A DNA stretch of 64,000 bases from Planctomycetaceae bacterium. Lineage in GTDB: Bacteria > Planctomycetota > Planctomycetia > Planctomycetales > Planctomycetaceae. The position numbers and the translations under genes are program-made. Below the pieces are notes generated by a model. The model was not told the DNA's origin, ran no database searches, and saw only the letters and a program-made list of their open reading frames with translations. Shown one piece after another: positions 1 through 64,000 of the stretch (position 1 is the stretch's first letter; the number at the start of each line of letters is the position of its first letter). The DNA lies in NCBI GenBank assembly GCA_016795145.1, contig JAEUII010000179.1:1-64000 (forward strand), read 5' to 3'.

Positions 1-1175
1 CCTGGAGCAGTGAAGTGCTCGGAGAGCATGTCAACTATGTTTGGCAGTCGCTCGGGCCAACAGTGTATGAAGGGACAGCCGGAATCTCAGACTTTCTGGC
101 TGAGCTGTTTGTGCTAAGTGGAGAGCGACTGCATAGAAACACGGCCCTTGCTGCAATGCAGCATGCGTTGGAGCACAGCAGAGAACCGGGCGATCGCTTT
201 GCCGCTGGTGTATTTTCGGGAACATTGGGGATTGGCTACGCGGCGATTCACGTGGGACTGCGGTTAGGAGCCCAGGAACTTGTCGACAACGGCCATATCG
301 CAATGAAACGCGGGGCGACAGTTTTCCATCCCAAACAGGAAATTGATGTGATTGGAGGCAGCGCCGGTGCGATACCACTATTAATCGAGATCGGCAGAAA
401 GTTTGATTCTCTTGAATACCTGGACCTCGCTACACAGCACGGCGAACTATTACTGAACCGTTCAACTCGCCGGCTAATCAAAGGGACAACCGGATCAAAC
501 GCGAATAGCTATGAGCGATATTGGTCGAATCCTTCGTTTGGTCGAGATGGACTCACAGGATACTCACATGGGAACTCCGGCTTTGCAATTGCTTTGCTGG
601 AGTTGTTTCATTTGACTTCAGATGAAAAGTACAGGGTCGCAGCAAGAGAATCGCTGGAGTTTGAGCGCAGATGGTTTGATTCGACTCGGCAAAACTGGTG
701 CGATCTTCGGGTTGCTGCGGGGACTCCACCTGTTTCCTGTTCCTGGTGCCATGGTGCTCCAGGGATCGGCCTTGCGCGTGTGAGAATGCAGGAATTACTT
801 TCGGATGATCCGTCGATCGAAGCTGAAATCCAAATCGCCTGTTCTACGACTCTTCGCTCTCTTGAAGACCATTCCGCAGTTGGACGCAATTTTTCCCTGT
901 GCCATGGACAGATGGGAAACGCAGCAACGTTGATGGCGGTGAAGTCGGCTGAAATGAGGGCCGCAGGGGAGGAAACTGTTAAGCAAATGCTGACGTTTGC
1001 GCTGAACCAGCATGCGAATTCCCATCTACCCTGGATTTGCGGGACTCAGGACGGTCGCATGACCCCCGGTTTGATGCTTGGGACTGCTGGTATTGGATCC
1101 GCTTTACTGTCTCACTTTCACGCCAACTCGGATGGAACCGGGATGAAATGGCTCATGCTGAGGTCTGACCAATGA
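1..1175 (+). CDS. LanC-like cyclase domain, 5' end outside the window (probably end of a LanM)
   Basis: The frame is open to the left edge; the GTG at 15 is only the first start codon inside the window. The visible ~386 residues form a complete LanC-type barrel. Counted from that GTG: YEGTAGI near 18, YSHGNSG at 183-189, WCHG at 244-247 and LCHG at 295-298. By comparison with NisC the zinc ligands would be Cys245, Cys296 and His297. The family adds Cys thiols to dehydroalanine or dehydrobutyrine to close lanthionine rings. The ending PGLMLGTAGIG is typical of class II LanM enzymes, so a dehydratase domain may lie upstream of the window; a stand-alone LanC is the alternative. No certain precursor peptide was found beside it. 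Family call is firm, class is inference. Confidence 0.85.
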   Translation, partial: WSSEVLGEHVNYVWQSLGPTVYEGTAGISDFLAELFVLSGERLHRNTALAAMQHALEHSREPGDRFAAGVFSGTLGIGYAAIHVGLRLGAQELVDNGHIAMKRGATVFHPKQEIDVIGGSAGAIPLLIEIGRKFDSLEYLDLATQHGELLLNRSTRRLIKGTTGSNANSYERYWSNPSFGRDGLTGYSHGNSGFAIALLELFHLTSDEKYRVAARESLEFERRWFDSTRQNWCDLRVAAGTPPVSCSWCHGAPGIGLARVRMQELLSDDPSIEAEIQIACSTTLRSLEDHSAVGRNFSLCHGQMGNAATLMAVKSAEMRAAGEETVKQMLTFALNQHANSHLPWICGTQDGRMTPGLMLGTAGIGSALLSHFHANSDGTGMKWLMLRSDQ

Positions 1176-1603
1176 ACCTCGGCTGGGTCAGAACCGCAAA
1201 ATTGAACATCTGCAGGGTACCCTTCATTGGCATGTTGTCATAGTATAATTCAAGGCGGCATACTAAGAAGAGTACTCTCTATCTCTGTGATTCCGAGAGC
1301 ACGGGGTGCCGATCCGCAGTAATCCAACAGAATCCAGTCCCGTTACAGTTGAATACAGCACAGTGTTCACGCACACTGTAGTGTCATAGCTTGTCTCCTC
1401 CGCAATGCTATCCATTACATTCCAACACAGGGACGACTTCAGGAGCTTCCACAGCCCATCTCCCGAGATGATCACCAAAGGATGCACTCTATTCGCCTCG
1501 CCCAGCGACAGTGTAGTCGCTGCAGGGTCAGTATTTTCCACGTTGTCTGGTCTCGTGAATACTGGTTGCGTCCTTCGGTGCTACAAAACAGGCGTAAGCA
1601 CAA
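1176..1603. other. 428-base gap with possible promoter and unconfirmed small ORFs
   Basis: No gene can be called firmly. A TATAAT hexamer lies at 1244-1249, but only a weak -35 (CCTTCA at 1221-1226) stands 17 bases upstream. Inverted repeats include AGAGTACTCT at 1269-1278 and ACAGTG/CACTGT at 1360-1365 and 1374-1379. Two small ORFs cover the gap: 1405-1653 plus (82 codons, running into the next gene) and 1263-1541 minus (92 codons, GTG start). The minus one ends in a Ser/Thr/Cys-rich stretch and could be a precursor peptide for the neighbouring LanC-like enzyme, but neither has a good ribosome binding site. If the 1244 promoter is real, the following operon has a ~350-base leader. Confidence 0.3.
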
Positions 1604-2710
1604 ATGTTGTCAGTAGATCACAAATATGTCAACGAAATTCGTCTGGCAACTGAGTTCGCAAAGAGGCGAGATGTTAATTCTTCTGTGCCACTGCAACAGC
1701 TCAGGGATTCGCTGCATCGAGCAATGCGTTTAGAGGCTTCCACAATTCCCCCATACTTGGTGGCGGGGTGGAGCATTCAGAAGTCCGAAGGGTTTCAGAA
1801 TCTGGAGATTCGCGACCTGATCCTTGGCATTGCCCGAGAGGAAATGCTGCACATGATGGCCATTATGAACATCATTGCAGCGCTGGGAGAGCCTCCGAAG
1901 ATTGCCACAAATGACATTGTCTTGTGCTGGGGTGAGGATCAATTGCCGGTTGGTGGAGGCGTGATCCCAATGCTTGCTCCGTTTTCGGAGACGCTCTTGA
2001 CGACGCTGTTCATGAAAATTGAAGAGCCGGCAGATCCCGTTCACTACGTCGTCCGTGAGAACTTTCTGGTGGCCCATCAATTGGACCATGGCACGATCGG
2101 CGAATTCTATGCTGCTCTGATTGAGTTGATTCGTTCGTTTGAGGTGGATCCGTTCCTTGGTGGAGCGCGCTACCCTCAGGTCAGGTTGGATGCTGACCCC
2201 CGAATAGGCCTTATCGGGCATGCGCCGATTGATGATTTTGAAGTCAATAGCAGTTCTCAGGCTATCAGGCTGCTTGAGTGGATTGTTGGCCAGGGGGAGG
2301 GTACACCGAAAAATCCGCTAGACGGAGATGGGTTGCCGGCGCACTACTACCGCTTCGCAGAAATTTACAAGAAGGGGAGATTGGTTGCAGCCAATGATGA
2401 TCCGCTCGGGTACGTGTATGATCGCGTGAGCGCTCCGATCATCTGCGATTACACAAAAGTCTCTCAGTTCGCCCCTAATCCCAAAATGAGAGACTTCACG
2501 GAAGGCTCCGTGGAATGGAGAGGGCTGAAAAAATTCAACAACTCCTATACGACAATGTTCAAAAACCTTCAGGAATTCTACAGCAGTGGAAATACTCAAT
2601 TCATCACTGACTCAGTTAATTCAATGAATACGATGGCTGATGTTGGAAATCGCCTCATCACAGGAGTTCATCCCGCGGTCTGTCCATCGTTCGAGTGGCT
2701 TCCCGTGTAA
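1604..2710 (+). CDS. Ferritin-like (VioB/RebD-type, PF12902-like) protein
   Basis: 368 residues from ATG 1604. The pattern matches the ferritin-like domain found in VioB/RebD-type enzymes: EASTIPPY (Glu44), REEMLH (Glu80, His83), GTIGEFY (Glu167), IVGQGEG (Glu232) and an HYYRF motif (His247). These Glu/His positions are the likely metal ligands of a four-helix bundle. VioB and RebD couple indole-pyruvate imines, but this protein lacks their long N-terminal part, so that reaction is not implied. It is the first gene of a block with the LodA-like gene 32 bases downstream. A role as a diiron oxidase in building the quinone cofactor, or in handling the peroxide product, is inference. No signal peptide is seen. 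Confidence 0.75.
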   Translation: MLSVDHKYVNEIRLATEFAKRRDVNSSVPLQQLRDSLHRAMRLEASTIPPYLVAGWSIQKSEGFQNLEIRDLILGIAREEMLHMMAIMNIIAALGEPPKIATNDIVLCWGEDQLPVGGGVIPMLAPFSETLLTTLFMKIEEPADPVHYVVRENFLVAHQLDHGTIGEFYAALIELIRSFEVDPFLGGARYPQVRLDADPRIGLIGHAPIDDFEVNSSSQAIRLLEWIVGQGEGTPKNPLDGDGLPAHYYRFAEIYKKGRLVAANDDPLGYVYDRVSAPIICDYTKVSQFAPNPKMRDFTEGSVEWRGLKKFNNSYTTMFKNLQEFYSSGNTQFITDSVNSMNTMADVGNRLITGVHPAVCPSFEWLPV

Positions 2711-2742
2711 TTTCTTCCCCAAAATTATGGAAAGTAGCTATC

Positions 2743-4005
2743 ATGAGCCTTGCTGATGTTGCCTGTTTCAAGATCCACCCAGCCATAGGTGTCGCAAGAA
2801 TTGCAAACAACGAGAGCTGGTTCGAGTTTTTTGATGCTCATGCGAAGGCGTTTTCTCCACCGCAGGACTACATGTCGGTGGACGCATCCGACAGCAGTCA
2901 TCCACAGAAGCCACGGATGAAGCGGCAGGCTGTTCAGTTCAAGGTATTCGCTTACAAGAGTAATGGCGACCTGATTGGAGAAGTGAGCCAGCTGTTCCCG
3001 GATTTGCGGGTGCATTGGACGGCCGAAGTCGGCAATCGAAAAGTGCATAATTACACATCGAAGCGTGGCACGGGGATTTTGGACCCAGTGAACGCGAAAG
3101 CAACGGCATCACTGCCTTCAGACACAGCCAGTCTCGATGGTATCAACCCATGGGATCCGGGAGCGACGGTCCATTTGGGGTCTATTAGCGGTACAGGATT
3201 GTTCATTCCAGCGAAGGGTGGGGTGACACGGAAATCCCAGAATTCGCAAATCGACCGTTATCCCGCCAACGAGTCCGGGGCACTCGAGTGTAGCGATTCC
3301 ACCTGTGACGGTTCGATCTCGGTGACACTGTTTGACCAGACTGGAACTCCCGTTAACCTCCCAGTCATTGGCGCATGGATTGTGTCGGCTCCGTCGAAGC
3401 ATTGTCTGACGCTCACGCCAGACAAGGCGGAGGAAATGGCAGAGAACTTTGGGGACTTTTTGCCGAGCAACAACAATGCAAACCGAGATTGGATCAAATC
3501 CACTAAGGCGCTCCTGGGCATCGTAGGTGACATTGCCGACCCGACTGGTCTGGACATCCCGATGATGGAAACCATGAATGCGGATTACAATCCCGGAATG
3601 GAAGTCAATATTGAAGGAGTTGGTCGGCTCGAAAACGGCATTCATCCGACGGACTTTTTCTATTCGCGTGGGACCGGTCACATTGGCGCCAATGAGGTCA
3701 GGATTCAGCCAAAGAGTGAGCGTCCTAATGCCACTCAACCTGGTCAGATCACGAGTGGGCTCTGTTCCACGTGGCAGGGAGACATGGTTGCCTGCCTAAA
3801 CTACTGGACAGCGGAGAATCCGAATCGAGCGTTCGACTTGCATGGCGATGAAAAGATTGTCATCTATCGGGAAAGCAATCCCAACGCGACAATGAACACT
3901 CCCGAAGAGATCAACGCGAATATGGATTTCAGAGGCATCGTTGAACACGAATCTGTTGGCAACGACATTCGACTGAACCTCGTGTACGATCCCAACCGGC
4001 CTTAA
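2743..4005 (+). CDS. LodA/GoxA-like CTQ-dependent amino acid oxidase (short form)
   Basis: 420 residues from ATG 2743, chosen because the upstream in-frame start at 2695 lies inside the previous gene. The N-terminus (IHPAIGVARI at 11-20) and MKRQAVQFKVFAY at 59-71 are hallmarks of the LodA family, which oxidatively deaminates lysine or glycine with a cysteine tryptophylquinone. The signature stretch has PGQITSG, then Trp344-Gln345, Asp347, Cys351 and Trp355 followed by AENPN. It resembles the WQ-D-C then W-P-A-P-N pattern of LodA, with Cys351 and Trp355 as likely CTQ precursors. At 420 residues it is well below the family's usual 600-700. Extra cysteines occur at 8, 183, 188, 221 and 341. No secretion signal is visible. 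The substrate cannot be predicted. Confidence 0.8.
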   Translation: MSLADVACFKIHPAIGVARIANNESWFEFFDAHAKAFSPPQDYMSVDASDSSHPQKPRMKRQAVQFKVFAYKSNGDLIGEVSQLFPDLRVHWTAEVGNRKVHNYTSKRGTGILDPVNAKATASLPSDTASLDGINPWDPGATVHLGSISGTGLFIPAKGGVTRKSQNSQIDRYPANESGALECSDSTCDGSISVTLFDQTGTPVNLPVIGAWIVSAPSKHCLTLTPDKAEEMAENFGDFLPSNNNANRDWIKSTKALLGIVGDIADPTGLDIPMMETMNADYNPGMEVNIEGVGRLENGIHPTDFFYSRGTGHIGANEVRIQPKSERPNATQPGQITSGLCSTWQGDMVACLNYWTAENPNRAFDLHGDEKIVIYRESNPNATMNTPEEINANMDFRGIVEHESVGNDIRLNLVYDPNRP

Positions 4006-4009
4006 TCTG

Positions 4010-5410
4010 ATGACTCGTCCCGTAATCTCTAAGGCAGAAACCGCCCCGAAGCACCCTGCTTTCCATGTAATCAAGCATGGTCAGAGAGTGTTTTTGTTCG
4101 TGGTAGCAACCGGACAGCTTACCGATCTCAATGATTTGGCTGAGCGCGAAGGGCGGGCGTTTTTTGCCAATCCGTCTGATTATGAATTACTCCCTCCAGA
4201 ACCTGGGAATGAGTGTTTTCCGCATCCTGAGGTCAGTGCACCCCCAAAGTCTGTTTCACTTCAATCGCTCTCGCTGGCAATTGCCAACAAGTGTAATTTG
4301 GGCTGTGCATACTGTTATGCAGAACAAGGGACGTTTGGCGGACGTTCGGACAATATGTCGGTTGTGATGGCTAAAGCAGCGGTCGACCGACTCTTCAAGG
4401 ATGCTCCACGCAATCAAACAATCACACTGGCGTTTATGGGCGGCGAACCGTTGTTCAACCGTCAGACGCTGCATGAAACCACAGTTTACGCTGCGGAGAA
4501 GTCTGTATCCGAAAAGCGTGAAGTTGCCTTCACGATGACGACAAACGCTACTCTCATTCGACCGGAAGACGTTGAATTGTTTCAGCGATATCGCTTCCAT
4601 CTGACGATCAGCATTGATGGGATCGGCGAGTCGAATGATGCATTGCGTCCTGACCGATCAGGGCGAGGGACATACGAAAGAGTGAAGGAGAAACTCCAGG
4701 TCCTTTTTGCCGTTCCACAGCGGGTATTTCAAGTCTCAGCCAGAGTGACAGTCACTCCCAGAAATATCAATCTCACTGATACTTTCCGGGGACTGTTGGA
4801 ACTGGGATTCGATTCGATTCAGTTTTCGCCATTGCTGAAGTCGCCTGGCAGTCAGGATGAGATGTCTGTCAATGACTTTGACGTCCTGTTGCAGGAGTTG
4901 GTGGCCTGCGGCGAATTGTTTCGAGAAGGATTTCGAAATCGCCAGCTGCTTCCGCTTCTCAATGTCCTGAATACGCTTAAGCGAATACACGACTACCAAC
5001 CGGAGAACTATCCCTGCGGTGCTGGTGGCGGCTATATGGGTGTCTCTGCAGATGGCAACTTATATGCGTGTCATCGGTTTGTCGGTGACGAAGTCGGTCA
5101 TTTGGGTAACGTGACATCCGGTGTCTTTGCGGAGGCCCAGGAGCACTGGCTGACCGACCGGCATCTGAATGCTCAGGGCGCGTGCAACTCTTGCTGGGCA
5201 AGGAATCTCTGTAGCGGTAGTTGCCATTATGAGGTGATCAGGCGAGGCAGGCCTGCCTGTGATTACATTCGCGGATGGATTTATTATTGCCTGATGCTTT
5301 ATGTTGATTTGCTCGAAACCGACTCCACGGCATTGACACTGTTGTTGGGCAATTCAGACCGTAACCATGGAGACGTCGCGAAAAACGATGGCACAGGAAT
5401 TGGATACTGA
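4010..5410 (+). CDS. Radical SAM/SPASM peptide maturase (QhpD-like)
   Basis: 466 residues, starting 4 bases after the LodA-like stop. An N-terminal segment (FHVIKHGQRVFLFVVATGQL, about 18-37) resembles the leading part of peptide-modifying SPASM enzymes. The radical SAM cluster motif is Cys95-x3-Cys99-x2-Cys102, followed by GGEP at 144-147. The SPASM region has Cys336, Cys354 (in YACHRF), Cys392, Cys395, Cys401, Cys405, Cys417 and Cys427, enough for two auxiliary 4Fe-4S clusters. Such enzymes make thioether or C-C crosslinks in peptides; QhpD makes Cys-Asp/Glu thioethers in the CTQ subunit of quinohemoprotein amine dehydrogenase. The likely substrate is the LodA-like protein just upstream. 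The family is firm, the substrate is inference. Confidence 0.85.
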   Translation: MTRPVISKAETAPKHPAFHVIKHGQRVFLFVVATGQLTDLNDLAEREGRAFFANPSDYELLPPEPGNECFPHPEVSAPPKSVSLQSLSLAIANKCNLGCAYCYAEQGTFGGRSDNMSVVMAKAAVDRLFKDAPRNQTITLAFMGGEPLFNRQTLHETTVYAAEKSVSEKREVAFTMTTNATLIRPEDVELFQRYRFHLTISIDGIGESNDALRPDRSGRGTYERVKEKLQVLFAVPQRVFQVSARVTVTPRNINLTDTFRGLLELGFDSIQFSPLLKSPGSQDEMSVNDFDVLLQELVACGELFREGFRNRQLLPLLNVLNTLKRIHDYQPENYPCGAGGGYMGVSADGNLYACHRFVGDEVGHLGNVTSGVFAEAQEHWLTDRHLNAQGACNSCWARNLCSGSCHYEVIRRGRPACDYIRGWIYYCLMLYVDLLETDSTALTLLLGNSDRNHGDVAKNDGTGIGY

Positions 5411-6785
5411 TGTTGTAGTCATTGGTGGTGGACCTGCCGGAGCTGCCTTTGCTCGGAAGCTGGCAGAATTTGGACACCAAATAGTCATTCTTGAAAAAGC
5501 TGCGTTTCCGCGTCCACATGTCGGCATCTGTCTTTCCGATGCGACAGAAATGCTGCTCGATCAGTTCAATGTGAGAGACGCAGTTCACAGTGCCGGCTTT
5601 TTTCGGCGAAAATCCGTGCTTGTCAAGTGGGGTACTGATCAGCCATTGATATCTGATCAACCGGGGCTTCACGTCGACCGAGGCGTCTTTGATCGTATTC
5701 TCCTGGAAAGCGCCAGGCGTGCGAGTGTTACGACCATTCAACCTGGGCGTTTCTTGACGGCCAGGCGTCGTCTTGGCGGATGGCAAGTGATCGTGGAGAA
5801 TGGTCAACGAACTATCAACCTTCAGTCCCGTTTCCTGGTGGATGCGTCCGGGCGGGCCAATGCCTTTCCGGGGCAGCAAGTTCGCTACGCCCCGCCACTG
5901 TTTGCCTTGCACGCCACGTGGCGGCTTTGCAATCGTCCAGACTATGATGGCATTATGGAGTCTGGCAAAAACGCCTGGATGTGGATCGCGTGTCTTGCGG
6001 GGCAGGAGGCCCAGATCTCGGTGTACACTGATCCTGCGCTTCTGGCGAGTCGCGGAAAGCGAAGTGTCGGGTCGTACTACGAATCCATGCTGGATGAATT
6101 CTCACTCATTCGGCATTTCCATCGAGATGAAATTCTCGGGGAGATTCAGTGTTGTGATGCGTCGAGCAGGCACTCTTCTCACCCTGTCGGGGCAGACTTT
6201 CTCCGTGTAGGAGATGCAAATCTGAGCTTGGATCCTATGGCTTCGCAGGGCGTGCATTTGGCGCTGACCTCTGGGATACAAGCGGCCATTGTGGTCAATA
6301 CGATTCTCTGTTTTCCGGAACTCGCTTTGATTGCCCAACGTTTCTATCAAGAGCGTCAGGAAGAGCGAGTTCGCCAGTTTCGACATCGCACGGCATCTGA
6401 GTATCAAAGGGTCGCCTGTTTCAGCAGCGAATCATTCTGGCAGGAACGTGCCATTAATGCCGTGCGGCCACCTCCAGTCCATGCGGATAATCGCTTGCCT
6501 TTGACGCCGTCGCAAACCCTTGAACTGAGTCCCCACGCGCAGTTTCTTGAAACGCCCGTCATGAAGTCGGATCGCATTTCCCTCGAACCAGCCCTTCACC
6601 ATCCTCGCCTGGATCGTCCAGTTGCCTTTGTCGGTGAAACAGAGGTGTGTCCACTGTTGCGAGGGCTGAATGGAAATCATACGGTGGGCGCAATACTTGC
6701 TGCATGGGAGTCAAAGATCCCAGGAAACCTTGGGCTTCAGATTATCCAATGGTTGTGGGAGCATGAGGTACTCGTTGCTCGATAG
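5367..6785 (+). CDS. FAD-dependent monooxygenase (LodB/QhpG-like) with PqqD-like C-terminal domain
   Basis: 472 residues. The start overlaps the end of the radical SAM gene by 44 bases; ATG 5388 is an alternative start. The FAD fold is shown by GGGPAG at 20-25, a VDASG motif at 158-162 and GDANLSLDPMASQG at 282-295, as in halogenase and hydroxylase-type flavoproteins. LodB and QhpG belong to this group and hydroxylate the Trp that becomes CTQ. The last ~60 residues (about 413-472) read as a small winged-helix domain like PqqD, the recognition element of peptide-modifying enzymes. The overlap suggests translational coupling and one operon with the three genes upstream. Halogenation is possible but less likely in this context. 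Confidence 0.8.
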   Translation: METSRKTMAQELDTDVVVIGGGPAGAAFARKLAEFGHQIVILEKAAFPRPHVGICLSDATEMLLDQFNVRDAVHSAGFFRRKSVLVKWGTDQPLISDQPGLHVDRGVFDRILLESARRASVTTIQPGRFLTARRRLGGWQVIVENGQRTINLQSRFLVDASGRANAFPGQQVRYAPPLFALHATWRLCNRPDYDGIMESGKNAWMWIACLAGQEAQISVYTDPALLASRGKRSVGSYYESMLDEFSLIRHFHRDEILGEIQCCDASSRHSSHPVGADFLRVGDANLSLDPMASQGVHLALTSGIQAAIVVNTILCFPELALIAQRFYQERQEERVRQFRHRTASEYQRVACFSSESFWQERAINAVRPPPVHADNRLPLTPSQTLELSPHAQFLETPVMKSDRISLEPALHHPRLDRPVAFVGETEVCPLLRGLNGNHTVGAILAAWESKIPGNLGLQIIQWLWEHEVLVAR

Positions 6786-6849
6786 CACACGACGCGATTG
6801 GGTGGCCAATGGAGAAGGGTACCCATTGCTGGATTCTCTCACTTGCTGC

Positions 6850-6882
6850 AAAAAACTACGATCGTCATTGGATGACGACCGT
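6850..6882 (-). terminator. Rho-independent terminator for the small gene at 6920-7228
   Basis: ACGATCGTCAT (6858-6868) pairs with ATGACGACCGT (6872-6882) around a TGG loop, with one mismatch. On the minus strand the hairpin is followed by six T (6855-6850). It lies between two convergent genes and may also slow read-through from the plus-strand operon. Confidence 0.7.
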
Positions 6883-6919
6883 GGATACCGAATCAGCGAG
6901 CTTCGCCAAACGATTCGAG

Positions 6920-7228
6920 TCATTCGACGAGGAACGTCACTTCCTGAACTTCTGGCTCACCAGAACTGGGGTACGCTACTGGTACTTCCAGAGTGACTTT
7001 CCCGCCACCGGTTGTGGTCATCTCGAACTCCACCTCCATCGCACCAATTGGCATGTGCCCATCGATGAGGCGAGTGATGTCGTTTCGTACCACAACCGCG
7101 GCAGGACCATGAACCTTTGGGGTTCCGATTTCCGAGCCGGACGGCACTGAGATGGCGAATCGAACCTTTGATCCGCGTGGAACCACAGATTGGCCTACAC
7201 CGTCGATGATGTAAACTGACTGAATCAT
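6920..7228 (-). CDS. Small hypothetical beta-rich protein
   Basis: 102 residues, ATG start with a GAAAGG ribosome binding site about 10 bases upstream. The sequence alternates hydrophobic and polar residues as in short beta strands (VRFAISVPSGSE, MEVEFEMTTTGGGKVTLEVP, VQEVTFLVE) and has no signal peptide or Cys. I do not recognise a family. The good binding site and the terminator at 6850-6882 support expression as a single-gene unit. An antisense ORF at 6809-7150 is treated as a shadow. It converges on the quinoprotein operon, and there is no evidence that it belongs to that system. Confidence 0.65.
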   Translation of the reverse strand: MIQSVYIIDGVGQSVVPRGSKVRFAISVPSGSEIGTPKVHGPAAVVVRNDITRLIDGHMPIGAMEVEFEMTTTGGGKVTLEVPVAYPSSGEPEVQEVTFLVE

Positions 7229-7496
7229 ATACAGTTACCTTTCAAGTACTGGTCACACCGGCACGATCGGCCGTTTTTTTGTTGTAACAACCGCTCAACA
7301 ATGGCGATTGCTAATCAATTTGCTGACCACTCTTGAAGGATGCAGCCTCTGTAGCTACCCTGTCGGTCGAATGGTCAACGGTCAACGTTGATAATTCCGG
7401 CCCCACCTTGCAGTACAGATTGCTGGTCAGTCTGCAAGATGCGGGCTCTTTTTTTGTGCTTTGTGTGGTCTGTCACGAAGCCAAACGCTATCGGCT

Positions 7497-8645
7497 TTAC
7501 TCGTCCTCCTTCTGATTCAGCCATCCATCAAATGCAGCCACACCGCGTGACTGCAACAAGTCTCGTTGAGCCAACAGCGGGTCTCGAACATCAACCAGCA
7601 GATCGCGGTGGCTGGAGTATCCCACTACTCCGCGATTTTGAAGCTGACCAACCACGATCCCGGCGTGAATGCCAATTGAAGCCGCGAAACGCTCAATCGC
7701 TACGCGCGAAGGCGAGCCCTTTGTCGCCTGAAGAAAGTCGTTCATCGACTGAGCGGGAACCAGTACGTCAGCAGCCCAGCGATTTGCGGATAGCTCCTGT
7801 TCAGACAGTTCGCCATTCGCAGCAAGCATTTCCGTATCGAGCACAGCCTCGTGCTGCTCCAAAATGTGATGCACTTCATGCAGCAGTGTGAAGGCAAAAT
7901 AATCAATGCGACCAAACCGCATCGACAATGCAATCACCGGCTGAGTCTTTGGCTTCAGCCAAAATGCGGCCCCATCAATCCGAGTCTTCGTCAGGTGCTG
8001 AACGACCACCAGTCGAACTCCCGCCCTGGCAATCAGCTCGAGGACTTCCACAGTCTTTGCCGGATCGCCGAAGCATTCTCTCAGGCCTGCTACTGCACCG
8101 CGAAGCTTCTTCTCAGAGTACTTCGCCAACTGCGGCAGCTCAGTCGCCAACTGCCAGGCTCTCTGAGCCCAAACATTCTGAGCAGGAACACTCACTTTCG
8201 CCCGTGCACAGAATTTCGGAGGAACAATCGCTTCGACGCTGACTACTCCGAAGAATTGGGCAACTTGCCTTTCTGTTTCGTCCACCGAACTACACTTAGC
8301 CACCCATCCTCGTTTGACCATTTCTCGTAACGGGACTTGTGAGTGCAACTTTGCCCTGCGGGCGACCTCGGGGCAATCCTCCACATTGACAGACTCAACA
8401 GCGATTTGGTGCTCCAGCTGCCGCCGCAGCCAATCCTCAGCCGTGCCATGCTCTGCGCCAAATGCCGCGGCCAAACCTCGGGCAGTCGCCATTGTGATTG
8501 ATTTGGTGCCAGCAATAATCTGATTGATCGTCTGAACCGGTCGCCCCATGATCTCGGCCAGATCATTCTGCGACCATCCCGTCGAATCGAGCAACTGCTC
8601 GATTGATCGCCCGGGCGATTCTGCTCTTTCATTTCCCTGTGTCAT
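7497..8645 (-). CDS. HTH-XRE regulator with ImmA/IrrE-type metallopeptidase domain (HigA-like)
   Basis: 382 residues from ATG 8645; the 19-codon upstream extension is rejected because a promoter overlaps it. An XRE-type helix-turn-helix lies near 20-65 (GWSQNDLAEIMGRPVQTINQ). The C-terminal half holds the zinc peptidase motif HEVHH (in FTLLHEVHHIL) and the downstream E-x-x-x-A-N-x-x-A pattern (EQELSANRWAADVLVP). Proteins of this design cleave or sense a repressor, as ImmA does in ICEBs1, or act as antitoxins in HigBA-type modules. No HigB-like toxin is recognisable immediately upstream, so it is either solitary or its partner has decayed. Confidence 0.85.
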   Translation of the reverse strand: MTQGNERAESPGRSIEQLLDSTGWSQNDLAEIMGRPVQTINQIIAGTKSITMATARGLAAAFGAEHGTAEDWLRRQLEHQIAVESVNVEDCPEVARRAKLHSQVPLREMVKRGWVAKCSSVDETERQVAQFFGVVSVEAIVPPKFCARAKVSVPAQNVWAQRAWQLATELPQLAKYSEKKLRGAVAGLRECFGDPAKTVEVLELIARAGVRLVVVQHLTKTRIDGAAFWLKPKTQPVIALSMRFGRIDYFAFTLLHEVHHILEQHEAVLDTEMLAANGELSEQELSANRWAADVLVPAQSMNDFLQATKGSPSRVAIERFAASIGIHAGIVVGQLQNRGVVGYSSHRDLLVDVRDPLLAQRDLLQSRGVAAFDGWLNQKEDE

Positions 8646-8652
8646 GAAACGA

Positions 8653-8681
8653 ATTCTACACGATTCAACCACTGCACACAA
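8653..8681 (-). promoter_or_regulatory. Candidate promoter of the HTH/IrrE gene
   Basis: On the minus strand TTGTGT (8681-8676) and TAGAAT (8658-8653) are separated by exactly 17 bases. The -10 ends only 7 bases before the ATG at 8645, so transcription would start at or near the start codon, giving a leaderless or near-leaderless mRNA. Confidence 0.4.
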
Positions 8682-9157
8682 CTTCCGCACCTTAAAAAAC
8701 ACCGGATCACTGAATTTTCAATTCCACGCAGTAAATCCCATGGGTGCTCACTCACAGGAGTGGCTTGTTGCTTCTTGCCAACACTGCGGCCACCAGTAAG
8801 AAACGGCAGGGGTTTCAGTTGCTCTGACCCCCAGCGCAGGAACTGCCGGACGGGGCCAGCGCAACGAAAATTGCATCGATAATCTCCAAGGCTACCGACG
8901 CGAAATTCCGCAAGTCTCGCGCGGTCCAAACGCGGGTTTGGGGGCTGCAAAATCAACACAGCTTCCCCAACCTCAACTCCTCTCTGGCAAAATGTCGTGA
9001 ATGCATCGTTTAGTGATGCCACTCCGACACTAGGGGGAGGAATTCTACTACACCAGAGAACTAGCCGATAACTAAGACTGAACCCCGCGAGAATGCGGCA
9101 ATCTTTGACTGAGCCAGCACAGAGTGACCTGGCAATTTGGGTCTAAGGAGAGACTTC
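8682..9157. other. Gap with one doubtful minus-strand ORF (8642-9022)
   Basis: The only long frame is a 126-codon minus-strand ORF at 8642-9022 that would overlap the HTH/IrrE start. It is rich in Arg and Cys, shows no family resemblance and has no clear binding site, so it may be a gene remnant where a toxin partner would be expected. The rest holds nothing recognised except the TAAGGAG ribosome binding site of the next gene at 9144-9150. Confidence 0.25.
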
Positions 9158-9844
9158 ATGAAACTTGCACGTTGGTCCCTGGTGACGCTTGGAATCAGTC
9201 TCGGAGTCATTTCCGGCTGCAGGTCCACGTCCTCGATTATGTTCTCCAGAAATGAATCAAACACTGCCTGGTGTCAATTCAAGAAGGTCGACGGCGTTCC
9301 AATCACGGTCAAGATACCCACTCATCTCAAGCTGTACGTCTATGACAAGTACTTCCTGGAAATTGACAAGATCGCGGGAAGTGAACGACTTGCGAAAGCA
9401 GACATCCCGATACTGAGAGACTTCGCTCATGAAATGATCTACACCGAAAAGGTGGTCATGGTCGACTTCAAACGACCAGCCGCTGGTTCTTCCAACCTGA
9501 AAGTGGATTTTACGGAAGACCAGTACATCAAAAATATGCAGCAGGACATCACCGACGAGACCCTGCAGCGAGTCAATGAACTAGTGGCCACGACTTTGCC
9601 TAGTTTCGTTGAGGCTTCTGGTGGCACTGAGCCTCAGAAAATTGAAGACCGAATCAAGGAAGTCAAGTCGATTGTCGCTGTAGGGATGTTCGATGTCGAT
9701 GATCCGAACTTCGAAATGCTTGTGCAGCAGTTCCTCCAGGATCACGTAAACTGCTCGGCTGGGTGCCCCGCAGGACAATTCCCCGTCGGACAGGTAAGTC
9801 CAGTAGAGAATGCTAATGCAGGAGGATTCGCAACAAATCTCTAG
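9158..9844 (+). CDS. Hypothetical lipoprotein
   Basis: 228 residues. ATG 9158 follows TAAGGAG with a 7-base spacer, which decides the start over the longer frame at 9137. The N-terminus is a lipoprotein signal (basic MKLAR, hydrophobic core, VISGC lipobox with Cys21). The mature part is mixed alpha/beta with a charged helical middle, and the tail carries a CSAGC pair. No known family is recognised. It heads a row of four plus-strand genes for exported or protease proteins (9.1-14.6 kb). Location: membrane-anchored, facing the periplasm. Confidence 0.7.
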   Translation: MKLARWSLVTLGISLGVISGCRSTSSIMFSRNESNTAWCQFKKVDGVPITVKIPTHLKLYVYDKYFLEIDKIAGSERLAKADIPILRDFAHEMIYTEKVVMVDFKRPAAGSSNLKVDFTEDQYIKNMQQDITDETLQRVNELVATTLPSFVEASGGTEPQKIEDRIKEVKSIVAVGMFDVDDPNFEMLVQQFLQDHVNCSAGCPAGQFPVGQVSPVENANAGGFATNL

Positions 9845-9903
9845 TGCGATTCCAAAACACGCTTGCTTCACGTTATTGCTAATGTCACTCTTCGGAGGAC
9901 TGT

Positions 9904-9924
9904 CCGGGGCACAACTCGCCCCGG
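9904..9924. other. GC-rich hairpin between lipoprotein and protease genes
   Basis: CCGGGGC (9904-9910) and GCCCCGG (9918-9924) pair around a 7-base loop, and the stem can extend imperfectly with GACT/AGTC on each side. No T run follows, so it is more likely an RNA-processing or attenuation structure than a strong terminator. Confidence 0.4.
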
Positions 9925-9979
9925 AGTCTTCCGGATGCGAAAAGGCAGCTTTTGCGGCGTTTGTTGGAGTAAAAAGGTC

Positions 9980-11059
9980 ATGGCGAAAAAGAAGGCATCG
10001 ATCTCTTCGGGCAAAGCAGCGAAGTCTGCCAGTGGTGGACCCGGCAAAATAAAGAATGCTGAAAAAAAAACACTATCGAAGAATTCTCCTGCAAACTGGG
10101 GGGTCGAAGCCTATCAGGATCGAAGTCATTATGATGCCGTTACGCTGGCCCTACAGCATCTGAGAAACTTGACTCGTGATCCGGATAATGCCTATCGCAG
10201 GGCATGCTCAGTATTGGAGGAATACCGAGGGCGAATTTGCAAACTACCAGGGTTCAAGTCGGTCGAGGTTGGGCTCAAAGAGATCGGAACCAGCGTCACT
10301 AGAATTTTCGCAATCCGAATCATTGTCAGTAAGAAACATGATCCAACAAATCCAGATGGCTGGATACCGCCACATATTGAAGGTGTACCCACCGATGTGC
10401 TTCAGGAGTGCGAGTTCAGTCAGGCAGCACCAATTCCCGGGACTAAGATAGACGTTGCGCCGAGTGGCAAAGACGGGACACTAGGCGGGTACGTACGGAT
10501 GAGAGGCTCAAAACAGATTCGTTACCTGACGTGTGCTCATGTTATTGGAAGCACTAGTGCTTCTAATGTGCTTCAGTTGAACAATGTGGTTGGCACTATC
10601 ACCCCCTCTCCCCAAACTATGGAAAAATCTGCGAGAGTAGATTGCGCGATAGTGACTCCAATGCCACGAGCGGCAGGAATCCAGCCCATTTCAAATGGCC
10701 CGAACACCGCGATTACAATTGCCTCAGCAACGCCTTCTGACATGAATCGCGATGGTCTTGTCTGGAAACGTGGAGCTGAGACAGGGCTGACTTACGGAAC
10801 GCTGACATCGATCAATAGTGGATCATGGCCAATTGCGGGGGCCGGCAATGCAACGAATCAGTATATTGTTAAGGGGCGATCTCCTAACGAGCCTTTTGCA
10901 AAGCGGGGCGACAGTGGTGCCTTTGTTTGTATTGGAAATTTCGTTGTAGGACTTGTTCGGGCCGTCAATGATGCAACCGGACAAACACTCGTGATGCCCC
11001 TGGACTATCTCGCTAACGGTACAACTCCACCAGCAATCGAACGGTTTGATCTGTTCTAA
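9980..11059 (+). CDS. Nal1-like trypsin-fold serine protease
   Basis: 359 residues from ATG 9980 (GGAG 11 bases upstream; longer frame from 9863 rejected). A Lys/Ala/Ser-rich start is followed by a domain ending in PPHIEGVPTDVL (130-141), a hallmark of bacterial proteins related to plant Nal1. The protease core has the triad His187 (in TCAHV), Asp221 (in RVDCAIV) and Ser312 (in RGDSGAF). All three are present, so it should be active. There is no signal peptide, although both flanking genes encode lipoproteins, so it may act inside the cell or be exported another way. Substrate unknown. Confidence 0.75.
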   Translation: MAKKKASISSGKAAKSASGGPGKIKNAEKKTLSKNSPANWGVEAYQDRSHYDAVTLALQHLRNLTRDPDNAYRRACSVLEEYRGRICKLPGFKSVEVGLKEIGTSVTRIFAIRIIVSKKHDPTNPDGWIPPHIEGVPTDVLQECEFSQAAPIPGTKIDVAPSGKDGTLGGYVRMRGSKQIRYLTCAHVIGSTSASNVLQLNNVVGTITPSPQTMEKSARVDCAIVTPMPRAAGIQPISNGPNTAITIASATPSDMNRDGLVWKRGAETGLTYGTLTSINSGSWPIAGAGNATNQYIVKGRSPNEPFAKRGDSGAFVCIGNFVVGLVRAVNDATGQTLVMPLDYLANGTTPPAIERFDLF

Positions 11060-11131
11060 CGGTGAAGTGCTTTAGTGACGGATATGGAAGCTTGGGCAAG
11101 ACGCGAAATCTAAGCCAGGAGGGTGAGAATC

Positions 11132-12421
11132 ATGAAGAGTTTCTACTGTAGGCAGGCAAGCTATCTTCTCCTGATTCCTGCTGCCGTCGTGCTGGCTGGC
11201 TGTCAGGCGTTGCATTGTCAAAAAGAAAAGACAGCGGAAGCAGCCGCAGCCCCGAAGGCAGTGGTGGTTGGAGGGCTGGTATCAAATCCTGGGGAGTACG
11301 TGCTTCGGGAGAATGTCGAAACTCTTGCTGATGTGTTATCACTTGCAGGCATCAGTGATTCCACTGTAGCAAGAACTCTACCGCAGCCACGAAATTCAAG
11401 AATCATCGAACTGGGCGAGCAGCTCATTACAGACACTACAAACTTGTTAGACGCAGCGAAGAGGATTCAGAGTTCCGTTCCAGAGGGAACAAAATTGACC
11501 GACGCGGGCCTGAAAGAAGCACTTACTACTGAAGAGACTGCATTATATGAAATTAAGGAGAATTTCAACAGAGCATCTGCAGAAATGATGAAGCTCCTCC
11601 CCACTGATTTGGTGGGAATCTACCGAGACAAGGTGGCAAATATCCACGGTCAACCAACAGCTGACCGCCCCGAAACGCGTGCCCTGTACACGTTGATCAA
11701 TGTCGGCGTTTCTGAGCAGGCGTTAAAGGAGCTTAAAGTGGCAGTCCTTGAATTTCAAACGATGCTAAACCGTGTCTTGGCTAGCTCACGCGGAGAATTT
11801 ACCCTAATGGCAAGCAGCAGCGTAGCGTCGGGTGCCAACTACATTGCCTTGTTGAAGCGAGAGGGAAAATCCTACCACTTTCCTGTGAGCTACGTGAAGA
11901 CAGGGTTCGCAGGTGAGATCGCGCTAAAACACGCCGACCGGGTTTCGGTCGAACGGGTTGGGGATACGGTACTTTCAGCCGAATCCGCAGCGGGCGGAAA
12001 TGCCCTGCTACTGAGTGGCTGGGTGCGTTCACCAGGCCTTCACCCTCCCGGTGAGCCGCTACTTCAAATTGTCAATACGAACCTGAGGGGAACAAGACTT
12101 CAGACTGACAAATTGTGTGTAATTGTAGAGCGTTCTGAGCAGATCTTTGTTCTTCCATACGACTCGATCAGCAATGAAGATAGTGCCTTTGGATCCATCT
12201 CAACGCTTGCGAGCGACCGCGTTCATGTCGCTCCGTATTTTCAAGCACCGCTAATTGCTGAAACTGTCGTCGGAAAAGCAGCAGAGGACGCTCTTGCCCT
12301 CAGAACGGCTCGCATCGTCGCTAATCGCCCAATTCTCACACACGAAGAAGAGAAACACGTTCGTATGCAGAAGGCGTTTCGATCCGCAAGCGCGAAAGTC
12401 GGTCGATTCATGCGGCCTTGA
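11132..12421 (+). CDS. SLBB-domain-like lipoprotein
   Basis: 429 residues. ATG 11132 lies 8 bases after AGGAGGG; the GTG at 11123 overlaps that site and is rejected. A lipoprotein signal with a VLAGC lipobox opens the protein. Two stretches resemble the SLBB fold of polysaccharide export proteins: VVVGGLVSNPGEYVL near 45-60 and ALLLSGWVRSPGLHPPGE near 290-310. Between them is a helical region with many charged residues. SLBB proteins bind glycans or assemble export channels in the envelope. No Wza-type partner or polymerase lies nearby, so the transported glycan, if any, is unknown. Confidence 0.6.
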   Translation: MKSFYCRQASYLLLIPAAVVLAGCQALHCQKEKTAEAAAAPKAVVVGGLVSNPGEYVLRENVETLADVLSLAGISDSTVARTLPQPRNSRIIELGEQLITDTTNLLDAAKRIQSSVPEGTKLTDAGLKEALTTEETALYEIKENFNRASAEMMKLLPTDLVGIYRDKVANIHGQPTADRPETRALYTLINVGVSEQALKELKVAVLEFQTMLNRVLASSRGEFTLMASSSVASGANYIALLKREGKSYHFPVSYVKTGFAGEIALKHADRVSVERVGDTVLSAESAAGGNALLLSGWVRSPGLHPPGEPLLQIVNTNLRGTRLQTDKLCVIVERSEQIFVLPYDSISNEDSAFGSISTLASDRVHVAPYFQAPLIAETVVGKAAEDALALRTARIVANRPILTHEEEKHVRMQKAFRSASAKVGRFMRP

Positions 12422-12559
12422 TACGTAATTACTTGCACATTTGGCGCGAGTGTCGCATGGTAGCCGCCAGTTGGCGACAGTAGGAAGACTTCTTCCGTCC
12501 GGTCAAGTTCTGAAAACCTGTCTTCAGTCCGCTCGGTTTAAATCAATCAAGGTGTCCCA

Positions 12560-14569
12560 ATGAGATTCTCAAAGCATGGATGGCTTTTCGCCGTGGGCCT
12601 TTCTGCTGTTTCAGTTAGCAGCACCTGCTCTGGGCAGACAGGCGATGTACCTCCCGCCCCGACGCCTGATGCCAAAGCCGCTTCTGTAGACACAAATGTG
12701 TCTGATAAAGAGCGAATGAAAGCGGCTGCGGATCAAGCAGAGGTCAGCGGGAAGGCGGCGAGTGAAAGTGCGCAGCGTGCATCGAATGGTGCACTGACGG
12801 CCGAAGCAAACGCTGCATCAAAGACTGCCCTTTGTGCTGAGCAGGAAGCGAAAATCGCTGCCGACGTCGCATTCGCCTCAACGCCAAACGACCCCGATGC
12901 TACCACAAAGGCTCAAGCTGCAGGCGCTGCGGCAAAAAAGGCAATGGATGCATCAAAGAAAGCCTTAGCCGCTCACAAAGCAGCAGCGGACGCACTGGCA
13001 CCGGGCGTTCAGAAGGCAGAGCAGGCTAAGGCGGATGAGCAATTGGGGGCGGAGCTCAGGGGCGTTATCGAGGCGGAGTTGGACGTAGCAATGGACACTT
13101 CAGTCTCGGCAAACGATCGAATAAGTGCAATCGAGGTTCTTGGAGCGATTGCGATCGCACACGGAGAACTTAAGTACGACCCAAGAAATCAGACAGGGAC
13201 CATTTCTTCGCACATTGTTAATAAACTGACGATGGACTTTGGAGTGAAGCCTGTATCTATTGCTAAGTACCAGGTTTTGTCAGATGTACTCTCGGCGTCC
13301 GGAAAACACATCGTTGCAGGTGATGAAGCTGCGTTTCAATTAGTGATTCATGAGTTCTACCGCTCCATTCAGCATGATGAGATAGCAATTCAGTATGTCA
13401 GCTCAACAGCACTTGCGGAAGTGCTTGCGCATGCAAGTATCGACGCTGACGAATACTTGGCAAGAGACTTCCCCGAGCTTGTCAAGAGTGTCAAGGACAC
13501 AATCAGCATTCACAAGAACAGTCATGTTCGACTCGGACTGTTGACGGTTCTTTCGAATAAGGGAAATGCAATACTCAATCAACAGCAGGATGTTGCTTCC
13601 GCTGCCGCAGAACGAGAATTGGCCAAGGAACTGGAGAAGTCACTCAAGGCTGCGACCGACACTCTAAAGGCAGCAAATGAAGCCGTGGCGAAAGCGCAGA
13701 AGCCTGTAGACGAGGCAAACGCAACCATCAACCAGCTCAATGCAGACATTCTGGCCATCGATACCGCTATTGCGACATTTGAGGCCGCCAGGAGTCTCGA
13801 GGCAGCAAAGGAAATGCCAGATGAAGCGAAGATTATGGCATTCGATAAGAAAATCGCAGACGCTGGGGAACAGAAGGACGTATCCATTAAGGCGAGGGGC
13901 AACATAACGTCACTTCGCGATAACGACTTGATCCCGGCAAAGACAAAGGCGGATGAAACACAAAAGACGGCGATGGAATCGCAGAAAGTAGCAAAAGCAA
14001 AGTTTGATGCGGCAGAAGCCGCTGCTGACTCAAAGTCTAAGGCGAAACCAGTGGCTGAGGGGGCTCTTTCCGAGATTCTTGCTGCACTGAGAGAACTTTC
14101 GTCTCAGTCAGCTCCCGTGGATCGAGTTAGCGTAGAAGCGCGTTTTGCCCTAACCACACTTCTGAAGGGCGAACTGCTTCCGGATGCGAAGAAGTTGACA
14201 TTTGCTGCCGGGCCAATGCCAAACGATCGCCAGCCGCTCGCCGCATCCGATCGTCCGACGGCAGGAATGATGAACTCAGAGCGAATGGGTGTCACACATA
14301 CCCGGTCATTCGATCCCGCTCAGGATGTGACAAATCGTTCAGACCGTGGATCGCGAGTGGCTGCTCCTCCGCAATCATTGCGAGTTCCTAGACCGGATTA
14401 TAAATTTCCAAAAGATCCGCGAGAAATCAGAAAAGCAGCCGGAGCGATCAAGGTTGAAGGTCCAGCGTTCGTACCCGGCACCAAGCCAAACGCTGCAACT
14501 CCTGCAGGGCCTGTTGCGGCGCCTTCAAGCTCCTCGTCAGGCGGAGAAAGCTCCGGTTCCGGTGGCTGA
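12560..14569 (+). CDS. Secreted alanine-rich coiled-coil protein
   Basis: 669 residues. A signal peptide (MRFSKHGWLFAVGL..., probable cut after STCSG) precedes two long Ala/Lys/Glu-rich coiled-coil regions (about 45-165 and 345-500). They flank a more globular helical part (about 170-340) that may contain HEAT-like helices. The tail is rich in Pro, Gly and Ser and ends in repeated SSG. A structural or adhesive envelope role is plausible; no family is recognised. After the TGA stop the same frame stays open for 41 more codons to TAG 14693, so a longer ancestral form or stop read-through is possible. Confidence 0.65.
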   Translation: MRFSKHGWLFAVGLSAVSVSSTCSGQTGDVPPAPTPDAKAASVDTNVSDKERMKAAADQAEVSGKAASESAQRASNGALTAEANAASKTALCAEQEAKIAADVAFASTPNDPDATTKAQAAGAAAKKAMDASKKALAAHKAAADALAPGVQKAEQAKADEQLGAELRGVIEAELDVAMDTSVSANDRISAIEVLGAIAIAHGELKYDPRNQTGTISSHIVNKLTMDFGVKPVSIAKYQVLSDVLSASGKHIVAGDEAAFQLVIHEFYRSIQHDEIAIQYVSSTALAEVLAHASIDADEYLARDFPELVKSVKDTISIHKNSHVRLGLLTVLSNKGNAILNQQQDVASAAAERELAKELEKSLKAATDTLKAANEAVAKAQKPVDEANATINQLNADILAIDTAIATFEAARSLEAAKEMPDEAKIMAFDKKIADAGEQKDVSIKARGNITSLRDNDLIPAKTKADETQKTAMESQKVAKAKFDAAEAAADSKSKAKPVAEGALSEILAALRELSSQSAPVDRVSVEARFALTTLLKGELLPDAKKLTFAAGPMPNDRQPLAASDRPTAGMMNSERMGVTHTRSFDPAQDVTNRSDRGSRVAAPPQSLRVPRPDYKFPKDPREIRKAAGAIKVEGPAFVPGTKPNAATPAGPVAAPSSSSSGGESSGSGG

Positions 14570-14697
14570 TTATCGATTGTTGGGTCCTTCAACGATATGG
14601 ACATGCGGTACATCGGCGATGACGAATTCAGAGTACCCGGCGGGGAATTCTTCGATCAGAAGTTGCCTGAAATAAAGACGGCGTCACCTCTTTAGAC

Positions 14698-16575
14698 TCA
14701 ATCACCAAGAACACGCGCGGCGGCATCAGCGAATTCTTTCAGGAAATTTGTGTTGCGCTTTGTCGTGTAGTAACAGACAACTTTCGGTCTTTCGGTACCA
14801 TTGAGTTGCTCCACAGCAGCTTTGAAAATGGTCTCAGAACGCTCCGTGACCGAATCGGATGCGTGATCAGGATCCGGTATTACGTCGTAGAACCCGCTAA
14901 TCACTTGAGGCGATTGCAGCTTTCGGAAGTGCTCCAGTGATCGTTTCCATGAATCCAGATTAGATTTGTCCATTGGTCTATCCGCAGTTTGCCAGTTGAG
15001 TACAGTGATCTTCGAATCTATGCCGTTCCAAGAATCGGTGAGATCGCCGTTTACCATCGGAAAAAATGATCTGGAGTCGGTAGGTTTGACCGCGTTATGA
15101 TTCGGGTCGTACATATCATTGAAAAGAATGACTTGGCCTTCTGCATCCACACGATTGATCAGGTCAATGCACTTTACTCGGTTTTCCGCAAGAATTACAC
15201 TAGGGCTCTCACCTTTCCCGAGGGGATCGTGACCCATCGCCCGAATTTCATCATGATCAATCAGCCAACGTTTAGGCTGAATCAGGTCGTGGATTCCATT
15301 GACTTGTTTCTCGAAAAGCTCGAAGACTTCTGAGTGTCGAAGGCTGCAGCAGATTTTTCCAGGACTTGCATTCGGGAGAGTTGCGTGAAAGTAATTGACC
15401 GAAACGATGTCATTCAGATCGACCGCGTTTGCCTTAAATCGAATTGAGATATCTTTCCTCTCGTGAGCGAATCCATTAGCCGTGACTTCGCTGTCTCGCC
15501 ATTGATCGAAGTGTTGTCCTTCGTCGAGCAGTTTTCCCTGTGTCTCATTGTAAACAGAGATACTAAGCACTTCCGCTGGTTCGTTGGGGACTTCGGTATC
15601 CTGTCGCCGAATCATGTTTGGCCCAAGAGCCTCTTCCAGGCGAACGTCGGAAACAACTGCTTTTCCGGTGTTGCATTGAGGGAAGCCAAACCACAACTGA
15701 GCTTCGTTGCAATGAAAAGAACTCAATAGGACGGCGTATCGAGTCGCCGGCTGCGTTTTCTTTACCTTGAATTGGACGGCCTCGAGCGGAACGTATCGGT
15801 CACCGTCAAGGCCTCTTACTTTCGCATAGAAGTGAACCTCCTCTTTAGAATTCGATGGGCCAACGCCACACGTCGTTAGCGTGAAGCTCAATCGGTACTG
15901 GTGTCGCGGATTCAGCGGAATCCCTTCCTGGCCAATCTCAATTCTGTTTGCCTTTCCCAGATCGAGCTCCAATCCGTTCCAGTTGAGGTCCTGATCCAGA
16001 GGTACCTGCGTCACTGCCGATTCGAAGTCTTTGTGAATGATCCAGTCCGAGCGCAGTCGTTCCGTCGTCCCTGCAAACCTGCCATTGCGGATTTGATTGT
16101 CCCCGGATGCAACTCCCAGAACCGTGCCATCGCCAGCATCAATGAGCTTTAAACGCTGCCTCTTAACAGGCGTTGCCTCTGTTAGATGATAGGCGCACTG
16201 AAGGATTTTCTCCGACCCACCAACTGGCATGACTTCGGGAATGAGTTCAATCCCGTGGTTCCTGGCCGCGGCCTGGATGTCAACAAGATTCTTGCGAATC
16301 CTTTGTGAAGTTGGACTCTGATCTGCTGGATCAAGGATCGCTTTGTCGCCAAGCTGGAAGCTCGACAAAACCACAACAGTGTACCCATGTTCCCCTAACT
16401 TCTCGAATAGAGCCATCAGCTCTTTCGCCGTATAGTTGGTTGCATCACCATCGAGAACAGGATCTCGAAGCAGATCGACGTAGGCGAAGAACCACTTTTC
16501 AATGCCCTGCGCACGAACTGGTTCCGGAGCGAGCAAGGTGACACCGAGAAGAACGAAGGTAATAAGGCGATGCAT
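14698..16575 (-). CDS. Secreted TIM-barrel protein, GH20-like
   Basis: 625 residues from ATG 16575 (signal MHRLITFVLLGVTLL ending PVRA); the 11-codon extension to 16608 is rejected. The N-terminal part (YTAKELMALFEKLGEHGY, then NHGIELIPEVMPVGG) and the C-terminal part (KRWLIDHDEIRAMGHDP, VILFNDMYDPNHN) look like the two halves of a (beta/alpha)8 barrel resembling family 20 hexosaminidases. A beta-sandwich-like insert of about 200 residues lies between. I do not see the exact catalytic Asp-Glu pair of GH20 (there is HDE in the second half), so enzymatic activity is uncertain. Convergent with the coiled-coil gene. Confidence 0.55.
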   Translation of the reverse strand: MHRLITFVLLGVTLLAPEPVRAQGIEKWFFAYVDLLRDPVLDGDATNYTAKELMALFEKLGEHGYTVVVLSSFQLGDKAILDPADQSPTSQRIRKNLVDIQAAARNHGIELIPEVMPVGGSEKILQCAYHLTEATPVKRQRLKLIDAGDGTVLGVASGDNQIRNGRFAGTTERLRSDWIIHKDFESAVTQVPLDQDLNWNGLELDLGKANRIEIGQEGIPLNPRHQYRLSFTLTTCGVGPSNSKEEVHFYAKVRGLDGDRYVPLEAVQFKVKKTQPATRYAVLLSSFHCNEAQLWFGFPQCNTGKAVVSDVRLEEALGPNMIRRQDTEVPNEPAEVLSISVYNETQGKLLDEGQHFDQWRDSEVTANGFAHERKDISIRFKANAVDLNDIVSVNYFHATLPNASPGKICCSLRHSEVFELFEKQVNGIHDLIQPKRWLIDHDEIRAMGHDPLGKGESPSVILAENRVKCIDLINRVDAEGQVILFNDMYDPNHNAVKPTDSRSFFPMVNGDLTDSWNGIDSKITVLNWQTADRPMDKSNLDSWKRSLEHFRKLQSPQVISGFYDVIPDPDHASDSVTERSETIFKAAVEQLNGTERPKVVCYYTTKRNTNFLKEFADAAARVLGD

Positions 16576-16746
16576 CGAGTACGGTTCCAAGCAGTTGGTG
16601 ATCAACAAAAACTGCAGAGCAGGTTCCGAAACCTCGAAGCCAGCTCTGCCGCGATTGATGCCACTTACGGAGAATTACCAAAGTAGAAAGTAGTTGGTCT
16701 GACCGTCCGGCATCGGACAGGAATATCCAACCCTGCCGATTGTCAA

Positions 16747-18465
16747 TTACAAGGCACTGCTATGAGTATCGACCAGCTTGCCATCGGCGTAGATACGACC
16801 GGCAGTGACGGTGATCTTTCTTGGTTGGCCATCGGCTTTGCGGGAGAATGTGCGGAATTCGAAGGTTGGCTTTTCGTTCGAATCGACTGAGATTTCCGCA
16901 AGGATCTCAGCAGCGATCGCTTCTCCAAGGGTAAGGCTGCGAGTATTGTCAGTTCGCCAGTGGACTCCGCCCATCGACCGGCCCATTGCGACGTTTTGAG
17001 CAAGCTTGTTCAATTCGCCCTCAATCGTCAGCTTGCAGGCGATTTCAGGTTCAAGCACACACCGATCCGTTTCCGAAGAGTCCTTCTTCTTGAAGTATCC
17101 CGTTTTGTATGCGGTGATCGGAGATTTAGGGAAAAATGGCTCACTTCTCTCGACCAATGAGGAGAACGCGATTGGGCAGTCCACTCCGTTAATGGTCTCA
17201 AACGTCTTGAAATACGCCTTGAGAATAGTGACGCAGGCACCGGCGACAGTCGCGTGGCCAGCTCCATAGGCCGGATGCGTCGGGCTGCCGGGGGTGAAGG
17301 CCATTGGAAGCAAAAGTGACTTATACCGCTTCTCAACTGCTTTGGCCGCTTCCGTGGTGGCAACGAAGCCAGGCAAACCGTAGGCTCGCTTCTTGCCGTT
17401 CACGCCTTTCACCTGCACGTGGACTCGACCACCGTAGGCTTCTGGTCGAAGTCGCAGATTGACCTGCCACTTTTGGTTCCACACGACCTTGAGTGCTCTT
17501 GTCGCCACTTCGGAAACCAGAGCCAGGATATGCGGGCCCCCGAGAACTCCGAAGCCCGCTTCGCGCGCCTGCAGGCGACCGCAATCGCCATAGGGGTTGC
17601 CAGGAGTCCATTTGGCATCGCCGGACAACAGGATCAGCGTGGCATTGAAGTAAGCCTGATGCAACGCATCCTTGTTAACGAAACGAGCAAGGTCTCGCAT
17701 CGTGCTGATGTACCGCGATTCTCTCTCAAAGAACGAACCATCAAACTCATTCGCCTTCGGATATGCTTGACCGTTCTGATCTTTTCCTGTTCGCTGAGCG
17801 TAAATCCAGCTGTCGTAGTCCGTCAGGAAGTTAAGGTCGGTTTTGTACGGTCGCTGCTTCTGATCAATCGTCTGAGTACCAAACCCAACGGGACGAACAA
17901 AGAATTGACTGACCTTCGGACCAATCTCCTCACCGGGCAGCCCCAGCCGAAAGACATTCTGCGGCGTGATGGCACTCATCTTCGTCGCGGAACCTGGGAC
18001 ATCGACGCCAGGAGTCAGTCGACCAGCATCGCTCGAGTCCGCGATGCCTTTTCGGAAGACGCTATCAATTTCCTTCGCTGCCTTAGCAACTTCCGGGCTA
18101 TCGAACTGATTGAACGGGCAGTCACGAAGCAGCGCCATCCAGTATAGCTCTGTCATTTCGGCGGCAGTTGAAACTGAGTCCACTGCGGGAGCCGGCGGCA
18201 TCGAATAGGCCGCGGGATGATGAGTCAACTGGTCAGCAGCCAGTCCGGCCTGAGGATTGGTCAACTGAGCCGAATTGCCAGCCCCCAGCGGAACGTCCGC
18301 GAATCCACCGCCATTGCCTCGTGTCGCTTCTACCAGCTTCTTAAACGCCTCCGGACACACTTCGCCGAACTCATTGTGCGGCAGCGTTTTGGTGAAGCTG
18401 CCAACACCGACAACTTCGTCTTTGCCAATCTTAAATACCCGATCCGTATCACCGTTTCCAGACAT
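16747..18465 (-). CDS. Vanadium-dependent haloperoxidase
   Basis: 572 residues, no signal peptide. The vanadate-binding set of algal-type bromoperoxidases is visible: Lys332 and Arg340 (KWQVNLRLRPEAYGG), PTHPAYGAGHA at 395-405 with Gly403 and catalytic His404, then Arg496 and His502 (GRSMGGVHWRTDN). The Ser usually found before GHA is Ala402. The family oxidises chloride, bromide or iodide with hydrogen peroxide to hypohalous acid. The short C-terminal tail is beta-rich. It sits alone on the minus strand, 171 bases from the GH20-like gene. Peroxide from an oxidase such as the LodA-like protein could feed it, but that link is speculation. Confidence 0.9.
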   Translation of the reverse strand: MSGNGDTDRVFKIGKDEVVGVGSFTKTLPHNEFGEVCPEAFKKLVEATRGNGGGFADVPLGAGNSAQLTNPQAGLAADQLTHHPAAYSMPPAPAVDSVSTAAEMTELYWMALLRDCPFNQFDSPEVAKAAKEIDSVFRKGIADSSDAGRLTPGVDVPGSATKMSAITPQNVFRLGLPGEEIGPKVSQFFVRPVGFGTQTIDQKQRPYKTDLNFLTDYDSWIYAQRTGKDQNGQAYPKANEFDGSFFERESRYISTMRDLARFVNKDALHQAYFNATLILLSGDAKWTPGNPYGDCGRLQAREAGFGVLGGPHILALVSEVATRALKVVWNQKWQVNLRLRPEAYGGRVHVQVKGVNGKKRAYGLPGFVATTEAAKAVEKRYKSLLLPMAFTPGSPTHPAYGAGHATVAGACVTILKAYFKTFETINGVDCPIAFSSLVERSEPFFPKSPITAYKTGYFKKKDSSETDRCVLEPEIACKLTIEGELNKLAQNVAMGRSMGGVHWRTDNTRSLTLGEAIAAEILAEISVDSNEKPTFEFRTFSRKADGQPRKITVTAGRIYADGKLVDTHSSAL

Positions 18466-19120
18466 CTTGCGATCCTACGTCTAGTACTTTTCCCGTCAAT
18501 GAATGGCAGAAACACGCCTGTGCCACAGGCACTGCCTCCCGGCAATCATCACTTTCTGTCGTTACCGAGTGAAGTACAAAATCTCCCACTACCTGTGGAA
18601 TTCACAAACATCCTCAGGAAAATTCTCTCGAGTTCGCCAGGAGTCGAAGCCTACCATGGTGTGCCCTTCATTGCCTTGCCGGATGCCCCCCTGGATGATT
18701 GTCTGGGAACGAGACTTAGCCGACGTCTGTAGTTGGGCTCGTTCAGCGAAGATCCCTGCATCAGACACGCGCCTCCAATGCTAAACGGGGCTGACCAGAT
18801 CAGTTTGTGTACGAATCTCACCATATCACTACGCTGATTAAATCAACCACTATTGCTTGACTTGGATGAATCTCACAAGTAGCGTGGAATACCAGTGCCC
18901 ACCAGGGTTAGCGGAATCCGGCTTCAAATCGGGCATTGCTGTGTCAGTCATTGCAGAGTTTACGAAGAGGATCAGAGCTTTTGATCGCGGAGGGCGTGGG
19001 AGCAGCTCCAGTATTCTCATTTTGTTTAGATCTGTTCCGATTAGAAGTCCACCGGCGTCCGATTCGGGCGCCCTCAATCCTCCAGGCTGCCGCAGAATCC
19101 AATTCGTGGGAGATGTCGAT
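18466..19120. other. 655-base gap without a convincing gene
   Basis: The plus-strand frames here (18503-18784 and the upstream part of 18857-19669) and the minus-strand frame 18850-19518 have irregular composition and no recognisable domain. A GGGAGA ribosome binding site at 19108-19113 serves the gene starting at 19121. The gap separates divergent genes and should hold the promoters of the haloperoxidase and of the membrane-protein genes. I see no clear -10/-35 pair or repeat. Confidence 0.35.
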
Positions 19121-19669
19121 ATGGCGAAAGACGAGACCGTTTTGCCCGCAACCGCAGACTCCGCCCCAAAGGTTGCGTCAAAGTCAGATCCAATGCCGGC
19201 GGCAGATCGCAAGGGTACAGTGACAGCTTTCCTGTCTCGGCCGCTTTCGGTCGGTAACGGTCTGCTGATCCTTGTGATTGCAGGAGCGATCGTTGTGTTG
19301 CTTGCTCTGGCAATCGGCCCGACGCTGACGGGGAGTCTGACCGGCATCAACAACACGGAATATGCTCGAGGACTGATCACATTAGTTTTCTCAGGAGGTA
19401 CGATGCTGATAGCGATTCTCCTGACCTTGTTTGTGATCACATCAGAATCCACTGAGGCTGACAAGCGATTCACGCAAGGCAAAGAAGTCCTTACGTTGTT
19501 GATTGGCGTCTTCGGCACAATCCTGGGCTTCTACTTTGGGAAGGCTGAGGCGTCACAGGAAGGACCGAGCCCTGCAGTCGAGATCAGGACTCCGGAGGCG
19601 GCCCCGCAACCGCAGAAGGCCGGTGACGCAACACCAGTCGCTCCAGATGCCGGGAGTGACAAGAAGTAG
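19121..19669 (+). CDS. Small membrane protein with three predicted helices
   Basis: 182 residues from ATG 19121, chosen for the GGGAGA site 8 bases upstream; the 88 codons further upstream do not look coding. Predicted membrane helices lie at about 46-66, 84-107 and 122-140. The ends are soluble: an Ala/Asp/Lys N-terminus and a Pro/Ala/Glu-rich C-terminus. No family recognised. The next membrane protein gene starts 134 bases downstream in the same direction, so the two may work together. Confidence 0.6.
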   Translation: MAKDETVLPATADSAPKVASKSDPMPAADRKGTVTAFLSRPLSVGNGLLILVIAGAIVVLLALAIGPTLTGSLTGINNTEYARGLITLVFSGGTMLIAILLTLFVITSESTEADKRFTQGKEVLTLLIGVFGTILGFYFGKAEASQEGPSPAVEIRTPEAAPQPQKAGDATPVAPDAGSDKK

Positions 19670-19803
19670 TTTCTCAATGGCTGAGGGCCTTCTTGACACG
19701 AAAATGATGAGTCGAAAACACAAGAGTAAAGTCCAGCAGGTTTTCACCAACATTCCATGTGCTCAAGACTGCCCCCATCCCCTAAAGACGTATAACGCAA
19801 GCC

Positions 19804-20688
19804 ATGGCCATGCCGGAGTCTTCTGTGAACGGGAATGATGTTGCTGAACTTGACCGCAAAATGCTCGATCGACGTCTTGATGCATTGGTTTCGAACCAGC
19901 ACCGGAGCAGGGCGATTCTGGTCGTCGCCAGTATCGCAAGCATCACGTTCGTGTCTGTGGCATTCAACGCCTATGTGTCATGGTCGGCGAACAGTGAATT
20001 AGGAATTGTAAAAACCACTCTTGACGCCGAAAAAGAAGGATTTCGACACGACTACGCAAAAGCCTATCTCGACCGCTGGATGAAGAGCACATCCGGTACG
20101 GTCTCGCTTTTTGGGGCTACCTTCACGTCGGACGATATTGTACTGCTAAGCGGTATTTCGATGGTGATTATCTCTATGTGGCAGCTGATCAGCCTACGTC
20201 GAGAACAGCTTGCGATTGAATCACTGCGATGTGACTTTTGCCCCGAATGCACAAATGACTTTCAGCGAGCCATGGCAAGACTGATTTTTCATACCTTCTA
20301 CAGCACATCACTTTTCACGACTGTGTCTGAGAACGGCGACACCAGGTCAACAGCAGCGGAGATCAGGTTTCGGCGCCTGTTTCACCTGATGCTATGGCTC
20401 CCATTTCTGACGCTGCTCGTGATCGTTTCGCTGGATGTTTGGTCGTTGCTTTGGCCACACCCGATGCGGCAGGGCGGCCAACCTTTGATCGGAAACCTCT
20501 ACCATGAAGGTCAGTTGGACCTGCTCCTGTTCTGGTACATGGCAGGTGCGGCGTTTCTCTTCGTGCTGTTCCTGATCATCAAAGCATCCGTGAAGTCCGC
20601 AAATGAAACTGAGCGGATGCTGATGGATTTGAAAGCATCTGCAAAGCAATCGCGAATCCTTCTGGGAGGTACTGAGACAAATCTGTGA
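19804..20688 (+). CDS. Membrane protein with four predicted helices and a CxxC pair
   Basis: 294 residues from ATG 19804 (ATG 19810 is possible). Hydrophobic segments near 38-60, 110-128, 195-215 and 240-262 suggest four membrane helices. A soluble loop carries CDFCPEC, a possible metal or redox Cys cluster. The C-terminus is a charged helix. No known family. The order with the three-helix protein before it hints at a two-gene unit. No regulatory site seen. Confidence 0.65.
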   Translation: MAMPESSVNGNDVAELDRKMLDRRLDALVSNQHRSRAILVVASIASITFVSVAFNAYVSWSANSELGIVKTTLDAEKEGFRHDYAKAYLDRWMKSTSGTVSLFGATFTSDDIVLLSGISMVIISMWQLISLRREQLAIESLRCDFCPECTNDFQRAMARLIFHTFYSTSLFTTVSENGDTRSTAAEIRFRRLFHLMLWLPFLTLLVIVSLDVWSLLWPHPMRQGGQPLIGNLYHEGQLDLLLFWYMAGAAFLFVLFLIIKASVKSANETERMLMDLKASAKQSRILLGGTETNL

Positions 20689-20912
20689 CGTTGTCACAAG
20701 TCACTCTCCAGCACCGGTGTTGCTATCCGGACAGGACGCCGACCTGTAGTGTGTCGACACCGTTTTCTCCCAACGTCCGTTGCTGATGGAAATGCTCGCA
20801 ATTTCTTGTGGGGTGGGGAATCACCGCAGATTCTGCTTGCCCACACGGGGTGGCACCACTAGGGTAATTGCCCAGCGGCAGTTCACTTTTCCACTCTGTA
20901 CCGAGGTCACTC

Positions 20913-21911
20913 GTGAAAAAAACTAGTCTATTGTGCTGTTTTGTGGCAATTCAGGTGGTCTGGGCGTCAGCAAACGGCTTTGCCATTGCTCAAGACGGCA
21001 CGGGGGTTCAGATCCCGGGTTCGGGTGGCTCTGGTCCGACAAACAGTGGACCGACACCGAACGATCCGACAAACTGGGGCGATCCGCCTCCTACCGCGGT
21101 GGGCCTCTGTGCCTATGAACTCATCGGGGCGTCAAATGGTGTCTGGTATTACACGACCTGCACATGTGTAGACGGAACCCCCACAGCTCCTTACAGTTTC
21201 GGTCAGTCAACGAGTAAACTGACGGCATTGGGATGTACTGCAACGGGATGTTCATCTGGTACCACGCCAGCTTCAAATTCGATCACCGAAACGTCGATCG
21301 AACAAGTGCGAAACTCGATGCTCGGGATTCTTGCCAACCCCACGACATCTCGAGCCAAACGCACACACGTGCTATCACTGGTCGACAATATCCTTACGGC
21401 GGAGTTTCAGTATGAAGATCTGGTCAACCAAGGACGCACAGCCGAAGCTGACGATCTGAAATTTGCAGTGCTCGCGGAGTGGAAAAAACATGTCGCCTAT
21501 CTTCGAGTAATGATCTCGGGGACTGAGTTTCAAACTGATGGGGTTTCGGTTGGCCGTAGCGATCTGCCTGACACAGAGGCTTCACTTTTGATGTCGCTGC
21601 CGACATCTGCAACATTTTCAGTCGACGACACTGAAAAGTTCCGAGTCATTCCTGATGAAGTTGTCGTTGTGACAATCCCAAGAAAAGGTCTTGCGCCCGA
21701 AAAGAGGTACTTCCAGTTGTTTCATTTGAAGCGACGAGGAATCACTCAGCCCGATCGAGTCAGATTCGGGCAGCAGATTCAGCCTGTGACAGAACCTGAA
21801 GAAGCTGCAAAAATCATCGACCTCGGCCGATTCACACACGTCATTGAATATGATGGCCAGACTTTTCAGGTGAACTCGTTTGATGACTTGAAAGCCTTGT
21901 CTGGAACGTAA
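20913..21911 (+). CDS. Secreted hypothetical protein with Cys-rich N-terminal part
   Basis: 332 residues from GTG 20913, which follows GAGGT with a 5-base spacer and opens a signal peptide (VKKTSLLCCF... cut near AIAQDG). The first ~130 mature residues are rich in Gly, Pro, Ser and Thr and contain several Cys (including CTC and the GCTATGC pair), perhaps a small disulfide domain. The rest is mixed helix and strand. No family recognised. It ends 9 bases from the convergent kinase gene. Confidence 0.6.
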   Translation: MKKTSLLCCFVAIQVVWASANGFAIAQDGTGVQIPGSGGSGPTNSGPTPNDPTNWGDPPPTAVGLCAYELIGASNGVWYYTTCTCVDGTPTAPYSFGQSTSKLTALGCTATGCSSGTTPASNSITETSIEQVRNSMLGILANPTTSRAKRTHVLSLVDNILTAEFQYEDLVNQGRTAEADDLKFAVLAEWKKHVAYLRVMISGTEFQTDGVSVGRSDLPDTEASLLMSLPTSATFSVDDTEKFRVIPDEVVVVTIPRKGLAPEKRYFQLFHLKRRGITQPDRVRFGQQIQPVTEPEEAAKIIDLGRFTHVIEYDGQTFQVNSFDDLKALSGT

Positions 21912-21920
21912 CCAGTACTT

Positions 21921-24053
21921 TCATTTGACATTGCGCATTGGTGCGAAACTGCGAGCACATCGAAACCCGATTTCGGTGTCTCGCATGTTCGCGTCGAACG
22001 ATGTCCGAGCCGTCACTGGCTCTGAATACGTATTGTTTGAGCGATCGTTCGGACCTATCGTGAATGGTCCTCCTCGCACAACGCGATTATCCAGGCGATG
22101 ACTGATCGGATCAAATTCCTCGCCTCGATCAGTTTGCCCGGGGTAGTAGTTCCATAGTGAATCGGTCCATTCGGCTACGTTAGAGTGCAGCCCGAAAACC
22201 GCATAAGTCGCCATTCGGTCTTCCACGGGTGTCCCGACTGATCCATAAGTCCATGCACCATTTGCCGCCGCGTTGTTTCCATTTGGAAATTTGCTGGCTC
22301 CCAGATTGCTCGCAAGAAACTCGTATTCGTCTTCCCGCAGCAATCGCTTACCCACTGCCTCGGCGTACGCTGTCGCGGCGTGCCATGACACCATAACCGC
22401 AGCGTTTTCATCCGCTTGAACTTCTTTTGGAACGTCTGCTGGAATCGACTCAAACTTCCGGAACTCCTGAAAAGAAACCTCTTTGGTATCCACCCAGAAA
22501 CTGAGGACTTGTTTCTGGTGAGCAGGGCGATCTGCTTCGTCATCGCCCATCACAAAGGTTCCGGCTGGGATTTTCTCCATATTGCTGATTACAGCAGCTT
22601 CACTGATCACAGTCACGTCAGGCCACTGAAGACTTCCATCCGCGTTGACGCTCCAGTTTCTATGGTTGTAGGGCGACCGATACTTCTGATTGATATCATC
22701 CGGAACATATCGATACACCTCGTGAAAGCCGTATCCAGCGACATCAACGACAACGAGGTACTCTCCGGCGGGCAAGTCAACCGAGATCGCCGACTGCTTC
22801 TGAATGTGCACGGCGTGATCCGTATCAGGAAGCCGAGTCCGTCTGGTAAGCGGATACACCGACCACTGAACGTCATCTGACCGTACAGGCTCTTTGTCGG
22901 CCAGCAGGCATTCGATCCGAACGTCCTTTGTAGGAACTGGTGCGGAACGCCCTTGAGTCAACAGCAAACCGGTAGCCGTCAGGATTGCCAGCACAGTCAC
23001 AGAACCCATGACAGCGACGGCCCTATTCCGCTTCGCCCAACGTACCGCTCGCTCCACCACGGAAACCGGGCGAGCCAGGATCGGGCGTCCGTCGAGCAAT
23101 CGAGCGATGTCCTCAGCCATCTCGCCAGCTGATGCATACCGACGTTCCGTATCCTTCTCAAGAGCCTTCAGACAAATGACAGCAATGTCCTTCGACACCT
23201 TCGGATTCAAACTTCGCGGGCTCTTTGGTTCGTCATTCAGGATGGCATAGATCAGGGAACGTGAACTCGTTGCGCTAAAAAGCTTTTGCCCCGTCAGCAT
23301 CTCGTACAGAATTGCACCAATCGCGTAAACGTCGCTTCGATTGGATAACCCTCGAACATCACCGCGAGCCTGTTCGGGCGGCATATAGTTCAGGGTTCCG
23401 ATGATCTTTCCGTCATGTGTCACCGTCAGTTCGTTGAGATTCTCATGCCGAGCCAACCCAAAATCTGCGATGTGCGGAATTTGCTGTCCATCAATCAGGA
23501 TGTTTCCTGGCTTCAAGTCCCGATGGATAATTCCCTTTTCGTGAACAAACTGGGCGGCTCGCAGTACCTGCAAAATGATCTGGCAAATCTCCCTTTCCGA
23601 CAGGACTCGAATCTTCAGGAACTCAGACAGCGACACCCCTTCGATGTATTCGCAAGCGATATAGTACGAATTGCCAAACGGCCCGATTTCATAGACTCCC
23701 ACAATGTTCGAGTGCTTGATACCTGAAGCAGCACGCGCCTCTTTTAACACAAGTTTTGAAGCCTGAGTGTTTGCATCAGAATGTCGGGGAATCTTGATGG
23801 CGACGGGACGTCGCAGTTCCGTATCCCAGGCCTTGTAGACGACTCCAAACGCCCCCTCGCCAAGCACCTCCTGAATTTCAAAGTGCGCTATCTTCTTCCC
23901 CGTCTCGGAAATCACCGTCGGCGCGTCGTCGGAGGAAAGGCTGAAACGACTATTGCAGGACGGGCAAACAACAGTGTCGAGAGTTTGGTCCGGATCTCCA
24001 CTTTCGTCCAGAATGCGAATCTGATGCAGACAGTTGGGACATCGAAATTGCAT
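21921..24053 (-). CDS. Ser/Thr protein kinase with C-terminal SUMF1 (formylglycine-generating-like) domain
   Basis: 710 residues. Order: zinc ribbon (Cys5, Cys8, Cys30, Cys33), PknB-type kinase (GEGAFGVVYK, Lys87, catalytic Asp179 in HRDLKPGN, Asp197 in DFG), one membrane helix near 340-360, a beta-rich linker, and a SUMF1-type domain from about 495 (IPAGTFVMGDDE ... GFRCARSF). The kinase faces the cytoplasm and the SUMF1 part would lie outside. SUMF1-like domains either oxidise Cys to formylglycine in sulfatases or bind ligands; I do not see the paired active-site Cys clearly, so a sensory role is more likely. It lies 92 bases downstream of the subtilase-like gene, probably co-transcribed. 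Confidence 0.9.
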   Translation of the reverse strand: MQFRCPNCLHQIRILDESGDPDQTLDTVVCPSCNSRFSLSSDDAPTVISETGKKIAHFEIQEVLGEGAFGVVYKAWDTELRRPVAIKIPRHSDANTQASKLVLKEARAASGIKHSNIVGVYEIGPFGNSYYIACEYIEGVSLSEFLKIRVLSEREICQIILQVLRAAQFVHEKGIIHRDLKPGNILIDGQQIPHIADFGLARHENLNELTVTHDGKIIGTLNYMPPEQARGDVRGLSNRSDVYAIGAILYEMLTGQKLFSATSSRSLIYAILNDEPKSPRSLNPKVSKDIAVICLKALEKDTERRYASAGEMAEDIARLLDGRPILARPVSVVERAVRWAKRNRAVAVMGSVTVLAILTATGLLLTQGRSAPVPTKDVRIECLLADKEPVRSDDVQWSVYPLTRRTRLPDTDHAVHIQKQSAISVDLPAGEYLVVVDVAGYGFHEVYRYVPDDINQKYRSPYNHRNWSVNADGSLQWPDVTVISEAAVISNMEKIPAGTFVMGDDEADRPAHQKQVLSFWVDTKEVSFQEFRKFESIPADVPKEVQADENAAVMVSWHAATAYAEAVGKRLLREDEYEFLASNLGASKFPNGNNAAANGAWTYGSVGTPVEDRMATYAVFGLHSNVAEWTDSLWNYYPGQTDRGEEFDPISHRLDNRVVRGGPFTIGPNDRSNNTYSEPVTARTSFDANMRDTEIGFRCARSFAPMRNVK

Positions 24054-24145
24054 GTGGTTACCTCCGCCGGAACTTTCTGATTATCCACCCGCCCACGGGA
24101 TGATAACACCCAAACTACATGGTGAGAAATCCAGTGTGAGTATGG

Positions 24146-25939
24146 TCAAGGGTTCGTCCTTTGGATCGGGTAATGAACCAGCCGCAGGCCTTGTGTGGAC
24201 GTTACGGATGACTGCTCGACGGTCTTACGAATCTCCTCCGGGAGTAGCGTGTCCGTGTCAGTGAACGACAGCATGCGGGCGATGGTGGCGGTGGTGAGGG
24301 CGGCGGACCAGGAGGTGCCGTTGCCGATGGTGGATTGGTTGGGGCCGTGTTCGGGGGCGGGGATGGGGATGTAGGTTCCGGGGGCCCAGAAGATGTTCTT
24401 TGCCGTCGGGAAGTTTGAAAAGATCGCAGGTCTGCCTTCGCGGTCAATCGATGCCACAACAATCGCCAGTTCTGCAAATTCCAGATTGCAGTGCTCCGAC
24501 TTTCCTTGTTCCGTTGGGTCCTGATTGCCAGTCGGAATAACAACGACAATCCCTTTGCTGCGGCAGTCGGTGAAGACCTTCTCAAAGAGTGGCTTCTGCT
24601 GTACTGGGATGCCGAAACCCATCACGATGATGTCCGGATGACGTTCCGCAAGAGCAGCGACATTCTGAACAATCTCGGACGGGGAAAATGATCCGGCGAT
24701 ACCAGACGCGGTTGGTTCAAAGTCGAATACGGTCTTGGGGGCAATTGATCGAATCAGCAACGCGATCTTGCCGGCATGATCTCCCAGGAGATTGTCTGAC
24801 GCTGAGGACAGTCCGTTTTGCATCCCCAATGCTTCCAGTTGTGCAAATGTTGGAATGCCGCCCGCGACGGCAACTCGCACGATACGTTTTCCTTCTGGTT
24901 CGTCTTTGGGAATTCCCAGAGCACTCGCCGGGTAGTCCGAAACAAACTCCGTGGGCGCATCGGGAGACATCATACTCTCTTCATGAGCAACAATGTTGGC
25001 ATTGTGCGTGATCAGCTTCTGCACTTTGGCAATGCGCATGTCGAGATTCTTAAGCTGCTGCGGCGGTGCCGGCACACCTTTCGTCGGGCGTTTCAGGATG
25101 ACCGCTTCCCTTTGAAAATAGTCGGCTGCCAAAACCGTGTTGCCGGTTTGTTCGGCCATCTGTCCGGCAAGATGCAGCAGAGCGGCCCAACGGGGAGTCG
25201 TCGTCAGCAGCGACTGCACTTTACTGAGTGCATCTTCCCATTCTTTCTGTGTGACAGTCGATCCTCGTATCGCCCGGTTGTTGAAATCCGTGATCCTTCC
25301 GGCCACATCGATCAGGATGCGAAACTCCGCGCGCGACAAATTCGAAATCTCAGGAAGCGGCTGGTTCTGAAGGTAGTGAATGCGAAGAATCTCTTCCGCA
25401 AGCTCATTGACGATGACTGCGTCGTCTTTCTGAACGGAATCAATCCAGACATCAGCAACGTTATCGGTGAACAGTGCCGCGGCGACAGAGCACTTATCGC
25501 CGCTCTCGGGATAATGCATGGTCACTTGAATGGCTCGGTGTTCATTGATCGATCGGACCAGCCAGCTGAGCACACCACCAATCTCAACACCGCTGACTTC
25601 CAGTTTCACTTCAGGAGTCTTCGACACTTCCGGATGAAACTCCAGAAGATCGGGCAACGCCACACCCAGGTTGCCTTCAGGCGGCTTTCCATTCATCGAT
25701 GAACTCAGAGCCGTTGAGATCGCTCTGATCTCCGCCTGCCGAGCACCAATTCGTGTGGCCAGCATGGAAGCCATCGCACGCCCTCGTGAACCATCTGCAT
25801 CGGCCGTTCCGAGAAACTGCACGGGAGCAATGACTTCGGGGATGGTATGCGTCGCCAGAGCACGCCGAATATTGCGGAGGTACCAGATGTTCGCCAGTAA
25901 CAACAACGCGCCGACGACAACAAACATGATCAGTCGCAT
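24146..25939 (-). CDS. Membrane-anchored subtilase-like protein lacking the catalytic Asp
   Basis: 597 residues. One membrane helix (about 3-22) is followed by ~320 residues of unknown fold and a C-terminal S8-type domain from about 345. The His motif is DHAGKIA (His388), the oxyanion Asn is in PTGNQD (Asn472) and the Ser motif is NGTSWSAA (Ser543). The strand that should carry the Asp reads VAVAGGI, so the usual Asp is missing. The protein may be inactive, use another residue, or act as a binding protein. Just downstream is the kinase-SUMF1 gene, so the pair may form an envelope signalling unit. The call rests on motifs only. Confidence 0.6.
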   Translation of the reverse strand: MRLIMFVVVGALLLLANIWYLRNIRRALATHTIPEVIAPVQFLGTADADGSRGRAMASMLATRIGARQAEIRAISTALSSSMNGKPPEGNLGVALPDLLEFHPEVSKTPEVKLEVSGVEIGGVLSWLVRSINEHRAIQVTMHYPESGDKCSVAAALFTDNVADVWIDSVQKDDAVIVNELAEEILRIHYLQNQPLPEISNLSRAEFRILIDVAGRITDFNNRAIRGSTVTQKEWEDALSKVQSLLTTTPRWAALLHLAGQMAEQTGNTVLAADYFQREAVILKRPTKGVPAPPQQLKNLDMRIAKVQKLITHNANIVAHEESMMSPDAPTEFVSDYPASALGIPKDEPEGKRIVRVAVAGGIPTFAQLEALGMQNGLSSASDNLLGDHAGKIALLIRSIAPKTVFDFEPTASGIAGSFSPSEIVQNVAALAERHPDIIVMGFGIPVQQKPLFEKVFTDCRSKGIVVVIPTGNQDPTEQGKSEHCNLEFAELAIVVASIDREGRPAIFSNFPTAKNIFWAPGTYIPIPAPEHGPNQSTIGNGTSWSAALTTATIARMLSFTDTDTLLPEEIRKTVEQSSVTSTQGLRLVHYPIQRTNP

Positions 25940-26050
25940 TTCGAGCTCCGCCGTTCCAGGGAGTAACTGCTACCAGCACCAGTGAACGGCGAGTATAACG
26001 GTCACGACAGACGATGAAACTCTTATCCCTGGAGGATGTTGGCTTATCCG

Positions 26051-26093
26051 TGTAGTGCAGGGACCTGGGGATCTTTAGCAAGATCCACTACAC
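26051..26093. repeat. Short palindromic repeat, GTAGTGGATCTT family, copy 1
   Basis: GGATCTT (26069-26075) and AAGATCC (26080-26086) form a perfect 7-base-pair stem with loop TAGC, next to CCACTAC. An outer pair, TGTAGTG (26051-26057) and CACTACA (26086-26092), encloses it. A near-identical core recurs at 63528-63551. Confidence 0.75.
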
Positions 26094-26118
26094 CAATTTG
26101 AACACGCTGGGCTGAAGT

Positions 26119-26190
26119 CCCCTCATCCGGCCTGGCGGCCACCTTCTCCCCTTGTCAGGGGCGAAGGAACTTCGATGAAGCTGCGAAGGA
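26119..26190. repeat. REP-like element, copy 1
   Basis: It begins CCCCTCATCCGG and continues through a CTTCTCCCCT hairpin to a GATGAAGCTGC end. Similar copies lie at 27527-27602 and 31435-31512. This copy has a few mismatches in the hairpin. It lies between the 3' end of the HAD gene and the 5' end of the subtilase gene. Confidence 0.75.
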
Positions 26191-26196
26191 CAAGGC

Positions 26197-26841
26197 TCAC
26201 AATTCTCGCAGGGTCTGGATTTGGAAGTCTGCAAGCTTTGATGGGATGACGCCGGGGCGGAGGATTTGGACCGTTGGGATGCCGAGGTTTTTGCCGGCGG
26301 CGATTTCGCTGGTGGGGCTGTCGCCGATGATGAGGAGGTCGGTGGCGGGCCAGGTTCGTTCGGTCATGAGGTCCTGGATGATCGCCTGCTTTCCTTTTCG
26401 ACAGGGATCGTCGGCGGCGTCGATGAGGATCTCGTCAAACCAGGGCCTGAGGCCGAGTGCCTCGATCTTGCCGTGCTGCACTTTTGGATAACCGGAGGTC
26501 AGCAGAATCTTGAAGGTCGTGATCGATGACAGAACTTCCACAACGTCATCAAAGGGCTGGAGCGGAGTCGTAAACACAAGGCTCTGATGGAGATCCGCCC
26601 AGCGTTTTAGCAGGCGGTGAGGCAATCCATGTTTGGCGGCGACTTGAGGAAACGGGATGCTCCATGAATCTTCAAAGGCCTGCTCCAACACATCCACGGC
26701 TACGGCATCTTCACCGACATTCTCCGATCGAAGTGCGGCGAACAACGGTTCGGTGATCGTACGCGGGATCGTGCGAGTATCAAACAGAGTGTTGTCGAGA
26801 TCGAAGATGTAGACTCGGGGACGAGGGATCGCTTTCGTCAT
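26197..26841 (-). CDS. HAD-family hydrolase (pyrimidine 5'-nucleotidase-like)
   Basis: 214 residues from ATG 26841. HAD motif I is DLDNTLFD (nucleophile Asp near residue 14), motif II LTSGY, motif III around a Lys in the PKVQHGK region, and motif IV IIGDSPTSEI. The size and the DLDNTL start match the HAD group with pyrimidine 5'-nucleotidases and phosphoglycolate phosphatases, so it probably removes phosphate from a small metabolite in the cytoplasm. It starts 4 bases after the stop of the NYN gene, so the two form an operon. Confidence 0.85.
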   Translation of the reverse strand: MTKAIPRPRVYIFDLDNTLFDTRTIPRTITEPLFAALRSENVGEDAVAVDVLEQAFEDSWSIPFPQVAAKHGLPHRLLKRWADLHQSLVFTTPLQPFDDVVEVLSSITTFKILLTSGYPKVQHGKIEALGLRPWFDEILIDAADDPCRKGKQAIIQDLMTERTWPATDLLIIGDSPTSEIAAGKNLGIPTVQILRPGVIPSKLADFQIQTLREL

Positions 26842-26845
26842 CGCA

Positions 26846-27445
26846 CTATCGCTTCTCTTTGCGGACAGACTTCTTAATCTCGCTCACATCGATCTGCAGA
26901 AACTCATCCACAACATCCGCAAGTTTCTCATTGTCCAGGACAGGCTTTCGGTCCTTCGTATTTGCGACGGTGGTTCCGGGCTTCTTTCCCTTCATCGTCT
27001 TCGTCTGTGGGTTCAGCTGCCGCAATGCAGTGCCTGGGCTTTCGAGGATCCTCAGAAACTCCTCACTGTCGATACAGCGAGACTGACGCCGGCTGGCCGC
27101 TTTGTGAAGCCGGTGATCGCTGGATACGACCAAGATCTGTTTGGGGCTGCTATGCACCGCCAGCATGTTTTCGATGAGCGAATCGGCATCTGTGCCGGGT
27201 TCTGAAAACTGAACTCGCAACTTTGGAGCGGCGACTTTCGGATCCTGCTCATCCCGAGCCTCTGCCTCCGCCGCGTCAAAGACGATGACGGAATCTGAGA
27301 TCAACTCCGAAGGAACCTGTCTCGCAAGTTCCGTGAGAAGGCGATTACGGGCTCGTTCCAGGCCACCCAGCGCGTAGTGTCGTCGGCCATACCCAGCGGC
27401 ATGCATGAGGTTATAACCGTCGATGATCAGAAACAGCCGGGCCAT
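26846..27445 (-). CDS. NYN-domain (YacP-like) RNase-type protein
   Basis: 199 residues from ATG 27445. The longer frame to 27601 is rejected because its extra part is translated REP element. The N-terminus has the NYN/PIN hallmark LIIDGYNLMH (acidic Asp plus Asn), with further acidic residues in VIVFDAAEAE and TDADSLIE, and SSDHRL later, as in YacP/Rae1-type nucleases. Such proteins cut RNA, in Bacillus at the ribosome. A charged Lys-rich tail of ~50 residues could bind RNA. Overlapping operon logic with the HAD gene downstream. Confidence 0.8.
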   Translation of the reverse strand: MARLFLIIDGYNLMHAAGYGRRHYALGGLERARNRLLTELARQVPSELISDSVIVFDAAEAEARDEQDPKVAAPKLRVQFSEPGTDADSLIENMLAVHSSPKQILVVSSDHRLHKAASRRQSRCIDSEEFLRILESPGTALRQLNPQTKTMKGKKPGTTVANTKDRKPVLDNEKLADVVDEFLQIDVSEIKKSVRKEKR

Positions 27446-27490
27446 GAGGACGCTCGATCCAGTGCAAACGGAGTGGCTGGCATGCAACGC

Positions 27491-27619
27491 TGTGAAGGAT
27501 TCATGACTGACATCGACAGGGGAAAACCCCTCTTCCGGCCTGTCGGCCACCTTCTCCCCTGGCCGGGGGAGAAGGGACATGGACGAAGCTGCCGAAAACA
27601 CAGCAAAGAATCCTTCACA
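27491..27619. mobile_element. MITE-like element containing REP copy 2
   Basis: Perfect 12-base inverted repeats TGTGAAGGATTC (27491-27502) and GAATCCTTCACA (27608-27619) flank REP copy 2 (27527-27602). Outside them is an 11-base direct repeat, TGGCTGGCATG, at 27474-27484 and 27624-27634, which could be the trace of an insertion, though it is not directly adjacent. Nothing is coded inside. It lies in the 383-base gap between the NYN gene and the kinase-cyclase gene; the rest of that gap shows only the GGTGGGAG binding site near 27814-27822. Confidence 0.55.
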
Positions 27620-27828
27620 ACATTGGCTGGCATGATAGCAGCCGTCGAAGGTCTGTTTGCAATTTTGCTGCCATACTTCCTGGACGTTCTATGATCATAC
27701 TACGATTGTCACGATTGGCGGTTGACGGCTGAGCTTCCTGAACCTTGCGATCAGAACTTGAGGGGATCGACTGAGGACAGTCGATCTACACTGAGCGTCA
27801 CGGCTACGTTTGCAGGTGGGAGTCTTGA

Positions 27829-30800
27829 GTGGAATTTCGCGGGAACGCAACGTATCGCACCGAGCATCCTCTGCGTGAAGCACGGCTTTGGACATCCTTC
27901 GCCGCTGTCTCTGCCGACGGACTTCCTGTCGAAGTTCGTGCGCTGCATGCTGATGAGCCTGCGAAGTCTTCTCTTGAACAACGATTGAACATCCTGCAGG
28001 CCATCCGTTCGCTTGGCGTTCTGTGTCCTGTGGAATGGCAAGCAAAACCGTCGGGCGCATTTGTTGTTGTTGAGCGTGTCTCAGCGGTGACAGCCACTGA
28101 ATTCCGCGCGTTGGCGACTGCTCAGATCCTTGGCAGGATTCGAAGCCTCTTCGTGGGACTGTCGGAACTTCATCGGAACGGGCTGATCGCCGGCAGCATT
28201 CAACTCAGCCACATCGTTGGTCGAAGAGATGGTTCGTGGTCGCTTGATGTGATGGAATGCTGGTCCGAGCCGACTCAGCACGACGATCCAGAAGAAGACG
28301 TTCGGCAGTTGTGTGAATGTTGCCGTGAGCTGATTCGAACTTTGACAGGAACGTTGACAGGGACCTTGACCGACGAACACAGAATACTTCTGACTCCGGA
28401 CTCCGCGACCCTGCAGCAACGACTTCTCACGGCGTCCTTCATTGCGGATCGGTTGTCTGTTGAACAACCGCAGGTCGCCGCTGGTGGGACGCGTGCCGGT
28501 GAACACGACATCGCTGTTGATCGCACGTTCGTCACTGCTGTGATCCCGGCAAAGAACGACGCGGATCAGACATTCGTCGCGGACATTACTCCTACCGGCA
28601 CTGGGCTCACTGTTCCCGAAATGCTCGGGCGATTTCGGATTCATGAACGGCTGGGTGAAGGAGCGGTCGGGGCTGTTTACCGAGGTGTCGATTCGACGAC
28701 GGGTGCAACGGTGGCCATTAAGATCCTGAACGATCGTACGGCCAGAAATCCATCGATGATTCGTCGTTTCACCAAAGAAGCCCGCATGCTGTCGAAAGCC
28801 GATAGTCCGTTCGTGGCGCGACTGATCGACAGCAATCACGATCAGGGAGTGCACTTTCTGGCTCTCGAGTATCTGCCGGGCGGCACTCTGTCTTCCGTCC
28901 TTCGCGGGCAAAAGCGTCTGTCCGAAAAGCTGGCGCTGCGCCTGATCCTGGACGTCGCGCGAGGTCTCGCGGTGGCTCATCAGGAGTCGGTCTTTCATCG
29001 CGATATCAAGCCCGACAACATTCTGTTGACGGCTCGAGGTGCTCGGGCGGTGGACGGGTTGCAGAATGCGACAAGTATCGAACAGACTTCATCCGAACTG
29101 CGGTGGGTGATCTCGGAAGGAGAACCGCTGGCGAAGCTGTCTGACTTTGGCCTGGCGAAATCATTGGACCAGTCTGAGTCAATGGCCATGACGCAGGACG
29201 GCGCCATTCTGGGCACGCCGCTTTATATGTCGCCGGAGCAGTGCAGGGGACTTGTGGCGGACGCGCGGTCGGATATCTATTCACTGGGAGCAACGCTCTT
29301 TCATCTACTCGCGGGCAGGCCTCCGTTTTCCGGTGAATCACAGGTTGCGGTGATGAACGCGCATTGCAGCGATCCGACTCCGTCGTTGCATCAAATTCGT
29401 CCGGAGCTGAGCGATGCGTGTTGTGTGGTTGTTGAGAAGTGTCTTCAGAAAAATGCGGATGCTCGCTATGTGAACGGAGAAGCACTCGCCGCGGATCTGG
29501 AAAGACTGCTGCACGGTGAACCGACATCGATCGCCATTCACCCGGCGCCGCCTTCGACTCAGGGACTGGGACTCTTTGAACACAGTTTCAGCTGCGAACT
29601 CAGATCGTCGTCCGAACAGCTGTGGCCGTATGTGTCGCATACCGATCGAGTCAATCATGCTCTGGGCCTTTCGTCAGTCACCTATACGACACGACGCCAC
29701 CCGGAACGAGGCGTCGAGCGTTTTGCAGAGGCTCGTGTGGCAGGGCAGAAGCTTGCGTGGCAGGAACATCCGTACGAATGGATCGAAGGAAAGCGCCTCA
29801 GTGTTCTGCGTGAATTCTCGAGCGGGCCATTTCTCTGGTTCATGAACATTGTGGAGTTGCAGCAGATCTCCGGCGGAGGAACGCGGCTGACTCAGACGCT
29901 GAAGGCAGTCCCCCGAAACTTTGCTGGACGCATGCTGTGTCGGCTCGAGCTGGGCCGAAGAACACCTCGCGCCTTTCAGAAGGTCTATCAGCAGGTTGAC
30001 GAATTCCTGCAGCGCGGTGCGTCTCCGGCAACCGATGCGTTCGGCGCCAGGATTGCCATGACAGCGGGCGGGCGACGGCGGCTGGAGCAACGAATCCAGT
30101 CAGTGGCGTCTGCCGGCACTGATCCGTCGGTCACTGAAACGCTGCGACAGTTTCTGGAGAATGCGTCTGACCTCGAGGTCGCACGCATTCGTCCGCTGGT
30201 ATTCGCCGAACGATTTCAACTTTCTGCCGACGAAGTCATTCGCGCCTGTTTGCTGGGTGCAAGGGAAGGGCTGCTACTTCACTTGTGGGACATTCTGTGC
30301 CCGTCATGCCGTATTCCCGCAGACGTTCAGGAGACACTCGCGTCGCTCAAAGACCACGCGTACTGTCCGGCCTGCGACCTCAAGTACACGGTCGACTTTG
30401 CGTCTTCGGTTGAGCTGATCTTCCGTGCTCATCCGGATGTTCGCCCCGCGGAAACTCGCACGTACTGCATCGGCGGCCCGGCGTTTTCCGCCCATGTCGT
30501 AGCACAGATTCGACTGGCTCCGGGTGAGCGATTTGATTTGCCCGTGGCATTGACGGAAGGAACGTATCGGCTGCGAGGACCTCAGCTGCCGTTCGTGATT
30601 GACCTGGTTGTTTCGGCGGGACGAGGAGCTTCCCGCGCTGAGTTTTCGATGCTGCGACCGCCAGTGCCGGGAACAGTCCCGGTGTTTCGCGCAGGACAGC
30701 AGGTTCTGGTTCTGCACAACACGACAGGGCAGGATCTTCAGATTCGACTGGAACGAACAGCGGGCCGAAGTCAGGCGCTCACGGCGGCCGCGGCTTCGGC

Positions 30801-31362
30801 GATGCCGTTGTTTCGAGAGCTGTTTCCGAATGATGTTCTGGCTCCGGGGCAGATTGTTTCAATCACGAGCGTGACTCTGCTGATGGCGGAACTCTGCACG
30901 GCGGAATCGCTCTACGCATCCATCGGTGACGGTCCTGCGTTCGGAAAGATCCGAACGAAACTCCTGGAGATTGAAGAGGGTGTTCGAAGCAACGGCGGAG
31001 CTGTCGTGAAGATCGTTGGTGAAGGAGTCCTGGCGGTCTTCCAGTCAACTCCTGCGGCCGTTCAGGCGGCTGTGACTTTGATGAAGAAGATGGATCTCAA
31101 CGAGCTTCCTCTAAGAACCGCAATCGATCATGGCCCGGCCATGGTTACCACTCTGAACGATCGTCTGGACTATTTCGGAGCCACTGTGGCCCGCACCAGG
31201 CGACTTCTGGAATTCGCCGGCTCCGGAGAACTGCTGATTCCGTCCCGTGTGGCGATCGACGAAGAATTGCAGAACATTCTCCACAAGAGCGACGCTCAAT
31301 CATCACTGAGAGTGCTGGATTCGTCCGACAACGTGATTACGGCGGTTACGTGGAGCCGCTGA
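27829..31362 (+). CDS. Pseudokinase-Ser/Thr kinase-SRPBCC-cyclase-like signalling fusion
   Basis: 1177 residues from GTG 27829 (GGTGGGAG about 6 bases upstream). About 1-200 resembles a kinase lobe without catalytic residues. An active-looking kinase follows: Lys298, HRD with Asp392, DFG with Asp439, GTPLYMSPEQ. The gap between HRD and DFG is unusually long at 47 residues. A SRPBCC-like domain spans about 584-735, then a region like DUF5939, with a CPSC...CPAC zinc pair, that often precedes cyclases. The C-terminal class III cyclase domain (about 1010-1177) has Glu1021 and Glu1065 where the two metal Asp are expected; Lys1061 is kept. A TLTGTLTGTLT tandem repeat lies near 168-180. Probably cytoplasmic. 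Confidence 0.85.
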   Translation: MEFRGNATYRTEHPLREARLWTSFAAVSADGLPVEVRALHADEPAKSSLEQRLNILQAIRSLGVLCPVEWQAKPSGAFVVVERVSAVTATEFRALATAQILGRIRSLFVGLSELHRNGLIAGSIQLSHIVGRRDGSWSLDVMECWSEPTQHDDPEEDVRQLCECCRELIRTLTGTLTGTLTDEHRILLTPDSATLQQRLLTASFIADRLSVEQPQVAAGGTRAGEHDIAVDRTFVTAVIPAKNDADQTFVADITPTGTGLTVPEMLGRFRIHERLGEGAVGAVYRGVDSTTGATVAIKILNDRTARNPSMIRRFTKEARMLSKADSPFVARLIDSNHDQGVHFLALEYLPGGTLSSVLRGQKRLSEKLALRLILDVARGLAVAHQESVFHRDIKPDNILLTARGARAVDGLQNATSIEQTSSELRWVISEGEPLAKLSDFGLAKSLDQSESMAMTQDGAILGTPLYMSPEQCRGLVADARSDIYSLGATLFHLLAGRPPFSGESQVAVMNAHCSDPTPSLHQIRPELSDACCVVVEKCLQKNADARYVNGEALAADLERLLHGEPTSIAIHPAPPSTQGLGLFEHSFSCELRSSSEQLWPYVSHTDRVNHALGLSSVTYTTRRHPERGVERFAEARVAGQKLAWQEHPYEWIEGKRLSVLREFSSGPFLWFMNIVELQQISGGGTRLTQTLKAVPRNFAGRMLCRLELGRRTPRAFQKVYQQVDEFLQRGASPATDAFGARIAMTAGGRRRLEQRIQSVASAGTDPSVTETLRQFLENASDLEVARIRPLVFAERFQLSADEVIRACLLGAREGLLLHLWDILCPSCRIPADVQETLASLKDHAYCPACDLKYTVDFASSVELIFRAHPDVRPAETRTYCIGGPAFSAHVVAQIRLAPGERFDLPVALTEGTYRLRGPQLPFVIDLVVSAGRGASRAEFSMLRPPVPGTVPVFRAGQQVLVLHNTTGQDLQIRLERTAGRSQALTAAAASAMPLFRELFPNDVLAPGQIVSITSVTLLMAELCTAESLYASIGDGPAFGKIRTKLLEIEEGVRSNGGAVVKIVGEGVLAVFQSTPAAVQAAVTLMKKMDLNELPLRTAIDHGPAMVTTLNDRLDYFGATVARTRRLLEFAGSGELLIPSRVAIDEELQNILHKSDAQSSLRVLDSSDNVITAVTWSR

Positions 31363-31434
31363 TCATTCGCTGATACCGACATAAACAGGCCTTCGTTTTT
31401 CTTCCTAATCTGCGAAATAGTCGATCGCGAAGAA

Positions 31435-31512
31435 CCCCTCATCCGGCCTGTCGGCCACCTTCTCCCCTGGCAAGGGGAGAAGGGACATCGATGAAGCCGC
31501 CGAAAACATTGC
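31435..31512. repeat. REP-like element, copy 3
   Basis: The best-formed copy. CCTTCTCCCCT (31458-31468) and AGGGGAGAAGG (31473-31483) make a perfect 11-base-pair stem with loop GGCA, preceded by CCCCTCATCCGGCCTGTCGGCC. It fills the space between the convergent ends of the kinase-cyclase gene and the radical SAM gene and may serve as a bidirectional transcription or mRNA 3'-end structure. Confidence 0.8.
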
Positions 31513-32414
31513 TATTCGGTTCGTTGCGTAAGATTCATTCGATGGATTCGTTCCAGCTGCCTGTCGGCGTGCTCTGGATCGTCCGCAAACTGCTTCGCGT
31601 CCCAGAGATCAATGAAGATGCGGCCTCGCTGCCAGCCAAGTGTGGTCACCATGACAGACTCGAGTGAACTTAGCTTCGGAGGTTCATAGTGTCCCGCTAG
31701 CTGTAACTGCTCCATGTATCCGTTGCCGGTCCGCACGGGGATGATTGAGCAGCAGGACACGCCGCAGTCGAATGCGAAGCGAACAGAATCCAGAGTCCGC
31801 TCGATCGCCTGCTGCTCGGTCGTCCACGGAGGCTTGAACAGGATGAAAGCGCGAATCAGGATTCTGTCGGACGTAAGCTGTCGACAGGCTCGAGCAAAGT
31901 CGTCCGTCGTCATTTGCTTATTGAGTGCTGCAAGCGTTTCAGCATGGGATGTTTCGAGACCGAGAGCAACCTCCAGCTGCGTGTCGCAGAGCTGCTGAAA
32001 CTCAGCACAGTACGGTCCGACAAGCTTCGGATGATTCTCGACGATCACCGTCTCGAACCCGCTGACCCGCTGCGCAATGGCCGGCCAGTCGGATCGCGGG
32101 ATTGCTCGCGGATCAAAGAAGTTACCACTGTTGTAAAGCTTCAGGTGCGGCGTGGAAGGCAGCTGCCGTAGAGCGAAGTCAATCTGAGCCGGAATTGCGC
32201 CTTCGGGGACAGCTGATTCTGTGGTGTTCTTCCACAGGTCACACATCAGGCAATGAAACGGGCATTCGCGGTTGGTCAGGAACAGCGTTGCAACGTCCTC
32301 GACTCGGCCGTTTCTGGAATACTCCGGTTCAACAAAAAAGGCCCACGGCCGCCAGGGATCGACGGTATTGCGTGGGCCTCTTGCATTCAGAATGTGCCGA
32401 GTCAGATCGATCAA
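31512..32414 (-). CDS. Radical SAM protein (TIGR01210/RaSEA-like)
   Basis: 300 residues. The cluster motif is RECPFHCLMC (Cys-x3-Cys-x2-Cys near 51-58) followed by DLW. YNSGNFFD and VIVENHP further on match the TIGR01210 group, which includes the archaeosine-related RaSEA; bacterial members have no settled function. The length fits. It starts 72 bases after nuoN in the same direction, so it could be read through from the nuo operon, but a functional link to complex I is not indicated. There is no SPASM domain. Confidence 0.8.
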   Translation of the reverse strand: MIDLTRHILNARGPRNTVDPWRPWAFFVEPEYSRNGRVEDVATLFLTNRECPFHCLMCDLWKNTTESAVPEGAIPAQIDFALRQLPSTPHLKLYNSGNFFDPRAIPRSDWPAIAQRVSGFETVIVENHPKLVGPYCAEFQQLCDTQLEVALGLETSHAETLAALNKQMTTDDFARACRQLTSDRILIRAFILFKPPWTTEQQAIERTLDSVRFAFDCGVSCCSIIPVRTGNGYMEQLQLAGHYEPPKLSSLESVMVTTLGWQRGRIFIDLWDAKQFADDPEHADRQLERIHRMNLTQRTE

Positions 32415-32486
32415 ACGATTGTCTCCGGCAGGGAAGCAAACGACATCACCAAGGAAGACGCCAGGTGACTGTCGTGCAACCTTTGA

Positions 32487-33989
32487 TCAGGCAGACAGAA
32501 TTCCTGCGGCTGCCTTCGCAGCATCCCACAACCACTGAGGTTTCACGAACAGCACGAGTGAACCAGCGGCTGCGATGCCACCAGCAACCCACGAAGCTGG
32601 GCGTACAACCGGTTCGTCCACAGTCGTTGACTGTTCAAAATACATCACGCCGATCAGCCGCAAGTAATAGGCCGCAGCGATGACCGCGTTGGCCGCCAGC
32701 ACGATCGCCAGGATTCGGCCGTCCTGAGTTCCTTCGGACCAGGCCGCCAGGAACAGATTCAACTTCCCGATGAATCCACCGGTTGGTGGCAGACCGCTGA
32801 GACCGAAAAGACACACGGTCATCAGAAACGCGATCACCGGCCGAGTTCGACTGAGGCCGGCGAGATCCGCAGTCGCGCGAACGGGGCGATTTGCACTTCC
32901 CGCAGCCGCGATCAATGCGAACAGTCCAATTGATACGACACCGTAAACAGTGACATAGAACAGCAGTGACGCAACTCCACTGGTCGCCCCGGCCGAGCTG
33001 CCAACAACCAGACCAACCATCATGTAGCCAGCATGGGCGATGCTTGAGTAGGCAAGGAGGCGAAGGACGTTTGTCTGACGCATTGCCAGGATATTGCCCA
33101 GGAACATCGTCAGCACTGCGATCCAAACCAGGATGCTCTTAATTGGAGCGGCGGGTTCCCATTCGGCCAATGAGACCGTGCCAAAGCAGACGGGAAGGAT
33201 TCGGAGCAGGGCAGCGAATCCCACAACCTTTGGCAACACGGACAGCATCGCGGAAGACGATGAGGCGACACCCTGAAACACGTCCGGAGCGTAGAAATGG
33301 AAGGGCACCGCGGTCAGTCGGAAACTCAAACCTGCAATCACCAGCATCAGGGCAACTCGCATCATCGCATGCGGAGCCACCACAGCAGCCTTTTCGGAGA
33401 TCGCTGACAGGTTTGTCGTGCCGACCATGCCGAAGAGCCAGGCCATCCCGTAGAGCACAAATGCAGATGAAAAGATGCTGAGCAGGAAGTACTTGATGGT
33501 CGCTTCTTTGGCCATCCAGTCGTTTCGTCCCAGGTACAGAAGGATGTAGGTTGGAATGCTGACCAGCTCGAGTCCCAGAAACACGCCGACCAGGTCATTC
33601 GACAGAGCGACGAAATTCACTCCGGCGAGAATCGCGAGCAGGCATGCAAATGATTCCGCTGCGGTCGAATCATCCGCCTGATCCCAGAGCACCAGCGTCA
33701 GCAGGATGCCACAGATCAACGTGAGCCCTCGAACAAACCACGCGAACGAATCGGAGATGAATGGCCCGGCGGTTGAATCCGTCATCGGTGCTCCGGCCCA
33801 GGCGTACACAGCGCACAGCAGGGACAGAATCGCGAAGATGCCCCAGCGATGCCGAAGTCCCGAAGAGGTCTTGCCATGTTCGCTGACCAGGAACGGAGCC
33901 GCAAGGAACATGATGCAGACCGAAGCAATCAAGATGATTTCCGGAATGATCAGTCCAGCAGCCTGATTCAGTTCTTTAAATGCGGGCAC
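32487..33989 (-). CDS. nuoN: NADH-quinone oxidoreductase subunit N
   Basis: 500 residues, polytopic membrane protein with about 14 hydrophobic helices. Antiporter-like core motif FRLTAVPFHFYAPDVFQG with following SSSSAMLSVLPKVVGF marks the discontinuous helix region; the central Lys residues of the proton channel are present. It is the last gene of the nuo operon. NuoN is one of the three proton-pumping subunits in the membrane arm of complex I. Length is normal. Confidence 0.95.
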   Translation of the reverse strand: MPAFKELNQAAGLIIPEIILIASVCIMFLAAPFLVSEHGKTSSGLRHRWGIFAILSLLCAVYAWAGAPMTDSTAGPFISDSFAWFVRGLTLICGILLTLVLWDQADDSTAAESFACLLAILAGVNFVALSNDLVGVFLGLELVSIPTYILLYLGRNDWMAKEATIKYFLLSIFSSAFVLYGMAWLFGMVGTTNLSAISEKAAVVAPHAMMRVALMLVIAGLSFRLTAVPFHFYAPDVFQGVASSSSAMLSVLPKVVGFAALLRILPVCFGTVSLAEWEPAAPIKSILVWIAVLTMFLGNILAMRQTNVLRLLAYSSIAHAGYMMVGLVVGSSAGATSGVASLLFYVTVYGVVSIGLFALIAAAGSANRPVRATADLAGLSRTRPVIAFLMTVCLFGLSGLPPTGGFIGKLNLFLAAWSEGTQDGRILAIVLAANAVIAAAYYLRLIGVMYFEQSTTVDEPVVRPASWVAGGIAAAGSLVLFVKPQWLWDAAKAAAGILSA

Positions 33990-34046
33990 GGCTAAGTCTC
34001 GGAAAAATCAGGGGAACAGAAAGTCAGGAACAGGGACCGAAGGGAG

Positions 34047-35675
34047 CTATTCGACAGAAGCCTGATTCACCACTGGAGTTTCATTCACGTCAGCTCTCAG
34101 GATCTTGGCGACGGCTTTGACATCCGGTTCAATCAGTTCAATCAACATTGCAGGCTTCACACCAATCCAGAGGCACAAGGCAGCCAGAGGTGCCAGTGCA
34201 AGGAATTCTCTGGCGTTCATATCTGTGATCTCTTCATCACCATGATGATGTGGTTCACGCAGTGAGCCGAAGAAGACTCGCTGCACGGCTGTCAGCAAAT
34301 ACCAGGCACCAAGAATGACGCCTGTCGTTCCAAGGGCAGCGTAGACTGGGTTGGCTTTGAACATTCCGGCAAGCGAAAGAAACTCGCCGACGAACCCGTT
34401 CAGACCTGGCAACCCGATGGAGGACATGGAAATGAAGACCATGCTGATACCAATCACAGGCAGCTTTGTCGCAAGGCCACCCAGATCGTCCATCATGCGG
34501 GTGTGGTATCGTTCGTAGATCATGCCAACGATGATGAACAACGCACCGGTCGAAAGACCGTGATTGATCATCTGAAGAACGCTGCCCGTGATGCCTTCGG
34601 TGTTCAGAGCGAACAGCCCGAGCATACAGAAACCAAGGTGGGCAACAGAGCTGTAGGCCACCAGCTTTTTGATGTCTCGCTGAGCCAGAGCACAGAGCGA
34701 TCCGTAGATGATCCCGATGACTGACAGCAAACCGATCAGAGGCAGGCCAACATCTCGGCTGGCATCCGGAAGCAGAGGCAGGCAGATTCGAAGGAAGCCA
34801 TAGGTTCCGAGCTTCAGCAGCACACCAGCCAGGACAATACTGCCCGCAGTCGGTGCTTCCACGTGAGCCAGCGGAAGCCATGTATGGAATGGAAACACAG
34901 GAACTTTGATAAGGAACCCTGCGGAGATCGCAAGGAACAGCGTCGACTGCAGCTGAAGCGGCAGTGGATTGTCCGCCAGCCATGACGACAGTGCTGGCAG
35001 TGATGTGGGATTCTGAAGACCTGCTTTGGAGACATACAGGACCAGGTAGATCAGTCCTGACAAAGTCACAAGGCTGCCCGCAAGCGTATACAGGAAGAAC
35101 TTGACCGCCGCCCACTTTCGATCCGGACCACCCCAAATGGCAATCAGGAAGAACAGCGGGATCAGAGTCATTTCGAAGAACACATAAAACAGCAGCAGGT
35201 CAAACGAACAGAACACACCGATCAAACCTGTCTGCAGGATCAGCAATGCCGCATAGAATTCTGCGGCACGATCCTTAATCGCTTCCCAGGAAATCAGGAT
35301 CGAGCTGACGGTCAGAAGTGCGGTCAGAGCAATCATCGCCGAGCTGATGCCATCGAGCCCGAAGTACATCTCGAGGTTGATTGATCCGTTCTGCAGCCAG
35401 GGTAAGCGGTATTCAACCTTTGGAATGATCACAGAGGACGGATAGTCGCGACTAACGCTGGATGACAACGCCTGAATCTTCACGCCCCACTCGCCGTACT
35501 TGATTCCCGCCATGTAGTAGCGAGACACCAGAAGGGTCGCGAGCAGCAGAGTGACTGAAGCTCCCGTGACCGCAACCCAGCGGGCATTCGCTGTGTTCAG
35601 CGAATTACGGAACAACATCAGCAACACTGCTGTAGCTAGCGGAAGAAGCAAGCAGATAAAGAGAAGTGCGAGCAT
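34047..35675 (-). CDS. nuoM: NADH-quinone oxidoreductase subunit M
   Basis: 542 residues with about 14 membrane helices. The stretch IKVPVFPFHTWLPLAHVEAP and the following GVLLKLGTYGFLR are the diagnostic antiporter-like motif with the channel Lys. FYVFFEMTLIPLF carries the conserved Glu near helix 5. It pumps protons in the membrane arm. An atypical ~50-residue periplasmic loop follows the second helix. It lies 57 bases before nuoN. Confidence 0.95.
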   Translation of the reverse strand: MLALLFICLLLPLATAVLLMLFRNSLNTANARWVAVTGASVTLLLATLLVSRYYMAGIKYGEWGVKIQALSSSVSRDYPSSVIIPKVEYRLPWLQNGSINLEMYFGLDGISSAMIALTALLTVSSILISWEAIKDRAAEFYAALLILQTGLIGVFCSFDLLLFYVFFEMTLIPLFFLIAIWGGPDRKWAAVKFFLYTLAGSLVTLSGLIYLVLYVSKAGLQNPTSLPALSSWLADNPLPLQLQSTLFLAISAGFLIKVPVFPFHTWLPLAHVEAPTAGSIVLAGVLLKLGTYGFLRICLPLLPDASRDVGLPLIGLLSVIGIIYGSLCALAQRDIKKLVAYSSVAHLGFCMLGLFALNTEGITGSVLQMINHGLSTGALFIIVGMIYERYHTRMMDDLGGLATKLPVIGISMVFISMSSIGLPGLNGFVGEFLSLAGMFKANPVYAALGTTGVILGAWYLLTAVQRVFFGSLREPHHHGDEEITDMNAREFLALAPLAALCLWIGVKPAMLIELIEPDVKAVAKILRADVNETPVVNQASVE

Positions 35676-35728
35676 GGGAACCAGGCCACTTCATTCAACA
35701 GGGAACAGCACCGAAACCGGCGTCTGGA

Positions 35729-37702
35729 TCAGGTCAAAATCAACGCAATTACAACAACCACGACCGCACCAAGCCACATGACTCCCGCGTAGGAGGTCAC
35801 AAGGCCAGACTGCAGACGCTTCAAATAGCCACTCAACATCCCGGGGAGTGCCCCAACTGAATCGATCAGGCCGTCGATCAGGAACCGGTCCACAAGAGTT
35901 GCAATCAGAGCGATGCCTCGAAGTGGAAGCACGACCAGAACGAACAGGATCTCATCCAGGAAGAACTTGCCCTGCGAAACCAGGTACAACGGCTTCATCG
36001 CCTTTGCAATCGCCACCGGGATTCCTGGTGACGCCACATAGAACATCCAGGCAAAACCAATACCGGCCATACCGATCACCGTCGACAGCGCCATGATGTT
36101 CCAGTGAAGCCCGTGAGCTTCCGGAGCAGTCAGGCCCACGGTCTTATGGAGATAGGATGCAAACAGATGAGTCGGGCCAACAGCCAGACCGATCAATGCT
36201 GCACAGACAGCCAGAATTCGAAGAGGCCAGGCCATGATCGGAGTGGCTTCGTGCGGATGATCTCCCGCTTCTTCCGGGAATCGTTCTGGCCCCCAGAAGG
36301 TCATGAAGTACGCACGGAACGTATAGAACGCTGTCAGCAACGCAGTGGCACACGCGATCACCAGGATTGTTCCGAAGAACAGACCATGTTCCTTGCTGTG
36401 CGACGCTTCATACAGCACGGCCAGGATATCGTCCTTGCTCCAGAATCCTGCAAGGAGCGGAACGCCTGCGAGGGCGGCTGCACCAACAAGAAACGTCCAA
36501 TGTGTAATTGGTAATGCGTGCTTCAGCCCACTGAATCGACGCATGTCAATGATATCACCCATCGCGTGCATCACGCTGCCTGCCGCAAGAAACAGGAGTG
36601 CCTTAAAATAGGCATGTGTAAACAGGTGGAACATTCCCGCAGTGACAGCGGGCGTCACAAGTTCAGTCCCAGCAGCACCGCAGCCAAGAGCCATGAACAT
36701 AAATCCCAGCTGACTCACAGTTGAATACGCCAGAACGCGTTTCAGGTCGGTCTGAGTCAAGGCGGTCAAAGCCGCAATCACTGCCGTGGCGGCTCCAATG
36801 GCCGTTACGAACATCTGCACGTTCGGAGCCATCACAAAGAGCGGCGTACATCGCGCAACTAGGTAGACACCCGCGGTCACCATGGTCGCGGCATGGATCA
36901 GAGCCGAAACCGGAGTTGGGCCTTCCATCGCGTCTGGAAGCCAGACTTGCAGAGGGAACTGAGCCGACTTGCCCATCGCACCCAGGAACAGACAGAAGCA
37001 GATCAGCGGAATGACATGGGGAGATTTCGTATGAACATGGGAGATCACTTCCTGGCTGCTGAGCACATGCAGGAAGTCGATCGATCCAAAATTGGTCCAG
37101 ATCAGAAAGATTCCCATGATCAAACCGAAGTCACCAATTCGGTTCACCACAAATGCCTTCTTGGCAGCAGCTGCAGCGGAAGGCTTATGGAACCAGAACC
37201 CGATCAGCAGGTAGCTGCAGAGACCGACCATTTCCCAGAACACAAACAGCTGTGCAAAGTTGTTCGACAGCACCAGCATGCACATCGAGAAGACGAACAT
37301 CGACACCGCAGCGAAGAACCGTGGGTAGCCCGGATCGTGGTGCATATAGCCCGACCCGAAAAGTGATACCAGGAAGCTGACTCCGGTCACCATCGCCAGC
37401 ATGATGGCACTCATCGAATCCGCACGAAGCTGCAGAGGAATCTCGAGAGTCCCGACATGCAGCCATTCGAAGCCAAAGACGATTGATTCTCTGGCGTACC
37501 CGTTGCCCGTTCCGTTGATCCCGGGGAGCACGCCAAACAACAAAACGAGTGAGCAGACAAATGAGACGGCCAGAGCCGACCAGCATGGCAGATGACTTCG
37601 CCCCTTCAGGACTTTCTTGCCCAGAAGCGCGGTCACAATGGCCGACAGCAACGGAGCCGCCGGTATCGCCCACAAAACCAACTGTTGGATATCTTCAAGC
37701 AT
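35729..37702 (-). CDS. nuoL: NADH-quinone oxidoreductase subunit L
   Basis: 657 residues, the largest membrane subunit. KSAQFPLQVWLPDAMEGPTP and SALIHAATMVTAGVYL form the diagnostic core, and LFVFWEMVGLCSYLLIGFWF holds the conserved Glu. The C-terminal part includes the long lateral helix and a final membrane anchor. It is the distal proton pump of complex I. Spacing to nuoM is 53 bases. Confidence 0.95.
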   Translation of the reverse strand: MLEDIQQLVLWAIPAAPLLSAIVTALLGKKVLKGRSHLPCWSALAVSFVCSLVLLFGVLPGINGTGNGYARESIVFGFEWLHVGTLEIPLQLRADSMSAIMLAMVTGVSFLVSLFGSGYMHHDPGYPRFFAAVSMFVFSMCMLVLSNNFAQLFVFWEMVGLCSYLLIGFWFHKPSAAAAAKKAFVVNRIGDFGLIMGIFLIWTNFGSIDFLHVLSSQEVISHVHTKSPHVIPLICFCLFLGAMGKSAQFPLQVWLPDAMEGPTPVSALIHAATMVTAGVYLVARCTPLFVMAPNVQMFVTAIGAATAVIAALTALTQTDLKRVLAYSTVSQLGFMFMALGCGAAGTELVTPAVTAGMFHLFTHAYFKALLFLAAGSVMHAMGDIIDMRRFSGLKHALPITHWTFLVGAAALAGVPLLAGFWSKDDILAVLYEASHSKEHGLFFGTILVIACATALLTAFYTFRAYFMTFWGPERFPEEAGDHPHEATPIMAWPLRILAVCAALIGLAVGPTHLFASYLHKTVGLTAPEAHGLHWNIMALSTVIGMAGIGFAWMFYVASPGIPVAIAKAMKPLYLVSQGKFFLDEILFVLVVLPLRGIALIATLVDRFLIDGLIDSVGALPGMLSGYLKRLQSGLVTSYAGVMWLGAVVVVVIALILT

Positions 37703-37745
37703 GTCTGCACTGCTTTATCAGAAAGAACACCCGAAACTCAAAGAC

Positions 37746-38180
37746 CTACCGACCACCTGCCACGGGCTCCAAAGGAGCTGGTCCGGCAACGGTGAGGGTT
37801 GGGATTTCACCATACGACGACCCGGTTGCTCCGGAACCAGTCTCCGGTTCATCCGGCTTAGGTCCTGGAACATCCGGATCACGCAGTTCACTCCAGAGCT
37901 GGATGTCCAGAGAATGTGATTTGCGATACAGAGCCAGCACAAGCGACAGTGCAAGACCTGCTTCACAGGCAGCAACCGTCAATGTGAAGATCGTAAAGGC
38001 CTGACCTTCATTGGTCTGATGAATGCGCCCGAAGGTCACCATGCTCAGCGAGACGCCGTGAAGCATCAGCTCTGCACACAGCACCATCAGGATCAGGTTT
38101 CTTCGAGTCAGAAAGCCGATGGCCCCAAGAATAAACAGGCCAGCTCCGACCAGAAGGTATCTCATGTCTTCAGGTGTCAT
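37746..38180 (-). CDS. nuoK: NADH-quinone oxidoreductase subunit K with C-terminal extension
   Basis: 144 residues; the usual length is about 100. Three helices with the conserved membrane Glu37 (in LMVLCAELMLHG) and Glu73 (in AACEAGLAL). The extra ~45 residues after RKSHSLDIQLW are Pro/Gly/Glu-rich and probably disordered. The start overlaps the end of nuoJ by 4 bases (ATGA-type coupling). It links the proton channels in the membrane arm. Confidence 0.95.
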   Translation of the reverse strand: MTPEDMRYLLVGAGLFILGAIGFLTRRNLILMVLCAELMLHGVSLSMVTFGRIHQTNEGQAFTIFTLTVAACEAGLALSLVLALYRKSHSLDIQLWSELRDPDVPGPKPDEPETGSGATGSSYGEIPTLTVAGPAPLEPVAGGR

Positions 38181-38992
38181 AGTGCTCCCTCCTCACGTCG
38201 AGGAGCAATCGCGATAGCCCCAATACAGGCCACCAGCAACAGGGTTCCAGCCAGTTCGACAGCAAACAGGTAGTCACCAAAGAGTGACTTACCAAGCCCC
38301 TTCATGCTTCCCACTGGCAACTTTGCCGTTTCAAGACTGAGCTGGTTGGGCTTCGAAGCGGGCTTTTCCTTCGGCAGATTATCAGGACTGACCATCATCA
38401 TTCCGGTCGGTGGAGCCGCTGCCGCAACTTCTACCTTTGCTTCTTCCTTCAAATCTCGCTTGGAAAACGCTGGCGGCGATTTGTGAAGCGTCAACGTGAT
38501 CGCACCAAGCAATACGAATGACGCCAGAGTCACCGGGATGGCATTTCGAGATCGGTGGTCATAGGCAGCAGCACCACTTTGCTGAGCCAGCATGATTACA
38601 AAGAGAAAGGTTACGATCACCGCTCCCGCATACACAATGACGGTCGCAGCAGCCAGAAACGGAGCACTCTGCAAAAGGAACAGGCCACAGGTGCTGAGTG
38701 TCGAAAGAGCAAACCAGAGGGCACCGTAGACCGGGTTGCGGGCTGTAATCATCAGCACACCACAAAGTAGTGCGCCCACGGCAAACGTCCAGAACATCAC
38801 TTCATTGGCAAACTCAGGTCCTCGCCCACCGACGCCTGCACAAAACAGAACAACTCCGGCAGCAGTGACCAGAAGACCCAGTCGAGGAATCCGGACCGAC
38901 GTCGCTTTGCGCCCCGGCATCAGCATCAAAATGCCGACAATCCAGGCGACCAGGCCCGCGAGTGCTAATGGGTTCTTTTGAAACCATTCCAT
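38177..38992 (-). CDS. nuoJ: NADH-quinone oxidoreductase subunit J
   Basis: 271 residues, longer than the usual ~170-200. An extra pair of N-terminal helices is present, and a soluble insert rich in Lys, Pro and Ala lies near 180-235 before the last helix. The core (VMFWTFAVGALLCGVLMI, ARNPVYGALWFALSTL and VIVYAGAVIVTFLFVIML) is clear. Part of the membrane arm. Start and stop overlap neighbours (nuoI stop at 38992, nuoK start inside the end), indicating coupled translation. Confidence 0.93.
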   Translation of the reverse strand: MEWFQKNPLALAGLVAWIVGILMLMPGRKATSVRIPRLGLLVTAAGVVLFCAGVGGRGPEFANEVMFWTFAVGALLCGVLMITARNPVYGALWFALSTLSTCGLFLLQSAPFLAAATVIVYAGAVIVTFLFVIMLAQQSGAAAYDHRSRNAIPVTLASFVLLGAITLTLHKSPPAFSKRDLKEEAKVEVAAAAPPTGMMMVSPDNLPKEKPASKPNQLSLETAKLPVGSMKGLGKSLFGDYLFAVELAGTLLLVACIGAIAIAPRREEGAL

Positions 38993-39654
38993 TACTTCAC
39001 CTCCCCGCCAGTACGAATCACACCGGCGGTCTCTGCTTTGGCGGCACGGTCAGCGGTTGGTACCACCGTAGCAGGGCCAAGGGTCGGCAGCTGCTGAAAT
39101 TCCGCAGCTGGCCCCAGTGTTCCTCGTCGAGTTCGCACGGGGTCCCGAGGGTCGTTCTTTGTCTTGTCGAAGACCGACAGCAACTTCTCGCGGTCGTACA
39201 ACAAGTCACTGCGAGTTTCGCCGGTCAGGTCATAGATGTGAGTCAGCTCGATCGCATCGACCGGACATGCTTCTTCGCACATGCCGCAGTAGATACAGCG
39301 AAGCTCATCCAAAACGAAGGTCTTGCAAAACTTATCACGATCAGGCCATTCCGGCGGAGCGGCCTGAGCTTCAATCGAAATGCAGTTTGCAGGACATGCC
39401 GTTGCACACATCATGCAGGCAACGCACTTCACTCGATCCTTCTCATCGCGGTTCAGACGATGGACACCTCGATAATGAAGCGGAAGCTCCGGCTTGACTT
39501 CCGGATACTGCTGCGTGACCGGCTTGCGATCAATGACGTGCTTCAGAGTTGTCTTCAGCCCCGACAGGATCGCTGGTACGAAGGTCGATTCCCAGAACCC
39601 GATCTCAGGCTCCTCGACCCATCGCACATTCTTTTTCTTTGCTGTTTCAGTCAT
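38992..39654 (-). CDS. nuoI: NADH-quinone oxidoreductase subunit I (2x 4Fe-4S)
   Basis: 220 residues. Two ferredoxin motifs, CVACMMCATACP and CIYCGMCEEACP, bind clusters N6a and N6b that pass electrons towards N2. The N-terminal amphipathic part anchors it to the membrane arm. The C-terminus has a ~60-residue Pro/Thr/Ala extension. It directly overlaps nuoJ by one base. Confidence 0.95.
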   Translation of the reverse strand: MTETAKKKNVRWVEEPEIGFWESTFVPAILSGLKTTLKHVIDRKPVTQQYPEVKPELPLHYRGVHRLNRDEKDRVKCVACMMCATACPANCISIEAQAAPPEWPDRDKFCKTFVLDELRCIYCGMCEEACPVDAIELTHIYDLTGETRSDLLYDREKLLSVFDKTKNDPRDPVRTRRGTLGPAAEFQQLPTLGPATVVPTADRAAKAETAGVIRTGGEVK

Positions 39655-39751
39655 ACTCGATCACCCTGATCTGTTTCGATCTTTGATCGGGCCCTGTTGA
39701 ATTCACCTATCCACGGCGACCACTTGTCGCCACACCCAATTCCGCTCAGCT

Positions 39752-40966
39752 TCAGTGCGCTGCCGCGTGTCCATGTCCACCGTGGCCATGCCCACCATGC
39801 CCGTGTGACGCAGCCGCCTTTTTCCTTTTCACGTACCCTGGACGAGAACGCTCTTCCGCGCTTCGCAGGCTGGCACTGATCAGGCCCCACGCGGCGAACA
39901 AGCCACATGATCCAAGGAACAGCCACCAGAGGCTCAGATCAAACTGCTTCACGAACATCACCATCAGAAGGTTCGCCAGCGAAAGCGGAATCATCACTCG
40001 CCACGCCAGTTCCATCAGCTGGTCAAATCGGAATCGAGGAATCGTCCAGCGAAGCATGATGATGACGCAGATGAAGAAAAACGCTTTGCTCATCAGCACC
40101 AGCAGCTTCACCAGCCAGACAAATGGATAACTGCTGGTTGCTTCCGCGATGATCGGGAAGTTCCATCCGCCAAGGAACAGAATCGACGTCAGGAAGCTGA
40201 TCGTGATCATGTGTGTGTATTCACCGAGGAAGAACAACGCCCATTTCAAAGCGCTGTATTCGGTGTGCCATCCACCCACGAGTTCCTGTTCGCATTCGGC
40301 AAGGTCGAACGGAAGACGATTGGCTTCGGCCAGAGACGCGGTGAAGAACATCAGAGCTGCAAGTGGCTGGAACCAGATGTTCCAGCTCATCAGGCCACCG
40401 TCGATCTGCTGCTTCATGATTGTCTCCAGATTCAATGATCCGGAGATCAGCGCGATGCCGAGCACTGACATTCCCAGCGGGATTTCGTAACTCACCACCT
40501 GAGCACTTGCACGAAGGCCACCGAGTGCACTGTACTTGTTATTCGATGCCCAGCCGCCAAGAACGATCCCGTAAACAGCAAGGCTTCCGACTGCGAAAAT
40601 AAAAATCAGGCCAATATCAATCCCTGGTGCAATAATGAATCGGATGAACGATGGAACGCCTGGATCATCTGTCGGCCCAAAAGGCACAACCGCAAACGCC
40701 AGCAAAGCGGTAAAGACAGAAATCGCCGGGGCAATCAGAAACAGGACTTTGTCCACATGCGACGGAATCACTTCCTCTTTCAGCAGCAGCTTGAGGCCAT
40801 CGGCAAGCGGCTGAAAGAGTCCCATCGGACCAACTCGGTTCGGCCCGACGCGGTCCTGCATCCATGCTGAGAGCTTTCGTTCCAGCAGAATGAGATAGTT
40901 GCAAACGCCGGGGATTGCTCCCACGACGATGGCGATCGTGACCAAAGTAACCAGAAGTTCCGCCAT
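39752..40966 (-). CDS. nuoH: NADH-quinone oxidoreductase subunit H with His-rich tail
   Basis: 404 residues, about eight helices. DRVGPNRVGPMGLFQPLADG is the signature after the first helix, and the acidic loop EANRLPFDLAECEQELVGG lines the quinone site. The C-terminus adds a basic segment and a His/Gly repeat (seven His in the last ~18 residues), which the usual subunit lacks and which could bind metal. Other family features are normal. Confidence 0.95.
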   Translation of the reverse strand: MAELLVTLVTIAIVVGAIPGVCNYLILLERKLSAWMQDRVGPNRVGPMGLFQPLADGLKLLLKEEVIPSHVDKVLFLIAPAISVFTALLAFAVVPFGPTDDPGVPSFIRFIIAPGIDIGLIFIFAVGSLAVYGIVLGGWASNNKYSALGGLRASAQVVSYEIPLGMSVLGIALISGSLNLETIMKQQIDGGLMSWNIWFQPLAALMFFTASLAEANRLPFDLAECEQELVGGWHTEYSALKWALFFLGEYTHMITISFLTSILFLGGWNFPIIAEATSSYPFVWLVKLLVLMSKAFFFICVIIMLRWTIPRFRFDQLMELAWRVMIPLSLANLLMVMFVKQFDLSLWWLFLGSCGLFAAWGLISASLRSAEERSRPGYVKRKKAAASHGHGGHGHGGHGHAAAH

Positions 40967-41042
40967 ATCTCAGTATCACAAAAAGTGAGTGAGGAAGTTG
41001 TTTGTTGATCAGTGATCCGACATGCAGCGGATCCGTCTGCGT

Positions 41043-42707
41043 TTACTTCGCGCCAACTGGCTCTGCGGCTGAAAGAAGGACTCCGTCATTCTTCAGTTCC
41101 GCATGATCCAGTGCCGCTAGTGCTGAGACAGCGGATGCGATTTCCTTTCGGACAGCGTCGGTTTGCACCAGCCCGCTTCGCTCGCTGAGTTCCCAGAGGA
41201 TTCGAGAATCCGGACGTGATCCATCGGGGCCGCGAACCGAACGCCGGACCAGCTGAGCCAGTCCTTTGTAGTTCACATAAGTGCCTTCGCGTTCCACAAA
41301 GGTTCCCGATGGCAGCACGTGAGTCGCATGCTTCAGAACGGGTGATGGCAGGAAGTCCTGCACGATAACCGTTTCCACCTTGCTGAAGGCTTCAGCCTGC
41401 AGATCAGAAATCCAGCCTGCTGGATCTCCACCCACGAGGTAGACTGCATTGAACTGACCAGCCGAAGACAGCCGCAGCAGTTCTTCGAACGGCATGACGT
41501 CGCCGACCAGGTGCTTCAGAACGGCTTCAACACCAGCACGGTTCGGACACTTCTCAGCACGGATCGTGAACTTCACCGGCTGAATCACATTGCCCTTAAT
41601 GTCTTTCGGGAAATGATCGTCCTGCCCAGAGACTCGAACCGGGCCAAGAGCAAGAATCACATTGCTGGAAAGTGACTTCAGATAGCTTCCCAGAATCCAG
41701 GCTTCTTCAACCGTCATCCACGGTGACAGGACAGCAGCGATCTTGCCCTTACCAATACCGGCGGCCTTCTGCAGTGCCGTTCGAACGGCCTTTAGAACAG
41801 CATCCCAGTCCTTTGACGTGGTCTGACCGTTCGATCGAATTTCGGCAGACGTCAGACGCTGTTCCGAGTGTGTGTACTTCCAGCCAAAGCGGCCTTCGTC
41901 ACACATGAAATGTCCCTGAGACTTTTCATTCACGCGAGGCTTCAGTCGGTAGACTCGATCTTCATTCTGATCGACCGTCACGCTGCAGCCTGTGCTGCAA
42001 CCAGGGCACACAGAATTCTGAGTCTTCAGCCACCAGACTCGCTGCTGGTACAAGAAGTCTTTGCTGCAAAGTGCGCCGACCGGACAGAGGTCGACGACGT
42101 TGCCGGCCAGTGGATTATTGACAGGATGCCCTGGGAAGATATCAATCTCTTCGTGGCTGCCGCGGCTGACAACCTGCAGCTCGGCGGAACCCGTGACTTC
42201 GCGTGTGAATCGCACGCAGCGAGTACACATGATGCAGCGGTCAGTGAAGAGCGTGATCTGGTCGCCGATGTACGTCTTGTCCGGCTTGATGTTCTTTGGT
42301 TCGTTCAGTCGACTGTAGCCTCGACCGTAATCAAAGCTGTAGTCCTGAAGATAACACTCGCCCGCCTGGTCGCAGGTCGGACAGTCAAGCGGATGATTCA
42401 ACAGAAGGTACTCGAGCGTCGCCTTTCGAGCATCCTTCACTTTCTGGCTGTCAGCGACAATCACTGTGCCGTCTTTGGCAGGCGTCTGGCAGCCTGGTAC
42501 CAGCTTGGGCTGCATCGCCACTGTGCCGTCCGGCTTCTTATCGCCGACTTCCACGAGACACATACGGCAACTGGCAACAACAGACAGAGCAGGGTGCCAG
42601 CAGTAAGCCGGAATCTCGACGCCTGCCTTTGCTGCTGCCTGAATGCAGTTCAGCCGCTCGTTCGCGCCGATCTCAACTTCTTTTCCGTTAACAATCACCG
42701 ATGCCAT
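41043..42707 (-). CDS. nuoG: NADH-quinone oxidoreductase subunit G (short form)
   Basis: 554 residues from ATG 42707 (AGGTAAC upstream); the frame to 42863 lacks family resemblance. The N-terminus is a 2Fe-2S ferredoxin fold (Cys36, Cys47, Cys50). DCPTCDQAGEC and RCIMCTRC bind the next clusters, and CPGCSTGC starts the molybdopterin-oxidoreductase-like part. That part is much shorter than in E. coli NuoG (about 900 residues), lacking the distal region. It carries electrons in the peripheral arm. Confidence 0.93.
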   Translation of the reverse strand: MASVIVNGKEVEIGANERLNCIQAAAKAGVEIPAYCWHPALSVVASCRMCLVEVGDKKPDGTVAMQPKLVPGCQTPAKDGTVIVADSQKVKDARKATLEYLLLNHPLDCPTCDQAGECYLQDYSFDYGRGYSRLNEPKNIKPDKTYIGDQITLFTDRCIMCTRCVRFTREVTGSAELQVVSRGSHEEIDIFPGHPVNNPLAGNVVDLCPVGALCSKDFLYQQRVWWLKTQNSVCPGCSTGCSVTVDQNEDRVYRLKPRVNEKSQGHFMCDEGRFGWKYTHSEQRLTSAEIRSNGQTTSKDWDAVLKAVRTALQKAAGIGKGKIAAVLSPWMTVEEAWILGSYLKSLSSNVILALGPVRVSGQDDHFPKDIKGNVIQPVKFTIRAEKCPNRAGVEAVLKHLVGDVMPFEELLRLSSAGQFNAVYLVGGDPAGWISDLQAEAFSKVETVIVQDFLPSPVLKHATHVLPSGTFVEREGTYVNYKGLAQLVRRSVRGPDGSRPDSRILWELSERSGLVQTDAVRKEIASAVSALAALDHAELKNDGVLLSAAEPVGAK

Positions 42708-42881
42708 GCTGTTACCTGACTGCCAGCAGTCTGTTGAATAAAAGAGTTTCACAACCCGACACGTCAGCGAGGGATCGAAACTGCCGTGATTCTCAACAAT
42801 GATCCCTTGCTCACGCAGCGGGTTGAGATCAGTTTCAACACACTGCCAGATCCCAAATTTCAAAACTGAAATTCAAATCTC

Positions 42882-44216
42882 TTAGTGAACCGCCATCAGT
42901 TTCTGAGCTGACGTCACAGAAGCCTTACCACTCTTAATGTACTCTTCGAAGTCACCTCGGAACTTCGAAATTGCATTCTTCACCGGCCACGCCGCACCGT
43001 CGGAAAGTCCGCAGATCGTCGTGCCTGGAATAATGCCCATCGATCCTGCAACTTCCGTCAGAAGATCGAGATCCGTCAGTCGTCCATTGCCGCTTCGAAT
43101 TCGTTCCAGGATCTTCGTCATCCACGCTGTGCCTTCGCGACACGGCGTGCACTGACCACAGGATTCGTGCGACATGAAGCGACAGCAGTTGTAAAGCACA
43201 TCAACCATGCTGGTCTGGTCATCGACGACCACAACCGCAGCGGTTCCAAGTCCCAGGCAACCGACCTTACCCGGACCGGCAAAGTCCAGCTTCGTGTCGA
43301 GTTCCTTATCGGACAGGAATCCCATGCTGATGCCACCGGGAACGACGGCCTTCGCCTTGCGACCCTTCCAGACTCCGCCAGCATGCTCTTCAATCAGTTC
43401 GCGAGCAGTCACACCCAAAGGCAGCTCGACGCAGCATGGCTTGTTCACATGACCGCTGACGCAGTACAGCTTGGGACCGTAGCTGCCCGGGTCGCGAGGA
43501 TTATTCGGATCCGGTGGAACGCCGATCGACTTAAACCACTCTCCACCGCGGTACAGAATCTGAGTCACACAGCAAAGTGTTTCGACATTGTTGACGATGG
43601 TCGGCTTGCGGAACAAACCTTCGATCGCGGGGAATGGCGGCTTGATGCGAGGCCAGGCTCGCTTGCCTTCCAGACTCTCAATCAGCCCCGTCTCTTCACC
43701 GCAGATGTAAGCGCCGGCACCTCGGTGCAGCACGATGTCCAGGTTGAATCCCGTCCCCAGAATGTTCTTGCCCAGCAGACCCGCCGCGTAACATTCCTTC
43801 ACAGCTGCATCGAGTACTCGGTAGCTGCGACCATATTCGTAGCGAAGATACAGGTACGCGTTGTTCGACTTGATCGCATGGCATGCCAGCATGATGCCTT
43901 CGATCAGCTGATGAGGATCCAGCTCCATCAGGTAACGGTTGTTGAACGTTCCTGGTTCGCTCTCATCCGCGTTGATCGCCAGATAAATCGGGCCGGGATG
44001 ATCTTTGGGAAGGAACGTCCACTTCAGACCGGTCGGGAATCCCGCGCCGCCTCGACCTCGCAGCCCGGCATCCTTCACGATGTTCGCAACATCGGCCGGC
44101 GCCATGCTCAGGAATTCCTTCAGGCGCGAATAACCACCGTCGGCCTGATAGGACTTCAGCGACGTGCTGTCCGGCTTGTGAATTCGTGCGAAGAGTACTG
44201 GTTCAAATTTCGCCAC
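42882..44216 (-). CDS. nuoF: NADH-quinone oxidoreductase subunit F (NADH/FMN site)
   Basis: 444 residues from GTG 44216, preceded by AGAGGA; the TTG start at 44240 would lie inside nuoE. GLRGRGGAGFPTGLKW is the FMN/NADH-binding glycine-rich stretch, and ESCGQCTPCREG plus a later Cys bind cluster N3. It accepts hydride from NADH. A Leu/Met-rich C-terminal end is normal. Spacing to nuoE is 10 bases. Confidence 0.95.
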   Translation of the reverse strand: MAKFEPVLFARIHKPDSTSLKSYQADGGYSRLKEFLSMAPADVANIVKDAGLRGRGGAGFPTGLKWTFLPKDHPGPIYLAINADESEPGTFNNRYLMELDPHQLIEGIMLACHAIKSNNAYLYLRYEYGRSYRVLDAAVKECYAAGLLGKNILGTGFNLDIVLHRGAGAYICGEETGLIESLEGKRAWPRIKPPFPAIEGLFRKPTIVNNVETLCCVTQILYRGGEWFKSIGVPPDPNNPRDPGSYGPKLYCVSGHVNKPCCVELPLGVTARELIEEHAGGVWKGRKAKAVVPGGISMGFLSDKELDTKLDFAGPGKVGCLGLGTAAVVVVDDQTSMVDVLYNCCRFMSHESCGQCTPCREGTAWMTKILERIRSGNGRLTDLDLLTEVAGSMGIIPGTTICGLSDGAAWPVKNAISKFRGDFEEYIKSGKASVTSAQKLMAVH

Positions 44217-44226
44217 GATAATCCTC

Positions 44227-44700
44227 TTACAGCTTGTCAATCAGTTTTGACGTGGATTCAACTGTCATGTCCATGTGGCATTCGTCGTTCACAAGAATGC
44301 ACGGAGCACCTTCACAGGCTCCAAGACACTCCGCAAACTCCACAGTGAACTTGCCGTCGCCGGACTTCTCACCCGGATGCACGTGGTACTTGTTACAGAC
44401 CTGTTCGAACAGTTCTTCACCGCCACGCAGCGCACAGGAGATACTGCGGCAGAACCAGACTCGGTGCTTCCCCAGAGGATTCTTTTCATCCTTGAAGAAG
44501 TTGTAGAACGTCATCGTGTCATGCACTTCTGACGGATGCAGTTCCAGCAGCTCAGCGATCTCAACAATCGCTTCCTTTGAAACCGCCCGATATGTGTCAT
44601 GCACAAGGTGCAGTGCCGGCAACGTCACTGCGCGCTTGTTCGGGTACTTCGGGAACAAGCCCCGAATATGCTCACGAACTTCTTCGCTCAGAACACCCAT
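44227..44700 (-). CDS. nuoE: NADH-quinone oxidoreductase subunit E (2Fe-2S)
   Basis: 157 residues. The thioredoxin-like 2Fe-2S fold shows Cys84, Cys89 (FCRSISC), Cys125 and Cys129 (CLGAC), with the classic four-Cys spacing of cluster N1a. The helical N-terminal half is typical. Binds NuoF in the peripheral arm. Located 36 bases after nuoD. Confidence 0.95.
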   Translation of the reverse strand: MGVLSEEVREHIRGLFPKYPNKRAVTLPALHLVHDTYRAVSKEAIVEIAELLELHPSEVHDTMTFYNFFKDEKNPLGKHRVWFCRSISCALRGGEELFEQVCNKYHVHPGEKSGDGKFTVEFAECLGACEGAPCILVNDECHMDMTVESTSKLIDKL

Positions 44701-44736
44701 TGTCAGTCAGCCATCAAAGGAGGAAAGTCGGACGAA

Positions 44737-45957
44737 TCAGCGGTCGAGTTCCGCGGCAATAATGTTGATGCTTCCCAGCACAGCCACCACGTCGCTGAGC
44801 TGGTGGTTCTTGATCATGTGCGGGAACATCGAAAAGTGAATGTAGGATGGCGGTCGAGTCCGAGCGCGGTACGCTCGGGTCTCACCGTTGCCCACGATAT
44901 AGAATCCCAGTTCGCCGTTCGGTGACTCCGTCGCCGCGTAAATCTGTTCGCGAGGAACGTCGTAGCCACGATTCGGCATGATCACTTCGAAGTGCTGAAT
45001 CAGACCTTCGATACTGCGGTACACAGCCGGCTTGGCTGGAAGCACCATGTCGCTGTCGACCGCGATATTCACTGGTCCCGAAGGGATATTCTCCAGGGCC
45101 TGGCTGATGATCTTCAGGCTTTCCTGTAGCTCCTGCATTCGGACCAGATAGCGAGCGTAACAGTCGCCACCCTTTGAGCAGATCACGTCGAAGTCGAAAT
45201 CCGGATAGGCGAGGTAAGGCTCGTCGCGACGAAGGTCTCGCTCCACGCCGCTCGCGCGAGCAACCGGACCAGCCGCGCTCATGTTGATCGCATCTTCGCG
45301 GCTGAGGTAACCGATGCCCTTGGTTCGGTCGACGAAAATTCGATTCTTGGTCAGCAGCCGGTCGACTTCGTCATACACCTTTGGAAACTCGGTGATGAAC
45401 TTCCGGACTCGGTTCACCCAGTCCATGTTCACGTCGAACAGCACGCCGCCAACTCGCGTGTAACTCGTGTGGAATCGCTGGCCGGACGCCATCTCCACAA
45501 TGTCGTAGATGTATTCACGCTGCTGGAAGAAGTACAGGAACGCGGTGAAGCCGCCAAGGTCCAGAGCCGTCGTGCCCAGATTCAGCAGGTGGTCATGCAT
45601 TCGCATGAGTTCCGCCAGAATCGTTCGCAGGTACTTACAGCGAGGCGTCAGATCAATGCCCAGCAGCTTTTCCACCGCATGGTGCCAGGCGATTTCATTG
45701 GCCAGCGGCGACAGATAGTTCATTCGGTCGACGATGGTCACGTACTGATTGAAGTCGAGATGCTCACCCAGCTTTTCGAATCCGCTGTGGAGGTAACCGA
45801 TGTACGGAACCGCATTCAGGACTCTTTCACCATCCAGAGTCAACACCAGTCGAAGCGTGGTGTGAGTCGCCGGATGCTGAGGACCAAAGTTGAGCGTCCA
45901 GACGTATTCACGCTCAGCCGATTCTGTATCCAGAGTATCAACGGGAGTCAGAGGCAT
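44737..45957 (-). CDS. nuoD: NADH-quinone oxidoreductase subunit D
   Basis: 406 residues. GPQHPATHTTLRL near 26-38 and the C-terminal RPPSYIHFSMFPHMI form part of the quinone-binding pocket, as in the 49-kDa subunit, a relative of the large NiFe-hydrogenase subunit. Separate from nuoC, unlike the fused NuoCD of E. coli. The 81-base gap to nuoC is the widest inside this half of the operon and shows no gene. Confidence 0.95.
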   Translation of the reverse strand: MPLTPVDTLDTESAEREYVWTLNFGPQHPATHTTLRLVLTLDGERVLNAVPYIGYLHSGFEKLGEHLDFNQYVTIVDRMNYLSPLANEIAWHHAVEKLLGIDLTPRCKYLRTILAELMRMHDHLLNLGTTALDLGGFTAFLYFFQQREYIYDIVEMASGQRFHTSYTRVGGVLFDVNMDWVNRVRKFITEFPKVYDEVDRLLTKNRIFVDRTKGIGYLSREDAINMSAAGPVARASGVERDLRRDEPYLAYPDFDFDVICSKGGDCYARYLVRMQELQESLKIISQALENIPSGPVNIAVDSDMVLPAKPAVYRSIEGLIQHFEVIMPNRGYDVPREQIYAATESPNGELGFYIVGNGETRAYRARTRPPSYIHFSMFPHMIKNHQLSDVVAVLGSINIIAAELDR

Positions 45958-46038
45958 CGAAGACGGCCAGACTTACAAAGACAGGAAGAAACTCAAACCC
46001 ACAACATCAACCAGTTCACATCCGCTGCGCCGGCGGCA

Positions 46039-46530
46039 TCAGCTTCCGGATCGAGTAATGATCGGGAAGTTGTGACGTTCGCCACGCCCCTTGAGCGGAT
46101 AGTCCTTCCGCAAAGGAAACGCTTCGAACTCTTCCGGCATCAGAATGCGCCGCAGGTCCGGGTGACCTGGGAACGTAATGCCGAACATGTCGTACACTTC
46201 ACGCTCCATCCAGTCTGCACCCTTCCAGAGTGAGTACACAGATGGCAGCTTCGCATCAGGAAGATTCACAGCCGTTCGAATGATCAGTCGCTCGCCGGTC
46301 GTGACATTCAGAAGCATGTAGACGACACCGAAACGGTCTGTCGCGCCTTCATACTCCAGATAGTCCACGGCGGTGAGGTCGACAAGCATGTCGAAGCCAA
46401 AGTCAGACTTCAGAGCCGAAAGAATGTCGAACGCCTTCGCCGCAGGAACGTCGATGCGTCGATTGTCCCGGAAACTGCTTTCGACCAGCTCTGACCCAAA
46501 TCGCTGCTGCAGAACAGACAACTCAACCAC
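46039..46530 (-). CDS. nuoC: NADH-quinone oxidoreductase subunit C
   Basis: 163 residues. [17 protein letters not shown] and the end motif [22 protein letters not shown] are the 30-kDa subunit signature, and the tail [14 protein letters not shown] is typical. It overlaps the nuoB stop by 8 bases, suggesting translational coupling. It forms the peripheral arm with NuoD. Confidence 0.95.
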
Positions 46531-47140
46531 GGTTGCCTCCCCTCATGCCAGCAGAAGTTGCACCAGCATTGAATCCGCCCAGCTGAACCCAGGTCGCGTC
46601 TTCAATACGGTGACGTTCATCTTCATCAAACGGAGCAGGGCCCATCGACTTGTCTCGCACCATGAACTCTTTGCCCATGATGGTTCCGGTTCGACGAACC
46701 TTCGCCTGCATTTCCATTACCGCAGCCAGCAGCTGCTCTGGTCGTGGAGGACAGCCAGGAACATACATGTCAACCGGGATGAATCGGTCAACACCCTGAA
46801 CGACCGCGTAAGTATCAAACACACCGCCGGAGCAGGCACAGGCTCCCATGGAGATGCACCACTTCGGTTCCGGCATCTGCAACCAGATTCGCTGAAGAAC
46901 CGGCAGCATCTTCATCACAACGCGACCCGCAACGATCAGCAGGTCACACTGACGAGGACTGAAACGCATGACTTCCGCACCGAAGCGAGCCAGGTCGTGG
47001 CGAGACGCCGCGGTGGCCATCAGTTCGATCCCACAGCACGCCGTTGCAAAAGGCATCGGCCACAGACTGTTGGAACGCGCCCAGTTGGCCGCTGCATCCA
47101 GCTTCGTAATGAAAATATTCTCAGGAAGGCCTACCGCCAT
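46523..47140 (-). CDS. nuoB: NADH-quinone oxidoreductase subunit B (cluster N2)
   Basis: 205 residues from ATG 47140, which overlaps the nuoA stop by 10 bases; the frame from 47173 is rejected. FATACCGIE provides the vicinal Cys pair and [10 protein letters not shown] plus [10 protein letters not shown] complete the N2 ligands. N2 hands electrons to quinone. A C-terminal extension of ~35 residues is charged. Confidence 0.95.
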
Positions 47141-47511
47141 CGAAAGACCCCTTTCCGCCAGGCATAAACCCATGCCAGCGCGAGCGTGCTCATGAAGACC
47201 AGCATTACCGCAAAGACAACATCGCGAAGCTCAACCGGAATTCCCATCTCACTGTAGGCGCTAACGGCCCACGGATACAGGAACAGGAGTTCGACGTCGA
47301 AAACCAGGAACAGAATCGCCACGAGATAGAATCGCACGTCAAAGGGCTGCCGAGCATCGCCGACCGGGTCCATCCCCGATTCGTACGGCATGTCCTTGAC
47401 CGGCGTCTTCTTCTTTGGCCCCAGCAGGTGAGCCAGCAGCAGGTTCGTGACGACGAACCCGACCAGAATCCCACCGTAAACAAACAACGGTGGCAAGTTG
47501 GGAAGTTCCAC
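47131..47511 (-). CDS. nuoA: NADH-quinone oxidoreductase subunit A
   Basis: 126 residues from GTG 47511, chosen because AAAGGG stands 6 bases upstream; the TTG frame from 47532 would swallow that site. Three membrane helices; KDMPYESGMDPVGDARQPFDVRFYLVAILFLVFDVE is represented by its core PYESGMDPVGDARQPF, with the conserved Asp/Glu in the second helix (FDVELLF). First gene of the operon, so transcription of all fourteen subunits should begin upstream. Confidence 0.93.
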   Translation of the reverse strand: MELPNLPPLFVYGGILVGFVVTNLLLAHLLGPKKKTPVKDMPYESGMDPVGDARQPFDVRFYLVAILFLVFDVELLFLYPWAVSAYSEMGIPVELRDVVFAVMLVFMSTLALAWVYAWRKGVFRWR

Positions 47512-48013
47512 ACCAGACCCTTTCTCTATCAATCACACAGGCACTTCGCAAACTGCGAAGCGTCGTATGCCGGGAACCGTTTTTCTGCGGAAAACGCAGC
47601 CAATACGGCCGGTGAGTCATCCAGGCGGGTGGACCTCGTGCAGGAAGCGGAACCGTCCGCCATCGGTCCCTCAAGCGCATTGACTCCGCGCGCATCCCTG
47701 CACACGTGGAATATGAACAATCACTGACCGAATCAAGGCCAACCGGTTCAGCCGTGATTTTCATCTCGCTTTCGGAAATTGACGCGAACAACTTCAGGCC
47801 ATTCCTGTCGCCATCCTCGTTCCTCAGGTTCAAAAATGATGTCAGGACGTTGGCCGGTTTCACTTCAATCTCCCCGGATGGGGTGATCCCTGACGACTGG
47901 TTCTGCTAGATTGGCTCGTTTTTTCTGGTATCCAGCCGCAAGCTGGCTGCTCACCTGGCCCTACCCCTGCAGTGTTTTGGGCGGCATTTCCCGCGCCACG
48001 GAGTCTCCTCGTC
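47512..48013. promoter_or_regulatory. Divergent region between nuoA and proA
   Basis: 502 bases with no convincing gene; the minus frame 47339-47863 and the plus frames are shadows. The inverted repeat CTTCGCA-AAC-TGCGAAG at 47544-47560 lies 33-49 bases upstream of the nuoA start and could be an operator or leader hairpin. A weaker CAGC/GCTG hairpin lies near 47935. Both promoters must be here, but I could not assign -10 and -35 boxes. Confidence 0.4.
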
Positions 48014-49270
48014 ATGCCTTCTTCTGATTCTTACAGTCACCAGCTGGCCCACTCCGCTCGTGATGCCGCACGACGACTCGCGACCGTCCCAACATCGACG
48101 AAGAATGCATGGCTGACCCAGGTGGCTCAACAGCTCAGACTGCAGTCAGAAACGATCATCCAAGCAAACCAAAAGGATCTGGACGCCGGAGCGGCTGCCG
48201 GCCTGAGTGCCGCGATGCTGGATCGCCTGAAACTCGACGGTCCACGAATTGACGCCCTGGCCGCTGCCGTCGAACACATCCGAAGCCTGCCGGATCCTGT
48301 TGGCGAAGTCATCGACGGTCATCGTCGCCCCAACGGCCTCTTCGTCTCACGCGTTCGAGTTCCTCTCGGCGTCGTCTTCTTCATCTATGAGTCTCGACCG
48401 AACGTGACCATTGACGCGGCGGCTCTTTGCGTGAAGAGCGGCAATGCGGTGATCCTGCGAGGCGGCAGTGAAGCGTTCCACAGCAACGTTGCTCTGCAGT
48501 CGATTATCGCATCATCGCTGAAGACGTGCGGTCTGCCTGAAAATGCCGTGCAACTGGTGAATACTACCGACCGCTCCATTGTCGGCGAACTCCTTGGCCT
48601 CGGTCAGTACATTGATGTGACGATTCCTCGCGGCGGCCGTTCGCTGATCGAACGAGTCACCAATGAAGCCACAATGCCTGTGATCAAACACTTTGATGGC
48701 ATCTGTCATGTCTACTTCGATGCAACGGCCGACCTGAAGATGGCGACTGACATCATCGTGAACAGCAAGTGTCAACGCCCTGGTGTTTGCAATGCCGCGG
48801 AGACTCTGCTGATCCACGCGGATGCCGCAGAACGACTCTGGCCGTCTGTCGCAGCGGTACTGCAGCAGAAGAAGGTGGAGCTTCGGTGTTGCCCGCAGAG
48901 CCTGAAAATGATCAGTGGCGGAAAACCTGCGACGGATCAGGATTATCGAACGGAGCATCTGGACCTGATCCTGAATGTGCGCATCGTCGACTCTGTTGAT
49001 CATGCGATGGATCACATTCGAATCTATGGCTCCGGACACACGGAAGCAATCGTGACTCGCTGCGTCACCTCAGCCGATCGGTTCCAGAACGAAGTCGACT
49101 CATCCGCCGTCGTGGTCAACGCGAGTACTCGGTTCAACGATGGCGGCGAACTGGGACTGGGTGCCGAAATCGGAATCAGCACCGACCGTTTCCACGCCCG
49201 CGGCCCCTGCGGCATGCGAGAACTGTGCAGCTACAAATTCATCGTCCGAGGCGACGGACAGGTTCGCTGA
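48014..49270 (+). CDS. proA: Glutamate-5-semialdehyde dehydrogenase (gamma-glutamyl phosphate reductase)
   Basis: 418 residues from ATG 48014 (the longer frame from 47972 adds unrelated residues). The ALDH-like fold shows the NADPH-binding VPLGVVFFIYESRPNVTID (118-134), the VTIPRGGRSLI segment and the catalytic Cys259 in QRPGVCNAAET. It reduces gamma-glutamyl phosphate to glutamate semialdehyde, the second step of proline synthesis, in the cytoplasm. proB is not in the window. Length is normal. Confidence 0.95.
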   Translation: MPSSDSYSHQLAHSARDAARRLATVPTSTKNAWLTQVAQQLRLQSETIIQANQKDLDAGAAAGLSAAMLDRLKLDGPRIDALAAAVEHIRSLPDPVGEVIDGHRRPNGLFVSRVRVPLGVVFFIYESRPNVTIDAAALCVKSGNAVILRGGSEAFHSNVALQSIIASSLKTCGLPENAVQLVNTTDRSIVGELLGLGQYIDVTIPRGGRSLIERVTNEATMPVIKHFDGICHVYFDATADLKMATDIIVNSKCQRPGVCNAAETLLIHADAAERLWPSVAAVLQQKKVELRCCPQSLKMISGGKPATDQDYRTEHLDLILNVRIVDSVDHAMDHIRIYGSGHTEAIVTRCVTSADRFQNEVDSSAVVVNASTRFNDGGELGLGAEIGISTDRFHARGPCGMRELCSYKFIVRGDGQVR

Positions 49271-49321
49271 CACTGCGATTTCCAATCGGGCGACCGGGCA
49301 ACGTCAGTTCCCTGAAAAGCC

Positions 49322-49768
49322 TCACGGAAGTTGTTGCAGATCGTCGAGATCTTTAGGACGAGCACTCGCGGTTTTGTTCTGTCTCAGATCGGCGAGTCCG
49401 ATGACGGGGACAGGGATATCGTCAAACTCGGTCATTACTCGACCAGCACGGCAGTTCTCAAATGTCACTCCGTCGATTTCATTCATGACCTCAATGCGAA
49501 CGGGAGGATGCCCCATCCGTACGATCTTTCGCTGCTGCAGGAAAAGTTCAGGGGTCAGATTCGGTGTATCGAATCCGAATTCGCGTATCGCGTCGACCAC
49601 GCGAATTGCGTTTTCCGGCGATTTGCTGACCCAAATATCGATGTCGCTGGTGGAACGCGGATAGCCGTGAAAGCCAACAGCAAACCCACCAATGACCAAA
49701 TAGTCAACGTGGTGGCAGTTCAGCAATCTCAAGAACTCTTTGAAGTCTGGCGGAAGCTCGATCACCAT
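49322..49768 (-). CDS. Nucleotidyltransferase, AbiEii/MNT-like
   Basis: 148 residues. A minimal nucleotidyltransferase core: YLVIGGFAVGFHG then STSDIDIWV, the G-G...D-x-D pattern with Asp residues near 42 and 44 for metal binding. RIEVMNEIDG supplies the third acidic region. Related proteins are toxins (AbiEii) or modify tRNA or partner proteins. It overlaps the smaller upstream ORF by 65 bases, which suggests a tightly coupled pair. Whether it is a toxin or a housekeeping transferase cannot be told from sequence. Confidence 0.75.
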   Translation of the reverse strand: MVIELPPDFKEFLRLLNCHHVDYLVIGGFAVGFHGYPRSTSDIDIWVSKSPENAIRVVDAIREFGFDTPNLTPELFLQQRKIVRMGHPPVRIEVMNEIDGVTFENCRAGRVMTEFDDIPVPVIGLADLRQNKTASARPKDLDDLQQLP

Positions 49769-49925
49769 AATTCATCGCCCGAAGCGCCATCATGTGCTGG
49801 AGTCGACGTTCTGCAGTTTGTGCAAACCACCACTGCTTCGTTTCCTGCTCGTCAAAGTCGTCCGAGAAAGAAATCGCAGTGCGATCCAAACCCAGTGCCG
49901 CTATGGAATTGACAGGAAGATTGCT
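49704..49925 (-). CDS. Small partner protein of the nucleotidyltransferase (antitoxin-like)
   Basis: 73 residues from ATG 49925 (ATG 49967 is possible and adds 14). Helical and charged, with WWFAQTAERRLQHMMALRAMNYG and RLQRVLEIAE. Small proteins of this look often precede nucleotidyltransferases in planctomycete genomes. The 65-base overlap means translation of the two is linked. Function is inferred from position only. Confidence 0.6.
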   Translation of the reverse strand, partial: SNLPVNSIAALGLDRTAISFSDDFDEQETKQWWFAQTAERRLQHMMALRAMNYGDRASARLQRVLEIAELPPR

Positions 49926-50177
49926 CATGGATCTGTAGTCCATCCACTGAAACAAACGGTGTTTCATCTGATCGTAACAGCTGATGAATCTTGTTGGGAG
50001 CCTGTTACTTCTGAGCTCCCGAGATTTCAGAACTTCGTCGGCAAAAGAAACTCGAGTAGCTGGGAGTCAGCGGAGTCAGCCCTCCGTGTCACTTCATCGA
50101 CTCACCTTTCACAACTGCGAGCTGGATGCGTGAGCTTCCCGGTACAATTTCCCCCGTTGACTGTTCAGCGGCTGCTA

Positions 50178-50684
50178 CTAAAAAGGAATGTCAATCTCTG
50201 ACGATTCTGAATTGGTGTTTTCCGGATCCGTTGTCGAGCCATACATTTCGTCGAAATCAGACTCATTCCAGTCGGGCATCTGAGTGAAGTCATACACTTC
50301 CGGGTCCTCAAGTTCATCTGCTTCACAGTCGTCTTCGATCAGGCCCATGTCGACCGCTCTCTGCAGGAGGTCTTTTTGGTTTGCCGAGAGAAGTTTCCAG
50401 CGTCGGCGTTTTCGAGGTGCCAGCATTGCAATCTCCAGAATCAATCCTCGCAGTGCCTGAAACGCTTCATTGTCGATCGAAGCAAGGTCCTTGAGTCTGT
50501 CGATGTTCTTCTGCGAGATGTTCTTCTGGTCCAGAAAGCCATAGATCTCGCCCGTCGCCAGGATCCGCTGCCGTTCGGCCTTCGGTAGTTTCCGGCACTC
50601 CCGACAGATCCTTGCGCGTTGTCCCCGGCCACCAAAATTCTCATATGGGCGTTCGGTTCCGCAACAATCACAATATCTTCCCAT
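50178..50684 (-). CDS. Zinc-ribbon protein of unknown function
   Basis: 168 residues from ATG 50684, beginning directly with CDCCG; the extension to 50738 is rejected. CDCCGTERPYENF and ICRECRK form a four-Cys zinc site near the N-terminus. A basic middle part (APRKRRRWK) is followed by a very acidic tail. This layout suggests nucleic-acid contact. I cannot name a family. Next to the toxin-like pair but 252 bases away, so no operon is implied. That 252-base gap (49926-50177) holds nothing recognised. Confidence 0.6.
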   Translation of the reverse strand: MGRYCDCCGTERPYENFGGRGQRARICRECRKLPKAERQRILATGEIYGFLDQKNISQKNIDRLKDLASIDNEAFQALRGLILEIAMLAPRKRRRWKLLSANQKDLLQRAVDMGLIEDDCEADELEDPEVYDFTQMPDWNESDFDEMYGSTTDPENTNSESSEIDIPF

Positions 50685-50952
50685 TGGACAACTGTTCGGA
50701 AAGTTAAGACAGTAGACACCACTCTCTGAGTGATGCACTGCGATTCATTACGTTCACTCGACACGATCAGATGAAGAAATCGCACCGCACTAAAGAAGCA
50801 TCTGATGATACTCTGTTCCGCAGAAAGTGCGATTCGACTCAGGGGAACGGTTTCGTTAGTTGGCGTTTTCCAATGTGCCCCGTGTCTCCGACGCGGGCCG
50901 CATCCCAGGTTCATGGTCCTGCCGGTTTCGTTAAGGCCTCTATTGCGGACGT

Positions 50953-50971
50953 CTCGCCTCGGAGAGGCGAG
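50953..50971. repeat. Palindromic repeat upstream of the WbqC gene
   Basis: CTCGCCTC (50953-50960), loop GGA, GAGGCGAG (50964-50971): a perfect 8-base-pair stem ending 17 bases before the ATG at 50989. It resembles the short intergenic palindromes seen elsewhere in the window and could affect translation of the next gene. The remaining ~270 bases of the gap (50685-50988) hold nothing else recognised. Confidence 0.6.
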
Positions 50972-50988
50972 CTACATTGGTTTCCCCC

Positions 50989-51690
50989 ATGCGTCTCGCC
51001 ATCATGCAGCCGTACTTTCTCCCGTACATCGGCTATTTCCAGCTGATGAATGCGGTCGATCGCTTCATCATTCACGACGACGTTCAGTGGATCAAAGGCG
51101 GCTGGATCAATCGCAACCGCATCTCGGTTCATGGCCGCGAACAATTGCTGACTCTTCCAGTCGAGTCCGATGGCAACAACGGCCTCATCAACCGCCGACG
51201 ACTCGGAGCGGATTATGAACGCCAGAGAGAACGGATGCTGCGAGTGATCCGAGAAGCCTACTCGCGAGCACCTCAGTTTGAGATCGTGTCAGACCTCATT
51301 CACAGAATCCTGCATTTCCAGACCGACAACGCCTGCGATCTCATCGTCCACTCACTTCGAGAGACCGCCGCATTCCTTGACATTCAAACGCCGGTATCGC
51401 TCAGTTCCGACATGCGCAAGGACGAATCCCTGAAAGCCGAGGATCGCGTCCTCGAAATCTGCCGCCTGGCCGGCGCGGATCATTACATCAATCCGATCGG
51501 TGGAGTCGAACTGTACTCACGCGCCAGATTCGAAGAGCAGGGGATCCGCCTGAACTTTCTTCAGGCGTCAATCACCGAGTACCGCCAGCTGCGGCTCCCG
51601 TTCATTCCCGCACTTTCGATCCTCGACGTGATGATGTTCAACACCGTGGATCAGGTTCGATCAATGCTTGAGAACTACGACCTGCAATAG
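50989..51690 (+). CDS. WbqC-family protein
   Basis: 233 residues from ATG 50989. The start RLAIMQPYFLPYIGYFQLM and IIHDDVQWIKGGWINRNRI are the hallmark of the WbqC-like family (PF08889), found in O-antigen and surface-glycan gene clusters and thought to act in making or attaching an amino-sugar side group. Neighbours are a methyltransferase and two glycosyltransferases on the other strand, which fits a surface-glycan role. Cytoplasmic. Confidence 0.9.
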   Translation: MRLAIMQPYFLPYIGYFQLMNAVDRFIIHDDVQWIKGGWINRNRISVHGREQLLTLPVESDGNNGLINRRRLGADYERQRERMLRVIREAYSRAPQFEIVSDLIHRILHFQTDNACDLIVHSLRETAAFLDIQTPVSLSSDMRKDESLKAEDRVLEICRLAGADHYINPIGGVELYSRARFEEQGIRLNFLQASITEYRQLRLPFIPALSILDVMMFNTVDQVRSMLENYDLQ

Positions 51691-51735
51691 GCACCAGCGA
51701 CAAGTGGTTTGTCACATCAACAATTTGGGTTTAGC

Positions 51736-51802
51736 CGTCATTCCCGCGCAGGCGGGAACCCAGAACGTTGAAAGCCAGGTTCCCGCCTGCGCGGGAATGA
51801 CG
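51736..51802. repeat. Long perfect inverted repeat (25-base arms)
   Basis: The arms at 51736-51760 and 51778-51802 are exact reverse complements (CGTCATTCCCGCGCAGGCGG... and its complement) around a 17-base loop. This resembles widespread GTCATTCCCGCG-type repeats. It lies between convergent genes (51690 and 51893), with no T run, and could still act as a 3' stabiliser. Just downstream a direct repeat of CTGAGTCAGCGGCC occurs twice (51848-51880). Confidence 0.8.
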
Positions 51803-51892
51803 AACCCCTCTTCGTTGTTCTGACGGAGCACTAGCCGCCAGACTCCTCTGAGTCAGCGGCCTGTTCTGAGTCAGCGGCCCTTTCAGCCCTTA

Positions 51893-52534
51893 CTAAGCAG
51901 CCTTGCGGACGATAGCGATCACATCGTCTTCAACGTCCACCTGGAACTGGCCATACTTTTCCAGCCGCGCTTTGACGAAGTCGATCGTTGGATAATCGTT
52001 CTTGCCGACAAACAGGCGAGCATCATCAATCAGAATGACGTGCTCACGAACTTTGTGTCGCAGCACCTGATCGAGTTCCGCGATGATGGGTGTTTCGAGA
52101 TCTGCCTTGGCGGTTTCCCCGGCGGAATAATGTCCATCCAGCCAGAACACGGCGGGCTCATTCAGATCCTTCAGCACATCAGCAATTCGCTCGCCACTGT
52201 CGCCCTGCAACAGGTGGACTCGCGGTTCATTCTGGAACAGCCGTCGCGCGCGAGCGTGCAGCTTCGGATGCAGCTCGATCGAATACAGCGTCCGAAAATC
52301 ATTCAGCATCGCCAGCATCATGTCGCCACGATAGGTTCCGGTTTCCACCAGAGTTGAGCACTGAAACCGCGCTGCGTAACGACGAATCAGTTTCTGTTTC
52401 ACCAGATGCGGAGGAGGACTGGTGCGACCGGCTCGGTCCCACTTCCGATACTCAGAGCGGTGACGACTGGCCCGCAGCATGCGATAAAGTGGCGAACGTC
52501 GAAACTGATCAGCGGCCAGTGAAAGAAGGCTCAT
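51893..52534 (-). CDS. Class I SAM-dependent methyltransferase-like protein
   Basis: 213 residues. SAM-binding motif I is STLVETGTYRGDMM (about 60-73), the acidic loop LYSIELHP follows, and FWLDGHYSAG and HVILIDDARLF complete the Rossmann fold. The N-terminal 45 residues are basic and may bind nucleic acid or membrane. Placed between the WbqC and glycosyltransferase genes, it may methylate a sugar or lipid in surface-glycan assembly; the substrate is unknown. Confidence 0.75.
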   Translation of the reverse strand: MSLLSLAADQFRRSPLYRMLRASRHRSEYRKWDRAGRTSPPPHLVKQKLIRRYAARFQCSTLVETGTYRGDMMLAMLNDFRTLYSIELHPKLHARARRLFQNEPRVHLLQGDSGERIADVLKDLNEPAVFWLDGHYSAGETAKADLETPIIAELDQVLRHKVREHVILIDDARLFVGKNDYPTIDFVKARLEKYGQFQVDVEDDVIAIVRKAA

Positions 52535-52729
52535 GGCAATCCTTTGCCCATGTTTGCAACAAGTATCGTCTTGAATCCAGTCACTGCTTCAGTCGGACGT
52601 TTTGCCCGGCATCGCCAGTGATTTGTATCCTCATTTAGCGTCTGGTTTTAGCACAGACCGCAATTCCCGGGCAATCCCAGTCATTTCACTGTCTTGCCCC
52701 TGTGCCAAGGTGCGCTTTTTGCCGTGTTT

Positions 52730-53875
52730 TCAGGCGGCTTTCCTGTTAACCACGCCCCGTGAAGTCGCTGGAGTGTTCGCAGGCAGTGCCAGTCTCGTCG
52801 CATCGGATTCGTGCCAGTAAATGTGCTTCGACCAGGGTGTCGTCGTCGCTTCGGGCCGGCGAAACGTCAGGTTCAGAAGGAACTCGGAACACTGCCGCGA
52901 TGAAAAGACTCCGTGAGCTTTCTTCCAGCCGTTCCGAGCCACATGGCACCGAAGTTCGTCGTCCTTCCGAAACGCCCGGACGACGTTCACCAGATCATCG
53001 AAATCTGAATAGAAGCCGACTTCATCCTCACCGAACAGTTCCTCAAAACCAGCACCTCGCTGAATCAGCGCCACGATGCCATTTCCGATCAGCTGAGAAA
53101 GCCGGTCCGAAGAATACAGGAAGACGTCCGTTCGACGACTCAGATTCAACCCCATTCGGCTGCGAGCCAGAACCGCATCCTTTTCGGCGCCGAACACCAG
53201 ACGCTCGCCGAGACAACCGAAGAAGTCACACTTCACTTCAGGAAGGGCATCACGAAGCTTTGCCAGAAACTGACCGCGGTGCGAAGCATGCTTGTCGCGA
53301 CCAAAATAGACGAGATCATGAGGAGTGTTCTGAATCTCAAACGCCCGCATCCGCTCGACTCCCGCATCAACGGGATTCGGGATGAAAGCAGCGGCCGTGT
53401 TTTGACGAACAAACTGCTGGACCATCTCGCCACCAGTCGTGCAGCAGACCGCATCAAACAGATGTGCGCGCCGGTTCAGGTGCTCAATTGGTTTTGGATC
53501 CCAGAGCGGATCGATGTACCAGTATCCCATTCGGATGCCCGGAACCTTGTCGCGAATGGCTTCCAGAGTCTCCACGGTGATATGCTGGCCGTGCCCCAGG
53601 ATCAGCGCATCAGGCTGAATGTTCTGACACGTCTTGATCAGTGCGGTGTTCGCTTTCCCCATGCCCCAGTATTTGGAGTTTGTCCAGGTCAGCTGGCGAG
53701 CACGATCGTTGATGCTGAAGGGATAAACGTGGCAACCGGCCTGAACCATCCCCTGATGAAATTTCAGGTCACAGTTAAAGAACGCGGCCCCGTCCTTGTC
53801 AGCCTGAAAACTGGCCGCATGGACGATGCGAATCCCTGAGTAAGGCAGGGCAGTGGCTTCCGTTGAAAATGACAT
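52730..53875 (-). CDS. Glycosyltransferase (GT4-type fold)
   Basis: 381 residues from ATG 53875; the longer frame from 53923 overlaps the next gene and adds 16 residues. The C-terminal part has VYFGRDKHASHRGQ and a ERLVFG...SRMGLNLSRRTDVFLYSSDRLSQ stretch typical of GT-B glycosyltransferases, with a Glu-rich GFEELFGEDEVGF donor-site loop. Acceptor and donor are unknown. It is 29 bases from the GT10 gene and probably co-transcribed with it. Confidence 0.8.
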   Translation of the reverse strand: MSFSTEATALPYSGIRIVHAASFQADKDGAAFFNCDLKFHQGMVQAGCHVYPFSINDRARQLTWTNSKYWGMGKANTALIKTCQNIQPDALILGHGQHITVETLEAIRDKVPGIRMGYWYIDPLWDPKPIEHLNRRAHLFDAVCCTTGGEMVQQFVRQNTAAAFIPNPVDAGVERMRAFEIQNTPHDLVYFGRDKHASHRGQFLAKLRDALPEVKCDFFGCLGERLVFGAEKDAVLARSRMGLNLSRRTDVFLYSSDRLSQLIGNGIVALIQRGAGFEELFGEDEVGFYSDFDDLVNVVRAFRKDDELRCHVARNGWKKAHGVFSSRQCSEFLLNLTFRRPEATTTPWSKHIYWHESDATRLALPANTPATSRGVVNRKAA

Positions 53876-53904
53876 GAATCGATCGCCTGTCGCTGGTCCG
53901 TTAT

Positions 53905-54945
53905 TCAGTGAAAAGTGTGCCACAATCGAGTGCGCACAAACTGCAGTCCGTGTGAAACAAACGTAAACATGTTCTGATTTCGAGCAGCCTTGCGGCTTCG
54001 GACCAAAACGCCTCGGTCCGTTCGGCCTGGATCGTGTCGCTCAACAATCATGCGTTCAACCACCGCAAACAGGTGGTAGTCTTCCAGTACTCGACGCCGA
54101 GCTTCCTGGACGGCCGAGTAGTTCTTCTCCCAGTGTTTGTCCTGAATCGTCTTCTGGATGGTTTCGACACAGCTTCCAAAATCACGAATGTCGATCGGGA
54201 CAACAGATCCTTCCGGGAAGTAATCAAACACATTGGGGCAGCCGTAGTAGAACGGCACGGTCAGTCCAAGAAACGAATCGGCCAGTTTCTCCGTCCAGTG
54301 ATGCGGACACACGTGGTTCTCAATCGCCAGGTGATAGCGATACGGATCAAGTGCTTCGCGTTTGTCTTCGATCGGCCGGACACCGCGTCCAAACACATCC
54401 ATCTCCGGAATCGCTTCTCGCAGACGCTGAGTAAATGAATAGCGAAGGTGATGAAGCGTATGACGCTGCTGTTTGCTGCTGCAGACCGTGGCAAGATCAC
54501 CAGTCTTCTGAAGCGGCGGATTGTCTCGCACGCTGGCGTAGTCACAGCTGTAGAACCAAACAAGACCACACTGCGAATAGACGGCATTGCGATGCTGCAG
54601 TGCCCAGGGCTCCTGACTGGTCAGGACTGTTTCAAACTGTGATGTGAACGAAGAAGCGTAGATCTTGACGCTGGATGGCTCTGACGTCACAAGCATTGTG
54701 TGCTTCGCAGAACATGCCAGCTCTTCAATGCGAGTCGATGTGCGTTCGGAGGGAAGGCAGGTGAGATCGTCGTAGACCACCAGCCAGTCGTAGTCTCGTT
54801 CATTCAGGTCGTACAGAAACCGACAGCGTCCCCACACACCATCTTTGTTCGGAAATCGGCCCAGCACCCGATCCATGGGGAAATTCGCGCCACCCTTGGA
54901 CAGGATCTTCACACGGATATCACCGATGTGTTTTGGCACCGCCAT
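53905..54945 (-). CDS. GT10 alpha-fucosyltransferase-like protein
   Basis: 346 residues. The conserved GT10 block is present: YRYHLAIENHVCPHHWTEKL and then FLGLTVPFYYGCPNVFDYFP with PID after it, equal to the FAIEN...VTEKL...PVYYG pattern that binds GDP-fucose. The N-terminal half is less conserved, as usual. The last ~30 residues are basic and hydrophobic, a possible membrane contact. Likely adds fucose or a similar sugar to a surface glycan. Confidence 0.85.
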   Translation of the reverse strand: MAVPKHIGDIRVKILSKGGANFPMDRVLGRFPNKDGVWGRCRFLYDLNERDYDWLVVYDDLTCLPSERTSTRIEELACSAKHTMLVTSEPSSVKIYASSFTSQFETVLTSQEPWALQHRNAVYSQCGLVWFYSCDYASVRDNPPLQKTGDLATVCSSKQQRHTLHHLRYSFTQRLREAIPEMDVFGRGVRPIEDKREALDPYRYHLAIENHVCPHHWTEKLADSFLGLTVPFYYGCPNVFDYFPEGSVVPIDIRDFGSCVETIQKTIQDKHWEKNYSAVQEARRRVLEDYHLFAVVERMIVERHDPGRTDRGVLVRSRKAARNQNMFTFVSHGLQFVRTRLWHTFH

Positions 54946-55270
54946 CGCAGATCGTCTTCCGTGACAAAGAGGCTTAGAGACAGAAAATCGCCCTCCATGG
55001 GCATCAGAAACCTAGCAGTTTCCGCGATTTTCAACAACACCATTGTCAAACGGCTGTCCCAGCCGTTCGCAATTCGGCGCCGCCGTTTGCGACAACGCGG
55101 TGAAGGATTTTTCTCGGCTGAAACGTCGCGTATGTAGCGGCAGGGCGCAAGCCCTCCGGTGAGTCTGCTTCATGAATTCAGCCCAGGAACTGGAATCCAA
55201 ACCATCTTCGGCGCAGCAAAAAGGGCTGAGTATCCTCAGCCCTTTGATTCAATGAGGGTCAACCGACCAA
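54946..55270. repeat. Gap with REP-like hairpin; rplX terminator at its right end
   Basis: No gene is seen. AGGGC-GCAA-GCCCT (55142-55155) is a five-base-pair hairpin with a GCAA loop inside a TAGCGGCAGGGC...GCCCTCCGG block that looks like a planctomycete intergenic repeat. The promoter region of the GT10 gene must lie at the left end (54946-55050), but no boxes were assigned. Confidence 0.5.
55220..55245 (-). terminator. Rho-independent terminator of rplX
   Basis: AAAGGGCTGAG (55220-55230) and CTCAGCCCTTT (55235-55245) make a perfect 11-base-pair stem with loop TATC. On the minus strand the stem ends in a run of five T, 26 bases downstream of the rplX stop. Confidence 0.85.
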
Positions 55271-55606
55271 TTACTTCTTTGCTGGTGACAGGCGACGCAG
55301 AGTCGTGCCGCTCTTCTTGGCAACCAGTTCCTTGCTGCCGTCAGCATTGATCTTCACGCCAACGCGAGTCGGCTTGTTGGTCTGTGGGTCGATCAGCATC
55401 ACATTGGAAGCGTCCAGTGCCAGTTCCGTATGGAGACGGCCACCCTGAGGACTCTTTGGATGTCCTCGCTTCACATGCTTGTAGACCTTGTTAACCCCTT
55501 CAACCACGACTTTGCCGTTCTTGCGATCGACAGACAGCACGGTGCCGCGAGAACCCGCTTCGTCTCCTGCCACGACTTCAACGACGTCACCCTTGCGAAT
55601 GTGCAT
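55271..55606 (-). CDS. rplX: 50S ribosomal protein L24, solitary gene
   Basis: 111 residues from ATG 55606 (TTGGAG about 6 bases upstream). KGDVVEVVAGDEAGSRGTVLSV at the N-terminus is the KOW domain of L24; NKVYKHVKRGHPKSPQGGR follows as usual, with a normal C-terminal extension. L24 helps start 50S assembly. In most bacteria rplX sits between rplN and rplE in the spc operon; here no other ribosomal gene is nearby and it has its own terminator. The 368 bases upstream (55607-55974) show no gene and must hold its promoter. Confidence 0.95.
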   Translation of the reverse strand: MHIRKGDVVEVVAGDEAGSRGTVLSVDRKNGKVVVEGVNKVYKHVKRGHPKSPQGGRLHTELALDASNVMLIDPQTNKPTRVGVKINADGSKELVAKKSGTTLRRLSPAKK

Positions 55607-55974
55607 GATCCACTCCAACACTCAAATTCACTGTTTTTCCGTATTCGCACCGCCCAAAATCAGGTCGGTCGAAATTTGAAGCGGGGCAGAATGACAACAT
55701 TCTCGCCGCAAATCAAGGCTCCGGAACACGTTTCCCAGGTGTTCCACGCCGCAAAAACCACCAATCCCAGGCCTCAGCCGAAAGTTTGCCCCAACAGGAC
55801 AGAAACCATGACCGAAGGCGCTGAGCCATCAAATTCGGCGTTTTGCCCAGTCCCGCTTGAACTTCGTCTCAAGTTCCCGCCATTCTGATTCGGCCTAAGC
55901 CAAAGGAGCGCACAAAAGAACACATACTGAGAATATCGGCTCCCCTGGCTGACGCTTCTTTCAGATTCACCACG

Positions 55975-56871
55975 TCACCGTTTGGTTTCCGGCGGCTTTT
56001 GAGCATCCTCTGGTAACGCCCCCGTGATCTGGAATTCCTGAATCAGCTCTTCTCGCCGCGCGGCGACGGCTCGGTCAAATTCGCTCAGCACGTCCATCGC
56101 GCGATCGCGGGAGGTGACAAGGCCGATGATGAGGTACTGCGTAATCGCCATGAGATAGCACACCCAGCCGACCAGCCAGCGTTCGCGATGCCGTCGATAT
56201 TCGTTGTATCGCTCATGTTCCCTGGTGGTTTCCGGCGTAATGACTCGGATCGCTTCCTCCGAGACAACAGACACCAGCGGACACTGGGAACTCATGTGAT
56301 TGGAACATGCCCAGCACGCAACAATCTGATGTCGGGCAGCATCTTCTTCAAAATCCACGGAATGAGGCAGCGGCGAACCAACAATAGCGCACATCATCGC
56401 CAAAACAGGTGACGATCGATTGATGTGCCGGCAAAGATGGCCCTTCATCACGGCCCACTTTTTCTGCCACATCTGCTTGAAGATGTTCTTTCCTTTTTCC
56501 ATCTTCGGGGGCCCTGGATGCAGAACCGCAAACAAGTCCTGATCCGGCATGGCTTCAATCACGCCGATCGCAAGCAACAGGCGAAGTCCCATCGTCAGCC
56601 AGTCAGCGCGGTCCAGCCAGTCGACTTTTTGCAGCCATCCGAAAAGAAGGTGTTCCATGTTGGCGGTTGCGGCCAACAGCAGCAGCGCGCCGCGAAACCA
56701 CTCTTCCAGGTCCTTTTCGAGCTCGTCGTCCAGGTCCTGCAGGCGGAACACGCGACGCATGAAGAAGCGAAACACGGGGATCGCGATCAGTCCCACAATC
56801 AGGCGTGAGATCGGCTTCAGCGCCGATCGCAGTACGGGCAGGTCCATCAGGATTCGAAAGAGACTGCCCAA
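55975..56871 (-). CDS. Membrane-associated hypothetical protein
   Basis: 298 residues. Hydrophobic stretches near 20-40, 63-82, 95-108, 157-172 and 235-255 suggest several membrane passes or strong association. A CWACSNHMSSQC cluster could bind metal. The C-terminus is a charged helix. I do not recognise the family. It starts 270 bases from, and runs opposite to, the site-2 protease gene; that gap (56872-57141) shows only a GGAG binding site. Confidence 0.65.
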   Translation of the reverse strand: MGSLFRILMDLPVLRSALKPISRLIVGLIAIPVFRFFMRRVFRLQDLDDELEKDLEEWFRGALLLLAATANMEHLLFGWLQKVDWLDRADWLTMGLRLLLAIGVIEAMPDQDLFAVLHPGPPKMEKGKNIFKQMWQKKWAVMKGHLCRHINRSSPVLAMMCAIVGSPLPHSVDFEEDAARHQIVACWACSNHMSSQCPLVSVVSEEAIRVITPETTREHERYNEYRRHRERWLVGWVCYLMAITQYLIIGLVTSRDRAMDVLSEFDRAVAARREELIQEFQITGALPEDAQKPPETKR

Positions 56872-57141
56872 GGTTCATTCCCCGATCAGGAATTCGAAGT
56901 TCGAGTCCGATTGCAGACAAAATCGACGCTGGAGGATAGCTCAAAAGGCTGTTTGACGCAGGGTCTGTTTCCTGCCGCCCGGGAGACTATCGCAAATTCA
57001 CGATTTATGAGGATCTTCGGGCCGCCGCAAACTTCAGGGAAGGTGACGCGGGAGTACAAAACCTGTCGAAAATCAGTATTGTCCGCCCCAGTAACAGCCA
57101 GAATTGACAGCTCGCAGGACGCGACTCAACGGAGAAATGAC

Positions 57142-57903
57142 ATGTTCGGATTAGCCGGGGAAACCGAATTTGACCTGCGATTCTATCTGTTCGGGATCCC
57201 GGTCCGCGTTCACCCGATGTTCTGGCTGTCTTCCGCATGGATGGTCTGGGCCGGTGAGGCGTTCGATCTGACGGCCATCGGAGTGCTGTGCATCTTTCTC
57301 TCCGTCCTGGTGCATGAACTGGGCCATGCCTGGTACATCCGAAAGTTCGGATACCCGTCGGAGATTGTGCTGTACTTCTTCTGTGGCTACGCAACCTCAA
57401 GTCACTTTCCGTTCTGGAGGCGCATCATCGTCTCAGCTGCAGGCCCAGGCGCAGGTCTGATCCTTGGCGTCATCTGCTATTTGCTGTTTCGATTTCTGCC
57501 CGACAACATCATTGCTCAGTATCTCCACGTTCGTTACTTCCTGTTCATGATGATGTTCGCCGGCATCATCGTGAATCTTCTGAACCTGATTCCCTGCCTG
57601 CCTCTGGACGGCGGCCAAATCATGGGAGCGATCGTCCGGCGTTATGGTCCTCCGGGACGACAGAACGAGGAACTCATCTACAAGATTTCCATCGCTGTCG
57701 CGGGGGCCGTCGCAGTCTGGGCAGCGATCTGTCTCAACAAGGAGCAGATGTTTTTTCCTCGATGGCTATTTACCTGGCTCCCCGCCCAGGACGCCAACCT
57801 GCTGTACATGCTGCAGCCCAGTGCCAGGTTCGAAATGATCTTTATGGGCTACCTCTGCGCTTCGAACATCAACGCTCTGAATCAGTACCGATCGTGGCGC
57901 TGA
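57142..57903 (+). CDS. Site-2 protease family (M50) membrane metallopeptidase
   Basis: 253 residues from ATG 57142, 7 bases after GGAG; the upstream 77 codons are rejected. HELGH at 58-62 gives the zinc His pair and catalytic Glu. NLIPCLPLDGGQ (148-159) gives the third ligand, Asp156. About six membrane helices. Family members cut substrates inside the membrane, often anti-sigma factors, but no such partner lies next to it. No PDZ domain, so it is a minimal form. Confidence 0.85.
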   Translation: MFGLAGETEFDLRFYLFGIPVRVHPMFWLSSAWMVWAGEAFDLTAIGVLCIFLSVLVHELGHAWYIRKFGYPSEIVLYFFCGYATSSHFPFWRRIIVSAAGPGAGLILGVICYLLFRFLPDNIIAQYLHVRYFLFMMMFAGIIVNLLNLIPCLPLDGGQIMGAIVRRYGPPGRQNEELIYKISIAVAGAVAVWAAICLNKEQMFFPRWLFTWLPAQDANLLYMLQPSARFEMIFMGYLCASNINALNQYRSWR

Positions 57904-58103
57904 GGATGCTCGGTTTTCCCCACGACGCCTGCTGACGGCCGCACTTCCGGCTCAGATACAACCAGCGCAACCGGAAAACTCTTCGAGTCAGCGACAACCG
58001 GTCCGTTGAGTCTTTTCGGCGGCAGGCGAACAGAATGTTCGATGTCGGGAACGCGGACTCCGTGTCCGATGGCGACTTCTGCCGATACGTCCAGAGACAT
58101 CAT
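57882..58103 (-). CDS. Small hypothetical protein
   Basis: 73 residues, ATG 58103 with AGGAAG 7 bases upstream. Codon use resembles the neighbouring genes (many C- and G-ending codons), which argues for a real gene. No domain is recognised; the middle part is basic and Pro-rich. Its end overlaps the 3' end of the site-2 protease gene by 22 bases in a convergent layout. Could still be chance. Confidence 0.45.
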   Translation of the reverse strand: MMSLDVSAEVAIGHGVRVPDIEHSVRLPPKRLNGPVVADSKSFPVALVVSEPEVRPSAGVVGKTEHPQRHDRY

Positions 58104-58165
58104 CGATTCTTCCTGCGCGAGCCTTTGTCATCCCTTCTTTTCGCTGTCTTCCATTGAGGGTTTAC

Positions 58166-59059
58166 ATGCGAGCCTTCCTCTTCGCCCTGGTGATGGCTGC
58201 TTCCGGTTCCAGTGTTGTCGCAGGAGATGGCTGGCTGGAATCCTACACGGCGGCCAAAGACGCCGTCGAAAGCGATGGCGGCGCGATCCTGATTCACTTT
58301 CACGCCTGGTACTGCGGTCCATGTAAGCAGATGGACGCCAACGTGTTTTCCGACGCTGCCGTGCAGCGAGCACTCGGCGACGGTCTTGCGTCCATCAAAG
58401 TGGATACAACTCACGATCCGGAACTCGCCGCGAAGTACGGTGCCGACACGGTTCCCCGCGACGTCGTGGTCTTTCCTGATGGCACCGTGGAGACTTTGAA
58501 TATCGGCTACATGAACAAGGGTTCGTACCTGAACCTGCTTCGCGAAACCGCCGACCGTGCTCGCCGAATGGGTGTTCCGACACCGATTGATACGAAGGAA
58601 AAACAGAAACCGATTGAGCAACCGGGAAACACTGGCATCCAGCCAGAAACGACAAAGCCTGATTCAAACGAAGCATCAATCGATCCGCCACTGATTGGAC
58701 TCGACGGATTCTGCCCCGTTCATCTGCATGATAAGCGCGAGTGGATTCCTGGGCAGGACAAGATCACGGCCGACCACCGCGGAGTGCGATACCTGTTCGC
58801 TTCCGAAGCCGATCGAACAGCGTTCCTGAAAGATCCCGCACGCTATGCTCCTCAGGACCTTGGCTGCGATCCAGTCATCCTGACAAAGGATCAGAAGGCG
58901 GTTGCGGGCAGCATTCGCTTCGGTGCCTTTTTCGACAATCGCCTCTACCTTTTCACGACCGCTTCCAACCGCGATCAGTTCAAAGCAAAGCCTCTGCAGT
59001 TCACAGAAATCCGCAGCGCTCTGCGAGCAGATAGCATCGAAGGGGCATCGTTTCAGTAG
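58166..59059 (+). CDS. Exported thioredoxin-fold protein with two YHS-like domains
   Basis: 297 residues from ATG 58166 (TGAGGG upstream; TTG 58154 rejected). A signal peptide (MRAFLFALVMAASGSSVVAG) precedes a thioredoxin fold with WYCGPC (Cys50, Cys53) and the cis-Pro motif TVPRDVVVF. After a linker, about 165-290, two short YHS-like repeats follow (GFCPVHL...YLFASEADRTAFLKDPARYAP and DPVILTKDQKAV...YLFTTASNRDQF). YHS domains are linked to copper or heavy-metal handling, so a periplasmic redox or metal-delivery role is plausible. Confidence 0.75.
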   Translation: MRAFLFALVMAASGSSVVAGDGWLESYTAAKDAVESDGGAILIHFHAWYCGPCKQMDANVFSDAAVQRALGDGLASIKVDTTHDPELAAKYGADTVPRDVVVFPDGTVETLNIGYMNKGSYLNLLRETADRARRMGVPTPIDTKEKQKPIEQPGNTGIQPETTKPDSNEASIDPPLIGLDGFCPVHLHDKREWIPGQDKITADHRGVRYLFASEADRTAFLKDPARYAPQDLGCDPVILTKDQKAVAGSIRFGAFFDNRLYLFTTASNRDQFKAKPLQFTEIRSALRADSIEGASFQ

Positions 59060-59066
59060 AGTCGTT

Positions 59067-59156
59067 GTTCGCTCCGCCGAACAGAACGCAATGGACGACC
59101 CCGGAAAGGCAGATTGCGCCACGCGGTAGAAAAACGCCTGGTTCGCGGAGCGAACC
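59067..59156. repeat. Pair of GTTCGC-type palindromes after the thioredoxin gene
   Basis: GTTCG/CGAAC (59067-59071 and 59078-59082) and GGTTCGC-GGA-GCGAACC (59140-59156) are related short palindromes flanking a 57-base spacer. They lie between the convergent thioredoxin and TolC-like genes. Confidence 0.55.
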
Positions 59157-59168
59157 GCGACTTTGCAA

Positions 59169-61076
59169 CTACGGTGCGGCTTCTGGAGCTTTCGTGTCGG
59201 TGACTTCCTGCCGGATCACAGGAGCAACGCCGTCGAAGATGTGCAGGTCGTTGTAGGCCATCAGGCTGCCTTTTTCGAGATGCACATTTTTGAGTGCTAC
59301 GGCGTATTCTGATCGAGCCTGGAAGTAACGAATCTCAGCCTCGACGACGCGACGCTGAGCATCCAGGAGACGGTCGACGTCCACGTCCAGATCGTTCTCT
59401 TCCTGAGCCTCATACGACATCAGAACGCTGTTCGCAGCTTCAAGTCGATTCATTGCGGTCTGGCAGGCTTCGTACGCTCGAGCCGCTTCGGCGATGGCGT
59501 TGCTAAGGTCGTGAACGACTTCACGTTCCTGTTCCCGCAGGATGACTCGTTCCCGTGCCAGCATCATTTCGGCATTCGAAACGGCCAGGTACCCCTTGCG
59601 ATATCCGAGTGGCACCGTGTATTCGACGCCAAGATACCATTCCTGCAGGTCACCAGTTGTGAGATTGCCGATCGATGACGAATGTTCTTCATCGCGAATC
59701 AGGTCGTCACCGAAGCCTCGGAAACGGTAGCGTCCCACCGTATCAAGCCGTGGGTTCAGGAAGTTCTTCGAAGCCAGAAGCTCCATCTTCCGCTTTTGAA
59801 TATTCAGCTGCTGGCGACGCAGCTCGGGACGACGCACCAGGGCCTCCTGCATGATGGAGTCCCAGTGGAAAAGCACTTCGGCTTCCGTCGGATCTTCTTT
59901 CGGCCGCAGCATGTGATCATCGTTGATCGGCATGCCAATCAGCAGTCGGAGTCGGCGTTCACACACCTGGACGCCGCTGGTCCCGCGGGGTGTTCCACCG
60001 GTGCTGCCGTTTCGGTTCTGTGTGCCCTGAACAACTCGGCCAGTCAACGCATCGTCAACGTCCGCTTTGAATCGATAGTACTGCTCACGAGCCAGAGCAA
60101 CACGGGCGTCGTTTTCAATGTCGCTGTCGGCTCGAGCTTTCAACTGGTTCCATGCTTCCAGAGCCCGCTTCATGGCGTGGCTGCGAGCATCCAGGTCACG
60201 CCAGGCAAAGTACAAGTCCCAGTAGGCATTGACGACGTTACTGACATAATCCCGCACGGACATTTCAAAGTCCGTCTGAGTAATGTCATTGTTGACTCGC
60301 GCGATTAGCAGACCGTTGTAAACACCCGGAGTCGCGCCTGGTCCGGCGATGCGGTTGAATTCCATCCCGCCGCCCTGGAGCAGCGGCTGACGAATCTCGC
60401 CTTCGACGTAACTATCCCACGCACTTCGAAATGTGTTGCTCGGCGCATTATTCGTGTCGTAGTTGCTGTAGCCTCGCAGGGCCAGTCGTGAACCAGTCAC
60501 CGTGCGTTTGCTGAGCTCGACGTTGTAGTCGTTCAGGTCCTGACGAAAGGTATTCGTTCCGCCGGAAAAGAAAGGGTTGTTGAAGGTCTGGTCTTTATTA
60601 TTGAAGTACGCCGATGCGGCCAGCTGGGCATCGAATGCGCTGAGTGCGGCTTCCATACTGTAACGCGGATCGGTTTCACGCAATCCGGAGTTGAACCGCG
60701 TCGCGATCGTATCCGGATTGCGTAGACTCACACCTCCCAGGTCGCGCAGAACTTCTGAATTCTGCATCGCGATCTGCAGGATCTCGCTGACCGTCACATC
60801 GTGGTATTCGATCTCTTCCAGACGTGATCGATCACGGACTGTAATCGGGGCGGAAGACAGTGCAGCCTGCATGATTTCGACCTGAGGCTCATCGACAGCT
60901 CTCGAAATCGGCTCCACCCGCGAAAGGTCATTTCCAATCGTCTGACGCAGTGAATTCTGTGAACGACAGCCCACCAGCGTCGGCAGCACCGTGCTGAAGA
61001 GAAGGGTTGTCGTCACGCTCAGACGAAATATCCGCCGGGAGCGTTCAGACCAGATTGTCTGAAGACTCAGGAACAT
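59169..61076 (-). CDS. TolC-family outer membrane efflux lipoprotein
   Basis: 635 residues. The N-terminus is a lipoprotein signal with LVGC lipobox. Two long alpha-helical repeats (containing DYVSNVVNAYWDLYFAWRDLDARS and LLDAQRRVVEAEIRYFQARSEYAVALKNV, typical OEP motifs) are separated by beta-barrel segments. The length exceeds the usual 450-500 because of an N-terminal extension. It would form the outer membrane channel of an efflux pump, but no inner membrane partner is in the window. Confidence 0.8.
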   Translation of the reverse strand: MFLSLQTIWSERSRRIFRLSVTTTLLFSTVLPTLVGCRSQNSLRQTIGNDLSRVEPISRAVDEPQVEIMQAALSSAPITVRDRSRLEEIEYHDVTVSEILQIAMQNSEVLRDLGGVSLRNPDTIATRFNSGLRETDPRYSMEAALSAFDAQLAASAYFNNKDQTFNNPFFSGGTNTFRQDLNDYNVELSKRTVTGSRLALRGYSNYDTNNAPSNTFRSAWDSYVEGEIRQPLLQGGGMEFNRIAGPGATPGVYNGLLIARVNNDITQTDFEMSVRDYVSNVVNAYWDLYFAWRDLDARSHAMKRALEAWNQLKARADSDIENDARVALAREQYYRFKADVDDALTGRVVQGTQNRNGSTGGTPRGTSGVQVCERRLRLLIGMPINDDHMLRPKEDPTEAEVLFHWDSIMQEALVRRPELRRQQLNIQKRKMELLASKNFLNPRLDTVGRYRFRGFGDDLIRDEEHSSSIGNLTTGDLQEWYLGVEYTVPLGYRKGYLAVSNAEMMLARERVILREQEREVVHDLSNAIAEAARAYEACQTAMNRLEAANSVLMSYEAQEENDLDVDVDRLLDAQRRVVEAEIRYFQARSEYAVALKNVHLEKGSLMAYNDLHIFDGVAPVIRQEVTDTKAPEAAP

Positions 61077-61368
61077 CCGTGTTCTCTGTCTACGTCCGCG
61101 CAGACATCAATCCTTTGATGACTGCTTGACTCTTCAAATCGGATCATGCGGGACGCAACGATCGCACTGTGCACTCGCACTTACGGAAAACCCGACATGT
61201 CGTGTCCGGACAGTGGCGCAACTGATTTACACGGAAGCACACCGATATCTGGCAGAGGTGTTGCAAACGGACTGACCCGAATGGTCGAAGCCCTTTGGAT
61301 CTTATGAATCGGCAGTTCATGCCGCAGCGTGGCAGTAACTGGAACGACATGAAGTGGTACGGTGGCGA

Positions 61369-62259
61369 CTATTTCATGCGGCGCATCAGAACCTGAGCCA
61401 GAGCGGCGTCAAGATTGTCCGAGGTGCGGATCAGTTTGTAGTCGATTCCGCTGCCAGCGCAACGCCTTCGCACTGCGTCAAGAAACTTCTCCATCGCGGC
61501 GAGGTATCCGGTTCTCAAGGCCGCTGGATCACACGTCAGTTTCCCGGCATCTTCAAGCCCTTCAAACCGCATCGTACCCGAATATCGAAACTCCAGCTCT
61601 TCATCATCAAGTACAAGCAGAGTAATCACTTCATGCCCGCGCTGTCGCATCATCTGAAGCCCCTTGAACAGGTCTTCACGCGGACAGAACAAGTCCGACA
61701 GCAGAATCACAATACTGCGTCGGTTCAGTGACTCGCTGACTCGGCGAAGGACGCCAAGGATGTCTGTCTTTCCGCCGGCCGTCTGTACCTGCAGGCCATT
61801 CAGAATCGTCTGCAGATGGTTGTTCCTGCTGCTTGCCGGAATCTGACTTCGAATGGCCGAATCAAACAGGCTCACACCGACGGAATCATGCTGCTTCAGG
61901 ACCAGCATGCTCATAGCCGCTGCGACCGTCTGAGCGTAAGCGAACTTGGACATCGCTCCGGAACCGAACTGCATGGATTCGCTTCCATCCAGCACCAGCA
62001 TGACTCGAACGTTCGTGTCCTCTTCGAACTGCTTCAGGTAGTAGCGGTCCGATCGAGACCACAGCTTCCAGTCGATACGACGCAGATCATCACCGGCGAC
62101 GTATTCACGATGCTGCACGAATTCCAGCGACTGACCAAAGTACGGACTGCGATGCAACCCCGAGACAAAGCCTTCAACGACCTGTCGGGCTCGCAATTCC
62201 AGACGTGCGATGCGTGCCAGTTCCTCAGGCCGCAAAGATCTTTCCAAGTCCTGGGTCAC
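61369..62259 (-). CDS. DUF58 domain protein
   Basis: 296 residues. The start [61 protein letters not shown] is the DUF58 hallmark, here given by its core [23 protein letters not shown] follows as a VWA-like metal-binding motif. Such proteins act with MoxR ATPases in complex or cofactor maturation. It overlaps the MoxR gene by 35 bases, confirming a two-gene unit. Confidence 0.9.
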
Positions 62260-63280
62260 TCGTCAGTTCGCTTTCACGAGTAGGAGTTTCCTGAATGAGA
62301 CGTTCCACCACTTTGTCGGAAGTGATGCCTTCACTCTCCGCAGTAAAGTTCGGAACAATTCGGTGACGCAGCACAGGAGCTGCCAGCTTCTGAATGTCTT
62401 CAATGGAAACAGTCGTGCGGCCGTTCAGCAGTGCACGTGTCTTTGCTCCCAGCAGCAGGTTCTGCACGGCTCGCGGACCAGCTCCCCATCCCAGCCATTC
62501 ATTGACCCACTGTGGGGTTCCTGGTTCGCGAACTCGCGTTTGACGAACGATGGCCAGAGTGTAGTTGATGACATGATCAGAGACCGGAACCTGTCGCACC
62601 GTTGTCTGAATCTGAAGGACCTGCTCGCCGGACAGAACCGGCTGCACTTCCGGGCGGAAGTTCGAGGTCGTCTGTCGAGCAATCTGACGTTCTTCGTCAA
62701 ACGTTGGATAACGAACGAACACCTTGAACATGAAGCGGTCCTGCTGAGCTTCCGGAAGGGAATAGGTTCCTTCCTGCTCAATCGGATTCTGCGTGGCAAG
62801 CACAAAGAACGGTGCGCTCAGTTTGTGGATGACCTGGCCAACCGTGACCTGTCGCTCCTGCATGGCTTCCAGAAGTGCGGCCTGAGTCTTCGGAGGTGTT
62901 CGATTGATTTCGTCTGCAAGAACCACGTTATGAAACAGTGGCCCCTGGATGAAACGAAATTCTCGCTGGCCTGTGGTTCGATTCTCTTGAAGGATGTCGG
63001 TTCCCGTGATGTCTGCCGGCATCAGGTCAGGAGTAAACTGAATTCGTGAAAAGGTCATCGACAGACTGCGAGCAACCGTGCTGACCATCAGTGTCTTTGC
63101 AAGTCCCGGCACGCCTTCCAGAAGAACGTGCCCCTGGCTGAACAGTGCGATCAACAGCTGTTCGATCACGTCATCCTGCCCGACGATCACCTTTCGAATT
63201 TGCTCCTGCAGATTTCCAAACGCCTGGTGCAGAAGATCTACCGCCTGTCCTGACAGGCCATTGTCGGTATTGTCCGTCAT
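62225..63280 (-). CDS. MoxR-family AAA+ ATPase
   Basis: 351 residues. Walker A GVPGLAKT (56-63, Lys62), Walker B VVLADEIN (Asp123, Glu124), sensor motif [13 protein letters not shown] and an arginine finger later. MoxR proteins are chaperone-like ATPases that work on metal- or cofactor-containing complexes through DUF58/VWA partners such as the gene downstream. Cytoplasmic. The 292 bases between the DUF58 and TolC-like genes (61077-61368) show nothing recognised. Confidence 0.95.
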
Positions 63281-63442
63281 GAAATCTCTCGGTCTTTATT
63301 GTCAGAACCGTGTTCCAGCCCGGTCTGTCGCCGCATGACTGCGTGACGTCCGAGTTTCGTAGGCAAACGTGGGGCCGGGATGATAACAGAGCAAATGCGG
63401 TTGAGAAACCACGGACGGCGAGTTGAGCGATTTGGCGTTACC

Positions 63443-63465
63443 GTAGTGGAACTCGCCAGAGTTCC
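63443..63465. repeat. Short palindromic repeat, GTAGTGGAACTC form
   Basis: GGAACTC (63448-63454), loop GCCA, GAGTTCC (63459-63465), preceded by GTAGTG (63443-63448). It shares head and loop type with the GATCTT copies at 26069 and 63528 but has a different, self-complementary stem. Confidence 0.75.
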
Positions 63466-63527
63466 TATCCGGCAGCGCGACTACAAGCTTCTATTCCGGG
63501 TCGCTGGTGAGGGGCACTGAGGCTCGG

Positions 63528-63551
63528 GGATCTTTAGCAAGATCCACTACC
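63528..63551. repeat. Short palindromic repeat, GTAGTGGATCTT family, copy 2
   Basis: GGATCTT (63528-63534), loop TAGC, AAGATCC (63539-63545), followed by CACTAC. Same core as at 26069-26092. It lies 15-30 bases from the end of the HPr-like gene. Confidence 0.75.
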
Positions 63552-63560
63552 AGTGCTGCG

Positions 63561-63857
63561 CTAGTGCGACACTCCGCCGGGCAGCGGGAATCCAGACTCG
63601 AACAGATGGGCAATTGCGTCCGCGGCGGCCGGGGCGTCATCCCCATTTGTTTCCAGTTCCAGGATGGCACCGGAGGGGGCGGCAAGAAGCATGAGATCAA
63701 AGGCCGATTTTACATCGGCCTTGCGACCATCAAACGAAAGGGAGATCGACGATGAAAACATCAGGGCCTTCCGGACCAACTGCGTGATCGGATTCAAATG
63801 CAGCCCGTTCTCCGGGGTGACAGTGACCTGTCTCCTGATCGGTGTTACATCTCCCAT
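63561..63857 (-). CDS. HPr-like phosphocarrier protein
   Basis: 98 residues from ATG 63857; the longer frame adds 11. Active-site His20 sits in NGLHLNPITQ, where the usual sequence is GLHARPA: Ala and Arg are replaced by Leu and Asn. The regulatory Ser51 is in DVKSAFDLM, as in HPr. HPr passes phosphate from enzyme I to sugar transporters or is phosphorylated at Ser by HprK. No enzyme I lies downstream, so a regulatory role is more likely than sugar uptake. Confidence 0.8.
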   Translation of the reverse strand: MGDVTPIRRQVTVTPENGLHLNPITQLVRKALMFSSSISLSFDGRKADVKSAFDLMLLAAPSGAILELETNGDDAPAAADAIAHLFESGFPLPGGVSH

Positions 63858-63915
63858 GTGTCTACTCCCGACAACAGGTCCGGCACACAAAGGAACCGGA
63901 CCTGATCATTCCTAA

Positions 63916-64000
63916 TCAGGCGTCTCGATCGCCTTCGTCTCGTTCGACAAGCAGGTCCCAAATGTCGACTGACGTTGTGGACTGCTTCAGGAAGTTGCAG
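63916..64000 (-). CDS. Partial gene cut by the right window edge
   Basis: The last ~27 codons of a minus-strand gene end at TGA 63918-63916 with ...FLKQSTTSVDIWDLLVER and an acidic tail. It would be the gene before the HPr-like one. Too little is visible to name it. Confidence 0.4.
   Translation of the reverse strand, partial: CNFLKQSTTSVDIWDLLVERDEGDRDA

Follow-up and report, generated by a model that had tools for sequence, protein, structure and literature searches.

A four-gene cassette pairing a LodA-type protein with QHNDH-type maturation enzymes in a planctomycete

Organization and recurrence of the cassette

The window, a 64,000-nucleotide stretch of contig JAEUII010000179.1 from a Planctomycetaceae bacterium, carries near the contig edge four intact open reading frames (ORF calls) encoding a ferritin-like protein, a short LodA-like protein, a radical SAM/SPASM enzyme and a flavoprotein (Table 1). 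All four lie on the plus strand, separated by gaps of 32 and 4 bases and then joined by a 44-base overlap, exactly as the first-pass annotation had described. The LodA-like frame also has a GTG at 2695, upstream of the ATG used here. The cassette lies beside a cut LanM gene, and the neighbour search showed this upstream fragment to be absent from the other cassette loci.

Table 1 The four genes of the cassette and the proposed cofactor motif.
Feature	Position	Strand	Details
PF12902 ferritin-like protein	1604–2710	+	368 aa; Pfam E 6.9e-45; AlphaFold model
Short LodA-like protein, proposed CTQ-bearing oxidase	2743–4005	+	420 aa from ATG; LodA_N E 6.1e-13
Motif L-C341-S-T-W-Q-G-D347-M-V-A-C351-L-N-Y-W355	3760–3807	+	Proposed thioether C341–D347; proposed CTQ C351–W355
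Radical SAM/SPASM maturase, QhpD/PapB-like	4010–5410	+	466 aa; radical SAM E 1.4e-17
QhpG-type flavoprotein monooxygenase	5367–6785	+	472 aa; NF049967 271.6 bits

The surroundings of the radical SAM gene were compared across the 80 loci with the best-scoring relatives of this enzyme, which span nine phyla (90 weaker relatives were left out), and in one further Planctomycetota genome, found separately. A LodA-like gene lies within 1.5 kb of the radical SAM gene in 79 of 82 cases, the remainder being cut or ORF-calling artefacts; a QhpG-type flavoprotein gene is adjacent in 81 of 82. Of the 78 assessable loci, 76 encode a PF12902 ferritin-like protein or domain, the exceptions being L079 and L098. 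A member of another Planctomycetota family (G154, locus L018) has the same four genes in identical order. Because this order recurs there and around the 80 relatives, the grouping is not a chance one. The radical SAM gene is retained next to this LodA type, the point on which the first-pass annotation had staked its own refutation.

The search around the cassette loci found no further neighbours common across phyla, and hence no sign of QhpA, QhpB, QhpE or QhpF; genes of ECF, FecR and SusC/D type are shared neighbours within Bacteroidota only. Some cassettes have LodA split into an N-terminal piece and a CTQ-bearing C-terminal piece, and in some loci the ferritin-like domain is fused to either of them. 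In public records the subunits appear as ‘hypothetical protein’ and the maturase as ‘tryptophan 7-halogenase’, and no description of the four-gene system was found in the open literature searched.

The LodA-like protein and its additional cysteine

The window protein scores over the cut-off of PF17990 (LodA_N), in a partial match confined to profile positions 1–91 of 213. The long cassette LodAs mostly lie at or below Pfam cut-offs, with a weak LodA_C match in 13 of 13 long relatives (below the cut-off for the one shown). The predicted structure of the window protein matches GoxA with a Z score of 19.7 and LodA with 17.5 (family range 16.4–19.7), far above the next entries, the best PDB match after LodA and GoxA being the alpha subunit of quinohemoprotein amine dehydrogenase (QHNDH) at a middling Z of 7.6. 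The model has a pLDDT below 50 at residues 341–420 and is unreliable exactly over the proposed Cys–Asp and CTQ region. For that region, an alignment via PDB 3weu and a motif search place D512, C516 and W581 of LodA at D347, C351 and W355, with the CTQ cysteine and tryptophan of LodA kept in the window protein. The alternative that the CTQ cysteine had been lost, with CVGGxFYPGIE as its site, was ruled out, since in the PDB alignment C516 falls within PWQxDxxxC. Among 18 diverse relatives, 28 columns are invariant, including C341, W344, Q345, D347, C351 and W355, and C341 and C351 are the only invariant cysteines. We propose, from these residue correspondences, that the window protein is a probable amine or amino-acid oxidase whose cofactor, cysteine tryptophylquinone (CTQ), would be built from its own cysteine and tryptophan.

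A cysteine six residues before the aspartate (D-6; C341 in the window) occurs in 80 of 80 motif-bearing loci with the radical SAM gene and in 0 of 32 LodA homologues that lack a radical SAM neighbour of this kind; LodA and GoxA themselves also lack it. Fourteen intact loci read WS, WT or WH where others read WQ, and all 80 fit the relaxed motif. L033 and L037 carry both LodA types, with and without the D-6 cysteine, side by side. The correlation between cysteine and radical SAM gene may have a single ancestral event behind it, since the cassette LodAs may form a single clade. The LodA/LodB and GoxA/GoxB systems of Marinomonas and Pseudoalteromonas resemble the cassette in scaffold fold, in the D-x3-C and W residues of CTQ and in the adjacent flavoprotein, but differ in having no radical SAM gene, no D-6 cysteine and a flavoprotein of LodB type, in which the C-terminal region of QhpG is missing.

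The D-6 cysteine occupies the position of Cys27 in QhpC, which reads C27-x5-D33-x3-C37-x5-W43 (1jmx_G) where the cassette LodAs read C-x5-D-x3-C-x3/4-W, the C-x5-D-x3-C spacing being identical and followed by a tryptophan in both. A second cysteine and an aspartate at W+6 co-occur, with both in 73 loci and neither in 7; in the long types this pair consists of the second cysteine of C-x-C and the aspartate of RPD, and the short window protein has neither.

The maturation enzymes and a proposed route to CTQ

The radical SAM enzyme is nearest to the NCBIfam models for PapB (NF047865, 264 bits, cut-off 340) and QhpD (TIGR03906, 260.8 bits, cut-off 453) and misses both cut-offs. Its Pfam match to SPASM is weak, and the PqqD domain that had been suggested was not found in the Pfam search. 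The cluster cysteines of the radical SAM and SPASM regions, C95, C99 and C102 together with C336, C354, C392, C395, C401, C405 and C417, are identical in 23 of 23 sequences, including the QhpD of Stappia. PapB and QhpD both form Cys–Asp/Glu thioethers (PMC9413430, PMC7876137), and the thioethers made by QhpD are separate from the Cys–Trp bond of CTQ (PMC7876137). QhpD bonds Cys27 of QhpC to Asp33, and Cys41–Asp49 is another QhpC thioether. The substrate of PapB is a small RiPP precursor, whereas the partner in the cassette is a full-size protein.

The QhpD precedent and the invariant D-6 cysteine lead us to read the radical SAM step as an extra Cys–Asp bond. The first-pass annotation had proposed crosslinking of a LodA scaffold by this enzyme; the pairing of enzyme and scaffold stands, and the CTQ bond is probably not its product. 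Every instance of this LodA type found comes with the enzyme, as would be expected if it made the Cys351–Trp355 bond itself, with C341 structural or acting as a relay. We consider this quite unlikely: CTQ formation in LodA and GoxA involves a flavoprotein but not a radical SAM enzyme (PMC7876137), the nearest characterized relatives of the enzyme make Cys–Asp/Glu thioethers, and an invariant D-6 cysteine seen only with the radical SAM enzyme would be left unexplained. The two missed cut-offs and the chemical diversity of SPASM enzymes would also suit some other modification of LodA (another acceptor, an α-carbon thioether or a C–C bond), with the flavoprotein alone making CTQ, which is unlikely given that the Cys–Asp spacing is the same as in QhpC and co-occurrence with the radical SAM gene is complete.

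The flavoprotein exceeds the QhpG cut-off of NF049967 (240 bits) over profile positions 1–413 of 423 and scores far below the cut-offs of the LodB and GoxB models; that of one relative, at 236.2 bits, falls just under the QhpG value. Cassette flavoproteins include a C-terminal region absent from LodB types, and in HMM comparison the GoxB/LodB models give the top scores for the flavoproteins encoded beside ordinary LodA genes, which lack this part. An unrooted FMO tree separates LodB from the cassette proteins but, with its sole QhpG entry on a long branch, does not assign QhpG to either group; type was assigned by HMM scores instead. These near-full-length scores support a QhpG-type rather than LodB-type enzyme.

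Flavoproteins of the window clade have HVGICL at the site where HVGESL stands in other cassette members, and their chemistry could accordingly differ, judging from this motif. Together with a LodA of 420 residues against about 750 in the long types, the contig edge and the cut LanM gene, the variant might mark the window copy as a decaying remnant. That is highly improbable, as a whole clade in other phyla (L019–L024) shares the short form, most of its members with the motif variant, and the window copy has all frames open and retains all its cluster, CTQ and ligand residues.

At the sequence level, the combination of a LodA scaffold with QhpD- and QhpG-type maturases is borne out. We favour, with a probability of roughly 65%, a self-contained cassette in which a LodA-type CTQ oxidase would be matured in the QHNDH manner; gene content, conservation, residue correspondence and fold are demonstrated, and from them we infer the chemistry. 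The radical SAM enzyme would bond the sulfur of Cys341 to the methylene carbon of Asp347, as QhpD does with Cys27 and Asp33 of QhpC; in the long types the second Cys/Asp pair would give a second thioether, like Cys41–Asp49. The flavoprotein, by analogy with QhpG, would hydroxylate Trp355, probably twice, and the conserved Cys351 would join the oxidized Trp355 to yield CTQ. The substrate of the mature protein would be an amine or amino acid, and H2O2 would be given off should the enzyme follow LodA or GoxA. The ‘third route to CTQ’ of the first-pass annotation is compatible with this scheme as a deduction, and its overall reading was largely right about the parts of the cassette, though probably not about the radical SAM product, and the ferritin-like protein is not specific to a radical SAM route.

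QHNDH maturation by QhpC, QhpD and QhpG (Paracoccus, Pseudomonas) employs the same kind of SPASM enzyme and a full-length QhpG-type flavoprotein. It differs in that its substrate is the 80-residue QhpC instead of a LodA-type protein, while the cassette has a ferritin-like partner and an enzyme that misses the TIGR03906 cut-off. Of the 10 cassette genomes searched for PF08992 (QhpC), 9 gave no match; Stappia carries a separate qhp locus.

The ferritin-like partner and a possible origin of the system

The ferritin-like protein scores 154 bits against PF12902 (gathering score 22.3), and its AlphaFold model (pLDDT 87) best matches 3hl1, Caulobacter CC_0557, with a Z score of 24.7. PF12902 proteins, among them CC_0557, which is listed without function, and VioB, which contains the domain, have the same fold and ligand set. 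The VioB model, of about 1000 positions, gives the window protein only 22 bits, and no VioB structure is among the fold-search matches listed, an absence that does not exclude the family. The putative di-metal ligands E44, E80, H83, E140, E232 and H247 are identical in 58 of 58 relatives.

This conservation, and the presence of the protein in nearly all assessable loci, would also fit a third maturase, acting as a Trp hydroxylase or final quinol oxidase; an enzyme for the first Trp hydroxylation is conceivable because that step is thought to be autocatalytic in LodA/GoxA (PMC7876137). Such a role is rather doubtful. Two cassettes lack the partner, its fused forms with LodA pieces fit a working subunit, catalase-type domains are fused to LodA homologues elsewhere (PMC4417212), and in L154 and L164 PF12902 genes adjoin LodA genes without a radical SAM gene, so that the protein does not belong to the radical SAM route specifically. 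Most likely it serves the oxidase itself as a di-metal partner rather than acting as a crosslinking agent, and it might, for example, handle H2O2 or the onward chemistry of the product.

CTQ is known to be made in two separate ways, by LodA/GoxA with one flavoprotein and by QHNDH with a radical SAM enzyme and a flavoprotein. The QhpC profile aligns to the canonical LodA CTQ segment and the C-terminal stretch that follows (hhalign probability 74, E 2.7e-5 in a one-to-one comparison), which is suggestive, and the middling match of the LodA-like model to the QHNDH alpha subunit points the same way; against the cassette LodA profile the motif aligned without significance, and no further QhpC was found in the 178 Gammaproteobacteria searched. 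We tentatively suggest, at somewhat less than even odds, that QHNDH and the LodA family have one origin; QhpC would then be a CTQ segment released from LodA, and the cassettes, some with a split LodA, would be intermediates.

If the cassette does build its oxidase in the QHNDH manner, two separately studied CTQ-making routes would share one toolbox. With the second toolkit, that of QHNDH, placed on the first scaffold, that of LodA, the role of Cys–Asp thioethers becomes directly testable, and the occurrence of LodA proteins that have the extra cysteine and others that lack it, in some cases as neighbours in the same genome, amounts to a natural experiment. The cassette appears to be a common, unnamed four-gene system, and it defines a large set of unrecognized probable quinoproteins.

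Organization and spread of the four-gene cassette

The window comprises bases 1–64000 of an 85-kb contig in the draft genome of a bacterium with Planctomycetota among its surveyed relatives, and the gene coordinates reproduce the spacing between the four plus-strand genes reported in the first-pass annotation. Of the profiles it had proposed, PF12902 and the SPASM region were recovered, whereas LodA_N matched over its first part only. A truncated lanthipeptide synthetase gene, LanM, precedes the cassette; none lies near the other cassettes among the fetched loci, so it is probably part of a separate gene cluster.

Coordinates of the cassette genes and the LanM fragment in the window
Feature	Position	Strand	Evidence
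LanM C-terminal cyclase part	15–1175	+	TIGR03897 profile positions 588–928 of 932; N-terminal portion lost to contig start
PF12902 ferritin-like protein	1604–2710	+	Profile search
LodA-like protein (420 amino acids)	2743–4005	+	LodA_N match, first part of profile
Radical SAM enzyme with SPASM region	4010–5410	+	PapB and QhpD nearest models, score below both cut-offs
Flavoprotein	5367–6785	+	Score above NCBIfam QhpG cut-off

With the LodA-like protein as query, 392 genomes from the phylum yielded one more, G154, containing all four genes in unchanged order, despite a LodA-like protein of 767 residues versus 420 in the window. A species-level scan (one genome per species, approximately 85,000 species) with the two radical SAM sequences as queries returned 170 relatives, the best 80 of which were fetched with their flanks. 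These 80 belong to Bacteroidota (35), Pseudomonadota (23), Acidobacteriota (7), Planctomycetota (4), Actinomycetota (3), Cyanobacteriota (2), Verrucomicrobiota (2), Myxococcota (2) and Gemmatimonadota (1), with one unassigned. Together with the window and the G154 locus (L018) they make up 82 loci, in 79 of which a LodA-like gene and the radical SAM gene are no more than 1.5 kb apart, upholding the proposed linkage; the flavoprotein is present in 81. The exceptions come from contigs or loci that are cut, or from an open reading frame called too long (L018); in L038 the LodA-like gene is approximately 7–8 kb away and truncated where the locus ends. PF12902 is present in 76 loci, either as a separate protein or as a fused domain. 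Of the six others, L048, L073 and L086 are tiny contigs and L083 starts just before LodA, leaving L079 and L098 as the only loci that look truly devoid of it. Comparison of neighbours across the fetched loci revealed no further partner common to several phyla.

Several lineages encode the LodA-like protein as two parts, an N-piece of roughly 460–600 residues and a C-piece of roughly 250–290 residues bearing the putative cysteine tryptophylquinone (CTQ) site, with the ferritin-like domain fused to the C-piece in Ruegeria (L025) and to the N-piece in L058 and L074. Glaciecola amylolytica carries two cassettes (L019 and L066), one short, like that of the window, and the other long and Bacteroidota-like, which suggests horizontal transfer. 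Two cassettes are plasmid-borne, on a Mycetohabitans endofungorum plasmid (L166) and a Bradyrhizobium barranii conjugative plasmid (L165), one of them flanked by IS elements; annotations are generic, public plasmid records reading hypothetical protein, radical SAM protein, tryptophan 7-halogenase and ferritin-like protein. Downstream of the cassette in about 15 Bacteroidota loci (including L026, L039 and L071), ECF-sigma-like, FecR-like and SusC/SusD-like genes, called by eye from sequence, suggest a tie to nutrient uptake.

The putative CTQ site and an additional cysteine

In the alignment with LodA (PDB 3weu), C516 is the final residue of PWQADFFNC and W581, by counting back along the printed alignment, the second tryptophan of YWWPPQ. 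In the window motif GLC341STWQGD347MVAC351LNYW355, the equivalents of LodA D512, C516 and W581 are D347, C351 and W355. Across 18 relatives, with identity to the window protein as low as 17%, only 28 columns are invariant; they include C341, W344, Q345, D347, C351 and W355, with C341 and C351 the sole invariant cysteines. The AlphaFold model (mean pLDDT 60; most of residues 1–217 good, 341–420 poor) retrieved GoxA (Z 19.7), LodA (Z 17.5) and then the alpha subunit of quinohemoprotein amine dehydrogenase (QHNDH; Z 7.6).

A cysteine six residues N-terminal of the conserved aspartate is present in 80 of 80 motif-bearing radical-SAM-linked loci and in 0 of 32 contrast LodA homologues, where alanine or glycine is usual, although these counts are not independent and the split may be traceable to few ancestors. 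The contrast set, lacking its own radical SAM neighbour of the cassette type, was drawn from the same phylum, Alpha- and Gammaproteobacteria and cassette-holding genomes; LodA and GoxA themselves lack this cysteine in the 3weu-based alignment. Loci L033 and L037 hold both kinds of LodA close together, each with a separate flavoprotein and each obeying the rule.

In QHNDH, QhpD forms the thioethers Cys7–Glu16, Cys27–Asp33 and Cys41–Asp49 of the QhpC subunit, and CTQ is C37–W43. The pattern in QhpC (PDB chain 1jmx_G), C27-x5-D33-x3-C37-x5-W43, has the same six-residue spacing between Cys27 and Asp33 as the cassette pair. Published work describes three Cys-to-Asp/Glu thioethers, naming Cys41–Asp49, lists the precursors of CTQ as Cys37 and Trp43, and matches Asp33 to the conserved LodA/GoxA aspartate (PMC7876137). 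In 73 loci a further cysteine, in a C-x-C arrangement, occurs together with an aspartate at CTQ Trp +6, a pair resembling Cys41–Asp49; both are missing from seven, the window's short clade. These counts, too, are not independent.

Putative maturases and the ferritin-like partner

In 22 cassette members and one genuine QhpD, every cysteine of the radical SAM and auxiliary clusters is identical. Cassette flavoproteins score 236–322 bits against the QhpG model over nearly its full length, whereas those adjoining ordinary LodA genes match GoxB or LodB best and stop short of the QhpG C-terminal region; the two groups fall apart in a tree. Short-clade flavoproteins (the window, L019, L022 and L024) carry HVGICL or HVGICI, in contrast to HVGESL in other cassette members.

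The best structural match to the ferritin-like model (pLDDT 87) is 3hl1, from a Caulobacter protein with no listed function. All 58 of the 58 sequences share E44, E80, H83, E140, E232 and H247, a pattern consistent with a di-metal site. PF12902 genes also adjoin LodA genes without a radical SAM partner (L154 and L164), and LodA homologues elsewhere carry fused catalase-type or iron-redox domains (PMC4417212); for these reasons we favour a function tied to the oxidase or its H2O2 rather than to crosslinking.

Proposed maturation and origin

Linkage, conservation, residue correspondence and fold are established by this analysis, whereas every chemical step given next is inferred. The radical SAM enzyme would most likely form a Cys341–Asp347 thioether and the QhpG-like enzyme hydroxylate Trp355, with CTQ then arising from Cys351 and Trp355; the end product would most likely be an oxidase acting with its ferritin-like partner. 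A QhpC profile, compared using the Stappia qhp locus (L099/L125) and canonical LodA genes, aligns with the CTQ segment of LodA and the W-x-x-LG-x-V-x-P stretch after it (hhalign probability 74, E = 2.7e-5 for a single comparison), which, with the fold match to the QHNDH alpha subunit next after LodA/GoxA, hints that QHNDH and LodA share an ancestor.

Open-access full text, the scope of our search, yielded no description of a combined LodA/QhpD/QhpG/ferritin-like system. The scaffold and maturase types are already known; we rate their widespread combination as new, and it yields a precise, testable prediction at the residue level.
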